In this document: positions 1 through 45,031 of the stretch, one piece after another
Layout: every line of letters starts with the position of its first letter
Position numbering within the stretch: the first letter of the stretch is position 1
Assembly (NCBI GenBank): GCA_017548605.1
Contig: JAFYZT010000013.1
Location: forward strand, 1-45,031
Reading direction: 5' to 3'
From: Prevotella sp.
GTDB lineage: Bacteria > Bacteroidota > Bacteroidia > Bacteroidales > Bacteroidaceae
Length of the DNA: 45,031 nt
Position numbers and translations under genes: made by a program
The notes under the pieces: generated by a model
What the model was told of the DNA's origin: nothing
Seen by the model: only the letters and a program-made list of their open reading frames with translations
The model's database searches: none

Positions 1-45
1 CATCCCACCCCTCTTCTCACCCCTCACCCCTCACCTCTCACTCCT
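1..45. repeat. CTCACC-type low-complexity repeat inside a gene
   Basis: Irregular tandem copies of CTCACCCCTCACC-like units. They are read in frame as Ser-His-Pro-Ser-Pro-Leu-Thr peptides just before a membrane helix of the DUF6057 protein. The same motif recurs at 228-290 and 40471-40530, with related forms at 13367-13422 and 38668-38688. Confidence 0.7.
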
Positions 46-1250
46 TATATTACGGCGTATTCGTACTATTGGCCCTCATGGTCATTTTATTGTCACATGG
101 GCTTCCTGTACCAGCCGGCAGTTTATGGTCAGGCATACATTACCATCGCTACCCGACAGAATTTCCAACGCTGATTTGGGCCGCTACCCTGTCGGTCTTC
201 ATCCTCACACTCATCGCCCGTCGCTGTCCATCCCTCACCTCTCACCCCTCACCTCTTACCCATCACCCCTTACCTCTCACCTCTTCATTCTCATTCGCGT
301 TGGTAGCTATCGTTATGGGACTGCTTGTTTGGAAAAACAGCAATTTCAAGGCAGAGAAGACGATGCAATATGACTTTATGGCTTGCCACCAGCAATGGAA
401 TCGCATCATCGACACCATCAACGCCGATAAGCCCAACAACCAAATAGGAGTTACCGTACAGAATCTTGCATTGGCAATGCGTGGCATGCTCAACGACCAC
501 ATGTTCGAATATAACCAGAATGGCCTTGCGGGTCTCTTACCCGATGTAGAGCGCGATGCGACCAGCCCCTTGCCTACAGCCGAGGCATTCTATCAGTTGG
601 GTATGATGAATTTCGCACAACATGCGGTATTCGAGGCTCAGGAAGCAATTCTTGACTACCAGAAAAGTGCCCGGTGCTTCAAACGACTGGCTCAGACCAA
701 CCTCATCAACGGCAGCTACGAAGTAGCCCGCAAATATCTCATGACCCTGCAGAAGACCCTCTTCTATAGCGATTGGGCAGATGAAACACTACCGCTGTTG
801 GGAAATGAAGAGGCGATAGCCAAGCATCCCGAATATGGACGCTTGCGCCAGATGGCATACAATGAAAACCTTTTCTTCGGTGACCATGTGACTCCCGAGA
901 TGCTCCAAAAACTCTTCTCCAGCAACACAACCAATCGTCTCGCCTATGAATATCTGATGGCCGACTATCTGCTGACAGGCGACCTCGATAAATTTGCCAA
1001 CAACGTCGGTTTGGGTGAGAAACTCGGCTATCCTGCCATTCCGCGTCATTTCCAGGAGGCATTGGCTCTTAAGTGGAGCATGCGTCATGAGCAAGGTGAA
1101 CCGATGCCCGTTCAAGTTAGTCCGTCTGTTGTTCAGCGTTTCAGTCAGTTCATTTCGTACATCAAGTCACCAACCATGACCCGTGAGGGACTGGCGCAGA
1201 ATTTTGGCGATACTTATTGGTGTTACTATTTCACAACCATTCAGCGATGA
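1..1250 (+). CDS. DUF6057-family membrane protein, 5' truncated by window edge
   Basis: The reading frame (codons from base 3) is open to the left edge, so this is the C-terminal part of a longer protein; the TTG at 69 is not a convincing start. Near the edge two hydrophobic segments are seen (about nt 45-100 and 185-220) and a third at about 295-330. A soluble domain of about 310 residues follows, helix-rich and TPR-like (for example YQLGMMNFAQHAVFEAQEA and ARCFKRLAQTNLINGSYEVARKYL). I recognise it as the Bacteroidetes DUF6057 family, of unknown function. Two Ser/Pro/Thr/His-rich peptides, encoded at 3-44 and 228-290 by the CTCACCCCTCACC repeat, sit in loops next to the membrane helices and look like late insertions. 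It ends 26 bp before the lipoprotein gene and is probably co-transcribed with it. Confidence 0.7.
   Translation, partial: SHPSSHPSPLTSHSLYYGVFVLLALMVILLSHGLPVPAGSLWSGIHYHRYPTEFPTLIWAATLSVFILTLIARRCPSLTSHPSPLTHHPLPLTSSFSFALVAIVMGLLVWKNSNFKAEKTMQYDFMACHQQWNRIIDTINADKPNNQIGVTVQNLALAMRGMLNDHMFEYNQNGLAGLLPDVERDATSPLPTAEAFYQLGMMNFAQHAVFEAQEAILDYQKSARCFKRLAQTNLINGSYEVARKYLMTLQKTLFYSDWADETLPLLGNEEAIAKHPEYGRLRQMAYNENLFFGDHVTPEMLQKLFSSNTTNRLAYEYLMADYLLTGDLDKFANNVGLGEKLGYPAIPRHFQEALALKWSMRHEQGEPMPVQVSPSVVQRFSQFISYIKSPTMTREGLAQNFGDTYWCYYFTTIQR
228..290. repeat. CTCACC-type low-complexity repeat inside a gene
   Basis: About 63 bp of CTCACCTCTCACCCCT-like units encoding a Pro/Ser/Leu/Thr/His peptide between two membrane segments of the DUF6057 protein. 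The C-rich strand is the coding strand; it has no stop codon in any frame, whereas the G-rich strand contains TGA. Confidence 0.75.
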
Positions 1251-1276
1251 AAATGCATCCAAAACACTGACATGAC

Positions 1277-2752
1277 ATGAAGAAATCGATATATATCCTG
1301 TTTCTCTCCATTCTTTCATTAGGGTGGGTGGCTTGTACCGACAAGCCCGACAACCCTGTGCAGTCTGGCGAGTTGCCGCCCATCTATCCCGACTATGTCG
1401 GGGTGACTGTTCCTGTGGGTGTTGCTCCGCTCAATTTCAATATGAAAGACGGCAGCGAGCGGATGGATGTGACAATCAAAGGGGCAGACGGCACGGAAGT
1501 GCATGCCAATGGTGATTATGCCGATTTCGACATCGACGACTGGCATACGCTGCTCGAATCCACCAAGGGGAAAGACCTGACGGTGACGGTGTGTGCGAAG
1601 AAGGAGGGAGCATGGACGAAGTATAAGGATTTCACCATCCATGTCAGTCCGTATGCCCTCGATGAATGGGGTGTGACCTATCGCCGCATCGCCCCGGGCT
1701 ATGAGGTGTTCAGCCACATGGGTCTTTACCAACGCGACCTTGCCTCGTTCGATGAATACGAGATTATCGATAACTCTCGTGTGCCAGGTCAGTGCGTCAA
1801 CTGCCACACCAGCAACCGCACCGACCCTGCACAGTTCGTGTTCCATGTACGTGGCGACCATGGAGCCACGATGATACAACGTGACGGTCAGCGTGAGTGG
1901 CTCAAGGCGAAGAACGACCTGCTGGGAGGCTCCATGGTCTATCCCTATTGGCATCCCTCTGGCAAATATTGCGCTTTCTCCACCAACCAGACACGCCAGA
2001 GCTTTCACGTGGTGCGTGATGAGCGTATCGAGGTGTTCGACCTCTCTTCTGACGTGTTCGTCTATAACCCGGAGACGCATGAAGTAATCACCGACTCGCT
2101 GCTTTCAACGCCCGACTGGTCGGAGAACACACCGGTGTTCTCTCCCGACGGACGCACGCTTTATTACATGACCTGTCGTCAGCAGGAATATCCTGAACAT
2201 TACAAGGACGAACAGTACAACCTCTGCAAAATCATCTTCGACCCCGAGACAGGACGCTATGGCGACCATGTGGACACGGTGTTTAATGCTGTGAAGATGG
2301 GCAAGAGTCTTACATGGCCGCGTCCGTCCTACGATGGCAAGTATATCCTTTTCACACTCATGGACTACGGCTATTTCTCCGTTTGGCACAAAGAAGCTGA
2401 CCAATGGTTGTTAAACTTGCAGACGGGGGAGGCACGGGCAGTAGATGAAATAAACAGTCCTGATGCCGAAAGTTACCACAACTGGAACGTGAACAGCCAC
2501 TGGGTGGTGTTCACTTCACGACGTGAGAACGGACTCTATACCCAGCTCTTCCTTGCTGAGGTGGATGACAAAGGCCGGTTCTCTAAACCTTTCCTCCTGC
2601 CGCAACGCAATCCGATGGAATACTATACAGAAACAGTCTATTCTTTCAATACACCTGATTTCACCAAGACAAAGGTGGACTTCGACAGTTATGCCGCAGC
2701 CCGAGAAATCCTTTCCGACCAGCGCGTGGAGACGAAAGTCGTTGAACGTTGA
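1277..2752 (+). CDS. TolB-like beta-propeller lipoprotein with CxxCH motif
   Basis: 491 residues. The signal peptide ends in WVAC at residue 20. The following TDKPDN, acidic just after the Cys, resembles the Bacteroidetes lipoprotein export signal, so an outer-membrane and perhaps surface location is inferred. Residues 130-490 carry repeated WD40/PD40-type blades (YPYWHPSGKYCAFSTN, TPVFSPDGRTLYYMT, WPRPSYDGKYILFTL), typical of TolB-like propellers. A cytochrome-c type haem motif CVNCH lies at 173-177, just ahead of the propeller. It follows the DUF6057 gene at 26 bp, a pairing that suggests joint function. The last codons, VER-stop, are made by the start of a GTTGAACATTGAA repeat. Function unknown; haem attachment is possible but unproven. 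Confidence 0.75.
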   Translation: MKKSIYILFLSILSLGWVACTDKPDNPVQSGELPPIYPDYVGVTVPVGVAPLNFNMKDGSERMDVTIKGADGTEVHANGDYADFDIDDWHTLLESTKGKDLTVTVCAKKEGAWTKYKDFTIHVSPYALDEWGVTYRRIAPGYEVFSHMGLYQRDLASFDEYEIIDNSRVPGQCVNCHTSNRTDPAQFVFHVRGDHGATMIQRDGQREWLKAKNDLLGGSMVYPYWHPSGKYCAFSTNQTRQSFHVVRDERIEVFDLSSDVFVYNPETHEVITDSLLSTPDWSENTPVFSPDGRTLYYMTCRQQEYPEHYKDEQYNLCKIIFDPETGRYGDHVDTVFNAVKMGKSLTWPRPSYDGKYILFTLMDYGYFSVWHKEADQWLLNLQTGEARAVDEINSPDAESYHNWNVNSHWVVFTSRRENGLYTQLFLAEVDDKGRFSKPFLLPQRNPMEYYTETVYSFNTPDFTKTKVDFDSYAAAREILSDQRVETKVVER

Positions 2753-2783
2753 ACATTGAACGTTGAAGATTGAACATTAAACA
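2741..2783. repeat. GTTGAACATTGAA-type repeat overlapping a stop codon
   Basis: Near-tandem 10-mers of the type GTTGAACATT/GTTGAACGTT. The first copies encode the last three residues and the stop of the lipoprotein gene. Related tracts, in either orientation, lie at 15680-15720, 17524-17587, 17706-17748 and 33508-33564. Confidence 0.75.
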
Positions 2784-2789
2784 TTTGTC

Positions 2790-2842
2790 CTATTTAACTT
2801 CCTATTTAACTCCCATTTTTACTCCCTATTTAACTCCCATTT
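2790..2842. repeat. TATTTAACTCCC-type repeat
   Basis: Four irregular copies of a CTATTTAACTCCC-like unit fill the gap in front of the histidine phosphatase gene. A similar array in opposite orientation (GGGAGTTAAA units) lies at 14754-14823. No canonical -7 box is visible inside. Confidence 0.6.
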
Positions 2843-2856
2843 AAAAAACCTATAAC

Positions 2857-4125
2857 ATGAAAAAGATCCTAACCACCCTGATGCTTGTGCTTACAACGAT
2901 GATGACTTGGGCACAAAGCAGCACCGCACTTGAACAGCTGAAGGCAGACCCGCGTAAGGCATACGGCACAGACTATCCGTATGAGCAGAAAGTGTTTGAG
3001 ATGACAAAGGCCCCGAGCGGTTATCAACCATTTTATATCAGTCATTACTCCCGTCATGGGTCGCGTTATTACTGGACTGACAGACTGTATATCCAATTGG
3101 ATACCTTATTGACCAGGGCGCACAACAATCAACAGCTCACCCCTGTGGGCGAGGCTTTCTATACCAAGTTTATGGCCTGCAAGCAGGAACTGATGACAGG
3201 CGTGAGTGAACTTACCCAACTGGGATGGGAACAGCATCAGTTCATCGCCCGCACGATGTATAACCAATTCCCCGAGGTATTCAAAAATGGAGGTAACGTG
3301 TTCGCCATCTCATCGCTGTCGGGGCGCTGCGTGCTCAGCATGTCGGCCTTCTGTCAGGAACTGGTGCAGTGCAATCCGAAGATTGAGATACGCGAACAGT
3401 CGTCGCGCTTCACCCTCGATGGTGTGGTGCCCACCGACCGTCAGAACCCCGTGAAACATAAATATCCGAAAGCAAGACCACGCTTTGAAGACAACCGGGC
3501 ACAGTTTCAGGGTGAATACACCCTGCGGCAGAGAGTGACACCCCGTGTCTTCACAAGCACAGAGGGCCTGCCCGGCAACATGGAACGCTTGGGCAGTTCA
3601 CTCGTCGACCTGTATAGGACGCTGCCGAGCATCAATCATGAGGGAATGATGGATGGTATCGTTACCGACGAGGAGCTTGCCGCCGAATGGGAAAACGACA
3701 ACTTGGGTTCCTACACATGGGTCTTTGAACCGCAATATCAGATGATTCCCATCCTTCAGGATATCATCAAGAAAGCGGATGCGGTGCTCACGGGCAACAG
3801 CGACCATATCGCCGACCTGCGCTTTGGCCACGACACCTGTCTGGGTCCGTTGACGGTGCTCATGGGCATCAACGGGGCCGACATCGATCCGGAAAATCCC
3901 TACGACGTGAAGAACTGCTACCAGAACTGGGAGACGTGCAAGGCCTCGAACATGCAACTGGTGTTCTACCGTGGTAAGAAAGCCGGCGACCCTGTCCTTG
4001 TGAAGTGCCTGCTCAACGGCCACGAGGCCACACTGCCCGTGCCCACTACGCAAGCACCGTATTACAAATGGTCGGATTTCCGACAGTTCTATATGGATCG
4101 CTGTAATAGCATCAAGGAGGAGTAA
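2857..4125 (+). CDS. Secreted histidine acid phosphatase (phytase/MINPP-like)
   Basis: 422 residues. A signal peptide ends near residue 20 (MTWAQ). The clade-2 histidine phosphatase signature is present: RHGSR at 66-70, with His67 the expected phospho-acceptor. A C-terminal His-Asp pair is found at FGHDT (His325-Asp326). Length and arrangement fit the family that includes bacterial multiple inositol-polyphosphate phosphatases and acid phosphatases. The likely role is release of phosphate from phytate or other phosphomonoesters in the periplasm or outside the cell; the substrate cannot be read from sequence. Same strand as the lipoprotein gene but 104 bp downstream across repeats; followed by a clear hairpin terminator at 4164-4192. 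Confidence 0.85.
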   Translation: MKKILTTLMLVLTTMMTWAQSSTALEQLKADPRKAYGTDYPYEQKVFEMTKAPSGYQPFYISHYSRHGSRYYWTDRLYIQLDTLLTRAHNNQQLTPVGEAFYTKFMACKQELMTGVSELTQLGWEQHQFIARTMYNQFPEVFKNGGNVFAISSLSGRCVLSMSAFCQELVQCNPKIEIREQSSRFTLDGVVPTDRQNPVKHKYPKARPRFEDNRAQFQGEYTLRQRVTPRVFTSTEGLPGNMERLGSSLVDLYRTLPSINHEGMMDGIVTDEELAAEWENDNLGSYTWVFEPQYQMIPILQDIIKKADAVLTGNSDHIADLRFGHDTCLGPLTVLMGINGADIDPENPYDVKNCYQNWETCKASNMQLVFYRGKKAGDPVLVKCLLNGHEATLPVPTTQAPYYKWSDFRQFYMDRCNSIKEE

Positions 4126-4163
4126 ACGAAGCAAGGAAACCATCTTTTCAACTATCCATATAG

Positions 4164-4192
4164 TCCGTCTGTGTGGCCTTCGCACAGACGGA
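4164..4192 (+). terminator. Hairpin terminator after histidine phosphatase
   Basis: Perfect 10-bp stem (TCCGTCTGTG / CACAGACGGA) with a 9-base loop, followed by a T-rich stretch (TTTATCTTGTTCTT). Confidence 0.8.
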
Positions 4193-4229
4193 TTTATCTT
4201 GTTCTTCACAACTTTTTACGAAGATAATG

Positions 4230-4259
4230 ATTGTTTCTTAAATAATTATGCTAAATTTG
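4230..4259 (+). promoter_or_regulatory. Bacteroidetes-type promoter for the M6 protease gene
   Basis: -7 box TAAATTTG at 4252-4259 and -33-like ATTG at 4230-4233, spacer 18. The start codon is about 65 bp downstream. Confidence 0.6.
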
Positions 4260-4323
4260 TCGGGCGTTTTTCAACTATTCGCCTCAAATACTAAAAAATC
4301 ACACACTCAAAAACTGACATAAG

Positions 4324-6729
4324 ATGAAAAAAATAATCTTCAGTTTCTTGCTGACCTTAATGGTCCTTTGCGTCTATGCTGTGCCTGCCAAGAAAGGTAT
4401 CATAAGAACGCTCACCTTGGCTAACGGAACGACGGTCACCGCCCAACTCGTGGGCGATGAACACGGGCATTACTGGTTGGCTGCCGACGGCAAGGCCTAT
4501 CAAGCCATCGAAGGAGCGGATGTCTTTGAACAGGTGGATGCCCGGCAAGTCATGCTTAGGGCACAAGAAAAAAGAATGAAGGCAAACGCCCGTCGTGGAC
4601 GCAAGATGTCGAAGCATCGCGTTGGCGAATTTGGCGAGTATATCGGCCAAAAGAAAGGACTCATTATCATGGTCAATTTCTCCGATGTGAGTTTCAAAGC
4701 CAGCAACAATAATGCGTTGTATCAACGTATCGCCAACGAAGTGAATTTCAATGAGGGTAATTTCAAAGGCTCGATGTACGACTATTTCCTGGCGCAGAGC
4801 GATGGACAGTTTGAACTGACTTTCGATGTGGTGGGCCCTGTGACGGTGTCGAGACCTCAATCCTATTATGGTGCCAACAACTCACGTGGCGATGATAAGT
4901 ACCCTGCCACGATGGTTATCGAGGCCCTCACTTTGGCCGACGATGAGGTGAACTTCGCCGACTATGACTGGGACGGCGACGGTGAGGTGGACCAGGTGTT
5001 TGTGGTCTATGCCGGTAAGGGCGAGGCTGATGGTGGTGCTTCTTCTACCATCTGGCCCCATGAGTGGCAACTCAGTTCAGCGTCTTATTATGGCGACGGC
5101 ACAGGAGCACAGACGCTCGATGGCGTAATCATCGACACCTATGCCTGTGGTTCCGAACTGAACGGCTATGGTTCTATCGATGGCATTGGCACGATGTGTC
5201 ATGAATTCAGCCATTGTCTGGGTTACCCCGACTTCTACGATACCGATTACAGCGGTGGCCAAGGTATGGGTGCCTGGAGTCTGATGGACGAAGGATGCTA
5301 TAACGGTGATGGATACCAACCCTCGGGCTACACCAGTTATGAACGCTGGTTGGCAGGATGGAAGACACCTATAGAACTGAAGGCTTCGAAGAAAGTTACG
5401 GGCATGAAATCGCTTGTCGATGGTGGCGAGAGTTATATCATCTACAACGAGGGTAACCGCAACGAATACTTCCTGCTCGAAAACCGTCAGAAAACGGGAT
5501 GGGATGCCAGTCTGCCGGGAGCGGGACTGCTTATCCTGCATGTGGACTATGATGCTGACGTGTGGGCTGCCAACGAACCCAATGACGACCCGTCGCACCA
5601 ACGCATGACATGGATTCCTGCCGACAATGAATACCAATATTATGTCTATCAGGGAACACGGTACTATACCTCTGAGGGAATGGCTACTGACACCTATCCC
5701 CAAAACAGCAACAACAGTTTCAGCAAGTCGTCAACACCTGCCGCCAAATTCTACAACAAGAACACCGACGGCACCTATTTTATGAATGCGTCTATTGAGA
5801 ATATTACTCAGCATAAAGGTTCTGACAAGACCATCTCGTTCGACTTCGTCGGTGAGGCGGCTGAAGTGTCGAACCCCGTGTTCTCGCCAAAGGGAGGTGT
5901 ATATACCGAAGCTCAGCAGGTGACCATCACTTGCGAGACGGAAGACGCTACTATCTACTTTACGACCGACGGGTCAACGCCAACAGCTGACAGCACTCCT
6001 TACACCGAACCCATCACGGTGGAGGAGACAACGGTCTTCAAGGCCATCGCCATCCTCGACAATGGGATGAGCGAAGTGGTCTCGGCCCGATACATCATAC
6101 GCAGCGACATGGCATCCGACGTGAAAACCTTCAAACTGGTGAATACGCTCGACGAGATGGTCAGTGGAGAGCGTTATGTCATCGCATGCGGCAAAAAGCA
6201 AAAGGCGGCAGGTGTCTTGAATACTGACGCAAAAAATCCCTATTTCAACCCCGTTAGTGTTTCTGTTGAAGACGACGTGGTGACCATCACCGACGATGTG
6301 ATGGTGTTCTTTGTTGACGGTGTAGGGTCGGAATGGACGCTCATGAACGATGAGGGCCAGTTCCTCTACGCTACGGATGTCAAGAGATTGGCTTTCTCCG
6401 ACGAAGAGCAGATATGGACGTTGGCTAACGATTATACGAATGACAATACGGCGGGCGTGGGCATGTCCTTTGATTCCTTTGGCACCATACTCTACAACAG
6501 TGGGTCGCCGCGTTTCACCACTTACACCTCCGATCCTACCAAGGTGATGCTCGTAGCTCATCTCTATAAGGCGTATGTGGTTCCTGAAGAGACGGGTATC
6601 ACGGTTGTGGCCAAAGAGGAAACACCTGCTAGTGACATTGTCTATGATCTGCAAGGACGAAGGGTGACAGCCACCAGTCTTCCCAAGGGTATCTATATCA
6701 TTGGTGGTAGGAAGGTTGTCGTTCAATAA
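4324..6729 (+). CDS. Secreted M6-family metalloprotease with chitobiase-like and T9SS-like tail domains
   Basis: 801 residues. Signal peptide about 1-20. The catalytic region (about 110-490) has the zinc site HEFSH at 293-297 and a nearby Asp in GYPDFYD, as in immune-inhibitor-A (M6) peptidases. DWDGDGEVD at 215-223 is a typical calcium-binding Asp loop. Residues about 518-595 resemble the CHB_HEX_C_1 fold (FTTDGSTPTADSTPY). About 605-755 is an unassigned beta domain. The final 30 residues (VYDLQGRRV ... KGIYIIGGRKVVVQ) match tails of two other secreted proteins in this window and look like a type IX secretion C-terminal signal. It has its own promoter at 4230 and is followed 22 bp later by the esterase gene. 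Role: extracellular or surface protein degradation; target unknown. Confidence 0.85.
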   Translation: MKKIIFSFLLTLMVLCVYAVPAKKGIIRTLTLANGTTVTAQLVGDEHGHYWLAADGKAYQAIEGADVFEQVDARQVMLRAQEKRMKANARRGRKMSKHRVGEFGEYIGQKKGLIIMVNFSDVSFKASNNNALYQRIANEVNFNEGNFKGSMYDYFLAQSDGQFELTFDVVGPVTVSRPQSYYGANNSRGDDKYPATMVIEALTLADDEVNFADYDWDGDGEVDQVFVVYAGKGEADGGASSTIWPHEWQLSSASYYGDGTGAQTLDGVIIDTYACGSELNGYGSIDGIGTMCHEFSHCLGYPDFYDTDYSGGQGMGAWSLMDEGCYNGDGYQPSGYTSYERWLAGWKTPIELKASKKVTGMKSLVDGGESYIIYNEGNRNEYFLLENRQKTGWDASLPGAGLLILHVDYDADVWAANEPNDDPSHQRMTWIPADNEYQYYVYQGTRYYTSEGMATDTYPQNSNNSFSKSSTPAAKFYNKNTDGTYFMNASIENITQHKGSDKTISFDFVGEAAEVSNPVFSPKGGVYTEAQQVTITCETEDATIYFTTDGSTPTADSTPYTEPITVEETTVFKAIAILDNGMSEVVSARYIIRSDMASDVKTFKLVNTLDEMVSGERYVIACGKKQKAAGVLNTDAKNPYFNPVSVSVEDDVVTITDDVMVFFVDGVGSEWTLMNDEGQFLYATDVKRLAFSDEEQIWTLANDYTNDNTAGVGMSFDSFGTILYNSGSPRFTTYTSDPTKVMLVAHLYKAYVVPEETGITVVAKEETPASDIVYDLQGRRVTATSLPKGIYIIGGRKVVVQ

Positions 6730-6751
6730 TCCGGGAAGAACAGCAGCGTAT

Positions 6752-7753
6752 ATGGAAAACAGTTATATCAAACAGTTTCCCGACATCATGGCGGGCAAGA
6801 AAGTCATGTATGTGCATGGCTTTGGCTCGTCTGCGGAGTCGGGCACGGTACACCGCCTCCGTGAGGTGCTGCCCGAGGCCACTATCATCGCCGAGGATGT
6901 ACCGCTGCACCCGCAAGAAGCCATCGACATGTTGCGGAGGCTATGTGAGGAACAACAGCCTGACCTTATTGTGGGCACGTCGATGGGAGGCATGTACACG
7001 GAGATGCTCTATGGCTACGACCGTATCATGATTAATCCTGCACTCGCCATCGGTGACACCATGGTGAGTCACGGGCTGACGGGCCAGCAGCATTTCTTCA
7101 GTCCTCGTAAAGATGGCGTACAGGATTTCATTGTCACCAAGGGATTGGTGAAGGAGTACAAGGACATTACCAAGCTGAATTTCCTGGGAGTGAATGATGA
7201 AGAGCGGGGTAGGGTAATCGGCCTTTTCGGCGACAACGACGATCTGGTGGACACCTACGAACTGTTCAGTGAACACTATCCCACGGCCATCCGTTTCCAT
7301 GGTGCCCACCGTATGGACGACCAGTCGTTCATGCACGCCGTGCTGCCTGTGATACGATGGATGGACGACCGGCAGGAAGGGCGTGAGCGTGAAAAGGTAT
7401 TCATCGCCACCAATGCGCTCATCGATCGTCGGGGTATGGCAGAGGCCAGTTCACAAAAGGCTTTCCGCCGGTTGATAGAGCATTATGACGTGTATATCGT
7501 GGCTCCCGCTCCGCGTTCAATGGATGATGGAACGGAACAAATGAAGACGACGATAGCCTGGGCTGACGAATATATCAATGTGCCGGCATACAACCATGTG
7601 CTCTTCACCAACCAACCACAACTGCTCCTGGGCGATTTCTTCATCACCACCCAGCCATGTGACAATTTCATGGGTACGGTCATCCCTTATCGTAGCGACA
7701 CCTTCAAGACTTGGGAGGAAATCATCACGTATTTTGACAGAATAACACGTTAA
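6752..7753 (+). CDS. YqiA/YcfP-like esterase fused to a degenerate HAD/nucleotidase-like domain
   Basis: 333 residues from the ATG at 6752; an in-frame ATG at 6701 lies inside the upstream gene and is rejected. Residues 17-210 are a small alpha/beta hydrolase of the YqiA/UPF0227 kind: VMYVHGFGSS near the N terminus, the nucleophile elbow GTSMGG, an Asp in FGDNDDLVD and a His in FHGAHRM, a complete Ser-Asp-His triad. The last about 115 residues resemble the C-type 5'(3')-deoxyribonucleotidase (HAD) fold, with VAPAPRS at motif II and LLGDFFITTQP where the family has GDYLIDD. However, the expected DxD nucleophile motif reads ATNALID, so this half is probably not a phosphatase. Substrate unknown. 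Confidence 0.75.
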   Translation: MENSYIKQFPDIMAGKKVMYVHGFGSSAESGTVHRLREVLPEATIIAEDVPLHPQEAIDMLRRLCEEQQPDLIVGTSMGGMYTEMLYGYDRIMINPALAIGDTMVSHGLTGQQHFFSPRKDGVQDFIVTKGLVKEYKDITKLNFLGVNDEERGRVIGLFGDNDDLVDTYELFSEHYPTAIRFHGAHRMDDQSFMHAVLPVIRWMDDRQEGREREKVFIATNALIDRRGMAEASSQKAFRRLIEHYDVYIVAPAPRSMDDGTEQMKTTIAWADEYINVPAYNHVLFTNQPQLLLGDFFITTQPCDNFMGTVIPYRSDTFKTWEEIITYFDRITR

Positions 7754-7767
7754 AGCCCCTTTCCCAT

Positions 7768-7785
7768 CCCTCCCCGAGGGGAGGG
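7768..7785. repeat. GC-rich palindrome
   Basis: Perfect 8-bp arms CCCTCCCC/GGGGAGGG around GA, between the convergent esterase and aat genes. It could end either transcript, but no clean T-tract follows. It belongs to the same family as the palindromes at 11232, 16221, 17645 and 33572. Confidence 0.5.
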
Positions 7786-7819
7786 CGTGAATACTCCACA
7801 GGGTAATTGTTCTCCCCCT

Positions 7820-7897
7820 CGGGGGAGTTAGTGTGGGGCTCTTTTCGGGGGAGTTAGTGGGGGGCTCTTTTCGGGGGAGTTAGTGGGGGGCTCTAAC
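7820..7897. repeat. Three tandem 26-bp units overlapping the aat stop codon
   Basis: Units at 7820-7845, 7846-7871 and 7872-7897, each CGGGGGAGTTAGTGKGGGGC plus CTCTTT-like bases, nearly identical. The last unit encodes the final Aat residues RAPH and the TAA stop on the minus strand. Confidence 0.85.
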
Positions 7898-8536
7898 TAA
7901 TCTTATATACTCCTTATAAGAGATATGACGTCCGCCCATCGATTTGAGATGGGGCGTTTCAAACTGGCAGTCGATGATGCGGCCGCCAGTTTGTTGCATA
8001 ATATGAGCCAAACGAATCAATGCCAGTTTGCTGCCATTGGATACCCGAGAGAACATGCTCTCGCCGAAGAAGCATGCACCTATGGCCACACCATATAACC
8101 CTCCTACCAGTTGTTTCTGCTTATCCCATACTTCCACGGAGGCGGCAAAGCCTTGGCGGTGTAATTCGGTGTAGGCATCAATCATGTCTTTACCCAACCA
8201 AGCCCCTTCTTCCTCGATACGTAATGCGCTGCATGCCTCTATTACGTCGTCGAAGCACTGGTTGACAGTGACATGATATAGGTCTTTGCGCATCAGTGTG
8301 CGCATAGAGTGTGATATGTGTATCTCGTCGGGGAAGATAACAAAACGGTCCATCGGACAATACCAATGTATCTCATCCCAATCGCGGAAGGAATACCAAG
8401 GGAAGATTCCATTTTGATAAGCCAGTAACAACCGGTCGACACTCAGGTCGCCACCTACAGCAAACAATCCGCTGGGTTCTGGCTCATATACCAACGGATT
8501 GGGGAAAGCAATTCTGTCACTCAGTTGAAAAACCAT
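7880..8536 (-). CDS. aat: Leucyl/phenylalanyl-tRNA-protein transferase
   Basis: 218 residues, usual length. It carries family hallmarks: FPNPLVYEPEPSGLFAVGGDLSVDRLLLAYQ near the N terminus (partly quoted: FPNPL, GLFAVGGDLS), GIFPWYS, WYCPMDRFVIFP, and the GESMFSRVSNGSKLAL segment of the active-site region. The enzyme transfers Leu or Phe from aminoacyl-tRNA to proteins with N-terminal Lys or Arg in the cytoplasm, creating a primary N-degron read by ClpS. It lies 79 bp downstream of clpA on the same strand, so tagging enzyme, unfoldase and adaptor are probably one operon. The last four residues (RAPH) and the stop are coded by the 26-bp tandem repeat. Confidence 0.95.
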   Translation of the reverse strand: MVFQLSDRIAFPNPLVYEPEPSGLFAVGGDLSVDRLLLAYQNGIFPWYSFRDWDEIHWYCPMDRFVIFPDEIHISHSMRTLMRKDLYHVTVNQCFDDVIEACSALRIEEEGAWLGKDMIDAYTELHRQGFAASVEVWDKQKQLVGGLYGVAIGACFFGESMFSRVSNGSKLALIRLAHIMQQTGGRIIDCQFETPHLKSMGGRHISYKEYIRLVRAPH

Positions 8537-8537
8537 T

Positions 8538-8622
8538 GTTTAGTTTTCGAGTTCTTAAGTTTTTGAGTTTATGAGTTCTTGCTTTATATTTTTAATCTTT
8601 TAATTTTTTAATCTTTTAATTC
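8538..8622. repeat. A/T-rich repeats between clpA and aat, overlapping the clpA stop
   Basis: GAGTTCTT/GAGTTTATGAGTTCTT units are followed by TTTTAATCTTTTAATTTTTTAA-like units. The latter supply the last Asn codon and TAA stop of clpA. A similar TTTAATCTTTTAA tract occurs near 17783-17840. Confidence 0.6.
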
Positions 8623-10853
8623 TTCTTCGTCGGGCTGGGTATTAATTCCCCTTCCTTCACGGTTACTTTTATCTTCTTTCTTTTGCCGAAGAGAATCTCG
8701 CGCATGAGCAGAGGCTTGAGTTTCTGTGCTATCACGCGGTCGAACTCTCGTGCTCCGTATTCACGGGTGTAACCTTCGCTGAGCAGCCACTCGCGGGCTT
8801 CATCGGTGAGTGTCATGCTCACGCCACGTGCTGCCAGCTTGCCGTCGAGCTCACGCAGTTTTTTGTCGAGAATCAGTCTGGCCATGTGGCGGTCCATGTC
8901 GTTGAAAACGACGGTGCCCGACAGACGGTTCAGAAACTCGGGTTTGAAGGTTTTCTTCACCTGCCGGAGCATGGCTTCACCTGCCGATACATGACCGCTG
9001 AAACCTACCGATGCCTGCGAAGCATACTGTGCTCCGGCGTTTGAAGTCATCAGCAACACCACGTTGCGGAAGTCGGCCTGTCGCCCTTTGTTATCGGTCA
9101 GACGGGCGTAGTCCATCACCTGCAAGAGGATATTGTAGATGTCCTGATGTGCTTTCTCTATCTCATCAAGCAGCAACACACAGTTGGGAGATTTGCGGAT
9201 GGCATCAGTGAGCATACCACCATCTTCGTAACCAACATAGCCTGCCGGCGAGCCGATGAGCTTGGCCACGGCATGTTTCTCGGTATATTCGCTCATGTCG
9301 AAGCGCACCAGGGCAATGCCCAACTCACGGGCCAGCACACGCGCCACTTCGGTCTTACCCACGCCTGTGGGACCCACGAAGAGCAGGGCGGCCAACGGCT
9401 TATCCTCGTCGGTGAGGCCGGCTTTCGACAGTTGGATGGCCTCAACCACCTGGCGCAGCGCTTCATCCTGACCGTATATCTGGCCGCTCATACGCTCGTA
9501 AAGCGTTTCCAGACGACTGTTGTCGTCTGCCTCCATTGCCATGGCATCTACCTTGCATATTTTCGAGAGCACCTGATTGATGAGGGAACGGTCCACTACA
9601 TAGCTGTCATTTTCATGGTGTATCTCGCGCCATGCACCGGCCTCGTCAATGAGGTCGATGGCCTTGTCGGGCAGAAACCGTTCGTTGATATGCTTGTTAC
9701 TGGTTTCCACGGCATAGCGGGCCACATCATCGGCATAGTTCACATGGTGGAACTCGGCGTAAATGGGCTGCAGCTGTTCGATGATATGCACGGCCTCGTC
9801 GATGGAGGGCTCGGGGATGTCTATCTGCTGGAAGCGGCGCACCAAGCCTTTGCTGCGTGAGAAATAACGGTTATATTCCTCATAGGTGGTGGAGCCGATG
9901 AATCGTATCTTCCCTTCCTCAAGATATGGCTTGAGCATGTTTGCGGCATCCATAGAGTCGTCGTTGGTGCGCCCGGCACCCACCAGGTTATGTATCTCAT
10001 CGATGTACACGATGGGGGATTTTTCCTTGCTCACTCCCTCCATGATGGTTTTCAGCCGTCGCTCGAAATCACCTCGGTAGTGGGTGCCGGCCACCAACGT
10101 TCCCAGGTCGAGCAGGAAAACGCGGCTGTCCTTGAGGCGCTCGGGCACATCACCCTTGACGATACGTTCCACCAGACCATAGACAAGGGCTGTCTTGCCC
10201 ACACCGGGCTCACCCACATGCAGGGGGTTGTTCTTGTCGCGGCGGCAAAGTACCTGAATGGTGCGTTCCAACTCGTTCTCACGACCTATAAGAGGGTTAT
10301 GCTCGGCCACGTGGTCGTTCAGACAGGTCACCAATTGCTGCCAGACCACGTTTTCCGTCTCGTCGGAACTGTCGGAAAAATCTGTTTCATCGTCATTTTC
10401 GGAAGAAAGTGCTTCCTCGTAACAACTCACCAAGTCGGCGAGGAACTCGCTTTCTGTACAGGCGATGCTTTCGAGGAGCAGCTGACAGGCTTTGCTCTCT
10501 TTCAATTCGAGGATGCCCTTCACCAGATGGGGCACGTCGAGGATGGTGGCCGATGATGCCTGCACCTGAGCATAGGCCACTCGCAGCACATGGTCGAGTT
10601 GTATCGACGGACCGAGATTATAGTCGACATTGTCGGGCACACGTTCCATCTTCTCAAATTCTTCGACCAGCTTTTGGTCGAGAGGGAAAAACAGAGCCCC
10701 GCCCAAGGTCATGGACATCTGGAACAGGGTCTGCTCGTTGATGGCGGCGAGCAGGTGTTCGGGGGTGATAAACTCGTGGCGGTATTGCTGTGCCAACTCA
10801 ACGCTGCGGTTGAGGGCTTTACCTGCATTCGGAGAATGATGTAGTTCTGACAT
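8616..10853 (-). CDS. clpA: ATP-dependent Clp protease ATP-binding subunit ClpA
   Basis: 745 residues, typical of ClpA. The N-domain (about 1-140) docks ClpS; an acidic linker (EDDETDFSDSSDETE region, about 150-168) follows. AAA+ module D1 has Walker A GEPGVGKT at 214-221 and Walker B VYIDEIHN; module D2 has Walker A GPTGVGKT at 494-501 and LLLDEIEK. A VGF tripeptide in the segment ASVGFSGH after D2 Walker B is at the place of the IGL/IGF loop that binds ClpP, so protease coupling is likely. It unfolds N-degron and ssrA-type substrates for ClpP, which is not encoded in this window. It starts 18 bp after clpS. Confidence 0.97.
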   Translation of the reverse strand: MSELHHSPNAGKALNRSVELAQQYRHEFITPEHLLAAINEQTLFQMSMTLGGALFFPLDQKLVEEFEKMERVPDNVDYNLGPSIQLDHVLRVAYAQVQASSATILDVPHLVKGILELKESKACQLLLESIACTESEFLADLVSCYEEALSSENDDETDFSDSSDETENVVWQQLVTCLNDHVAEHNPLIGRENELERTIQVLCRRDKNNPLHVGEPGVGKTALVYGLVERIVKGDVPERLKDSRVFLLDLGTLVAGTHYRGDFERRLKTIMEGVSKEKSPIVYIDEIHNLVGAGRTNDDSMDAANMLKPYLEEGKIRFIGSTTYEEYNRYFSRSKGLVRRFQQIDIPEPSIDEAVHIIEQLQPIYAEFHHVNYADDVARYAVETSNKHINERFLPDKAIDLIDEAGAWREIHHENDSYVVDRSLINQVLSKICKVDAMAMEADDNSRLETLYERMSGQIYGQDEALRQVVEAIQLSKAGLTDEDKPLAALLFVGPTGVGKTEVARVLARELGIALVRFDMSEYTEKHAVAKLIGSPAGYVGYEDGGMLTDAIRKSPNCVLLLDEIEKAHQDIYNILLQVMDYARLTDNKGRQADFRNVVLLMTSNAGAQYASQASVGFSGHVSAGEAMLRQVKKTFKPEFLNRLSGTVVFNDMDRHMARLILDKKLRELDGKLAARGVSMTLTDEAREWLLSEGYTREYGAREFDRVIAQKLKPLLMREILFGKRKKIKVTVKEGELIPSPTKKN

Positions 10854-10871
10854 TTCTTTCGTGTTGGTTGC

Positions 10872-11174
10872 TTATTCGGGTTGACAGGTAAGACGCAGGG
10901 GGAAGCCCTCCTCACGGGCCATGGCCGTGGCCTTGCGTATCTTTGACAGTGCCACATCGTAGGTGTATATGCCTACCACAGCTTTGTCGGAGTGGTGTAC
11001 CTTCAGCATGAGCGTCTGCGCCTCCGGCTCCGATTTAAAGAACACCGTCATCAGTACTTTCACCACAAATTCCATGGTGGTGAAGTCGTCATTGTGAATG
11101 AAAACCTTATAACGGCGCGGCTCACGTTGCTTGGTGTTCTGCCGCTCTTTTACTGCTGACTGCTCTTGTGGCAT
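10872..11174 (-). CDS. clpS: ClpS adaptor protein
   Basis: 100 residues. The core matches ClpS: PRRYKVFIHNDDFTTMEFV near residues 19-37 (the NDD substrate-pocket motif), a second conserved block EAQTLMLKVHHSDKAVVGIY containing the His used at the ClpA interface, and a C-terminal KIRKATAMAREEGFPL. ClpS binds N-terminal Leu, Phe, Tyr or Trp and delivers the substrate to ClpA. It is first gene of the clpS-clpA-aat set, 91 bp downstream of dsbD with a palindromic repeat between them; no clear -7 box was found in that gap. Confidence 0.95.
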   Translation of the reverse strand: MPQEQSAVKERQNTKQREPRRYKVFIHNDDFTTMEFVVKVLMTVFFKSEPEAQTLMLKVHHSDKAVVGIYTYDVALSKIRKATAMAREEGFPLRLTCQPE

Positions 11175-11231
11175 GTTTTATTAAAATGTTGGAATGATGT
11201 TTTCTTGGTTGTAAAAGACCGCTGTTCGGTC

Positions 11232-11263
11232 GCCCCCTCCTTGGGAGGGGGTAGGGGGGAGGT
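11232..11263. repeat. GC-rich palindromic repeat between dsbD and clpS
   Basis: CCCCCTCCTTGGGAGGGGG stem followed by TAGGGGGGAGG, the same design as the copies at 16221, 17645 and 33572. It could weakly terminate or attenuate transcripts entering dsbD or leaving clpS. Confidence 0.65.
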
Positions 11264-11265
11264 TT

Positions 11266-13320
11266 TTACCTTGCCCCTTTATCCAGGAACTCCAAAAACG
11301 CGTTCACATCTTCCTTGTAGCTGAATGAGCCGGTGAGCGGTCGTCCGTCGTTATCGACGAGCACATAAAGCGGTTGGGTGAGATGACCGAACTTCATCTG
11401 CTCCAGATAGCTCCATTTGTCACCGATGGTGCGCAGCGTCTTTCGCTCGCCCGAAGGTAATGTCACCGTATAAGTGCTGTCAAGTGGTGTCTTGTCGTCA
11501 ACGAAGAGTGAGATGAGCACATAGTCCTGGGTCAGTTTCTTGGCTACCGTGGGGTCGGTCCATACGGCAGCCTCCATCTTACGGCAGTTCACGCAGCCGA
11601 AGCCGGTGAAGTCAAGGAACACGGGCTTGCCCTGTGCCTTGGCGGCGGCCATGCCTTGGTCGTAGTCGGTATAGGCGGCACGTACCTCGTGGGTATTAAG
11701 ATTGAAGTCCTGGGTGTATATCGGCGGAGCAAAGGCACTGACGGCTTTGCAAGGGGCACCCCACAGACCGGGTACCATGTAGATGGCAAAAGCCAGTGAA
11801 CACAGACCGAGCATGATGCAGGGCACGGGCATAGGTTTCGGCTCGCCGTCCACCAAGTCGCTCTGGAATTTGAACATACCGATGAGGTACAGGCCCAACA
11901 GGCCGAAGATGGCTATCCACAGCGACAGGAACACCTCGCGGTCGAGCAAGTGCCAACCATAGGCCAGGTCGGCCACGGAGAAGAACTTCAGGGCGAAGGC
12001 CAGTTCAATGAAACCGAGCACCACCTTGATGGTGTTCATCCACGAGCCCGACTTCGGTGCTTGTTTCAGCCATGTGGGGAAAAGGGCAAAGAGGGTGAAG
12101 GGCAGTGCCAGGGCGATGGCGAAGCCCAACATGCCGGCGGCTGGACCGAGCCAGTTGCCGGAGGTGCTGGCCTCTACTAACAGCAGTCCCACGATGGGTG
12201 CAGTGCAGGAGAAGGATACCAAGGCCAGGGTGAACGCCATGAGGAAGATAGACAGCAGACCACTGGTTGATGTGGCTTTGTTATCTACCTTATTGGCCCA
12301 CGACGATGGCAGGCGCAGTTCGAACCATCCGAAAAACGACAGGGCAAAGACGACGAGCAACAGGAAGAAGAAGATGTTGAACACGGCATTGGTAGCCAGA
12401 CTGTTAAGCGTCTGTGCCTCGAAGAGCGCCGTGATAATCAGTCCCAGTGCCAGATAAATGACCACGATGGAGATGCCGTAGGTGATGGCATCGCGCACGC
12501 CCTTGCGCTTGTCTTTCGACCGTTTCAGAAAAAAGCTGACGGTCATAGGGATAATAGGCCACACGCAGGGGGTGAACAAGGCGAGCAGACCGCCCACGAA
12601 ACCCATCAGGAAGATGTAGAGCCAGGAGTGGTCGGTCACGGCATCGCCGTCAAAGGCTTTCAGTTCATCGACCATAGGAGCCCACCAACCGGCCTCACCC
12701 TTGACCATGGCGGTATTTAACATGGCACTGTCTGTAGCGGTACTATCAGCGACGGGCAGGATGGCCATGGCGGCGGTGTCGACTTTCTCGGCATTGTCCG
12801 ATTGTTCTGCTTGCTCTTCTTTCTTTGTGGCATCATCGGCTTTTTCGGGTTCCTTGGCTTTCTCCGGTCCCTTGCCGGTGAAGTCGAATTCCACGGTGGT
12901 AGGTGGCATACACATCTGGTCGTTGCATGCTCCATATTCAAGATATCCCTTGATGTGATATTCCTTGTCGGTCACTTTATACCGCTGCACGAAACTCACC
13001 GACTGCTCGAAATAACGCACTTTCATCTCGAAGATTTTGTCGTCTTCGCTGATTTCATGCCCTTTTGGCTGCAAGGCCCCCTGAGGCTTGGCCCCAGTGC
13101 TGCCTTCATCGTGGAAGGTAGCTGATGTGGGTCCGCCATCGGGCAGGTTCGTGCTATAGACATGCCATCCCTTATCGATAGTGGCGGAGAAGATGACATC
13201 CACCACGTCGGGCGATGTCTGCTGCTGCTTGACACTGAAATGCACGGGCATGGCCATCTGTGCCATGACCTGCGTCACGACAAACAGCAAAATCCATATA
13301 CTTGTAATTTTCCTAAACAT
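11266..13320 (-). CDS. dsbD: Thiol:disulfide interchange protein DsbD
   Basis: 684 residues from the ATG at 13320, where a signal peptide begins (MFRKITSIWILLFVV); the upstream in-frame ATG at 13380 gives an unlikely leader. All three redox domains are present. The periplasmic alpha domain has Cys132/Cys137 (GACNDQMCMPP). The polytopic membrane domain has Cys252 (FTPCVWPIIP) and Cys372 (SFSCTAPIVG). The C-terminal thioredoxin-like gamma domain has GCVNC (576-579). It passes electrons from cytoplasmic thioredoxin to periplasmic thiol proteins. An acidic/Lys linker (about 151-185) separates alpha from the membrane part. It lies between the cyuA-like gene and clpS, same strand. Confidence 0.93.
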   Translation of the reverse strand: MFRKITSIWILLFVVTQVMAQMAMPVHFSVKQQQTSPDVVDVIFSATIDKGWHVYSTNLPDGGPTSATFHDEGSTGAKPQGALQPKGHEISEDDKIFEMKVRYFEQSVSFVQRYKVTDKEYHIKGYLEYGACNDQMCMPPTTVEFDFTGKGPEKAKEPEKADDATKKEEQAEQSDNAEKVDTAAMAILPVADSTATDSAMLNTAMVKGEAGWWAPMVDELKAFDGDAVTDHSWLYIFLMGFVGGLLALFTPCVWPIIPMTVSFFLKRSKDKRKGVRDAITYGISIVVIYLALGLIITALFEAQTLNSLATNAVFNIFFFLLLVVFALSFFGWFELRLPSSWANKVDNKATSTSGLLSIFLMAFTLALVSFSCTAPIVGLLLVEASTSGNWLGPAAGMLGFAIALALPFTLFALFPTWLKQAPKSGSWMNTIKVVLGFIELAFALKFFSVADLAYGWHLLDREVFLSLWIAIFGLLGLYLIGMFKFQSDLVDGEPKPMPVPCIMLGLCSLAFAIYMVPGLWGAPCKAVSAFAPPIYTQDFNLNTHEVRAAYTDYDQGMAAAKAQGKPVFLDFTGFGCVNCRKMEAAVWTDPTVAKKLTQDYVLISLFVDDKTPLDSTYTVTLPSGERKTLRTIGDKWSYLEQMKFGHLTQPLYVLVDNDGRPLTGSFSYKEDVNAFLEFLDKGAR

Positions 13321-13366
13321 GGTTATATTTCGTAATCCAGAATTTTTACTAACGTAATCGCACCCG

Positions 13367-13422
13367 TGACCACTCGCCACTCATAACTCGTCACTCATAA
13401 CTCGTCACTCCTCACTCACCCC
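13367..13422. repeat. ACTCATAACTCGTC tandem repeat overlapping the cyuA-like stop
   Basis: Two exact 14-bp copies of ACTCATAACTCGTC with flanking CACTCGC and CACTCCTCACTCACCCC variants. On the minus strand the array supplies the TGA stop (13416-13418) of the desulfidase-like gene. Confidence 0.7.
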
Positions 13423-14702
13423 TTGTGCGTCATGATATCGAGCACGAAGCGGTCGGTCTCGTCCATGCCTTTGCTGCCGATAGAGGTGAGGTTGCGAATA
13501 CTCTTGTCCACATCATCTTCGATGATGCCCTCCACGCTGCTGACATAACGGTGTTGGATGGCCAACATGGCACTCATCACGGCAGTGCCCACACCAGTGG
13601 TCAACTTCAGGGCACAACTGGGTTTGGCTCCGTCGCAAATCATGCCCGTCAGGTTCGCAATCATATTTTTCACCGAGAACGACACCTGTTCGTAGGTGCC
13701 CCCCATCAGATAAGTGATGCCGCAGCTGCTACCCGTGCTGGCCACCACACAGCCGCAAAGGGCGGAGAGCGGTCCCAGGCTCTGCTTCATGTAGATGGCA
13801 GTGAGGTTGCTCAGAATCAGTGCGCGAATCAGCTCCTCCTCGGTGTTGTGGTTTTCCTCGGCAAACACCACCACGGGCATGGTGGCGCAGATACCTTGGT
13901 TACCACTGCCGCTGTTGCTCATCACGGGTATCTTGGCTCCTGCCATACGGGCATCGCAGGCGCAACTGGTAACGCTGAGAATCTTCGAGAAGATACTGTC
14001 GCCCATGATACCTTTTCCCAGAGGACTGCACATGGTCTTGCCCAGTTCATGACCGTAGTTGTCACGCAGTCCGATGCGTGCCGCTTCCTCGTTCAGCCGC
14101 TTTGCTTCGAGGATAAACCGTAGGTCGTTGAGGTCAGTTTCATGGGCAAAGTCATACACCTCGCGCAGGGTGAGCGCCTCCTCTATCATCTTCTCTTCTT
14201 CCGATTCCTGCGTCCGCTCGTCGAGTGTTACCTCTTCATCACTGCGCAGGAAGACAAAATGGGTGTGGCCTCCCTTGATAATCGTTTCCGACTCATGACC
14301 GTCAGCCTGACATACCACGCGGATATAGAGCTTGTCAGGGTCATGCTCTTCCAATGCGATATGGATACGGTCCTCATTCATATATTTCTTGCCGTGCTCT
14401 ACGGCGGCATGATCCACATCGCGGAGCACCTCAAGTCCGTATTCCGACTTACCCACCAAGGCTCCTAAAGCCACGGCGATAGGCAGACCAATCATTCCAG
14501 TACCGGGGATACCCACGCCCATGGCGTTCTTCAACATGTTGGCGCTGAGCCATATATGGATTTGCTCCGGGGTATGTCCCAACAGTTCGGTGGCTTTTGC
14601 CACACCAAGTGCCACTGCCGCTGGTTCGGTACACCCTACGGCGGGCACCACCTGTTGCTTGATGAGCCGGATAATCGATTCTCTCTTCTCTGGTGTTATC
14701 AT
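13416..14702 (-). CDS. UPF0597 / L-cysteine desulfidase-like (L-serine dehydratase alpha family) protein
   Basis: 428 residues, as usual for the YhaM/CyuA (UPF0597) family. Conserved Cys blocks expected to hold a [4Fe-4S] cluster are present: VGCTEPAAVALG (Cys24) near the N terminus, GSSCGITYLMGG, and ICDGAKPSCALKLTTG. A glycine-rich segment SNSGSGNQGI lies in the middle. The family cleaves L-cysteine to pyruvate, ammonia and sulfide, or in related enzymes dehydrates serine. It sits just upstream of dsbD on the same strand, which could link cysteine use and thiol redox. The stop codon lies in the ACTCGTC repeat. Confidence 0.8.
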   Translation of the reverse strand: MITPEKRESIIRLIKQQVVPAVGCTEPAAVALGVAKATELLGHTPEQIHIWLSANMLKNAMGVGIPGTGMIGLPIAVALGALVGKSEYGLEVLRDVDHAAVEHGKKYMNEDRIHIALEEHDPDKLYIRVVCQADGHESETIIKGGHTHFVFLRSDEEVTLDERTQESEEEKMIEEALTLREVYDFAHETDLNDLRFILEAKRLNEEAARIGLRDNYGHELGKTMCSPLGKGIMGDSIFSKILSVTSCACDARMAGAKIPVMSNSGSGNQGICATMPVVVFAEENHNTEEELIRALILSNLTAIYMKQSLGPLSALCGCVVASTGSSCGITYLMGGTYEQVSFSVKNMIANLTGMICDGAKPSCALKLTTGVGTAVMSAMLAIQHRYVSSVEGIIEDDVDKSIRNLTSIGSKGMDETDRFVLDIMTHKG

Positions 14703-14753
14703 AATATCTCAATTCGGGGAATCGTTCGTATTTTACGAAGTTAAATTGGTCGT

Positions 14754-14823
14754 TAATTCGAATCGGGAGTTAAAGTGGGAGTTAAAATGGAAGTTAATTC
14801 GCTTCGCTCATGGGAGTTAAAGC
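14754..14823. repeat. GGGAGTTAAA-type repeat
   Basis: Four or five irregular copies of GGGAGTTAAAGT / GGAAGTTAATTCG in the divergent gap between the desulfidase-like gene and greA. It is the reverse-complement form of the array at 2790-2842. Confidence 0.6.
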
Positions 14824-14845
14824 GGACATTACTCCGCTTGCGTCT

Positions 14846-14953
14846 TTTACTTTTCTTCCCTTTTACCTTTCCAAGCTATTGTCCTGCACGAAGTGCTTTA
14901 CTTCCTTTTTTACTTCCTTTATTTTACTTCCTTTTATTTCGTCCCTTTTACTC
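14846..14953. repeat. TTTTACTTCC pyrimidine-rich repeat
   Basis: Seven or so irregular TTTTACTTCC units, strongly pyrimidine-biased on the plus strand, with no open frame of note. Together with 14754-14823 it fills most of the 464-bp divergent gap ahead of greA. Confidence 0.6.
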
Positions 14954-15015
14954 TTCCATGCAGTTTTGCAAAAATACAAAGGATTTGGAAATTATTCAAC
15001 TTTTAACATGAAAAA

Positions 15016-15047
15016 ATTGGTGGGTTCGGGAAAATACATTATTTTTG
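15016..15047 (+). promoter_or_regulatory. Promoter of greA
   Basis: -7 box TATTTTTG at 15040-15047 and ATTG at 15016-15019, spacer 20. It implies a leader of about 115 nt before the greA start. Confidence 0.7.
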
Positions 15048-15080
15048 CAAACGATAAAATAATGCAGCAATAAGAGTGAT

Positions 15081-15126
15081 AGGATTCCGATGCCAACAGG
15101 AGATGTCGGAATTCTTAGTTTTTTTG
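15081..15126 (+). terminator. Terminator-like hairpin in the greA leader (possible attenuator)
   Basis: GGATTCCGA pairs with TCGGAATTC across about 15 bases and is followed by TTAGTTTTTTTGC. It lies between the greA promoter and the greA start, so an intrinsic terminator here would release a short leader RNA. Confidence 0.6.
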
Positions 15127-15166
15127 CTTGCTTCATCAAAGCTATTAACTTAAAAGAAATACGATT

Positions 15167-15631
15167 ATGTCATACATGTCGCAAGAAGGCTACGATAAAC
15201 TTGTGGCCGAATTAGTTCGTTTGGAGTCAGTGGAGCGTCCCAAGGCTTCTGCCGCCATCGCTGAGGCGCGTGACAAGGGCGACTTGAGCGAGAACTCCGA
15301 ATATGATGCAGCCAAGGAGGCGCAGGCCCATCTCGAAGATAAAATCAACCGCTTAAAACTGACCATCGCCGAGGCAAAGATTGTCGATACATCGCGCCTC
15401 AGTTCCGATTCCGTTCAGATTCTTTCCAAGGTGGAGATGACGAACCTCACCACCAAGGCGAAGATGACGTACACCATCGTCAGTGAGAATGAAGCGAACC
15501 TGCGTGAGGGGAAAATCTCTATCAAGACCCCCATCGCCCAGGGACTGCTCAACAAGAAGGTGGGCGACGAGGTGGAGATACAGATACCTCGTGGCACCAT
15601 CAAACTGCGCATAGATAAAATATCTATTTAG
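15167..15631 (+). CDS. greA: Transcription elongation factor GreA
   Basis: 154 residues, full length. The N-terminal coiled coil carries the acidic tip that enters the RNA polymerase secondary channel (ARDKGDLSENSEYDAAKEAQ region, residues about 38-57; key Asp-Leu-Ser-Glu-Asn). The C-terminal FKBP-like domain has PIAQGLLNKKVGDEVEIQIP. It rescues backtracked RNA polymerase by stimulating transcript cleavage. It has its own promoter and a leader hairpin, and is followed 94 bp later by the HIT gene, with a repeat in the gap. Confidence 0.96.
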   Translation: MSYMSQEGYDKLVAELVRLESVERPKASAAIAEARDKGDLSENSEYDAAKEAQAHLEDKINRLKLTIAEAKIVDTSRLSSDSVQILSKVEMTNLTTKAKMTYTIVSENEANLREGKISIKTPIAQGLLNKKVGDEVEIQIPRGTIKLRIDKISI

Positions 15632-15679
15632 AGTAAATAGGAGCAAGGAGGATGGGGCACTCTTCATCCCGTAGCGACC

Positions 15680-15720
15680 ATTCATCACTCAACATTCAAC
15701 ACTTAACACTCAACATTCCA
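15680..15720. repeat. CACTCAACATTCAACACTTAAC-type repeat
   Basis: Four irregular 10-mers of the type ACTCAACATTC between greA and the HIT gene. It is the same family as the tracts at 2741 and 17524. Confidence 0.6.
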
Positions 15721-15725
15721 ATATC

Positions 15726-16124
15726 ATGTCCATCTTTTCAAAAATAGCGGCAGGAGAGATTCCCTCCTACAAATGTGCGGAAAACGACAAGTTCTACGCT
15801 TTCCTCGATATCAACCCCTTGGTGAAAGGTCATACGTTGGTCATTCCCCGCAGGGAAGTGGATTATATCTTCGACCTCACCGATGAGGAGACGGCTGAAT
15901 ACCATGTCTTTGCCAAGAAAGTGGCACAGGCCATCAAGATAGCTTTCCCTTGTGTGAAGGTGGGTATGGCTGTGCTCGGACTGGAAGTACCTCATGTACA
16001 TATCCATCTCATTCCCATGCAGAGTGAGAAAGACATGCTGTTCTCCAATCCCAAGAAGAAATTCTCCGACGAAGAAATGGCCGATGCTGCCAAGCGCATC
16101 AACGACGCTTTCCTCAGTCTGTAA
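15726..16124 (+). CDS. HIT family nucleotide-binding hydrolase
   Basis: 132 residues. The histidine triad HVHIHLIPM is near residue 97, preceded by the usual HTLVIPRREVDYIFDLTDEE segment. Family members (Hint/HinT) hydrolyse adenosine phosphoramidates and related AMP conjugates in the cytoplasm. Together with greA it forms a common Bacteroidetes pair. It is followed 17 bp later by a strong symmetrical terminator shared with convergent manC. Confidence 0.92.
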   Translation: MSIFSKIAAGEIPSYKCAENDKFYAFLDINPLVKGHTLVIPRREVDYIFDLTDEETAEYHVFAKKVAQAIKIAFPCVKVGMAVLGLEVPHVHIHLIPMQSEKDMLFSNPKKKFSDEEMADAAKRINDAFLSL

Positions 16125-16141
16125 GAGTTATATCCAATCAT

Positions 16142-16179
16142 AGAAAAGCCCTGTAAACTGCAGTTTACAGGGCTTTTCT
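16142..16179. terminator. Perfect 38-bp palindrome, bidirectional terminator
   Basis: Each 19-base half is the exact reverse complement of the other, centred on the CTGCAG core. Each arm begins AGAAAAGCCCTG on its own strand, so both transcripts end in a GGGCTTTTCT stem side. It serves the HIT gene from the left; the manC transcript from the right would reach it after the palindromic repeats. Confidence 0.85.
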
Positions 16180-16220
16180 CGTTATCTCAGCTCTTTAATA
16201 ATACCTCACTCATCTTCCTC

Positions 16221-16314
16221 TCCCAATTAACTTCCCCCCTCCTTTGGAGGGGCTGGGGGAGGTTTTTCCCTCCCAATTAACTTCCCCCCTCCTTTGGAGG
16301 GGGACAGGGGGAGG
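16221..16314. repeat. Tandem pair of palindromic GC-rich repeats
   Basis: Two direct copies (16221-16262 and 16271-16314) of TCCCAATTAACTTCCCCCCT followed by the stem CCCCTCCTTTGGAGGGG and a GGGGGAGG tail. The second copy abuts the manC stop codon. Confidence 0.85.
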
Positions 16315-16315
16315 C

Positions 16316-17404
16316 TTAAACAAACTCTTCTCCCAACTGTATCTGCACCTCGTTTACGTATTTGCGAATCATCGCCGATGAATCACCTTTCTTGCAGATA
16401 AACAGGATGTTGTCTTCCTCGGCCACGATAAATCCTTCCAGACCGTTGAACACACCCAGACGACCTTCTGGCAATTTGATGATGTTGTCGCGGCAGTCGT
16501 CCATGATGACGTGCGAGTCGAGCACCACATTGTCGCCTTCCTGTTTGCTCAAAGCTTCGTAAATGGAATGCCAGGTGCCCATGTCAGCCCAACCGAAGTT
16601 GCAATGCAGCACATACACATTTTCGCTGTTTTCAAGGACGCATTTGTCCATCGAGATGTTGGGATAGGCGGGGAAATGCTCGTGCACATAATCGTGCTCC
16701 TCGCTTACTGACAGTTGGATGTCGTCCTTGTCAATGGGTCGGAACACCATGGGGAAGTTACGGGCGAAACAATCGGTGAAGGTCTTCACATTGGCCAGGA
16801 AAATGCCGGTGTTCCAATAGAACTCACCGCTCTCCATGAACACACGGGCGAAGTCACGTTCCGGTTTTTCCGTGAACGATTTCACATGGTACATCCCTTT
16901 GTGGGGAGCGGCCTCGCCTATCTGGATGTAGCCATAGCCGGGCTCAGGACGTGTGGGCGTGATGCCCACCGCCACAAGCTCGTTGTGGTCAGCCACGAAG
17001 TCCATCGCTCCCGTGATGTCGCTTAAGAAGACGTCCACGTTGAGCACAGCTTGGTCAGAGGGTGTCACGATGACACATGCCTCCGGGCACTGTTTCTTGA
17101 TGCGATAACAAGCCCATGCCACGCTCGGTGCTGTGTTACGGTTCACGGGCTCGGCAAGGATATTGTCGGTAGATACTTCAGGCAGCTGCTCGGCCACTGT
17201 CGGTTCGTATTCGTGGTTGGTACACACGAAGAAGTTCTCTTTGGGGATAAACTTGGCGAAGTGGTCGAATGTCTGTTGCAACTGGGTACGTCCTGTACCG
17301 AAGAAATCTATGAATTGTTTGGGATTATTTTGCCGGCTGCAGGGCCATAGCCTTTTTCCTTTTCCGCCGGCGAGAATGACGCAGTAGTATTGTTGTTTGT
17401 TCAT
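16316..17404 (-). CDS. manC: Mannose-1-phosphate guanylyltransferase
   Basis: 362 residues, the short single-domain form without a fused phosphomannose isomerase. The nucleotidyltransferase signature GGKGKRLWPCSRQNNPKQF starts at residue 13. Other motifs are VTPSDQ, GYGYIQIG and a FTEKP segment for sugar and metal binding. It makes GDP-mannose from mannose-1-phosphate and GTP for cell-surface glycans. It stands alone, convergent with the HIT gene. Upstream of the start TATCTTCG at about 17435 could be a weak -7 box. Confidence 0.94.
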   Translation of the reverse strand: MNKQQYYCVILAGGKGKRLWPCSRQNNPKQFIDFFGTGRTQLQQTFDHFAKFIPKENFFVCTNHEYEPTVAEQLPEVSTDNILAEPVNRNTAPSVAWACYRIKKQCPEACVIVTPSDQAVLNVDVFLSDITGAMDFVADHNELVAVGITPTRPEPGYGYIQIGEAAPHKGMYHVKSFTEKPERDFARVFMESGEFYWNTGIFLANVKTFTDCFARNFPMVFRPIDKDDIQLSVSEEHDYVHEHFPAYPNISMDKCVLENSENVYVLHCNFGWADMGTWHSIYEALSKQEGDNVVLDSHVIMDDCRDNIIKLPEGRLGVFNGLEGFIVAEEDNILFICKKGDSSAMIRKYVNEVQIQLGEEFV

Positions 17405-17523
17405 GAATAGTCCATTTAGGCTTTCAGAGTACGAAGATACGAATAATAAACGACAGAAACAAGTTTTTAGTATTTATTTATGACAAATAAACAAATAATT
17501 CCACATTTTTGCGATTACCATCC

Positions 17524-17587
17524 CTCAACGTTCAATGTTCAACCTTCCACATTAAATCTTCCACGTTCCACGTTCAATGTTCAACGT
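17524..17587. repeat. CAACGTTCAATGTTCAAC-type repeat
   Basis: About six irregular 10-mers of the ACGTTCAATGTTC type, reverse complement of the tract at 2741-2783. Confidence 0.7.
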
Positions 17588-17644
17588 ATGAGTGTGTAGA
17601 TCGTCAAACTACGACTCCCCTCTTCTTCCAAAGCATACTAACTA

Positions 17645-17680
17645 TTCCCCTCCTTTTCCAAAGGAGGGGCAGGGGTGGTT
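17645..17680. repeat. GC-rich palindromic repeat
   Basis: CCCCTCCTTTTCCAAAGGAGGGG stem followed by CAGGGGTGGTT. It is the same family as 11232, 16221 and 33572, here not beside any stop codon. Confidence 0.7.
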
Positions 17681-17705
17681 TGTCGAATAATGTCCTTACC
17701 TCTTT

Positions 17706-17748
17706 TAACCTTCAATGTTCAACCTTCAACCTTCAACGTTCAATGTAT
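17706..17748. repeat. CCTTCAATGTTCAACCTTCAAC-type repeat
   Basis: Four irregular 10-mers of the same family as 17524-17587, 120 bp further on. Confidence 0.65.
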
Positions 17749-17869
17749 GAGCGAGTGGTTTGTCTAACAATGTCCCTCCCTCTTTTAATCTTCCTCGTTC
17801 CCCTCCTCCCTTTAATCTTTTAATTTTTTAATCTTCCCTTTACTTTTTTTCCTTTTTACCCTTCAAAAA

Positions 17870-17900
17870 TTTGCAATTTCGGAAAATAGTTGTACCTTTG
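17870..17900 (+). promoter_or_regulatory. Promoter of tRNA-Leu
   Basis: TTTG at 17870-17873 and TACCTTTG at 17893-17900 with a 19-base spacer, a textbook Bacteroidetes promoter, 13 bp ahead of the tRNA. Confidence 0.8.
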
Positions 17901-17913
17901 CACCGCTTTTGAA

Positions 17914-17995
17914 GCCCAGATGGCGGAATCGGTAGACGCGCTGGTCTCAAACACCAGTGGGGCAACCCGTGCCGGTTCGACCCCGGCTCTGGGTA
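17914..17995 (+). tRNA. tRNA-Leu (anticodon CAA)
   Basis: The acceptor stem GCCCAGA pairs with TCTGGGT (one G-U) and the discriminator is A. The anticodon stem CTGGT/ACCAG encloses CTCAAAC, giving anticodon CAA for UUG. A class II variable arm (TGGGGCAACCCGT) and a T arm GCCGG-TTCGACC-CCGGC are present. CCA is not encoded. The defence island begins right behind it, and tRNA genes are common integrase targets. Confidence 0.95.
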
Positions 17996-18002
17996 CTAGA
18001 AA

Positions 18003-18043
18003 CACCTTGTAAGTCGTTGACTTACAAGGTGCTTTCTTTTTTT
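18003..18043 (+). terminator. Terminator of tRNA-Leu
   Basis: Perfect 13-bp stem CACCTTGTAAGTC / GACTTACAAGGTG with a GTT loop, followed by CTTTCTTTTTTT. Confidence 0.9.
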
Positions 18044-18071
18044 CTAGGGTGTAAAAAGGTGTTAAGTTTTT

Positions 18072-19763
18072 TTATCCATGATACAGGTTTTCCAGTTCTT
18101 CAAATGTTGTATTAATGAAAGTGTCATTAATCATTCCGACAGTACTGATCATCTGATAATCATCAGACAACTTATGATGGAATGATAATGTAAAAGCAAG
18201 ACGTATGTCATCATTGACTTCATCCACGCCTTCCAGTTGCTTGACGACGCTTCCTCTTATTGTTTGAATACTCTTTATTTCATAGACATCGCGGATACCC
18301 GTACCTTTGAAATATGGGATGAAAAAATGCAGATTATGCAATGCTATTGTTGATGGGAACTTCGCCCCTGTGTAATATAACTGGGCACAGCCGTTTTCGA
18401 AATCCTCATAGTAGCCTTTACGGTTGCTTGGTTTGACAAGTCCCACTAAAACTCTGTCACCAACTTCTATAAAAGCGCCCTTCTGTGGAATAACTTTTGA
18501 TACAGTCGTTGACGATTTGGTCTCAATCAGTTCCTTGATAAACTTCTCCAACAACGCCCTATTGCGTTCATCCTTAGGACGCAAAGGGAATGCCCCGATG
18601 TTCACCTCGCCAATCGTCTTATAGAACTTTGCCACCTCCACATCAGCAGGTTCACCGTCGCCAGGAAACAATATGTATCCGCCTATCACCTCTTTCTTTA
18701 GCACATCCGACGGATATTCCTTATAATAGATGGCGTCTCGGTAGCGGTGCATCTGATTGATAGCATCATCGGGCGGCGTGTCCACATGGTTCACCTTATC
18801 TGCAATCCTGTATTTCGCATCAAAGAGATAGGTCATCCTCATGCCTTTCTGCATATCGTCCTTCGTCAGTTGCAACACGATGTCCGGCTTCTGCGGAACG
18901 GTAGGAGCCACCAGATTCTCCATGCTGATACTATCATCCTCTTTCTCCGAATGTTTCGGATTATAGACAAGTTCCGCCAACTCTACACCGTCTTTCTTAA
19001 AAAGGATACTTGAATGTTCGCCTTTCCCTAATTCCCAAGTAAAGACACCGTTCATCTCCATACGGTTGCGATAATCTACATCTTCGTCCTTGATACCCAA
19101 CTGCTCCTTCACAATGTGGCTTACCTCAATAAAGCACCAAATCTCATAAAGTGTGGCTATATCTTTCGATTGCAGGCGGTAGATACCATCGTTCAATGAA
19201 TATGCACGACGAAGCAAGTTCCACGTCCTGTATATTTGACTATAGCCTGTTGCTTTCTGCAGTACGAGGCTCTCTTGATTCAGTCCCTTAAACCGGCCTA
19301 CCGTTCTGAAGAAAGGATTGCGTTGCAGATACTTCAAAGTAGCCTGCATCTCGTCCATCTCCTTCTTCATCACGTCCGATGTGTTCTTGATTGCTTCAAT
19401 GCGTTTTTTCAGTGCTTCATATTTGGCTGTTATCTGCCCCAAGGCATATTTCATGAATCGGTTCTCCTGGGTATCATTAGATTGTATCTGTTCTTCTACC
19501 CGATACTGATGGGCAGGCTCCTTTCTGTGTTCCGCCAGTTCATTCTCTATATTCGACGGCACACGCTTCAGTTTGTCAGCCCTCAGATAGGCCTCATAGC
19601 CACGAAGCCGATGACGGGGACGCTCAATGATATTTCTGCAAGCCTTGATAAACTTCTGCTGTTCGCCCTTAAACACACTCCACCAAATAATTTCCTGCGT
19701 CTCGCCCTTCGTATCAGGTGTAAAGCCATGAAAAGTGCGACGCATATAGTCGAGCGACAACAT
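18072..19763 (-). CDS. DUF2357 / PD-(D/E)XK nuclease, C-terminal part of a frameshifted gene (McrC-like)
   Basis: 563 residues. It continues, in another frame, the 161-residue product encoded just upstream (19790-20275). The reading frame is open before its ATG and reads EDIVEDIEEEYRM, the usual DUF2357 continuation, so translation from the ATG at 19763 alone would miss the N-terminal domain. A helical region (about 80-145) precedes a nuclease core with PD at 293-294 and DAK at 315-317, then the conserved NQMHRYRDAI helix: a PD-(D/E)XK site as in McrC-type and LlaJI-like partners. It is expected to cut DNA under control of the McrB-like ATPase. Last gene of the mcrB-fic-nuclease operon. If the frameshift is real and uncorrected, the nuclease is inactive. 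Confidence 0.75.
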   Translation of the reverse strand: MLSLDYMRRTFHGFTPDTKGETQEIIWWSVFKGEQQKFIKACRNIIERPRHRLRGYEAYLRADKLKRVPSNIENELAEHRKEPAHQYRVEEQIQSNDTQENRFMKYALGQITAKYEALKKRIEAIKNTSDVMKKEMDEMQATLKYLQRNPFFRTVGRFKGLNQESLVLQKATGYSQIYRTWNLLRRAYSLNDGIYRLQSKDIATLYEIWCFIEVSHIVKEQLGIKDEDVDYRNRMEMNGVFTWELGKGEHSSILFKKDGVELAELVYNPKHSEKEDDSISMENLVAPTVPQKPDIVLQLTKDDMQKGMRMTYLFDAKYRIADKVNHVDTPPDDAINQMHRYRDAIYYKEYPSDVLKKEVIGGYILFPGDGEPADVEVAKFYKTIGEVNIGAFPLRPKDERNRALLEKFIKELIETKSSTTVSKVIPQKGAFIEVGDRVLVGLVKPSNRKGYYEDFENGCAQLYYTGAKFPSTIALHNLHFFIPYFKGTGIRDVYEIKSIQTIRGSVVKQLEGVDEVNDDIRLAFTLSFHHKLSDDYQMISTVGMINDTFINTTFEELENLYHG

Positions 19764-19789
19764 ACGGTATTCCTCCTCAATGTCCTCAA

Positions 19790-19795
19790 CTATAT
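19790..19795 (-). other. Frameshift site in the DUF2357 nuclease gene
   Basis: The coding strand reads AAG AAG ATA TAG; removing one TA (plus strand 19791-19794 is TATA) restores AAG AAG ATA GTT GAG GAC, that is KKIVEDIEEEYRM, joining both parts into one frame of about 730 residues. It could be a mutation, a slippage-based switch, or an assembly error. Confidence 0.7.
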
Positions 19796-20275
19796 CTTCT
19801 TCCAGTGTTCGTGATAGTTCAGTTTTGTGCTCAGTACCTCATAACCAAACGTAAAGCGCCTTTTGTCCGTCCCAACCTGATAGACAAAGTTCAGTTCACT
19901 CTTACCGATGTCATTGCCATAGTTGATATAGCCTGCAAGGGTATGGCCACGAAACGAAAAGCGGTCATTGTCGTTTTGCAGTTCAGAGCCGAACTGCGCA
20001 TGATCCACATGCTTCTTGAACTCCACCCATATCGGATAGTCCGTATTATCAAAGAAGATAGCTGGTGCCTGTTCTCCGCACGTTACTAATTGTCGTCCAT
20101 TTACATCTACTGACTCAACATCCTCAGACCAAGTGTATGCAGACATCAGATTCTTTTCGCCCACATTCCGCTTTGCCTTATTCCAGATGCCGTCGAACTT
20201 CGTACATTCAACGTACATCGTGAAATCCTGATGTCGTATCGTCAGCAGATCCATCTCGTTTCTTTTCATAACCAC
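19790..20275 (-). CDS. DUF2357 nuclease, N-terminal part of a frameshifted gene
   Basis: 161 residues, ending in HWKKI at a premature TAG. The content matches the N-terminal domain of DUF2357 proteins: APAIFFDNTDYPIWVEF, then the GYINYGNDIGKSELNF block and FGYEVLSTKLNYHEHW, which in intact relatives continues directly into an acidic DIEEEY segment. That segment is present downstream in another frame. It starts 44 bp after the fic stop on the same strand. Alone it has no nuclease residues; it may have served in assembly with the ATPase. The start could also be the ATG two codons later. Confidence 0.7.
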   Translation of the reverse strand: MVMKRNEMDLLTIRHQDFTMYVECTKFDGIWNKAKRNVGEKNLMSAYTWSEDVESVDVNGRQLVTCGEQAPAIFFDNTDYPIWVEFKKHVDHAQFGSELQNDNDRFSFRGHTLAGYINYGNDIGKSELNFVYQVGTDKRRFTFGYEVLSTKLNYHEHWKKI

Positions 20276-20319
20276 AATTCCTTTACATAACCATAAAAGG
20301 TTGGGTATAAAATGTGGTT

Positions 20320-21402
20320 CTATTTATTCGTTCGGATCAAGTTTACTTTCCACTCACCGTTTTTTCTTCCACCGATGCGTACGATGTATTTGTTTTCTTG
20401 CAACTTCACCAATTGTTTTTGAATAGAAGTCGCGCTAACGCCAGCGGTTACAGCTATCTGTTTGGTCGTAACCTTTGGGTTATCTAGCATCGCATTGAGA
20501 ATCGTTATTGTAGTTACATTTTTAAATGTGATGAGTTCTCCATCGTACCACCAAACTGCATCAGCCTTCTCACCTATAAACCTCAGATTGTTTTCAATGG
20601 TCTCCTCCATTTGGTGGGAAATATATGTTACGAAGTCACGAGCCTGCTCCAATGTGGCGTGTGCGCCATCTGAGGGAACTGGTCCTACAATCTTATCTGC
20701 CTTACCCAATGCATCAAGATACTGCTTCTTGGTTTTGCTGCGAATCACCAGCATTGGATAGTCATGCTTCGTTAGAATATAGTTCATCAATAAACGGGCT
20801 ATACGACCGTTCCCATCTTCAAACGGGTGGATACGAATATAACGGTAGTGAAACAAGGCTGCCAGTTCTACAGGAGATATTGACTTTTCTGCCTCACCCT
20901 GATTATACCATGCAATCAAATCAGCCATCAGGGCTGGAGTTTCCTCTGGCGATGCATATTCAAAGCGTTCTCCTGACGGCGTAATGACAGAATTAGGGCG
21001 TGTCTTATAACAACCGGCATGAACCACATAACTCGAATTAACACCACCAGGCAATTGCCTATAGACTATATAGTCTTCTCGCAGCATAGTCTGATGAAGA
21101 GTACGGATAAAAGACTCTGTCAAAGGCTTCTCTTTGATGCCTGCCTCTTCCTGCATCATCTTCAGGCAGACATTATGCGCCTTCATCTCTTCCAAGTCTT
21201 TCATATTGGCTTCACCAACAACACGACCAAACATCAACAAGAGTTCTGTTTGGCCATACGTCAGAGTATTACCCTCAATATGGTTGCTGTTGTAATTGAA
21301 CTCCAGCATAAACTTCTGGTTCAATCGACGTGCGTCCTCCTCTTTCAGTGGTTGAACGCTCTGCCATTCCCGATATAACTCTTCTATCTTTCCCATACAC
21401 AT
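20320..21402 (-). CDS. Fic family protein (AMP-transferase) with C-terminal helix-turn-helix
   Basis: 360 residues. The active-site motif HPFEDGNGRIAR begins at His192 and is complete. The N-terminal helix carries SNHIEG at 39-44, fitting the (S/T)xxxE(G/N) inhibitory motif of class II Fic proteins, so activity should be self-repressed until relief. The beta-hairpin flap SSYVVHAGCYKTRPNSVITP region is present. The C-terminal about 60 residues look like a winged helix (TTKQIAVTAGVSATSIQKQLVKL). Fic proteins usually transfer AMP from ATP to Ser, Thr or Tyr hydroxyls of target proteins. It begins 9 bp after the mcrB-like stop and precedes the nuclease gene by 44 bp, so it is part of the restriction operon; its target is unknown. 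Confidence 0.9.
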   Translation of the reverse strand: MCMGKIEELYREWQSVQPLKEEDARRLNQKFMLEFNYNSNHIEGNTLTYGQTELLLMFGRVVGEANMKDLEEMKAHNVCLKMMQEEAGIKEKPLTESFIRTLHQTMLREDYIVYRQLPGGVNSSYVVHAGCYKTRPNSVITPSGERFEYASPEETPALMADLIAWYNQGEAEKSISPVELAALFHYRYIRIHPFEDGNGRIARLLMNYILTKHDYPMLVIRSKTKKQYLDALGKADKIVGPVPSDGAHATLEQARDFVTYISHQMEETIENNLRFIGEKADAVWWYDGELITFKNVTTITILNAMLDNPKVTTKQIAVTAGVSATSIQKQLVKLQENKYIVRIGGRKNGEWKVNLIRTNK

Positions 21403-21411
21403 TTATTAATC

Positions 21412-23157
21412 TTAGCTCCAGAAACTGGTATAGCCGCTTTCTAGCCGTTTCTTCATCTCAGCCAGTTTAGCCAACGAAACGGAATATTCCTTCTCAGCCT
21501 CATCCTTCTTGGCAGAATAGTCTTTGCCTGATACGGCCTTCAGTTGTAATGTAACTGTTGTGGTAAGCCCTTCCAACAGATTACCAATCTTCGTTTCGTC
21601 ACCTTCTATGCGTGACAGAATCTTCATGCTCGTTATTTCGTCCAGCGCACGGGCTATCACACAGTTCTCGTCTAACTCATTTCCGTCCTTATCCTTATTA
21701 TACGGCAGATTGTTCACCACATAAAGCAGGAACTCGTTCCTGGTACGATAAGCCACCTTAAACGGCGTACCCTCCAACTGCATATTCACAGCCTCTAAGT
21801 AGTCCAGCGCTGTATCACACACATCCTTATTGGTGTTATAGATATCCACGCCCTCAACAGCCGTTCCTATCAGGTTCCCTGCTTCCAATTTGCCTATCTG
21901 CTCATGTTGTGATTCCAAACCGCCACGTAGATCCACCTCATTCATCTCAATTGTCATAGCCCTGTCAAGCACTTTACGAGAGAACGAGAACGTTGTCTCA
22001 TCCATATTCACCGTACCCACAACAATCAGGTTCTGTGGAATGCAGATACCACCTTCAAGGAATCTGTTGCGGATATTGTCGTCATCAGTCAATTCGCTTG
22101 TCAACACACGATACCAATCCTCTTTGCTCTTTTTCAGTATAGGGTCAGTAGTGATATAGCCTTCCGAATCTGCCTTACGACTCTCCACCACACTCAGATA
22201 CTCTGCGAAATACTGCTCCACAGGAGCCAGATTCATTTCGTCCAAGCAGAGGAAATACGGCACATCAGGATTCTCCCATGCCTTTGCCACAAACTTCAAG
22301 AAATCACCTGCCACAAACACTGGAGTGCCACTAACACGACTCACATAGCCAATCAACTCACTCGAGTCATGCCAGTTCGGCTTTACCTGCACCATCTCAA
22401 AGTTCTTCGGATGATTATTACCATATTCCTCATCTCCTTCCTGCCAAAAAGCCTTAGCCAATTCCCTCACAATCCTGCTCTTTCCTGTTCCAGAGATTCC
22501 CGCGAGCAAAAGGAACGGCTTGGATTTGATGGCAGTAATATAGGGACGATATGGAAGATTAGATGCAATAACCTTTACAATAGAATATATTATAGGATTA
22601 AATATCTTCTGGACTTTCAACTCTTTTGCTATTTCTTTTTTAACGCCACCAGTAATCCGCAAATATGTATCAATTATCTTATCAAGATCCTTTTGGATTT
22701 GTTGATAATCCATATTGTCAGTCCAATCATAGACTTTGTAAACATACGATGAACTGTATTTCTTTATTCCCGTATCAGATGTTTCATAATCCCATTCTAT
22801 GAAAGCATCTTCTATCGTCTTTTTATCATCAACCTCAGAACCCCAAAGAAGATCGGGTCGTTTATTAGCACTAACGCCATATGCTAATACTATCTTTTTA
22901 ACTTCTATGTTGTTCTTATTTTTTTGTTGAAACTCTGGTGTTCCGTAAAAAAGCAAAACAGGATAAATGCCCTTTTGTGTTTCTTGGCCTTCTGCACAAT
23001 ATGATATCCAAGGTATCTTAGAAATATTACCAGTCATACCTATACTTGCCTTTACAGAAAGACCACGATAAGTAGATTCTAAACTTTTTCGTTCAAAATC
23101 TTTTTTCTCTCTATGCTCCCACATTGAAGCGACAAGACTTTCGAGATTATATTTCAT
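21412..23157 (-). CDS. McrB-like AAA+ restriction ATPase with MrcB_N domain
   Basis: 581 residues. The N-terminal half (about 20-170) resembles the MrcB_N/DUF3578 sensor domain (NISKIPWISYCAEGQ, GIYPVLLFY). The AAA+ module has Walker A GISGTGKS (220-227), Walker B YFLCLDEMNLAPVEQYF, and sensor-I-like IVVGTVNMDE followed by LDRAMTIEM, matching the McrB signature NxxD. In McrBC systems this subunit binds modified DNA, translocates, and activates the nuclease partner, here the DUF2357 protein. First gene of the operon. The sequence is AT-richer than neighbouring housekeeping genes, as expected for an acquired island. No clear -7 box was found directly upstream. Confidence 0.88.
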   Translation of the reverse strand: MKYNLESLVASMWEHREKKDFERKSLESTYRGLSVKASIGMTGNISKIPWISYCAEGQETQKGIYPVLLFYGTPEFQQKNKNNIEVKKIVLAYGVSANKRPDLLWGSEVDDKKTIEDAFIEWDYETSDTGIKKYSSSYVYKVYDWTDNMDYQQIQKDLDKIIDTYLRITGGVKKEIAKELKVQKIFNPIIYSIVKVIASNLPYRPYITAIKSKPFLLLAGISGTGKSRIVRELAKAFWQEGDEEYGNNHPKNFEMVQVKPNWHDSSELIGYVSRVSGTPVFVAGDFLKFVAKAWENPDVPYFLCLDEMNLAPVEQYFAEYLSVVESRKADSEGYITTDPILKKSKEDWYRVLTSELTDDDNIRNRFLEGGICIPQNLIVVGTVNMDETTFSFSRKVLDRAMTIEMNEVDLRGGLESQHEQIGKLEAGNLIGTAVEGVDIYNTNKDVCDTALDYLEAVNMQLEGTPFKVAYRTRNEFLLYVVNNLPYNKDKDGNELDENCVIARALDEITSMKILSRIEGDETKIGNLLEGLTTTVTLQLKAVSGKDYSAKKDEAEKEYSVSLAKLAEMKKRLESGYTSFWS

Positions 23158-23938
23158 ACTTTGCTATATTTCTATTTGTTTTTACAAAGACCTTCAAAAA
23201 ACATCGCCAATAAATCCTTATCAGAAATAGTTAATTTGGCATTATCTATTTTAATATTATCGTTTTTTGAGTTACCCACTAACAACTTTGCAGTTATCCA
23301 CGAAGTGTATTGGAGTTACCCGCAAACTCATAAATAACGTCTATTTACTTTTTTATTGCATCATCTAATTATCTACATATATGTGACAACAAGCTTAAAA
23401 CGTTCAAATAGTAATTCTCAGCAATAAACTACTGTTATTCAAATCTTCGAGAGACCGTCATGTCGGTAACGCCCATTTGTTCCGCAAGTCAACAGTTAGT
23501 AAAATTGCTTATCCGCCAAAATCCCCCTGATTCTATTTTGGCAATTCTTTTTTTATGCTTTTTGCTATTTATGTGCAAAGATAAAAATATTTTGTTAAAC
23601 GACCTACAGTTAGGGTGATAAAAAATATTTGATTTTCAGTAGGTTTAGGTGCTCTCTTTTGCTATTAATACGCAATATGGGCTCAACTGATTATCAAATA
23701 TCGTAAGGCATTTATGCTGGCGAGAGAAAAGTATTTTTCTCTTGGCCAGCAAGAAACATTTGTCCTAAATTGAGTGTTGGAAGGCTGTTGATGGCATCTT
23801 CCTTCAACTTGTCAACGGATCGGGTATATTTCTCGGTGTGTTTCATACCGCTATAGCCGAGGATGTGCCACCGTCTTGATGTTTTAACCACTTATTCACT
23901 TGTTCTTGGATAGTTAAGGATAGTTAGGAAGAAATGCC
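23158..23938. other. AT-rich region with gene remnants upstream of the mcrB-like gene
   Basis: About 780 bp with no intact gene. It contains an integrase fragment (23712-23891) and a minus-strand open stretch of 47 codons at 23172-23315, without ATG at its start, whose end reads DNAKLTISDKDLLAMFFEGL; this may be the tail of a lost gene. GAGTTACCC occurs twice about 40 bp apart (about 23270 and 23313). Nothing else was recognised. Confidence 0.5.
23712..23891 (-). pseudogene. C-terminal remnant of a tyrosine recombinase/integrase
   Basis: A 59-codon open stretch without start. It reads HILGYSGMKHTEKYTRSVD and continues KLKEDAINSLPTL before ending in TAA. The pattern HxLGYSxxxxTxxYT matches the last catalytic box (H-x-L-G-[HY] ... 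Tyr) of phage-type integrases, and a short tail is normal after it. The upstream part, with the catalytic Arg residues, is missing and an in-frame stop precedes it. It points to past integration of this island. Confidence 0.65.
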
Positions 23939-23946
23939 TATCTTTG
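23939..23946 (+). promoter_or_regulatory. -7 promoter element before the orphan gene
   Basis: TATCTTTG at 23939-23946, 42 bp ahead of the ATG at 23989. No good TTTG lies at the -33 distance. Confidence 0.5.
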
Positions 23947-23988
23947 CATCGGCAAATAGAATTGTTTTGTGTGATATATATTATACCC

Positions 23989-24570
23989 ATGTTTATTTTC
24001 AAACGAAAAAAGGAAAAACAAAAAGAAAAGATTGCGCCAGTAGCAGAGCCGATGATAGATGACCTCAGCTATATACAAGAGATAAAACATCTATCTGGAA
24101 AGGTTGGAATCGTGTTGTGGCAACAGTATGATGTCCTATTGGCGACACAGAAATATGGTTGGGAAACAATGGTTGATTTTGCTGCTTATTTGGAAACGGC
24201 TGATATTTTCAAAATTGACAGCATCGCCGTCGCAGATATGATTAACGAGCCATCCACGGAGTTGGTTCATGTTTACAATCAATCCAAAGTTGGTCTCAAT
24301 AAGTTCGATAAGTTAACGGAAGAAAGAGGTGTGCTGAGTATCGCTGGATATAGCAGCACATTGAAAGATTCTATAAAAATAGTATGGTTCAACCAGACGA
24401 GAGTTCTGAGGGTCTTTACAAAGCTTGACGATGAAACGCTCATCACAAAATATGTAGAAACTGTCATCAGAAGAACCTTTGGCACCGATGATGCCATGAA
24501 ATTGGCAAAGCCAAATAGGGCTGAAGCCATGCCAAACACCAAGGTGGAACTTATCTATGATGATTACTAG
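23989..24570 (+). CDS. Hypothetical protein in the defence island
   Basis: 193 residues from the ATG at 23989; a longer frame starting with TTG at 23944 would overlap the -7 box and is rejected. The N terminus is very basic (FKRKKEKQKEKI), followed by a soluble alpha/beta-looking region with no membrane helix after the first residues. A repeated theme of a roadblock- or profilin-like fold is possible (VWFNQTRVLRVFTKLDDETLITKYVETVI), but I do not recognise the family. It is AT-rich and opposite in direction to the restriction operon, and lies just outside the integrase remnant. Function unknown. Confidence 0.6.
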   Translation: MFIFKRKKEKQKEKIAPVAEPMIDDLSYIQEIKHLSGKVGIVLWQQYDVLLATQKYGWETMVDFAAYLETADIFKIDSIAVADMINEPSTELVHVYNQSKVGLNKFDKLTEERGVLSIAGYSSTLKDSIKIVWFNQTRVLRVFTKLDDETLITKYVETVIRRTFGTDDAMKLAKPNRAEAMPNTKVELIYDDY

Positions 24571-24703
24571 ATATTCAGTCTCTCTATATTATTATAAAAA
24601 CCAAGTGACACCCCATCTAGCCAAAAAATACTGCGTTACCGGCAAACGCAGTGAACTAAAGCGTATTCTGTTCGATAGAACCACGATCTTTTGGGATGAC
24701 TGA
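24560..24703 (+). CDS. Possible 47-residue small protein
   Basis: An ATG at 24560 overlaps the end of the preceding gene in another frame and opens 47 codons to TGA at 24701: basic, Tyr-rich at the start (YSVSLYYYKNQ), ending TTIFWDD. No ribosome-binding site or homology is evident. It could equally be a chance frame or the rest of a decayed gene. Confidence 0.2.
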   Translation: MITRYSVSLYYYKNQVTPHLAKKYCVTGKRSELKRILFDRTTIFWDD

Positions 24704-24766
24704 AGAAAAACGTCATCTTTGCAAGGGCTGTTTCTTATTTTTGTTTGTAAGTAATAGAATCTGTGC

Positions 24767-26989
24767 TTATTTGACGAGCACTTTCTTTCCGTCGATGAAA
24801 TAAAGGCCATGGGTCGGTATGCCGTGTACTCTTCGTCCATCGAGCATAAACACGCCCTTCCGTGGCATCTGGTCTTCATCGTAAACGTCGGCAATACCCG
24901 CTGCCTTTCGTTCCAGTACCAGTTCGAGTCCTTTCTTGGCATCTACCTTTCCATGCCCGAATTTCTCCGGTGCTGCCTCGGTAAACTCATCAGTATGGCA
25001 GCATTGCACGAGGATGTCTCTCACATCATCGACGGTGAGCGTAGGATCGGCCTCGAGCCAGAGCGCGATGGTACCAGCCACGGCGGGTGCCGATTGCGAG
25101 GTGCCCTCCTCACCGGAATAATGGAATCCGTTCCACATCATATCTTCACGCGGTTCACCCATTTCTTCTATCTCGACGTCATCGTCCACTTCGCCGGGAT
25201 CCTCTTCATGCAACAAGGTATAGTGGCTGACGGCCGACACGATGTTCACACCCGGTGCGCAAACCATGGGGCACTGTATGCCGTTGAAGCCCATACCGTA
25301 ACTGCTGAACTCGGCGATGTCGCCCAATGTGTTCTTCTCATCCAGAACAGGTTCCTTTCTCAGTGTCCGATTGTTGAGGTTGGCGCAATAGGCACCCACG
25401 CTGATGACATGCGGAGCTGTGGCCCAATCACTCATACTCATGCCACGTTCTCCTTCGGCATAACCGTCGCGGTCAAACGAAGATACGGAAACGTCGAAGA
25501 GGTGAAGCACGGTACCCTGTTTGCTGCCGACCGTCAGTTCCAACTGATATTTTTCATCCAGATTACCCGAGTAATAGCATGCGAGATGCGTTCCTCCCTC
25601 TTCATTCACGACTCCGATGCGCAATTCTCCGCTGAATCCTTTGGCCAGATCCTCGACATCACTGCTCTTGACATTGAGCAGTTCGCCGCATGTGGCATCC
25701 AAGAGGGGCGACAGCCACACCGTAGTCCATGAGGGCTCACCATTGGACCCGCCATTGTCGTCATCACTATCATCAAAAGCATCGTTGCCGTAACTATCAT
25801 CATTGACATCGTCATCATCACCGTCATCATCACCGTCGTCATCATCGTCATCATCATTACCATCCTGATGAACGAGCGATACACGCATCACGAGCGGGCT
25901 GTCATCATAGGTATAACCATCCATGCGCGAAAAATCGGAACTCATCATGGTGCGCAAAGTGTCGTTGTCACTTTCAAAGGTCTTTTTCAGGTAGTTGGGA
26001 TCTTCCCCCTCGTTGCCAACCGACAACACGACGGGTATGCCCTGTTGGCAGAGCGTTTCTAGCGCCTCTTGCATCGTACCTTGCCCGTTGTGCGAGCCAT
26101 TGTTGATGCCCTGACTGATATTGACCACAAGAGGCTGTTGGTGTTGTTGTGCATAATGACTGATGAATGCCAGCGAATGAAATATGCCTGACGTTGAAAG
26201 TAACATATCAATGGGCATGTTATCTTCCATTTCCAACCTCGCGGAATCTTCGGTACAGCACAGCACGATGTCGGCATCAGGGGCGATGCCTCCGAATCCC
26301 TGTGGCGACCGAGTACCAGCAGCGATACATCCTGTATGTGTGCCGTGGTACTGCGTCTCGATATCGGTGGTGAGCGACGCAATCTGCTCGGGCGAATCAT
26401 AGACAGCACCAGGCAGGGTCATGTCACCGATGTTTACCCCCTCGCCATCTTTGGCGAAAGGCATATATACCGCTTTTATGCGCGTGCGCCCCTGTTCATC
26501 GAGGAAGGCGGGGTGCTGGAAGTCGAAGCCCATATCCATGACACATACAGTAACTCCCTTGCCTGTATAGGCATGGTCGCCGACCGTACCTTGGGTACCA
26601 TCAATCAAGTTCGACCGCATCTCCTGCCGCGTCACATCACTCATCAGTTTGGGTCGCATTGTATGCGAGTCGATGCGAATGACACCTGGCAAGCGCTGCA
26701 CCATTGGCAGAGCATTGACAGGGATTGTTGCCGACACTAACTGTCCTAAACGTGCATGCAAGGTGATACCTGCTGCCTTAAGTTGTGTGATTGTCGCGTC
26801 GGCATTTGCCTCGTCAATTTTCAGCACCACCTCAATGCTCTTTACTGCGGTATCCGCTGCCCTTGCCGTCTTTTGTTGCGATGTTTGCAGCATCATGCGT
26901 GCATTCAGCGTCAGTTTGCTCTTTTCTTGAGACATGACGGCTACACAGACAATGAGAAATGCGATAAATGTGGGTATTCGTTTCTTCAT
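24767..26989 (-). CDS. Secreted S8 (subtilisin-like) serine protease with Asp-rich insert
   Basis: 740 residues. Signal peptide about 1-20, then a propeptide-like region (about 45-110). The catalytic triad is complete: Asp152 (VCVMDMGFDF), His215 (YHGTHTG) and Ser631 (GTSQSAPAVAG). The oxyanion Asn is in SVGNEGED. Between about 377 and 411 lies a run of Asp with scattered Gly and Asn, coded by GAT/GAC repeats. The final about 30 residues (MLDGRRV ... HGLYFIDGKKVLVK) match the tails of the M6 protease and the 1300-residue protein, suggesting type IX export. A -7-like TACCTTTG lies at 27027-27034. It probably degrades extracellular protein. Confidence 0.9.
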   Translation of the reverse strand: MKKRIPTFIAFLIVCVAVMSQEKSKLTLNARMMLQTSQQKTARAADTAVKSIEVVLKIDEANADATITQLKAAGITLHARLGQLVSATIPVNALPMVQRLPGVIRIDSHTMRPKLMSDVTRQEMRSNLIDGTQGTVGDHAYTGKGVTVCVMDMGFDFQHPAFLDEQGRTRIKAVYMPFAKDGEGVNIGDMTLPGAVYDSPEQIASLTTDIETQYHGTHTGCIAAGTRSPQGFGGIAPDADIVLCCTEDSARLEMEDNMPIDMLLSTSGIFHSLAFISHYAQQHQQPLVVNISQGINNGSHNGQGTMQEALETLCQQGIPVVLSVGNEGEDPNYLKKTFESDNDTLRTMMSSDFSRMDGYTYDDSPLVMRVSLVHQDGNDDDDDDDGDDDGDDDDVNDDSYGNDAFDDSDDDNGGSNGEPSWTTVWLSPLLDATCGELLNVKSSDVEDLAKGFSGELRIGVVNEEGGTHLACYYSGNLDEKYQLELTVGSKQGTVLHLFDVSVSSFDRDGYAEGERGMSMSDWATAPHVISVGAYCANLNNRTLRKEPVLDEKNTLGDIAEFSSYGMGFNGIQCPMVCAPGVNIVSAVSHYTLLHEEDPGEVDDDVEIEEMGEPREDMMWNGFHYSGEEGTSQSAPAVAGTIALWLEADPTLTVDDVRDILVQCCHTDEFTEAAPEKFGHGKVDAKKGLELVLERKAAGIADVYDEDQMPRKGVFMLDGRRVHGIPTHGLYFIDGKKVLVK
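25757..25861. repeat. (GAT/GAC)n microsatellite-like tract inside the S8 protease gene
   Basis: Plus strand is rich in TCATCATCATCACCGTC units, coding for an Asp-dominated stretch of about 35 residues. Trinucleotide length change would keep the frame. Confidence 0.75.
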
Positions 26990-27098
26990 CTAGTGTTTTT
27001 TGAATTGAAGGTTGGAATAATTGATGCAAAGGTACGAAAGAATCCTCAAAACGATACGCATTTGTCAGAATATCTACCACACCTACCGTTACCGCATA

Positions 27099-27335
27099 TC
27101 ATACAGTATCGGTCACACGTTTGAGGTGCCTTATTGGCTGACTCCCGCCAAGCGCTGGGCTAACAATTAGATAGATGACTTTACCCTCTGCATCAGCACC
27201 ACCTATAGCTGTACCACCAACCACATAAGGATATTGTTCTTTCTTTAATGAACTCCCTAAGTTTGAAACGGGTATGGCTTCTGACAGGAAAGTGGTAGAA
27301 TTAGACTCTATTCCCCCCAAAAGATAATTTCTCAT
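27099..27335 (-). CDS. Unrecognised small protein
   Basis: 78 residues, starting 32 bp after the AlkZ-related gene stop on the same strand. It contains a Gly-rich central part (YVVGGTAIGGADAEGKVIY) and no signal peptide or membrane helix. Codons are AT-richer than in neighbours. I do not recognise it. It could be a real small gene, or a remnant of a longer one. Composition and lack of any better frame here favour coding only slightly. Confidence 0.4.
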   Translation of the reverse strand: MRNYLLGGIESNSTTFLSEAIPVSNLGSSLKKEQYPYVVGGTAIGGADAEGKVIYLIVSPALGGSQPIRHLKRVTDTV

Positions 27336-27367
27336 AGCTCAGGATAATCAGACTATCTGTTGTGTCC

Positions 27368-28045
27368 TCATTTTAACAATCTGAGAATTTGCTGTGTAGA
27401 TGCTTCGGGTAACAACTGTTGCAGGTGCTCGGTCATCCTGATTAGCGACTCCTCAGGGGTGCGTTCACAATGGCAAGCCTTGCGTCCGTAGAGCAGTTCG
27501 GGAGTGGTGAGCAACGACCATCCCCAGCCGTATTCCCGTCCGTGACGGTCCTGAGGGTAGATGAAATCTTCAGTCACGATGCGACAGGCCATCTGCAACC
27601 GGGTGACATAGCCGTCGAATCGGCTGCGCATCTTCGGTCCTGTGAACCCACAGGCACGGCGTAGCTCACGGGTAATCATACTACCCCCTTCGCCCAGTGT
27701 CAGTAGGATGGTTTCTTCGATGCTCCCCTCCGCGGGCGTGGGATAGGCATGGCGACGGTAGTTATATAGGTCGGGCCACCATGCGCGGCTCACGAAGCCT
27801 GCTTTCTTGTTGAAGAACTTCCCATAGACCAGTCCCCCGTCGGTCACCGCCGGTCCTTTCCATTTCCATAGCGGCCAGTCCCAACCGCCGTCGTCGAATA
27901 CCACGTAACGGCAGTCGTCATCAGCCATCTCTTCTGCGGAAAAGCCATAGATGCCACTGCTCAGCAGAGGAAGAAAGCCGATTTCTTCGACCAACTCTGC
28001 CAGCTGTGCACCAGAATGTATCGTTTTACCATTGTTTATGTTCAT
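27368..28045 (-). CDS. AlkZ-related protein (winged-helix, DNA glycosylase-like)
   Basis: 225 residues from the ATG at 28045. The protein is Trp-rich (DDGGWDWPLWKWKG) with GKFFNKKAGFVS, a winged-helix-like middle (MITRELRRACGF) and EYGWGWSLLTTPE near the end. This pattern matches the short Bacteroidetes and Firmicutes relatives of AlkZ/YcaQ (HTH_42) glycosylases. The canonical QxQ catalytic motif of AlkZ is not evident, so a DNA-repair role is only inferred. The -7 box (28050-28057) ends four bases before this ATG, which implies a leaderless or nearly leaderless mRNA. The extension to an ATG at 28060 would lie upstream of the transcription start. Confidence 0.6.
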   Translation of the reverse strand: MNINNGKTIHSGAQLAELVEEIGFLPLLSSGIYGFSAEEMADDDCRYVVFDDGGWDWPLWKWKGPAVTDGGLVYGKFFNKKAGFVSRAWWPDLYNYRRHAYPTPAEGSIEETILLTLGEGGSMITRELRRACGFTGPKMRSRFDGYVTRLQMACRIVTEDFIYPQDRHGREYGWGWSLLTTPELLYGRKACHCERTPEESLIRMTEHLQQLLPEASTQQILRLLK

Positions 28046-28049
28046 GTCG

Positions 28050-28057
28050 CAAAGATA
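28050..28057 (-). promoter_or_regulatory. -7 element of the AlkZ-related gene
   Basis: On the minus strand TATCTTTG followed by CGAC and then ATG. A TTTG-like -33 lies about 22 bases upstream. Confidence 0.6.
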
Positions 28058-28121
28058 CACATTTTTATCGACACAAGAACAAACAAATAGTATTGCTTTT
28101 TTTTTATTGATAATTGAACAA

Positions 28122-28157
28122 TAAAGTCCCTGTGGTATTCACACCGCAGGGACTTTA
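28122..28157. terminator. Hairpin terminator between the small peptide gene and the AlkZ-related gene
   Basis: 15-bp stem (TAAAGTCCCTGTGGT / ACCGCAGGGACTTTA, one G-U) with a six-base loop. It lies 28 bp after the small peptide gene; it ends that transcript before the AlkZ promoter. Confidence 0.75.
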
Positions 28158-28185
28158 CTATCATACCTTTTTATCTTTTTACTTT

Positions 28186-28386
28186 TCACTCCTCCCACAG
28201 GCTGATGGAATGGAGTGAAGACGGTTCTTCTTCCTCGAAGAAAGACCCTTCGTTTGCGGGTGTTCCACCCATGTCGCCGCCGATGCTCATGGCATTATTG
28301 AAGCCCATGGCTTGATTAGGTGCATCGTTTCTGTAAGGAGTGGCTATCTTTTCGGCTTTAGGTGCCATATATTCTCTACTACGCAT
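28186..28386 (-). CDS. Small Bacteroidetes-type peptide with Tyr-x-x-Pro start and Trp-acidic end
   Basis: 66 residues, 18 bp downstream of the 1300-residue secreted protein and before a terminator, so co-transcribed. It starts REYMAPKAEKI, has a Gly/Met/Asn-rich middle (AMSIGGDMGGTP), an acidic patch EEEE, and ends SISLWEE. Bacteroidales genomes carry many short proteins of this layout (basic start with Y-[IVM]-x-P, low-complexity middle, C-terminal Trp-acidic residues), of unknown function. No signal peptide is seen. Confidence 0.65.
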   Translation of the reverse strand: MRSREYMAPKAEKIATPYRNDAPNQAMGFNNAMSIGGDMGGTPANEGSFFEEEEPSSLHSISLWEE

Positions 28387-28404
28387 GATGATTTCCTCCT
28401 CTGA

Positions 28405-31400
28405 TTATTTGACATACACTTTCTTGCCATTCACGATATACAGCCCTTTAGCGGTGGGCACACCCTGATGGCGTACTCCGTCGAGCGTGTAATAATAAGA
28501 GTCGTTCCTCTCGGTGCTGCCCTCTGTCATTGGCAGTTGTCCGATGGCCGTAGTAGTGTCGTCATCCAGGAAGTTGATGAACATATATGCCGGAGCCGAA
28601 GACGAACCTCCGGTGGAGCTGTCCACTAACGACTTGGGTAGGTGAAGGTAGCACTTGTGGGCACCTAAGGTGCTGCTGGCTATGGCACGATAGAAGCCCA
28701 GAGGCTTGGTACCGAAAGTCTCTATCGGGTTGCCGTTCTCATCCACCTTGCCCGCCAGGTTGGTGAAGGCGTAGTTGCGGTAGTCTCCGTCGGTAGCGGT
28801 AACCGTGGTGCTCGTCAGCACGCCCACAAGCATTGTGGAGTGAGAGGTCACGGGTGTGTTCACGTCGCGCACGAACAGCGGAATGCCGTTTTGTGTATTG
28901 GAGGCCTTGATGATCGTGCCCTCGCCGCTTTCGCACACGGCCAGCGGGGTGAGGTTGATGGTGTTCGCCCCCTGCTCGTAAGCACTGCCTTCCTCGCCGA
29001 TATCGGTGGCATCGACATAGTAGGCGGTCAGGTCGTTGCCGGTAATCATGCCCGTTAGTTCATAGCGCAACTCCGCAGCCTGACAGTCGGTGAAGTAGTT
29101 GTCGTAGGCGGCCTGGGCGTTCCTGTCGTTGATGGTCGTCACACCGATCTGCTTGAACAACACGTTAGTGGCCTTCAATTCGATGTCGCTGCCGTCACCT
29201 TCAATAACGTAGGCATCACCGTAGTTGCTGTCTGCGGTCAAATCACTATCGCCACGTTTCAGACTACCTGTCACTTCAGCCTTGATGTACACCTTATAAC
29301 CCGAGGGTACGGCGGGGATGACGAGCGTATGCTCCGCGTCGCTGAGTTGCAAGCCACCGTTAGCAGTGCTGAATTGTATCAATCCGTTATTCTCAGCCGT
29401 GAAGGCATTCTGTAATAGTCCCAGCCCCTCGGTCTCAGCTATCGCCTTTGTTGTCGTGCCATTGCTTGTCAACATGCTGCCATACAGTATGTTGGGATTA
29501 TCTGCGATGAGGCTGTAATTGTCGTTTCCCTCGCTCGCCCAGTATTTATCGACTGTCAGGGCATCGTCAGCAGCGATGTCGGCTGCCGTTGTGTTACCTG
29601 TAATGGTACTCACATTCTCGAAATCCCACGAGTGGGGATAGGTGGCGGTGGGATAGTCGTACTCAAACACTTTGATAAGCGTCTCCTGCATGTCGAGTAC
29701 GTAGTTGTTGCTCTGGTTCTTGCCTTTCTGCACCAGGACGAAGGTGCCGTGGCCCGTCGAGGAGAAGGTGTAGGTGCCGTCGCCGGCATCGGTGACGGTG
29801 GTGTTGCTTGTGGTGATGGTTCCTGTGCAACTGCCCGCCTTGATGGAGTATTCCAAGGTGTTCGAACTGGTTTGGTGCATAGTGCCGTAACTAGTAGAGA
29901 ACGAGGCACCTGCACTGCCGCCCGTACGGAAGGCGTAGGTAGTGGGTGACTGTACGAAGCGCAGGTCGGTGTCAATGAACTCGTTACCAACCTCGATATA
30001 GTAGAAGTCAAGCCAGTTCGTATCGCTGACGGTGAATGTCACGGAGCCGTCCTCCTTCACGATGAACTCATGGTTGCCCTGCCTATGCATGGGGCCTGAG
30101 CCGGCATAGAACTGCTTTCCGTCCATGTCGGTGCCCTCAAGGTCGGTCACGTTGGTGACGGTCACCAAGTCGCCCTGACCCGCACCGTGCCTGTCAGCAC
30201 GTATCATCACATATTGTCCGGCCTTCAGGTTGGGGATGGTGACGACCGTGCCTGCCTCGACATCCATGAATAAGGCTTCGCCGGTAGCCATCTCCGGTCC
30301 GTAGTTGAGCATCGTCTTCAGCGCGGCATCTTTCACCTCAGGGTCGTCAGATGTCACACCCTCGGCATCAGGCACGCTGACCGTGGTGCCGAAACTCTTG
30401 CCCGTGGTGCTCGTGATGACCAGTCCGGCCGTCTCGTCGAGCCAGAGGGCGTTGTCGCCCTCAACATTGGTACTGGCTACGAGCACGGGAGCGTTGAGGT
30501 AGGTCAGCGCACGGGTCGTCCCGTCGTATTCGCGCACCTTGTAAGTTATCGCCCAGTCGTCGGTGTTCTGCTTGATGGCGCTGATCGACTCCATGTGCCC
30601 GGTTGTGAAGTCCCAGCGGTGGGTTTCGTAGGCCACGGTCAGCACGTAACTCACCTTGGCTCCCGAGGCGTTGTCGGTGCAGGTAACGACGATGGCTCCG
30701 CCGTCGCCGGTTATATTCGTGATTTCTCCCGTTGAGGAGTTGAAGTTAAAACTGGTAATGTCACCCTTGGCCTCGGCGGTGTAGGTGACGTTCGAGGCTC
30801 CCGGTACCAGCATACCGGCGTACGATGTGGTACCATGGGGCACGGTCACGCTGCGGGCGGCGAACTTAAAGTTGTGCTCAAAGGTGAACTCGCTCAGCCT
30901 GTAATGGCCCCAGCCGCCGCCGTTGGTACTTGGCACGTTGCCGTAGAGGTAATAGGTGTGGCCGCCCTGCACGGAGAATGACTTCTCCTGGCCGCTCTCC
31001 GACTCGAGGATGGTGCCTACTACACTGTAGTTGTTGTAGGCATCTACTAACTGCGCGGTGTTGCCGCTCAGCACGCCCTTCACCTTCAGATTGCCGTTCA
31101 CCTCAGGCTTGAAGATATAGAACGAGCCTTGGTAGGGGATGATGGGTGAGCCGCTGTTATCCTCGCCGTTGCTGCCGCGCCACCACAATTGTCTCCAGCC
31201 GTTTTCGTCGATGACGGTGGCGGTCAGCATACCGTCTTCTTCCTTCACTAACGTACAGTTGGTGTTCGAAGCATCGCCGAACTGCATCTCCATGAAGGGT
31301 ACCGACTTGACCGTCCTGTCAAGCAGTTTGCCGATGTTCTGTGTGCCCGTGTTGGGGTTCGTCGTTGGGAAGTAGCAGCGGTTGCCCTCTACCACCCATT

Positions 31401-32307
31401 GGGCATCGTTGGCCATCACCAACACGTTGTAAGAGGCAGTGTACGAACTGTAATTGGCATCCGTTACCGTGGCGGTGATGGTCACCCAACCGGTGTTGAT
31501 GAACATTAGGTCGCCAGTGGCGGCATTGCCTATCTTCGCAATCTTCTCGTTGCTGCTGCTGAACCTGACGTATGTCTGATCGCTTTCATTGATGTAGTTG
31601 CCGTCTAACTTGACACGGCTGCCAGCGGCGGCATTGGGGTTGATAATCAAAGTGTGACCGTATAAACTATGCACCAAGGCGGGTTCCTCAAAGCCAAGAT
31701 CCACCAGATTGTAGGTGAAAGGACCTGTTTGCGTGAAGGAGATTATGGGGAGGTCAGTATTCTCAATAACCTCGATTTTGGAAATCTGTATATCGCGGTC
31801 GTTATTGTTGACGATGCTGATATAACCGTCGATACTGGTGCAGGTGGCAGTGACTTCAGCCCAACTGTTACTGAAAGTGCCGTTTCCGGATAAGTCTGTA
31901 ACGCCGTTCCATTGTGGTGTTCGCGCTGCGTAACAATACCCCGTTACTTTAACAGTTGCACCGTAAGGAGCGGGAATCTTGATGCCAGCATCCACGGTAT
32001 GGTTGGCATTGTTGTTTGCTGTCAGAGTCACGGAACCTCTCCTGCAAGTAATGTACCCCTTTAACAGAAGGTCGGTGAGTTCGCCGTCTGTTGAAGAGGC
32101 AAAATCATTTCCAAAGTTGTAACTCCAACCATTGTACCAGGCTTGATTGGCATTAGTATTTGGGAACGTCCATGTCGTGGTGTTGCCGTTGACAGATTTT
32201 CCGGCAAATGTTTGTTGCGACACGCCCAGTAAGAGCATGAGCAACAGCATGGAAAAAACATGAAACCGTGATGGTTCCATTTTTCGTAAATTTGAAGAAA
32301 AATACAT
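28405..32307 (-). CDS. Large secreted Ig-like protein with T9SS-like C-terminal tail
   Basis: 1300 residues. The signal peptide is SMLLLMLLLGVSQQTFAGK, ending about residue 36; the start could also be the ATG nine codons later (32280). The body is made of beta domains: repeated jelly-roll-like segments (TTTWTFPNTNANQAWYNG start; HRWDFTTGHMES and YPHSWDFENVS starts, about residues 565 and 905), and BIG2/Ig-like parts (VRFSSSNEKIAKIGN, VTITATVTDANYSSYTASYNVLVM partly). The final about 30 residues (YYTLDGVRH ... KGLYIVNGKKVYVK) match the tails of the two secreted proteases. A surface or secreted adhesin or glycan-binding role is inferred; no enzyme motif was recognised. A 17-bp inverted repeat brackets its -7 box. 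Confidence 0.75.
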   Translation of the reverse strand: MYFSSNLRKMEPSRFHVFSMLLLMLLLGVSQQTFAGKSVNGNTTTWTFPNTNANQAWYNGWSYNFGNDFASSTDGELTDLLLKGYITCRRGSVTLTANNNANHTVDAGIKIPAPYGATVKVTGYCYAARTPQWNGVTDLSGNGTFSNSWAEVTATCTSIDGYISIVNNNDRDIQISKIEVIENTDLPIISFTQTGPFTYNLVDLGFEEPALVHSLYGHTLIINPNAAAGSRVKLDGNYINESDQTYVRFSSSNEKIAKIGNAATGDLMFINTGWVTITATVTDANYSSYTASYNVLVMANDAQWVVEGNRCYFPTTNPNTGTQNIGKLLDRTVKSVPFMEMQFGDASNTNCTLVKEEDGMLTATVIDENGWRQLWWRGSNGEDNSGSPIIPYQGSFYIFKPEVNGNLKVKGVLSGNTAQLVDAYNNYSVVGTILESESGQEKSFSVQGGHTYYLYGNVPSTNGGGWGHYRLSEFTFEHNFKFAARSVTVPHGTTSYAGMLVPGASNVTYTAEAKGDITSFNFNSSTGEITNITGDGGAIVVTCTDNASGAKVSYVLTVAYETHRWDFTTGHMESISAIKQNTDDWAITYKVREYDGTTRALTYLNAPVLVASTNVEGDNALWLDETAGLVITSTTGKSFGTTVSVPDAEGVTSDDPEVKDAALKTMLNYGPEMATGEALFMDVEAGTVVTIPNLKAGQYVMIRADRHGAGQGDLVTVTNVTDLEGTDMDGKQFYAGSGPMHRQGNHEFIVKEDGSVTFTVSDTNWLDFYYIEVGNEFIDTDLRFVQSPTTYAFRTGGSAGASFSTSYGTMHQTSSNTLEYSIKAGSCTGTITTSNTTVTDAGDGTYTFSSTGHGTFVLVQKGKNQSNNYVLDMQETLIKVFEYDYPTATYPHSWDFENVSTITGNTTAADIAADDALTVDKYWASEGNDNYSLIADNPNILYGSMLTSNGTTTKAIAETEGLGLLQNAFTAENNGLIQFSTANGGLQLSDAEHTLVIPAVPSGYKVYIKAEVTGSLKRGDSDLTADSNYGDAYVIEGDGSDIELKATNVLFKQIGVTTINDRNAQAAYDNYFTDCQAAELRYELTGMITGNDLTAYYVDATDIGEEGSAYEQGANTINLTPLAVCESGEGTIIKASNTQNGIPLFVRDVNTPVTSHSTMLVGVLTSTTVTATDGDYRNYAFTNLAGKVDENGNPIETFGTKPLGFYRAIASSTLGAHKCYLHLPKSLVDSSTGGSSSAPAYMFINFLDDDTTTAIGQLPMTEGSTERNDSYYYTLDGVRHQGVPTAKGLYIVNGKKVYVK

Positions 32308-32321
32308 TCGATCTTTGGTTT

Positions 32322-32385
32322 TTGTCTAATTATTTGGTATATGCGAGTGCAAAATTACATGACTCAACACCAAATAATTAGACAA
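32322..32385. repeat. 17-bp perfect inverted repeat flanking a promoter element
   Basis: TTGTCTAATTATTTGGT at 32322-32338 and its exact reverse complement at 32369-32385, separated by 30 bases. The spacer contains, on the minus strand, TAATTTTG (32350-32357), a -7 box for the 1300-residue protein. It could be an invertible promoter or a regulator-binding dyad. Confidence 0.85.
32350..32357 (-). promoter_or_regulatory. -7 element of the large secreted protein gene
   Basis: TAATTTTG on the minus strand, about 43 bp before the ATG at 32307. No TTTG lies at the normal 19-20 base spacing; ATTATTTGG within the inverted repeat is only 13 bases away. Confidence 0.5.
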
Positions 32386-32462
32386 CCATGTGACGTATTA
32401 ACAATGTTTTGGTTTTTTTTTGTTTTATTTGCTCAGCGCAAACCTTTTTGTACTTTCTTTGG

Positions 32463-33500
32463 TCATAGGCTCTCCAGCACCCGTTTCAGCACCACCTGGG
32501 CGGAAATCTCGCGGTTGGCTGCTTCAGGGATGACGAGTGAGTGGTCGCTCTCGATGACATCATCGGTGACGATAAGGCCGCGACGTACGGGCAGGCAGTG
32601 CATGAAATAGCCATTGTCGGTCCATGACATATGCTTACTATCAACTGTCCAAGACATGTCCTTGCTCAGAATCTTACCATAGTCGGCGGGACAGGTGACA
32701 CCCGGGCAGCTCCAGTTCTTTGCATAGATGAAATGGGCACCCTCGAAAGCCTTGCGCTGGTCGTACTCCACACGGGCATCGCCCACAAAACGCGGGTCAA
32801 GCTCATAACCCTCGGGATGGGTAATGACGAAATCGACATCGGCAGCACGCATCCACTGGGCGAAAGAGTTGGGCACTGCTTGTGGCAAAGCACGGCAGTG
32901 AGGAGCCCAGGTGAGGACGACTTTAGGACGGCCTGTCCCTATTACTGACGGAGAGGTGAGGCTTGGAGTATCCTCTTGCCCCTTGCTCCTTGCTCCTTGC
33001 CCCCGAGAATCACCCCAGACTTCTGAGATGGTGATGAGGTCGGCGAAGGCCTGCAGGGGGTGGACGGTGGCTGTCTCCATGGCTACCACGGGACGGCCGC
33101 TGTACTTGACGAACTGTTGGACGACGGTCTCGGCATAGTCGTACTCGCGGTCGGTGAGTCCTGCGAAGGAACGCACGGCGATGATGTCGCAGTAGCTCGC
33201 CATGACGGGGATGGCCTCCAACAGATGTTCGCTCTTGTCGCCATCCATGATGACTCCGCGCTCAGTCTCCAGTTTCCATGCGCCGGCATTCACGTCGAGT
33301 ACGATAACGTTCATACCCAGGTTCATCGCCGCCTTCTGCGTTGAGAGACGGGTGCGCAATGAGTTGTTGAAGAAAATCATCAACAGGGTCTTGTTCTTTC
33401 CCAATGACTGGAAGGCGAAACGGTCGCGCTTCACTTCCTGAGCCTCGGCGAGTGCCTTTTGCAGGTCGCCTATATCTTCTACGTTGAAAAATGTATGCAT
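32463..33500 (-). CDS. argF': N-succinylornithine (N-acetylornithine) carbamoyltransferase
   Basis: 345 residues. Carbamoyl-phosphate site NNSLRTRLS (about 45-53), WAPHCRALPQAVPNSF, and the HCLPVRR motif are as in Bacteroides fragilis ArgF', which uses N-succinyl-L-ornithine instead of ornithine. The family is about 318 residues; the excess is a Ser/Gly/Arg/Pro stretch at about 161-190 (nt 32931-33020) between the conserved ITISE and RPKVVLTWAP, coded by GCAAGGAGCAAGG and CTCACC-type simple repeats. It makes N-acyl-citrulline from carbamoyl phosphate in the acyl-arginine route. Last gene of the arg/pro cluster, 103 bp after proA across two repeats. Confidence 0.88.
   Translation of the reverse strand: MHTFFNVEDIGDLQKALAEAQEVKRDRFAFQSLGKNKTLLMIFFNNSLRTRLSTQKAAMNLGMNVIVLDVNAGAWKLETERGVIMDGDKSEHLLEAIPVMASYCDIIAVRSFAGLTDREYDYAETVVQQFVKYSGRPVVAMETATVHPLQAFADLITISEVWGDSRGQGARSKGQEDTPSLTSPSVIGTGRPKVVLTWAPHCRALPQAVPNSFAQWMRAADVDFVITHPEGYELDPRFVGDARVEYDQRKAFEGAHFIYAKNWSCPGVTCPADYGKILSKDMSWTVDSKHMSWTDNGYFMHCLPVRRGLIVTDDVIESDHSLVIPEAANREISAQVVLKRVLESL
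32931..33020. repeat. In-frame simple-sequence insertion in argF'
   Basis: It includes CCTTGCTCCTTGCTCCTTGC (plus strand) and a GAGGTGAGGCTTGG tract. It encodes about 30 residues absent from the usual family core, at a surface-loop-like position between conserved blocks. Confidence 0.65.
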
Positions 33501-33507
33501 GTGTAAA

Positions 33508-33564
33508 TGTTTAGTGTTGAGGGTTTAGTGTTGAGTGTTCTCTCAGTGTTAAAGTTGAGTGTTC
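33508..33564. repeat. GTTTAGTGTTGAG-type repeat upstream of argF'
   Basis: Five irregular units of GTTTAGTGTTGAGTGTTC in the proA-argF' gap, related to the GTTGAACATT family. Confidence 0.6.
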
Positions 33565-33571
33565 CTTTCAT

Positions 33572-33600
33572 TCCCCCTCCCTTGGGGAGGGTAGGGGTGG
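33572..33600. repeat. GC-rich palindromic repeat after proA
   Basis: CCCCCTCCCTTGGGGAGGG stem followed by TAGGGGTGGG, ending 4 bp before the proA stop codon. It could lower expression of argF' relative to proA. Confidence 0.65.
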
Positions 33601-33603
33601 GTA

Positions 33604-34845
33604 TTAAGCCCTCACCTGTCCTTCGCCTTCGATGAGCCATTTGTAGGTGGTGATTTCCTCTAAGGCCATGGGACCGCGCGGACCGAGTTTTTGGGTGGAG
33701 ATACCGATTTCAGCACCGAGACCAAACTGTGCGCCGTCGGTGAACGAGGTGGGAGCGTTCCAATAGACACAGGCGGCATCTACCTGCTGCTGGAACTGGC
33801 GGGCGGCCTTTGCGTCGTTGGTGACGATGGCCTCGCTGTGACCGCTTCCATAGTTGTCGATGTGGGTGATGGCTTCTGCCAATGAACCGACAGTCTTTAT
33901 GGCCATCTTATAGTCCATAAACTCGGTGCCGAAACTGTCATCGGTAGCCTGCTCCAAGAAGGAATAGTTGCCGTCGAGCACATTATAGGCTTCTTTATCG
34001 GCATAGATGATGACCTTCTTTTCGGCCAGGGATTGACAGAGGGCAGGTAGCGACGAGAGGCGCTCACGGTGGATGAGCAGACAGTCAAGGGCATTGCACA
34101 CGCTCACACGACGTGTCTTGGCATTGAGGATAATGGCTTTGCCCATCTCCAAATCGCCATCTTTGTCGAAATAGGTGTTTACCACGCCGGCACCGGTCTC
34201 GATGACGGGCACACGGGCTGTGTCGCGCACGAAGTCGATGAGGCGGCGGCCACCACGTGGGATGCACAGGTCGATATACCCCACGGCATTGAGCATCTCG
34301 CCTGTGGCCTCATGGGTGGCGGGCAGCAACGTCACCACGTCGGTGTTGACAGCATACTGCTCCAACACCTCATGGATGAGGGCCACGGCTTCGCGGTTGG
34401 AAGAGTCGGCATCTTTACCGCCCTTCAGCACACAGGCATTGCCGCTCTTGAAACAAAGGGAGAATACGTCGAAGGTGACGTTGGGCCGGGCCTCGTAAAT
34501 CATGCCGATAACACCAAAGGGCACGCTCATGCGACAGAGGCGCAAGCCGTTGGGCAACGTTTTCTGCTTGGTGATATGACCGAGGGGGGAGGGGAGGGTA
34601 GCTACATTACGCATGTCGGACGCGATTCCTTCCAGACGCGCAGGAGTCAGTTGCAGCCTGTCGTAAAGAGGGTTCTTCGGGTCCATTCTGGCCAGGTCGA
34701 GAGCATTGGCCTGAAGGATGCGCTCCTGTTGGGCGATGATGGCATCGGCCACGGCCAGCAAGATGTCGTTACGCTGTTGGTCGGTGAGCAGGGCCAAGCT
34801 CTTGCTAGCGCCTTTCACCCGTTGGAAGGTTGCTGTCAGTTGCAT
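33604..34845 (-). CDS. proA: Glutamate-5-semialdehyde dehydrogenase (gamma-glutamyl phosphate reductase)
   Basis: 413 residues, usual length. Aldehyde dehydrogenase fold: [22 protein letters not shown] for NADPH binding, [12 protein letters not shown], and the catalytic Cys in [13 protein letters not shown]. The C-terminal [21 protein letters not shown] (quoted in part: [10 protein letters not shown]) is strongly conserved. It reduces gamma-glutamyl phosphate to glutamate semialdehyde, second step of proline synthesis. It overlaps the end of proB by 10 bp, so the two are translationally coupled. Confidence 0.97.
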
Positions 34846-35609
34846 GGGATAAAATCGGTATGTGGTACGTTTTCGGGTTCTTCAAGAAGGTCGACGAGAA
34901 TGTTTTCGCGCTCGCCGTTGGCAATGATGACGCGAATGCCGGCCTTTTGGATTTTTGAGGCAGTAGTGTATTTGGAGTGCATGCCGCCGCGCCCGAAGGC
35001 ACTCTTCTCGGGCTGGATATACTCGCTGAGGTCGCGACCCGGCTCGACAAGGCGGATAAGCTCGGCATCAGGATTGTCGGGATGGGTGGTGAAGATACCA
35101 TCGATATTGCTGAGCAGGATGAGCATGTCGGCCTCCATCATCTGTGCAATGAGGCCCGACAGTTCGTCGTTATCGGTGAACATCAGCTCGGTGACACTCA
35201 CCGTGTCGTTCTCGTTGACGATGGGCAGCACATCGTTTTCCAGCATTACGGTCATACAAGCTCGCTGGTTCTGGTACTGCTCGCCGGGCTCGAAATTCTC
35301 CTTCATGGTAAGCACCTGACCGATGTGGATGCCGAACTCGCGGAATAGGTCGTAGTACAACCCTACGAGTTTCACCTGTCCCACGGCGGAATATAACTGG
35401 CGCTGCTCCACGGAGTCGAGGGAATGGTCGACATGCAACTCGCCACGCCCACAGGCCATGGCACCCGACGATACGAGGATGACTTCATGCCCCTGCCGGC
35501 GCAGCCACGCTATCTGATCGACAAGGGCCGACATACGGGTGACGTCGAGCTTGCCGTCTTTCCTGGTGAGCACATTACTGCCCACTTTCACTACTATTCG
35601 TTGGTTCAT
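34836..35609 (-). CDS. proB: Glutamate 5-kinase, short form without PUA domain
   Basis: 257 residues, only the amino-acid kinase domain: [10 protein letters not shown] at the N terminus, [21 protein letters not shown], and [14 protein letters not shown]. It lacks the C-terminal PUA domain of E. coli ProB, as is normal in Bacteroidetes. It phosphorylates glutamate to start proline synthesis; the product is unstable and is passed to ProA. It overlaps the upstream acyl-CoA synthetase gene by 4 bp (ATGA) and proA by 10 bp. Confidence 0.95.
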
Positions 35610-37255
35610 TTTTTATTCCTGATTTCCACCCTGCGTATCTTGCCGGAGATGGTCTTGGGCAGCTCATCCACGAACTCGATAATGCGGGGATATTTATAGG
35701 GGGCGGTGACACGCTTGACGTGGTTCTGCAACTCCTTCACCAAATCGTCGCCGGCCTTGTTTTTCCATTCCTTGCCCAACACGATGGTCGCCTTGACCAC
35801 CATGCCGCGGATATCATCGGGCACACCGGTGATGGCACATTCCACCACGGAGGGGTGTGTCATCAGGGCACTCTCCACCTCGAAAGGACCGATACGATAG
35901 CCACTCGACTTGATGACATCGTCGATGCGGCCCACAAACCAGTAATAGCCGTCTTCATCACGCCAGGCCACGTCGCCGGTGTGATAGGCTCCGTCGTGCC
36001 ATGCCTGACGGGTCAGTTCCTCGTCGCGGTAATAACCCTTAAACAGACCGATGGGTGTGCCCTTGTCGGTGCGGACGATGATTTCACCTTTCTCTCCGTC
36101 TTCGCATGATGTGCCGTCGGAACGCACCAGGTCGATGTCGTATTGAGGGTTGGGGATGCCCATGGAGCCGGGTTTGGGTGTGGTCCATGGCATGGTGCCC
36201 AGCGTCATCGTCGTCTCGGTCTGTCCGAACCCTTCCATCAGACGGATGCCCGTGAGGGAGTAGAACTTATCGTAGACAGCGGGGTTCAGTGCCTCGCCGG
36301 CGGTGCAGCAGTAACGTAGCGCGCTGAGGTCGTAGCGGCTTAGGTCTTCGCGGATGAGGAAACGGTAAACCGTAGGTGGTGCGCAGAAGGAGGTGACATG
36401 GTAACGTTCCATCTGTCGCAACATATTGTCGGCATTGAACTTCTCATGGTCGAACACAAAGACCACGGCGCCAGCGAACCACTGACCGTAGAGCTTGCCC
36501 CAGGCAGCTTTTCCCCAGCCCGTGTCGGCCACTGTCAAGTGAATGCTGTCTTCGCTGAGGTTATGCCAGAACACTCCGGTGGTGAGGTGCCCCATGGCAT
36601 AGAGGAAATTGTGGGCCACCATTTTCGGTTCACCGCTGGTGCCGCTGGTGAAATAGACGAGCATCGTGTCATCGTTGTCGTTCTTCCTTTCGGGACGTAC
36701 GAAGGCGGGGGCTTGTGATATTTCTTTCTGCCAGTCGTGGAACCCCTCGGGAACGAGTGGTCCTATGGAAATGAGCGTCTGTAATGACGGACTGTCCTTA
36801 CGTGAGGCGGCCACCTGTGAGAGCACATACTCCTCGCCGACACAGATGATGGCTTTCGTCGATGCCCGTTCGTTGCGGTACACGATGTCGTGGGTGGTAA
36901 GCATGTGGGTGGCGGGGATAGCCACGGCACCCAGCTTATGGAGGGCCATCATGGTAATCCAGAACTCATAGCGGCGCTTGAGGATGAGCATCACCATGTC
37001 GCCATGGCCGATGCCCAGCGACTGCAGGTAGGCAGCAGCGCGGTCGGTCTCCTGCTTGATGTCGGCGAAGGTGAACCGTCGTTCGGCACCTTCATCATTG
37101 GTCCAAAGCAAGGCCGGCTTGTCGGGCTGCTCCTCTGCCCAGGCATCCATCACGTCGTAGGCGAAATTGAAATGCTCGGGAATGATAAAGTGTAAGTTTT
37201 TTTGAAAGTCCTCTTCCGAAGAGAACTGTGTCTGAGTCAAAAATCGTTCTATCAT
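35606..37255 (-). CDS. AMP-forming acyl-CoA synthetase
   Basis: 549 residues of the ANL superfamily. ATP loop YFTSGTSGEPKMV, motif GFGQTETTMTLGTM, ADP-binding YHTGDVAWRDEDGYYWFVGR (key Asp, Arg), hinge IDDVIKSSGYRIG and the catalytic Lys in PKTISGKIRR are all present. It resembles medium-chain or acetyl-type synthetases (MACS); the acid is unknown. It sits between the XRE-cupin regulator (8 bp gap) and proB (4 bp overlap), so it is in the same transcript. The regulator-synthetase pair suggests control by an acyl compound. Confidence 0.85.
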   Translation of the reverse strand: MIERFLTQTQFSSEEDFQKNLHFIIPEHFNFAYDVMDAWAEEQPDKPALLWTNDEGAERRFTFADIKQETDRAAAYLQSLGIGHGDMVMLILKRRYEFWITMMALHKLGAVAIPATHMLTTHDIVYRNERASTKAIICVGEEYVLSQVAASRKDSPSLQTLISIGPLVPEGFHDWQKEISQAPAFVRPERKNDNDDTMLVYFTSGTSGEPKMVAHNFLYAMGHLTTGVFWHNLSEDSIHLTVADTGWGKAAWGKLYGQWFAGAVVFVFDHEKFNADNMLRQMERYHVTSFCAPPTVYRFLIREDLSRYDLSALRYCCTAGEALNPAVYDKFYSLTGIRLMEGFGQTETTMTLGTMPWTTPKPGSMGIPNPQYDIDLVRSDGTSCEDGEKGEIIVRTDKGTPIGLFKGYYRDEELTRQAWHDGAYHTGDVAWRDEDGYYWFVGRIDDVIKSSGYRIGPFEVESALMTHPSVVECAITGVPDDIRGMVVKATIVLGKEWKNKAGDDLVKELQNHVKRVTAPYKYPRIIEFVDELPKTISGKIRRVEIRNKK

Positions 37256-37263
37256 CTTTTAAA

Positions 37264-37821
37264 TTATTCTACGGTAAATGCCAACATCTTCACGGCTTTA
37301 TCACCGATGGCGCGCATGCCGTGGGGCTTGCTGGAATCAAAATAGATGGAGTCGCCCTCTTCCAACACGATGGTCTTGCCACCGAGGTACAGCTCCATGG
37401 CTCCCTCGAGGATGAGGTTGAACTCCTGGCCCGGGTGGGTGTTCTTGTAGATGGTGTGGGCGTTGGGTTTCGGCTCAACGGTCACGATGAACACCTCGGC
37501 CTTTCTGCCCACGAAGCCGCTGGCCAGACTCTGGTATTTATATGCCTTCGTGCGCTCCACGCTCAGTCCCTGACCCTTGCGCACGACGCTGTAGGTGCGC
37601 ATGTGGGGTTCTTCGGCGAACATCAGTGCATCGGGCGACACGCCGTATTTCTTGGCTATCTTCATCAGGTTCGAGATGGTGATGTCCACCTCGCCCTTCT
37701 CCACACGCTCATATTTCTCCACGCTGATGCCACAGGTGTCGGCAAGGTCCTGCATGCTGAGGTCCAGCGCGTCGCGTAAACCGCGTAAGCGTTCTCCTAT
37801 TTGTTTGAGTGCTTCATCCAT
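37264..37821 (-). CDS. XRE-family transcriptional regulator with C-terminal cupin domain
   Basis: 185 residues. An N-terminal helix-turn-helix of the Cro/CI type (GLRDALDLSMQDLADTCGIS, about 14-33, followed by YERVEKGEVDITISNLMKIAKKYGV) and a C-terminal cupin (HPGQEFNLILEGAMELYLGG ... GDSIYFDSSKPHGMRAIG, partly quoted: DSSKPHGMRA). This layout is typical of small-ligand-sensing repressors. It overlaps the end of proC by 25 bp and precedes the acyl-CoA synthetase by 8 bp, which is its most likely target. Confidence 0.9.
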   Translation of the reverse strand: MDEALKQIGERLRGLRDALDLSMQDLADTCGISVEKYERVEKGEVDITISNLMKIAKKYGVSPDALMFAEEPHMRTYSVVRKGQGLSVERTKAYKYQSLASGFVGRKAEVFIVTVEPKPNAHTIYKNTHPGQEFNLILEGAMELYLGGKTIVLEEGDSIYFDSSKPHGMRAIGDKAVKMLAFTVE

Positions 37822-38633
37822 AATGCTATAAACTTCTTGTATTCTTGTTCTTTCCAGTTAAGCTCGGCCTTCAGACCGCGTATCACGGCAGAGGTGAAGC
37901 CGGCATGTTCCATCTCGTTCAGTCCGCGGATGGTGACACCACTGGGCGTGGTGACCATGTCGATGGCTGCTTCGGGGTGCAAACCTGTAGCCTCAAGCAG
38001 TTCCAGGGCTCCCTTAATGGTCTGCATGACGATGCGGTTGGCATCAGCAGCCTTGAACCCCAGTTCTACACCTCCCTCGGCGGCGGCGCGGATATAACGC
38101 ATGGCGTAGGCAATGCCACTGGAGGCCAGTGTGGTGCCGGCGGGCAGGTGCTGCTCGTCGGTAATCTGTGTTTTACCCATTTTGTCGAAGATGTCCTTCA
38201 CCAAAAGGGTTTGTTCCTCGGTAGCATCGACAGGTACCATGAAGGTCATTGAGGCCAGCTGGGCGATGGCGATGTTGGGTATGACCATGAAAAGGGGAGG
38301 ACATGAGGTGCCCAGCCACTCCTTTATTTTCGATGAGTCGATGCCGGCGGCAATGACGATGAGCAGTTGCCGCTGTGGGTTGAGCACATCAGCAATGCCC
38401 TTCAATACCTGTTCTACCAACCAGGGCTTGACAACCACGCATACGATGTCAGCCGCCTGCGCGGCCTGTCGGTTGTCGGTGGTGGTATTCACGCCCATCA
38501 GGGCAAACCGGTCGGTCACTTCCTTTGAAGGGTCCGATACGGTGATGTCTTCTTTCTGGAATGCTTGGCTCTTGATGAGTCCTTCAACGGTGGTGCCACC
38601 CATGGCACCGGCACCGATAACGGTTATTTTCAT
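37797..38633 (-). CDS. proC: Pyrroline-5-carboxylate reductase
   Basis: 278 residues from the ATG at 38633, where the Rossmann motif VIGAGAMGG starts; the longer frame to 38675 adds a non-conserved leader that overlaps argD. The family C-terminal signature TPSGVTIRGLNEMEHAGFTSAV is present in part (TPSGVTIRGL), with the conserved SGIAYAMRYIRAAAEGGVELG region. It reduces pyrroline-5-carboxylate to proline with NAD(P)H. It follows argD by 38 bp and overlaps the XRE-cupin gene by 25 bp. Confidence 0.95.
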   Translation of the reverse strand: MKITVIGAGAMGGTTVEGLIKSQAFQKEDITVSDPSKEVTDRFALMGVNTTTDNRQAAQAADIVCVVVKPWLVEQVLKGIADVLNPQRQLLIVIAAGIDSSKIKEWLGTSCPPLFMVIPNIAIAQLASMTFMVPVDATEEQTLLVKDIFDKMGKTQITDEQHLPAGTTLASSGIAYAMRYIRAAAEGGVELGFKAADANRIVMQTIKGALELLEATGLHPEAAIDMVTTPSGVTIRGLNEMEHAGFTSAVIRGLKAELNWKEQEYKKFIALWMKHSNK

Positions 38634-38667
38634 TGTATTTTGTTTTTTATGTTTTTTTTCAGGCGAA

Positions 38668-38688
38668 CTTCTCACTTCTCACCCCTCA
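38668..38688. repeat. CTTCTCACTTCTCACCCCTCA repeat overlapping the argD stop
   Basis: A short member of the CTCACC family. Its minus-strand reading GGGTGAGAAGTGAG supplies the last residues (GEK) and the TGA stop of argD. Confidence 0.6.
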
Positions 38689-39817
38689 GTATTCTCAAGA
38701 ATCTCTCTAAGAAACTGTCAGCCTCAGCCTTAGTCAGGCACAATGGCGGCAGCAGACGGAGGATGTTAGTGCCAGCGCAGCCCGTGAAGCAGTGTCCCTC
38801 TTGGATGAGAGGCACGCGCACATCCTTGTGGGGAATATCGAGATCAATGCCGATCATCAGACCGCGACCGCGCACATCGACGATATGGCTTTCTTCTTTC
38901 TGCATGGCCTTCAGTTGGTCGATAAGGTAGGTTCCCACTATGTTGGCATTCTCCACCAGTCCCTCGTCCTCGAACACGTCGAGCACGGCCAGGGCGGCAG
39001 CACAGGCCAGATGGTTGCCTCCGAAAGTGGTGCCAAGCTGTCCGTAGGCTGGTACGAAATGCGGTGCTATGAGCACGGCACCCATGGGGAAACCGTTGGC
39101 GATGCCCTTGGCCACGGTGATGATGTCGGGACGGATGCCCAGCCACTGGTGGGCGAAGAACATACCGCTACGTCCGTAGCCGCATTGTATCTCGTCGCAG
39201 ATGAATACCGTGCCATGACGCTTGCAGGCGTCTGACAGCCCCTTGGCAAAGGCCTCGTCGACCATTTTGATGCCGCCGACACCTTGTATGCACTCGAGGA
39301 TGACGGCACACACGTCGCCCTTGGCCAGTTCAGCCTCCCAAGCGGGCAGGTCGTTCAGCGGCAGGTAGGTGACATGGCCGTTGGCATTAATGGGGGCAAT
39401 GATTTTCGGGTTGTTGGTCACCTCTACGGCCAGCGATGTGCGCCCGTGGAATGCCTTTTCTGCGGAGAGCACCCGCGTGCGTCCGTTGGTAAACGATGCC
39501 AGTTTCAGCGCGTTCTCGTTGGCTTCGGCACCGCTGTTGATGAGAAACAGCTGGTAATCGTCGTAGCCGCTGACACGACCCAGTCGCTCGGCCAACTGTT
39601 CTTGCAGGCGGTTGATGACGGAGTTGGAATAGAATCCGATTTTGTTAAGCTGTTCCGTCACTTTCTCTATGTAGTGGGGGTGGGAATGCCCTATGGAGAT
39701 AACGGCATGACCGCCGTACAGGTCCAAGTATTCCTGTCCCTTGTCGTCCCATACCTTGCAGCCTTGTCCCTTGACGATATTCACGTCGAACAGGGGATAT
39801 ACATCGAATAGTTTCAT
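38672..39817 (-). CDS. argD: Acetylornithine (acyl-ornithine) aminotransferase
   Basis: 381 residues from the ATG at 39817 (MKLFDVYPLFDV), three bases after the argC stop; the frame upstream to 39967 is inside argC and not conserved. PLP-enzyme class III features: GGHAVISIGHSHPHY, NSGAEANENALKLA, FICDEIQCGYGRSG, and the Schiff-base Lys in ITVAKGIANGFPMG. It converts N-acyl-glutamate semialdehyde to N-acyl-ornithine; the acyl group is probably succinyl in this group. Confidence 0.95.
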   Translation of the reverse strand: MKLFDVYPLFDVNIVKGQGCKVWDDKGQEYLDLYGGHAVISIGHSHPHYIEKVTEQLNKIGFYSNSVINRLQEQLAERLGRVSGYDDYQLFLINSGAEANENALKLASFTNGRTRVLSAEKAFHGRTSLAVEVTNNPKIIAPINANGHVTYLPLNDLPAWEAELAKGDVCAVILECIQGVGGIKMVDEAFAKGLSDACKRHGTVFICDEIQCGYGRSGMFFAHQWLGIRPDIITVAKGIANGFPMGAVLIAPHFVPAYGQLGTTFGGNHLACAAALAVLDVFEDEGLVENANIVGTYLIDQLKAMQKEESHIVDVRGRGLMIGIDLDIPHKDVRVPLIQEGHCFTGCAGTNILRLLPPLCLTKAEADSFLERFLRILRGEK

Positions 39818-39819
39818 AA

Positions 39820-40842
39820 TCAAAATGCGGATGCTTTCAGTTTTAGTCCGGCAGTCTCGTTGATGCCGAACATGATGTTCATATTCTGCACGGCCTGACC
39901 CACAGCACCCTTGAGCAGGTTGTCGATGCAGGCGGTGATGAGCAGTTTTTCGCCGAATTTCTCGCAATGGACGAGGGCTTTGTTGGTGTTCACTACCTGT
40001 TTCAGGTCGAGTGGTTTATCAACATAGTGGGTGAAAGCCGCATCGGCATAGAATGCCTTGTATCCTGCAATAATGTCTTCCACGGGGGCATCCGTCTTGA
40101 CCACGGCGGTGCAGAAGATGCCACGGGCAAAGTCACCACGGTAGGGGATGAAGTCGATGTCGGCATCCAAAGTGCCCTGTACCTGTTTCAGACTCTGCCG
40201 TATCTCGGCGATGTGTTGGTGCTGGAATGGCTTGTAGATACTCAGATTGTTGTTGCGCCACGAGAAATGGGTGGTGGCTCCGGGCTTCTGTCCAGCACCC
40301 GTGCTGCCTGTTATGGCGTTCACTGCCACATCTTCCTTCAGCAGGTGCATGTGGGCGGCGGGCAATAATGCCACCTGTATGCAGGTGGCGAAGCAGCCGG
40401 GATTGGCCACATGCTGGGCTGTGGCTATCGTCGTCTTGTTGATTTCGGGCAGTCCGTAAACGAAGTCGTGATTGTCAGGGGTGAGAGATGAGGGGTGAGG
40501 GGTGAGAGAATTGTCATCTTGTACTCCTGAACCCTTTATCCTAAAGTCCTGCGCCAGGTCGATAATCTTTACGTTTGAGGGTATGGCGTGCTCTTTGAGA
40601 AAGGCCTCGCTCTTGCCGTGACCGAAACAGAAGAACACCACATCGACAGCGTCGAAGGGCATCTGGTCGGTGAAACGCAGGTCGGTATCTCCCAGGAGAC
40701 CCTCATGCACGTCGCTCACCAAGTTGCCTGCATTACTTTCCGAATTGGCGAAGATAATCTCCGCTTCGGGATGGTTCAACAGCAGGCGTATGAACTCGCC
40801 TCCCGTATAACCTGCCGCGCCTAATATTCCTATCTTAATCAT
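39820..40842 (-). CDS. argC: N-acetyl(acyl)-gamma-glutamyl-phosphate reductase
   Basis: 340 residues from the ATG at 40842, where [12 protein letters not shown] (NADP site) begins. The catalytic Cys is in ANPGCFAT (Cys150), with [17 protein letters not shown] downstream. Compared with the usual [18 protein letters not shown] core there is an extra stretch of about 20 residues at 105-124 ([12 protein letters not shown]), coded by the CTCACCCC repeat. The start overlaps the pspC-like gene by 4 bp. Third step of arginine synthesis. Confidence 0.95.
40471..40530. repeat. In-frame CTCACCCC-type repeat inside argC
   Basis: The plus strand reads GGGGTGAGAGATGAGGGGTG; on the coding strand this gives [11 protein letters not shown]. 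It is the same peptide type and frame as in the DUF6057 protein. Confidence 0.8.
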
Positions 40843-41033
40843 AGTCCTGGTTGTTTGGGGGCAATCAACCAAAGAATGATATAGGCCAAAAGGCCAGAGC
40901 AGAAGGTGAGGAACAAGAAGAGGAATGCTGCTCTCACCAGGGTGGAATCAATATCGAAATATTCGGCCAACCCGCCGCACACACCGCCAATCTTACAATC
41001 TGTGGAAGATAAATAGAATTTCTTATGTGCCAT
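40839..41033 (-). CDS. PspC domain small membrane protein
   Basis: 64 residues. The PspC core is [30 protein letters not shown] followed by a single hydrophobic helix ([24 protein letters not shown]), both seen in part. PspC-type proteins sit in the inner membrane and take part in envelope stress sensing in other bacteria. Here it is placed between argG (12 bp gap) and argC (4 bp overlap), an unexpected partner for an amino-acid operon. Confidence 0.88.
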
Positions 41034-41045
41034 AGTTATGTCGTA

Positions 41046-42248
41046 TTATCTTTTCTCGTCGGGATGGATGCCATAGTACACACGAAGCGGGGTGCTTGAT
41101 ACCTTGATGAATCCCTTAGCTTCATCGGCAGTCCAGCCAGTCTGTGTCTCACCGTACTCGCCGAGTTTGGAGCGTGTCAGGTCGTCGGCCGACTCGATGC
41201 CTACCGTTTCGAAACCATAGGGACGCAACTTCAAGATGGCAGTGCCGTTGACATGCCGCTGCGATGAAGTGAGCATAGCCTCGATATCAGGCATCACAGG
41301 CTCCAGATACTGACTCTCATGCAGGAACATACCATACCAGTTGGCCACTTGGTCCTTCCAGTACTGTTGCCACTTCGAGAGCGTAGATTTCTCCAACAGT
41401 CGGTGAGCCTCAATGATGAGTTTGGGTGCTGCGGCCTCGAAACCTACACGTCCCTTGATACCCACAATGGTGTCACCTACGTTGCAGTCGCGACCGATGG
41501 CATACGAAGCACCAATCTCTTCTATCTTCTGGATAGCCTTCACCTTGTCGGCGAACGGCTCATCATTGACGGCCACAATCTCGCCCTTCTCAAAAGTAAT
41601 CCTAAGCAACGACTCCTTGGCGGGATTGGTGGCATGTTTCAAGTAGGCTTCCTCGGGCAGTCCCTGTGCGGGGTCGAGCAATTCGCCGCCGCAGATGCTG
41701 GTGCCCCATATACCTACATTATAGGAGTATTTCAACTTGGCAAAGTCGGCAGAGAAACCATGCTCGTTCAGATAGTCCACCTCTTCCTTGCGGGTGAGTT
41801 TCTTGTCGCGTGTGAGGGTGATGATCTCTACACCCGGAGCCATCACTAAAAAGGTCATATCGAAACGTATCTGGTCGTTGCCGGCACCTGTTGAGCCGTG
41901 GGCGATGGCGTCGGCACCTATCTCGTTCGCGTAACGGGCGATGGCGATGGCTTGGAAAATACGCTCCGAACTGACGGAAATGGGATAGCAGTTGTTACGG
42001 AGCACATTGCCGAAAATCATGTATTTCAACGATTTGGTGTAGTATTCCTGTGTCACGTCGAGGGTGACGTAGGCTTTGGCTCCCAACTGGTAGGCGTTCG
42101 CTTCGTTGCGGGCCAACTGTTCTTCGCTAAAACCTCCAGTGTTGGCGCAGGCGGCATACACATCCCAACCATCGTTAGCCAGTTTCATCACAGTGTAGGA
42201 GGTATCCAGACCTCCTGAAAAAGCTACAACAACTTTTTTCTTACTCAT
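41046..42248 (-). CDS. argG: Argininosuccinate synthase
   Basis: 400 residues from the ATG at 42248; the upstream frame to 42335 reads through a GC-rich repeat-like leader and is rejected. The N-terminal PP-loop VVVAFSGGLDTSYT binds ATP. Conserved blocks follow: AHGSTGAGNDQIRFD, IWGTSICGGELLDP and IGRDCNVGDTIVGIKGRVG (quoted in part). It joins citrulline and aspartate. It needs free citrulline, so a deacylase for N-acyl-citrulline must be encoded elsewhere. It lies 83 bp after the GNAT gene. Confidence 0.97.
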   Translation of the reverse strand: MSKKKVVVAFSGGLDTSYTVMKLANDGWDVYAACANTGGFSEEQLARNEANAYQLGAKAYVTLDVTQEYYTKSLKYMIFGNVLRNNCYPISVSSERIFQAIAIARYANEIGADAIAHGSTGAGNDQIRFDMTFLVMAPGVEIITLTRDKKLTRKEEVDYLNEHGFSADFAKLKYSYNVGIWGTSICGGELLDPAQGLPEEAYLKHATNPAKESLLRITFEKGEIVAVNDEPFADKVKAIQKIEEIGASYAIGRDCNVGDTIVGIKGRVGFEAAAPKLIIEAHRLLEKSTLSKWQQYWKDQVANWYGMFLHESQYLEPVMPDIEAMLTSSQRHVNGTAILKLRPYGFETVGIESADDLTRSKLGEYGETQTGWTADEAKGFIKVSSTPLRVYYGIHPDEKR

Positions 42249-42331
42249 ATTATTATTGTTTTTGTTTTTTATTCGTTTACTATCTTGGTACCAAACTGCT
42301 CCCTTCCATAGGGTGGGTGGAGGTGGGTGCT

Positions 42332-42922
42332 TCAATCATCCAACAGTTTGATACGGTCTAATACTTCCTGTGGGATTTTTGCAGGCAAGTGCTCTTCAGG
42401 GTCATAAAGCATGGCCGTGCAGATGCAATACTTGCGGTCGGTGCGCTGGAGAATGTCCACATTGCAACAGCCCTCGCACCCTTTCCAAAACGCTTCGTCG
42501 TCGGTGAGGTCGGCGAAGGTGACAGGTTGGTAACCCAATTGGGTGTTCATGGTCATCACGGCAGCACCGCTCGTCAGACTGAATATCTTGGCATGCGGCC
42601 AACGGGTGCGTGCAAGACTGAACGTGAGGTCCTTGATGCGTTTGGCCACACCCAATCCACGATAGTCGGGGTGGACAATCAGTCCGGAGGTGGTGACGTA
42701 GTGCTTGTTGCCCCAGGTTTCAATATAGCTGAATCCTGCAAAACGGTCACCGTCCAAGGCGATGACAGCCTTTGCCTCCTGCATCTTCATCGCAATGTAG
42801 GCATGGGTCCTTCGGGCAATGCCGGTGCCGCGAACCTTGGCGGCCTCGGCAATGGTAGTTAGTATCGTATCGATATAACGTTCGTGTGACGAATCTGCCA
42901 CAACAACGGAAATGTTATCCAT
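42332..42922 (-). CDS. GNAT family N-acyltransferase of the arginine cluster
   Basis: 196 residues. The GNAT fold is shown by VIALDGDRFAGFSYIETW, then the acyl-CoA loop GLIVHPDYRGLGVAKRI (R-x-x-G-x-A form) and FSLTSGAAVMTMNTQLGYQPV. The C-terminal part holds several Cys (CEGCCNVDILQRTDRKYCIC). It lies between argR and argG. Because no classical argA or argJ is seen here and the pathway uses N-acyl intermediates, it is the best candidate for the N-acylglutamate (possibly N-succinylglutamate) synthase; this is an inference from position. Confidence 0.8.
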   Translation of the reverse strand: MDNISVVVADSSHERYIDTILTTIAEAAKVRGTGIARRTHAYIAMKMQEAKAVIALDGDRFAGFSYIETWGNKHYVTTSGLIVHPDYRGLGVAKRIKDLTFSLARTRWPHAKIFSLTSGAAVMTMNTQLGYQPVTFADLTDDEAFWKGCEGCCNVDILQRTDRKYCICTAMLYDPEEHLPAKIPQEVLDRIKLLDD

Positions 42923-42949
42923 TTGACGGTTTTCTTGAAAACAATCGGT

Positions 42950-43432
42950 CTAACGAATGGTTTTATTGGGTATCACCCGATTCAATCCTTCCACCACCTG
43001 ATGAGGGTTGGAGCCTTCGCGGACGACGATAAATATAGTGTCATCGCCGGCGATGGTACCCAAAATCTCGGGAATAGAGCAGTTGTCGATGTTGTAGGCA
43101 ATACTGCTGGCATACCCAGGACGTGTCTTGATGACGCCCATGTTGCCTGAAAAATTAATGCTGATGAAACCGGAGGTCTCCAACATTTCCATGGCACTGC
43201 GGGGAGTGGTTACCCGTTTGTACATAGTTTCGTTGGGCAGTACATACACGTATTTACCGTTCATACTTGCCGCCTTGGCTACCTTCAACTGCTTCAAATC
43301 GCGACTCAAAGTGGCTTGAGTGAGTTTGAATCCTTCTTTCTCAAGGGCTTGAAGTACTTCTTCCTGACTGCCCAACTCATGGCTGGAAATCAGCATCTTC
43401 AGCACTTCCATCCTGCTTGTCTTGACTTTCAT
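42950..43432 (-). CDS. argR: Arginine repressor ArgR
   Basis: 160 residues from the ATG at 43432; the upstream extension to 43489 covers the promoter. The N-terminal winged helix has SSHELGSQEEVLQALEKEGF and TQATLSRDLKQLKVAK, the typical ArgR recognition segment. The C-terminal oligomerisation and arginine-binding domain has GTIAGDDTIFIVVREG, with the conserved Asp pair. It represses arginine genes when arginine is abundant. It is first gene of the cluster and likely controls its own promoter, which contains a TGCATAAAAAT(A/C)-like half-palindrome. Confidence 0.95.
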   Translation of the reverse strand: MKVKTSRMEVLKMLISSHELGSQEEVLQALEKEGFKLTQATLSRDLKQLKVAKAASMNGKYVYVLPNETMYKRVTTPRSAMEMLETSGFISINFSGNMGVIKTRPGYASSIAYNIDNCSIPEILGTIAGDDTIFIVVREGSNPHQVVEGLNRVIPNKTIR

Positions 43433-43458
43433 ATTTGTATTTTTATTCTTTTGTGCGG

Positions 43459-43490
43459 CAAAAGTACGTATTTTTATGCAAATGAACAAA
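43459..43490 (-). promoter_or_regulatory. Promoter of the argR-arg/pro cluster, with possible ARG box
   Basis: Minus strand: TTTG (43487-43490), 20-base spacer, TACTTTTG (43459-43466). The spacer reads TTTGCATAAAAATACGTA around the centre, similar to the AT-rich ARG box half-sites (TGCAT...ATnC) known from ArgR targets. Confidence 0.65.
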
Positions 43491-43574
43491 TATAATGGAA
43501 AAAAATGATTGATATATACAAAAAATATCGAAAGGGATACCCCTTCCGATATTTTTATTGATAGTATACTGTTA

Positions 43575-44288
43575 TCATTCCCTACTGCCGAAGATTCGCA
43601 GCAGATAAATGAACAGGTTCACAAAGTCAAGGTAAAGGGAAAGCGAACCCAGCAACGCCAGTTTCTGTGCTTCCTCTGTTGGCTCAGCACATTGTGCCAG
43701 CATCATCTTGATTTTCTGGGTATCCCAGGCTGTCAGACCCACGAAGATGGCCACACCTAAATAGCTGAGTACCATCTCCAGTCCGCTACTCTTCATAAAC
43801 AGGTTCACTACCGTGGCGATAATCAAACCGATGAGGGCCATGAACAGCAATCGTCCTATAGACGACAGGTCTTTCTTGGTGGTGTATCCGAAGAAAGCCA
43901 TGGCAGCAAAGGTACCGGCCGTGATGAAAAACACTTTGGCTACCGATGCTCCGGTGTATATCATCAAGATGGGAGCCAATGTCAACCCATTCAAGGCGGA
44001 ATAGATGACAAACAGCAATGTGCCCACAGTCAACGACAACCGTTGTATCATGCCACTGATGACGAAAACGAGGGCCAACTCACCGATAATCAAACCCCAC
44101 ATCAAGGCCGGGGTGGTCATCATGGTCGTGATGATATTCTCGTTGTGGGATACGATATAAGCTGTCATACCTGTGATGACGAGGGCCAGTGTCATCCATA
44201 CATATACTTTGCGCATGAGAGCGGGAAAGGCCAGAGACACTCTGCCTTCTTGCTCGTTGATCATTCTTGTCAGTTCTTCTTGTGTCAT
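43575..44288 (-). CDS. Bax inhibitor-1/YccA family membrane protein
   Basis: 237 residues with seven hydrophobic segments, starting with VYVWMTLALVITGMTAYIV. The family features are present: FFGYTTKKDLSSIGRLLFMALIGLI in the middle and the C-terminal TAWDTQKIKMMLAQ segment with the paired Asp residues, then LSLYLDFVNLFIYLLRIFG. It is an inner-membrane protein, probably a leak channel (calcium, pH-dependent in relatives). Its own promoter is at 44326-44357. Confidence 0.93.
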   Translation of the reverse strand: MTQEELTRMINEQEGRVSLAFPALMRKVYVWMTLALVITGMTAYIVSHNENIITTMMTTPALMWGLIIGELALVFVISGMIQRLSLTVGTLLFVIYSALNGLTLAPILMIYTGASVAKVFFITAGTFAAMAFFGYTTKKDLSSIGRLLFMALIGLIIATVVNLFMKSSGLEMVLSYLGVAIFVGLTAWDTQKIKMMLAQCAEPTEEAQKLALLGSLSLYLDFVNLFIYLLRIFGSRE

Positions 44289-44325
44289 TTGTCTAATGTT
44301 TTTGGTTTATTCTAGATTCAACATA

Positions 44326-44357
44326 CAAAATTACAAAAGATATGCCATTCCCACAAA
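44326..44357 (-). promoter_or_regulatory. Promoter of the Bax inhibitor-1 gene
   Basis: Minus strand TTTG (44354-44357), 20-base spacer, TAATTTTG (44326-44333). Start codon 38 bp downstream. Confidence 0.75.
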
Positions 44358-44627
44358 GATATTCGATTTATTTTCCACAAATAGATGTTTTTTCCTCTAC
44401 ACCTTATATTATTATATAGATAAATCGATCATTTGTCTTAAATACTAGTTTCGTAAGTTGATAACTCTGCCACATCTGGAGCTCCTTTTTGTTCATTTTC
44501 TCCTCCTCAGATTGCCAAGTAATGGCGTTTTTTGATGCGAAATGGTGATTTTAAGAGACAGGTGAAGATACGTTTTGTAAAATATTCAGAAAATTTTCAG
44601 GTTTCATCAAAAAAAGTTGTCGAAATA
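44358..44627. other. Intergenic region between the Bax inhibitor-1 gene and the rRNA promoter
   Basis: No gene is supported; AT-rich. Nothing recognisable apart from AT-rich tracts that may serve as an upstream activating element of the rRNA promoter. Confidence 0.5.
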
Positions 44628-44659
44628 TTTGCACGGGAAAATTCTTTGTCGTAATTTTG
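44628..44659 (+). promoter_or_regulatory. rRNA operon promoter
   Basis: TTTG at 44628-44631, 20-base spacer, TAATTTTG at 44652-44659. AT-rich runs lie just upstream. The leader to the 16S 5' end is about 255 nt. Confidence 0.75.
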
Positions 44660-44706
44660 CATCCGCTTTCGGCCAAAAAATAGGGGTCGGAGGCAAAAAG
44701 AAAGAG

Positions 44707-44717
44707 TTCTTTGAACA
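44707..44717 (+). promoter_or_regulatory. boxA-like antitermination element in the rRNA leader
   Basis: TTCTTTGAACA resembles the boxA core (TGCTCTTTAACA). About 45 nt downstream of the expected transcription start, a usual place for NusB/NusE binding. A hairpin follows at 44749-44785 (CCTGTCTCCC ... GGGAGACACAGG). Confidence 0.55.
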
Positions 44718-44918
44718 ATTTACATAAAGACAGAGAAGTAGTACAGGAAGCCTGTCTCCCGTCCCTCGTGGGAGGGAGACACAGGTAAACAGTCAACCGT
44801 CAATTTTTATTGGCAGGACAAGCTTCAGGCTCGATACTTCGAGATGACGGCAGAAGCCTGGGACCCGGTCTTACGGAACATCCCCCTTTCTTCGGGGGTT
44901 ATACATTATAATTATTTT

Positions 44919-45031
<113 letters not shown>

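Follow-up and report, generated by a model that had tools for sequence, protein, structure and literature searches.

An operon in the 45,031-nucleotide stretch of Prevotella sp. DNA analysed here (the window) can, judged by its motifs and gene order, be classed as an NxD-type McrBC operon, and the Fic gene lodged between its mcrB-like and mcrC-like genes is neither specific to this strain nor a fixed component of such operons. Since near-identical backbones differ in what they hold at this position, the Fic protein is instead best regarded as exchangeable cargo.

This conclusion stems from 369 related loci, of which the best 80 were taken according to their likeness to the McrC of a Fic-bearing operon (L120), so that the share of Fic may be inflated; six loci in which the upstream mcrB was not resolvable were left out before counting, leaving 74. 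The slot is empty in 52 of these, mcrB lying directly beside mcrC, where empty means that no ORF of at least 70 aa starts in the gap (L233, with a gap of 573 bp and a shortened mcrC, is included). The remaining 22 slots hold Fic (8), RhuM (5), Schlafen-AlbA/HATPase (3), KilA-N (2, one a 78-aa fragment), YhcG (1) or unknown proteins of about 200 aa (3), and 19 of the 22 occupants thus belong to five families, representatives being assigned by Pfam and the others by homology to these. The cargo lies on the operon strand, at -26 to 71 bp from mcrB and -29 to 262 bp from mcrC. Tested representatives match the PADLOC candidate families PDC-S04 (Fic), S05 (RhuM) and S02 (YhcG), families derived by guilt-by-embedding (Payne et al. 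2024, as cited in the available text of PMC12988326), and the single gene recurring within a restriction operon that characterises the PDC-S04 type is indeed what we find; the proteins of about 200 aa have no Pfam match, and the two examined in PADLOC (L131 and L129) have none there either. In the genus sample 41 genomes gave a match; loci were fetched for 20 of them, 19 of these also being among the 80, and the slot is occupied in 10. Among 29 McrB loci of the genus besides the window's own, viewed with 1.5-kb flanks, Fic matches occur in five (L090, L091, L095, L109 and, weakly, L108). Nine other genomes carry Fic in the slot, three with members of the window Fic clade (L188, L216 and L232) and six with other Fic lineages (L159, L161, L195, L228, L237 and G384/L137). 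A preliminary description had made Fic a third component of the system, which is not supported, 52 of 74 relatives lacking any insert; the mcrB-fic-DUF2357 neighbourhood that it proposed to search for does recur, in 8 of 74 loci, but is not fixed, 14 loci holding other genes. It had also named a contrary outcome in advance, of which one half, mcrB directly beside DUF2357 in relatives, is observed, but the other, a Fic confined to this strain, is not. Among 72,556 plasmid records none holds an McrC covering 80% of the query; two of three distant plasmid DUF2357 matches are L279, beside a C5 methyltransferase and an AAA ATPase without insert, and L280, in which a 339-aa gene on the opposite strand separates the ATPase gene from that for DUF2357, and one plasmid carries a Fic relative (56%) outside any restriction operon.

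Cargo has entered repeatedly and been exchanged. The mcrC DNA of L159, L160, L161 and L216 is 94.6-96.7% identical, and the slot contains a Fic with an alternative C-terminal domain (CTD) in L159 and L161, nothing in L160 and a winged-helix Fic in L216; likewise L188 and L228 are 95.5% alike at the mcrB 3' end and 94.9% in mcrC, yet differ in Fic type. A Fic tree was built from rows trimmed to 300 aa, with L137 and L237 kept untrimmed and with the partial sequences L087 and L088 and the duplicates L119 and L240 excluded; it is a quick tree whose careful search did not finish and in which long branches are flagged. In it the window clade comprises four rows (node value 99), L195 is nested within a clade of 44 rows (100) whose other members are non-slot Fics, and the SoFic-type proteins of L237 and L137 represent another architecture. 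Only L195 of the 44-row clade is in a slot as far as the fetched flanks reach, some of them ending early at contig ends; winged-helix Fics of this family are thus mostly found outside such a slot, and defence is therefore not implied by Fic type. As the window clade might share a single entry with the Fic-CTD slot clade, the exchange of C-termini coming later, three Fic entries are safe and four likely. A count of label changes on the tree, comparing slot rows with two R-M rows only, gives 2 changes and does no better than shuffled labels (500 of 500).

Table 1. Features of the operon and its boundary in the window
Feature	Position	Strand	Remarks
tRNA-Leu(caa)	17914..17996	+	ends 75 bp from nuclease gene stop; convergent; boundary of low-GC operon
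Terminator-like hairpin behind tRNA-Leu	18003..18031		
McrC-like nuclease, second piece	18072..19763	-	563 aa; remainder of DUF2357 and PDDEXK_7
McrC C-terminal domain	18075..18491	-	139 aa; predicted PUA/EVE/YTH-like fold
PDDEXK_7 of second nuclease piece	18654..19154	-	Pfam E 9.1e-32
Nuclease motif FDAKYR	18807..18824	-	DAK invariant in 13 relatives (alignment A1)
Nuclease motif KPDIVLQ	18870..18890	-	KPD invariant in 13 relatives (alignment A1)
McrC-like nuclease, first piece	19790..20275	-	161 aa; N-terminal part and beginning of DUF2357
Fic protein between mcrB and mcrC	20320..21402	-	360 aa; Pfam Fic E 4.7e-22
Fic winged helix (MarR_2/HTH_24)	20374..20514	-	aa 297-343; Pfam
Fic catalytic motif HPFEDGNGRIAR	20794..20829	-	aa 192-203; invariant in 12/12 aligned Fics, window included
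Fic inhibitory-type motif SNHIEGN	21268..21288	-	aa 39-45; N-terminal
McrB-like AAA+ subunit	21412..23157	-	581 aa; MrcB_N E 1.3e-6, AAA_5 E 1.2e-5 (Pfam)
McrB NxD motif VNMDE	21997..22011	-	aa 383-387
McrB NTPase motif FLCLDEMN	22231..22254	-	read from sequence
McrB NTPase motif GISGTGKS	22477..22500	-	read from sequence
McrB N-terminal domain	22639..23109	-	aa 17-173; Pfam MrcB_N; homologous to E. coli McrB 5-methylcytosine-binding domain (3ssc), phmmer E 1.5e-16

The genes for the McrB-like ATPase, the Fic protein and the McrC-like nuclease with DUF2357 and PD-(D/E)XK domains lie on one strand with gaps of 9 and 44 bp (Table 1), and order, strand and spacing of the proposed three-gene operon are thereby upheld, although the nuclease is encoded by two ORFs and not by one gene. 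An McrB-like AAA+ gene accompanied by a predicted DUF2357 and PD-(D/E)XK gene is the combination that marks McrBC-type systems. The McrB-like ORF matches PADLOC PDC-M26A (E 2.2e-38) and, in a search of the PDB, E. coli McrB (6ut6, E 7.4e-24), and its 91.9 bits fall under the 637-bit cut-off of the NCBIfam McrB equivalog. Whereas E. coli McrBC has NxxD (according to the available text of PMC11090510), the NxD branch has NxD in its place, usually followed by E or D, as in the window McrB; the motif is present in 70 of 77 related McrB ORF pieces, with none found in the other 7.

The two nuclease ORFs are in different frames, the first corresponding to residues 1 to about 154 of intact relatives, and since mcrC is a single ORF of 706-758 aa in 67 of the 74 related loci, the window gene is frame-broken in this assembly. 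Two pieces are likewise seen in five loci (L165, L172, L189, L232 and L234), and two have a shortened gene (L233, 539 aa, and L219, 619 aa at a contig end). The split may reflect a genuine break in the gene or a mistake in the assembly, and the second piece may be translated by reinitiation, starting from the ATG of its 563-aa ORF; a programmed frameshift was considered and rejected, as the junction, viewed by eye, has no classic slippery heptamer and the five relatives are split at other positions. Sequence comparison of McrC with solved structures gave no convincing relative, the best match being a proteasome subunit (E 0.024). C5-cytosine methyltransferases (L019 and the one on contig C20 of the source genome) and six further ORFs end in a domain similar to the C-terminal one of McrC. 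The broken nuclease, together with the lack of a C5 methyltransferase in the operon, points to a restriction arm that, in the source genome, is probably damaged or switched off.

Such a methyltransferase is found upstream in 61 of the 66 relatives with at least 1.2 kb of upstream sequence, a layout resembling that of LlaJI from Lactococcus, which according to the available text of PMC1459862 likewise combines an McrB-like GTPase subunit, a PD-(D/E)XK subunit and C5-cytosine methyltransferase(s); LlaJI has four genes with no embedded cargo described in that text, and the likeness is one of layout and description. The window operon departs from this layout, since no C5 methyltransferase is found in or beside it, and its McrB bears a 5mC-binding-type N-terminus; the source genome (92% complete) has one C5 methyltransferase, on another contig, in a search confined to the C5 family. 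Homology to 3ssc predicts a 5mC-reading domain of the type IV kind and suggests that the window McrB may read 5mC-modified DNA, and the modification-dependent system of the preliminary description therefore fits the window copy, whereas most relatives, being methyltransferase-associated, resemble LlaJI in layout more than a type IV system standing alone. The 5mC reading is furthermore tempered by L160 and L172, which combine the same McrB domain with an upstream C5 methyltransferase (by BLAST to C5 methyltransferase seeds). The type IV McrBC of E. coli shares the 5mC-binding-type domain, the AAA+ motor and the DUF2357/PD-(D/E)XK nuclease, to which the window adds the predicted nuclease C-terminal domain and the embedded Fic. 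The methyltransferase-associated McrBC systems of the NxD branch and the CoCoNuTs, as presented in the available text of PMC11090510, have in common with these operons the NxD followed by E, DNA methyltransferases and an extra McrC domain; CoCoNuTs are marked by McrB/McrC with coiled-coil fusions and by HEPN or another partner nuclease, no such partner is named in the Pfam results for the window genes, and the word Fic is absent from the main text of that paper. A weak response-regulator match, below the cut-off, in the relative L216 is another resemblance to the systems treated there.

As to the Fic protein itself, we take class II Fics to be those combining HxFx(D/E)GNGRxxR with (S/T)xxxE(G/N) N-terminal to the Fic core, and we presume the window Fic to be one of them. 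Both motifs are intact: in an alignment of 12 Fics, that of the window among them, N40, H41, E43, G44 and N45 stand in every row and S39 in 11, and the earlier assignment as a putatively self-inhibited class II Fic is thus borne out. Its nearest solved structure is 3cuc (BT_2513; E 5.9e-100); in PADLOC it matches PDC-S04 (E 5.7e-37) and the SoFic model (E 5.1e-33), and for the NCBIfam SoFic equivalog its score is 32.8 bits, the cut-off being 550 bits. SoFic, which causes abortive infection through AMPylation according to the available text of PMC12249575, is likewise a Fic AMP-transferase with a C-terminal domain, and the SoFic type itself fills the slot in L237 and L137, whereas the window Fic is closest to BT_2513. 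The Fics of L159, L161 and L228 have a different, longer CTD where the window Fic has its winged helix; all 50 matches listed in a PDB search with the L161 protein are Fic proteins, and the subfamily with this CTD is also found between hsdM and hsdS (L153) and adjoining pglZ and brxL (L155). The source genome has five Fic matches.

Embedded back-up effectors, of which PrrC in type I R-M systems is one, show that a restriction operon can harbour a suicide switch of its own. On balance we lean towards an analogous reading, namely an McrBC-type operon with an exchangeable cargo slot in which Fic is an independent second-line (abortive) effector, and it is this abortive role that we favour among the options raised previously. 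The restriction genes and fic would be transcribed together, and the AMP-transferase would be silent in healthy cells, restrained by the glutamate motif in its own N-terminal part. Phage infection would then perturb the cell or the restriction complex, presumably releasing Fic, which would AMPylate host targets and stop growth as PrrC backs up the type I system; co-transcription, defence role, trigger and target are what we infer here. McrBC-type systems thus appear to follow a PrrC-like embedded back-up logic, and natural near-matched pairs, with similar backbones of about 95% and other or no cargo, would allow direct measurement of what Fic and the other cargo add to phage defence. It is also conceivable, if rather doubtful, that the junction of mcrB and mcrC serves as a dedicated cargo port, that restriction machines of this family are platforms swapping back-up effectors, and that the Fic C-terminal domain is an adapter tying the conserved self-inhibited core to the host machine, so that disabling the machine would release the toxin. 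Touching on such an adapter is the observation that this domain is either the winged helix or another one shared with Fics of type I R-M and BREX operons.

An alternative explanation, which we consider unlikely, is that the junction merely tolerates insertions and that Fic and the other cargo are toxin-antitoxin-like genes persisting for their own sake or by co-transcription with no contribution to defence. The prevalence of empty slots, the chemically unrelated cargo, the varying content on near-identical backbones and the fact that fic is open while restriction genes are broken beside two of the four window-clade Fics (window and L138, the same as L232) are in agreement with this notion, but the cargo is non-random, being concentrated in five families of which Fic, RhuM and YhcG match candidate defence families, and at least 3 Fic among 13 entries has a P of about 1e-6 (5 Fic in an assumed 3000 genes, both the gene number and the 13 entries being estimates). 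Still less credible is a function in tuning restriction, whereby Fic would AMPylate McrB, McrC or a methyltransferase, or the winged helix would repress the operon promoter. The position inside the operon, the winged helix of the window clade and the existence of RptR, a known R-M island repressor in the available text of PMC12255303, could be taken to support it; however, the Fic gene is internal and not promoter-proximal, another domain replaces the winged helix in otherwise similar slot Fics and most operons have no cargo, and because unrelated genes fill the same slot the previously proposed modification of ATPase or nuclease is less likely as well. Finally, an accidental insertion into one strain's decaying operon, as the broken nuclease gene, the absent adjoining C5 methyltransferase and a 151-genome family sample whose closest relatives (G023, G048, G052 and G071) have no Fic there had suggested, is very improbable, since the genus sample and the scan of the best 80 of 369 loci reversed that picture with nine other genomes having Fic in the slot, some of them, for instance L188 and L216, in an operon that is intact.

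The literature offers precedents in other hosts. Fic/Doc and RhuM, along with PrrC/RloC, are described as embedded in R-M operons in the available text of PMC3710099, as is DarTG2 embedded in hsd in that of PMC12255303, and both resemble the present case in that a restriction operon harbours a toxin-like or effector gene which varies among relatives, with a proposed recombination hotspot. The host is however McrB/McrC here and type I or Hma there, and here exchange is seen on about 95% identical backbones, with the Fic C-terminal domain exchanged in the slot. Fic and RhuM inside R-M operons have thus already been described, whereas the McrB/McrC slot and cargo exchange on near-identical backbones appear to be new. 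No paper joining McrB, DUF2357 and Fic was found (supplements and preprints lay outside the search), none of the matches listed for Fic and McrBC was on topic as judged by title and abstract start, and the available text of PMC5675462 makes no link between Fic and an R-M operon.

With regard to the operon boundary, the tRNA-Leu was considered as an integration site and rejected, as no tRNA repeat of at least 12 bases occurs elsewhere in the window and therefore no att pair is shown. A 12-base piece of the hairpin behind the tRNA recurs at 30535.

The junction between mcrB, coding for the AAA+ motor partner, and mcrC, coding for the DUF2357 and PD-(D/E)XK nuclease, is a variable slot, being empty in 52 and filled in 22 of 74 related loci. 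These remain of the best 80 of 369 relatives found by scanning contigs with a McrC alignment, since six could not be resolved. Fic is the cargo in eight (four of the winged-helix type found in the window, three with another C-terminal domain, here called the CTD type, and one of the SoFic type), while the others hold RhuM (five), Schlafen-AlbA/HATPase (three), KilA-N (two, one a 78-aa fragment), YhcG (one) or an unrecognised protein of about 200 aa (three). The best 80 include 19 of 20 loci fetched from a genus sample of 299 genomes, 41 of them with McrB matches; in these 20 the slot is empty in ten and holds Fic in four, unrecognised proteins in three and a SoFic-type protein, RhuM and KilA-N in one each. 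Furthermore, mcrB directly adjoins mcrC in the four closest relatives in a family sample of 151 genomes. Cargo genes share the strand of the operon, and their spacing is -26 to 71 bp from the preceding mcrB and -29 to 262 bp to the following mcrC. Two of the unrecognised slot proteins, those of L130 and L131 (L-numbers denote loci from other genomes), are homologous to each other.

The mcrC genes of L159, L160, L161 and L216 are 94.6-96.7% identical over 1.6 kb, and the slot holds a CTD-type Fic in L159 and L161, nothing in L160 and a winged-helix Fic in L216. L188 and L228 are likewise 95.5% identical over the mcrB 3' kilobase and 94.9% in mcrC, and their fic genes match only in the first 658 nt, at 77%. 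Aligning L216 with L161 gives 96-100% identity across the two methyltransferases and the gene that follows them, a low of 42% within mcrB and 99% where fic starts. Identity then drops to 17-47%, gaps being counted, in the Fic C-terminal part; mcrC is 86-100% identical over its initial 1.5 kb and about one third identical over its C-terminal domain. This shows that modules have been exchanged by recombination inside a near-identical cassette.

The window Fic has both motifs, HPFEDGNGRIAR and SNHIEGN, intact, and its nearest solved protein is BT_2513 (3cuc). In a quick tree with long branches flagged, it clusters with the slot Fics of L188, L216 and L232 (support 99), the CTD-type slot Fics join one Fic that neighbours BREX genes and one further Fic (98), and the L195 Fic falls inside a clade of 44 rows whose other members are non-slot Fics (100). 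Together with the SoFic type, whose architecture differs, these placements require at least three entries of Fic into the slot, a count that rests on the non-slot rows of the tree; a label-change count of slot rows against two R-M rows only was no better than shuffles. CTD-type Fics are also found between hsdM and hsdS in L153, beside pglZ and brxL in L155 and in a probable defence operon of L269, and have no defence-type neighbours in L154, L158 and L276. Most winged-helix Fic relatives have no restriction genes beside them within the fetched flanks.

Random cargo in the slot does not readily fit the finding that a few families recur, several of them matching PADLOC candidate defence families, which according to PMC12988326 derive from guilt-by-embedding. 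Nor does a fixed enzymatic role of Fic on McrB or McrC, given that unrelated genes occupy this position and that 52 operons have no cargo at all. PMC3710099 already records genes for Fic/Doc and RhuM inside R-M operons and proposes multi-level defence by analogy with PrrC, and PMC12255303 describes the junction of hsdS and hsdR as a potential hotspot of recombination. We therefore favour the reading that Fic would be a second-line effector embedded in a restriction operon, its trigger, target and coupling to McrBC being inferred. The novelty lies in a variant of embedded defence cargo, here in an McrBC host, and not in a new three-part machine; the preliminary description of Fic as a third component is not supported.

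The mcrB-fic-DUF2357 operon first described in the window does consist of three genes on one strand with gaps of 9 and then 44 bp, but its nuclease gene is broken into two frames, and the restriction arm is probably inactive in the window's own genome. A single mcrC ORF of 706-758 aa is present in 67 of the 74 loci; two are shortened (L233, and L219 at a contig end) and five are in two pieces (L165, L172, L189, L232 and L234) with differing break positions, which may reflect decay, error or switching. The McrC C-terminal domain is also found at the C-terminus of seven other proteins, one of them a C5-cytosine methyltransferase (L019) and the rest encoded by ORFs of L020, L021, L024, L025, L028 and L035. 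In blocks of 1 kb, GC content is 34-46% between 17001 and 25000 and mostly 47-57% on both sides, the window's final two blocks (42-45%) being an exception, and a tRNA-Leu adjoins the operon.

Features of the window and of related loci
Feature	Position	Strand	Size	Remarks
Window operon	23157 to 18072	minus
McrB-like gene		minus	581 aa	MrcB_N and AAA_5
Fic gene, between McrB-like and nuclease genes		minus	360 aa	Fic domain and MarR-like winged helix
DUF2357/PDDEXK_7 gene, last of operon, piece	19790-20275	minus	161 aa
DUF2357/PDDEXK_7 gene, piece in different frame	18072-19763	minus	563 aa
McrC C-terminal domain	18075-18491			PUA/EVE/YTH-like fold predicted
ORF upstream of and divergent from operon	23944-24570	plus	208 aa	No Pfam match; neighbours AT-rich stretch
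Slot proteins	L131:2945-3520, L130:3859-4458, L129:5122-5754		191-210 aa	No Pfam match
CTD-type Fic with flanking genes	L269:3-8085			Fic between 1290-aa gene (weak nSTAND match) and GHKL ATPase/methyltransferase-like pair; a further defence operon is possible
EcoRII-like endonuclease gene and C5 methyltransferase	L188:4728-7063			Directly upstream of intact mcrB-fic-mcrC-vsr operon
AAA_15/AAA_21 ATPase gene paired with DUF3226 gene	L160:3492-5191, L195:847-2543			Upstream of operon

VNMDE in the window McrB corresponds to the NxD variant of the McrB motif that PMC11090510 describes; NxD is present in 70 of 77 related McrB ORF pieces, and neither it nor another version of the motif was found in the other seven. 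Over residues 17-173 the window McrB matches the E. coli McrB domain that binds 5-methylcytosine (3ssc, E 1.5e-16), and whole E. coli McrB (6ut6) matches at E 7.4e-24. The McrBs of L160 and L172 have the 3ssc-type domain too. Unlike these, the L188 McrB, 86% identical to that of the window over residues 203-581, matches McrB in its motor part only, and one motor therefore carries exchanged recognition domains. Among the 66 loci whose sequence extends 1.2 kb or more upstream of mcrB, 61 have a C5-cytosine methyltransferase no more than 6.5 kb upstream and in the same orientation; of the 74 loci, 31 have a Vsr-like gene no more than 4.5 kb downstream, both counts being BLAST matches to seeds of separately established identity; the layout is the same as that given for LlaJI in PMC1459862. 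No C5-cytosine methyltransferase is found beside the window operon, and the single PF00145 match in its genome is on another contig. The ATPase and DUF3226 pairs of L160 and L195 resemble OLD/TOPRIM-type two-gene defence modules.
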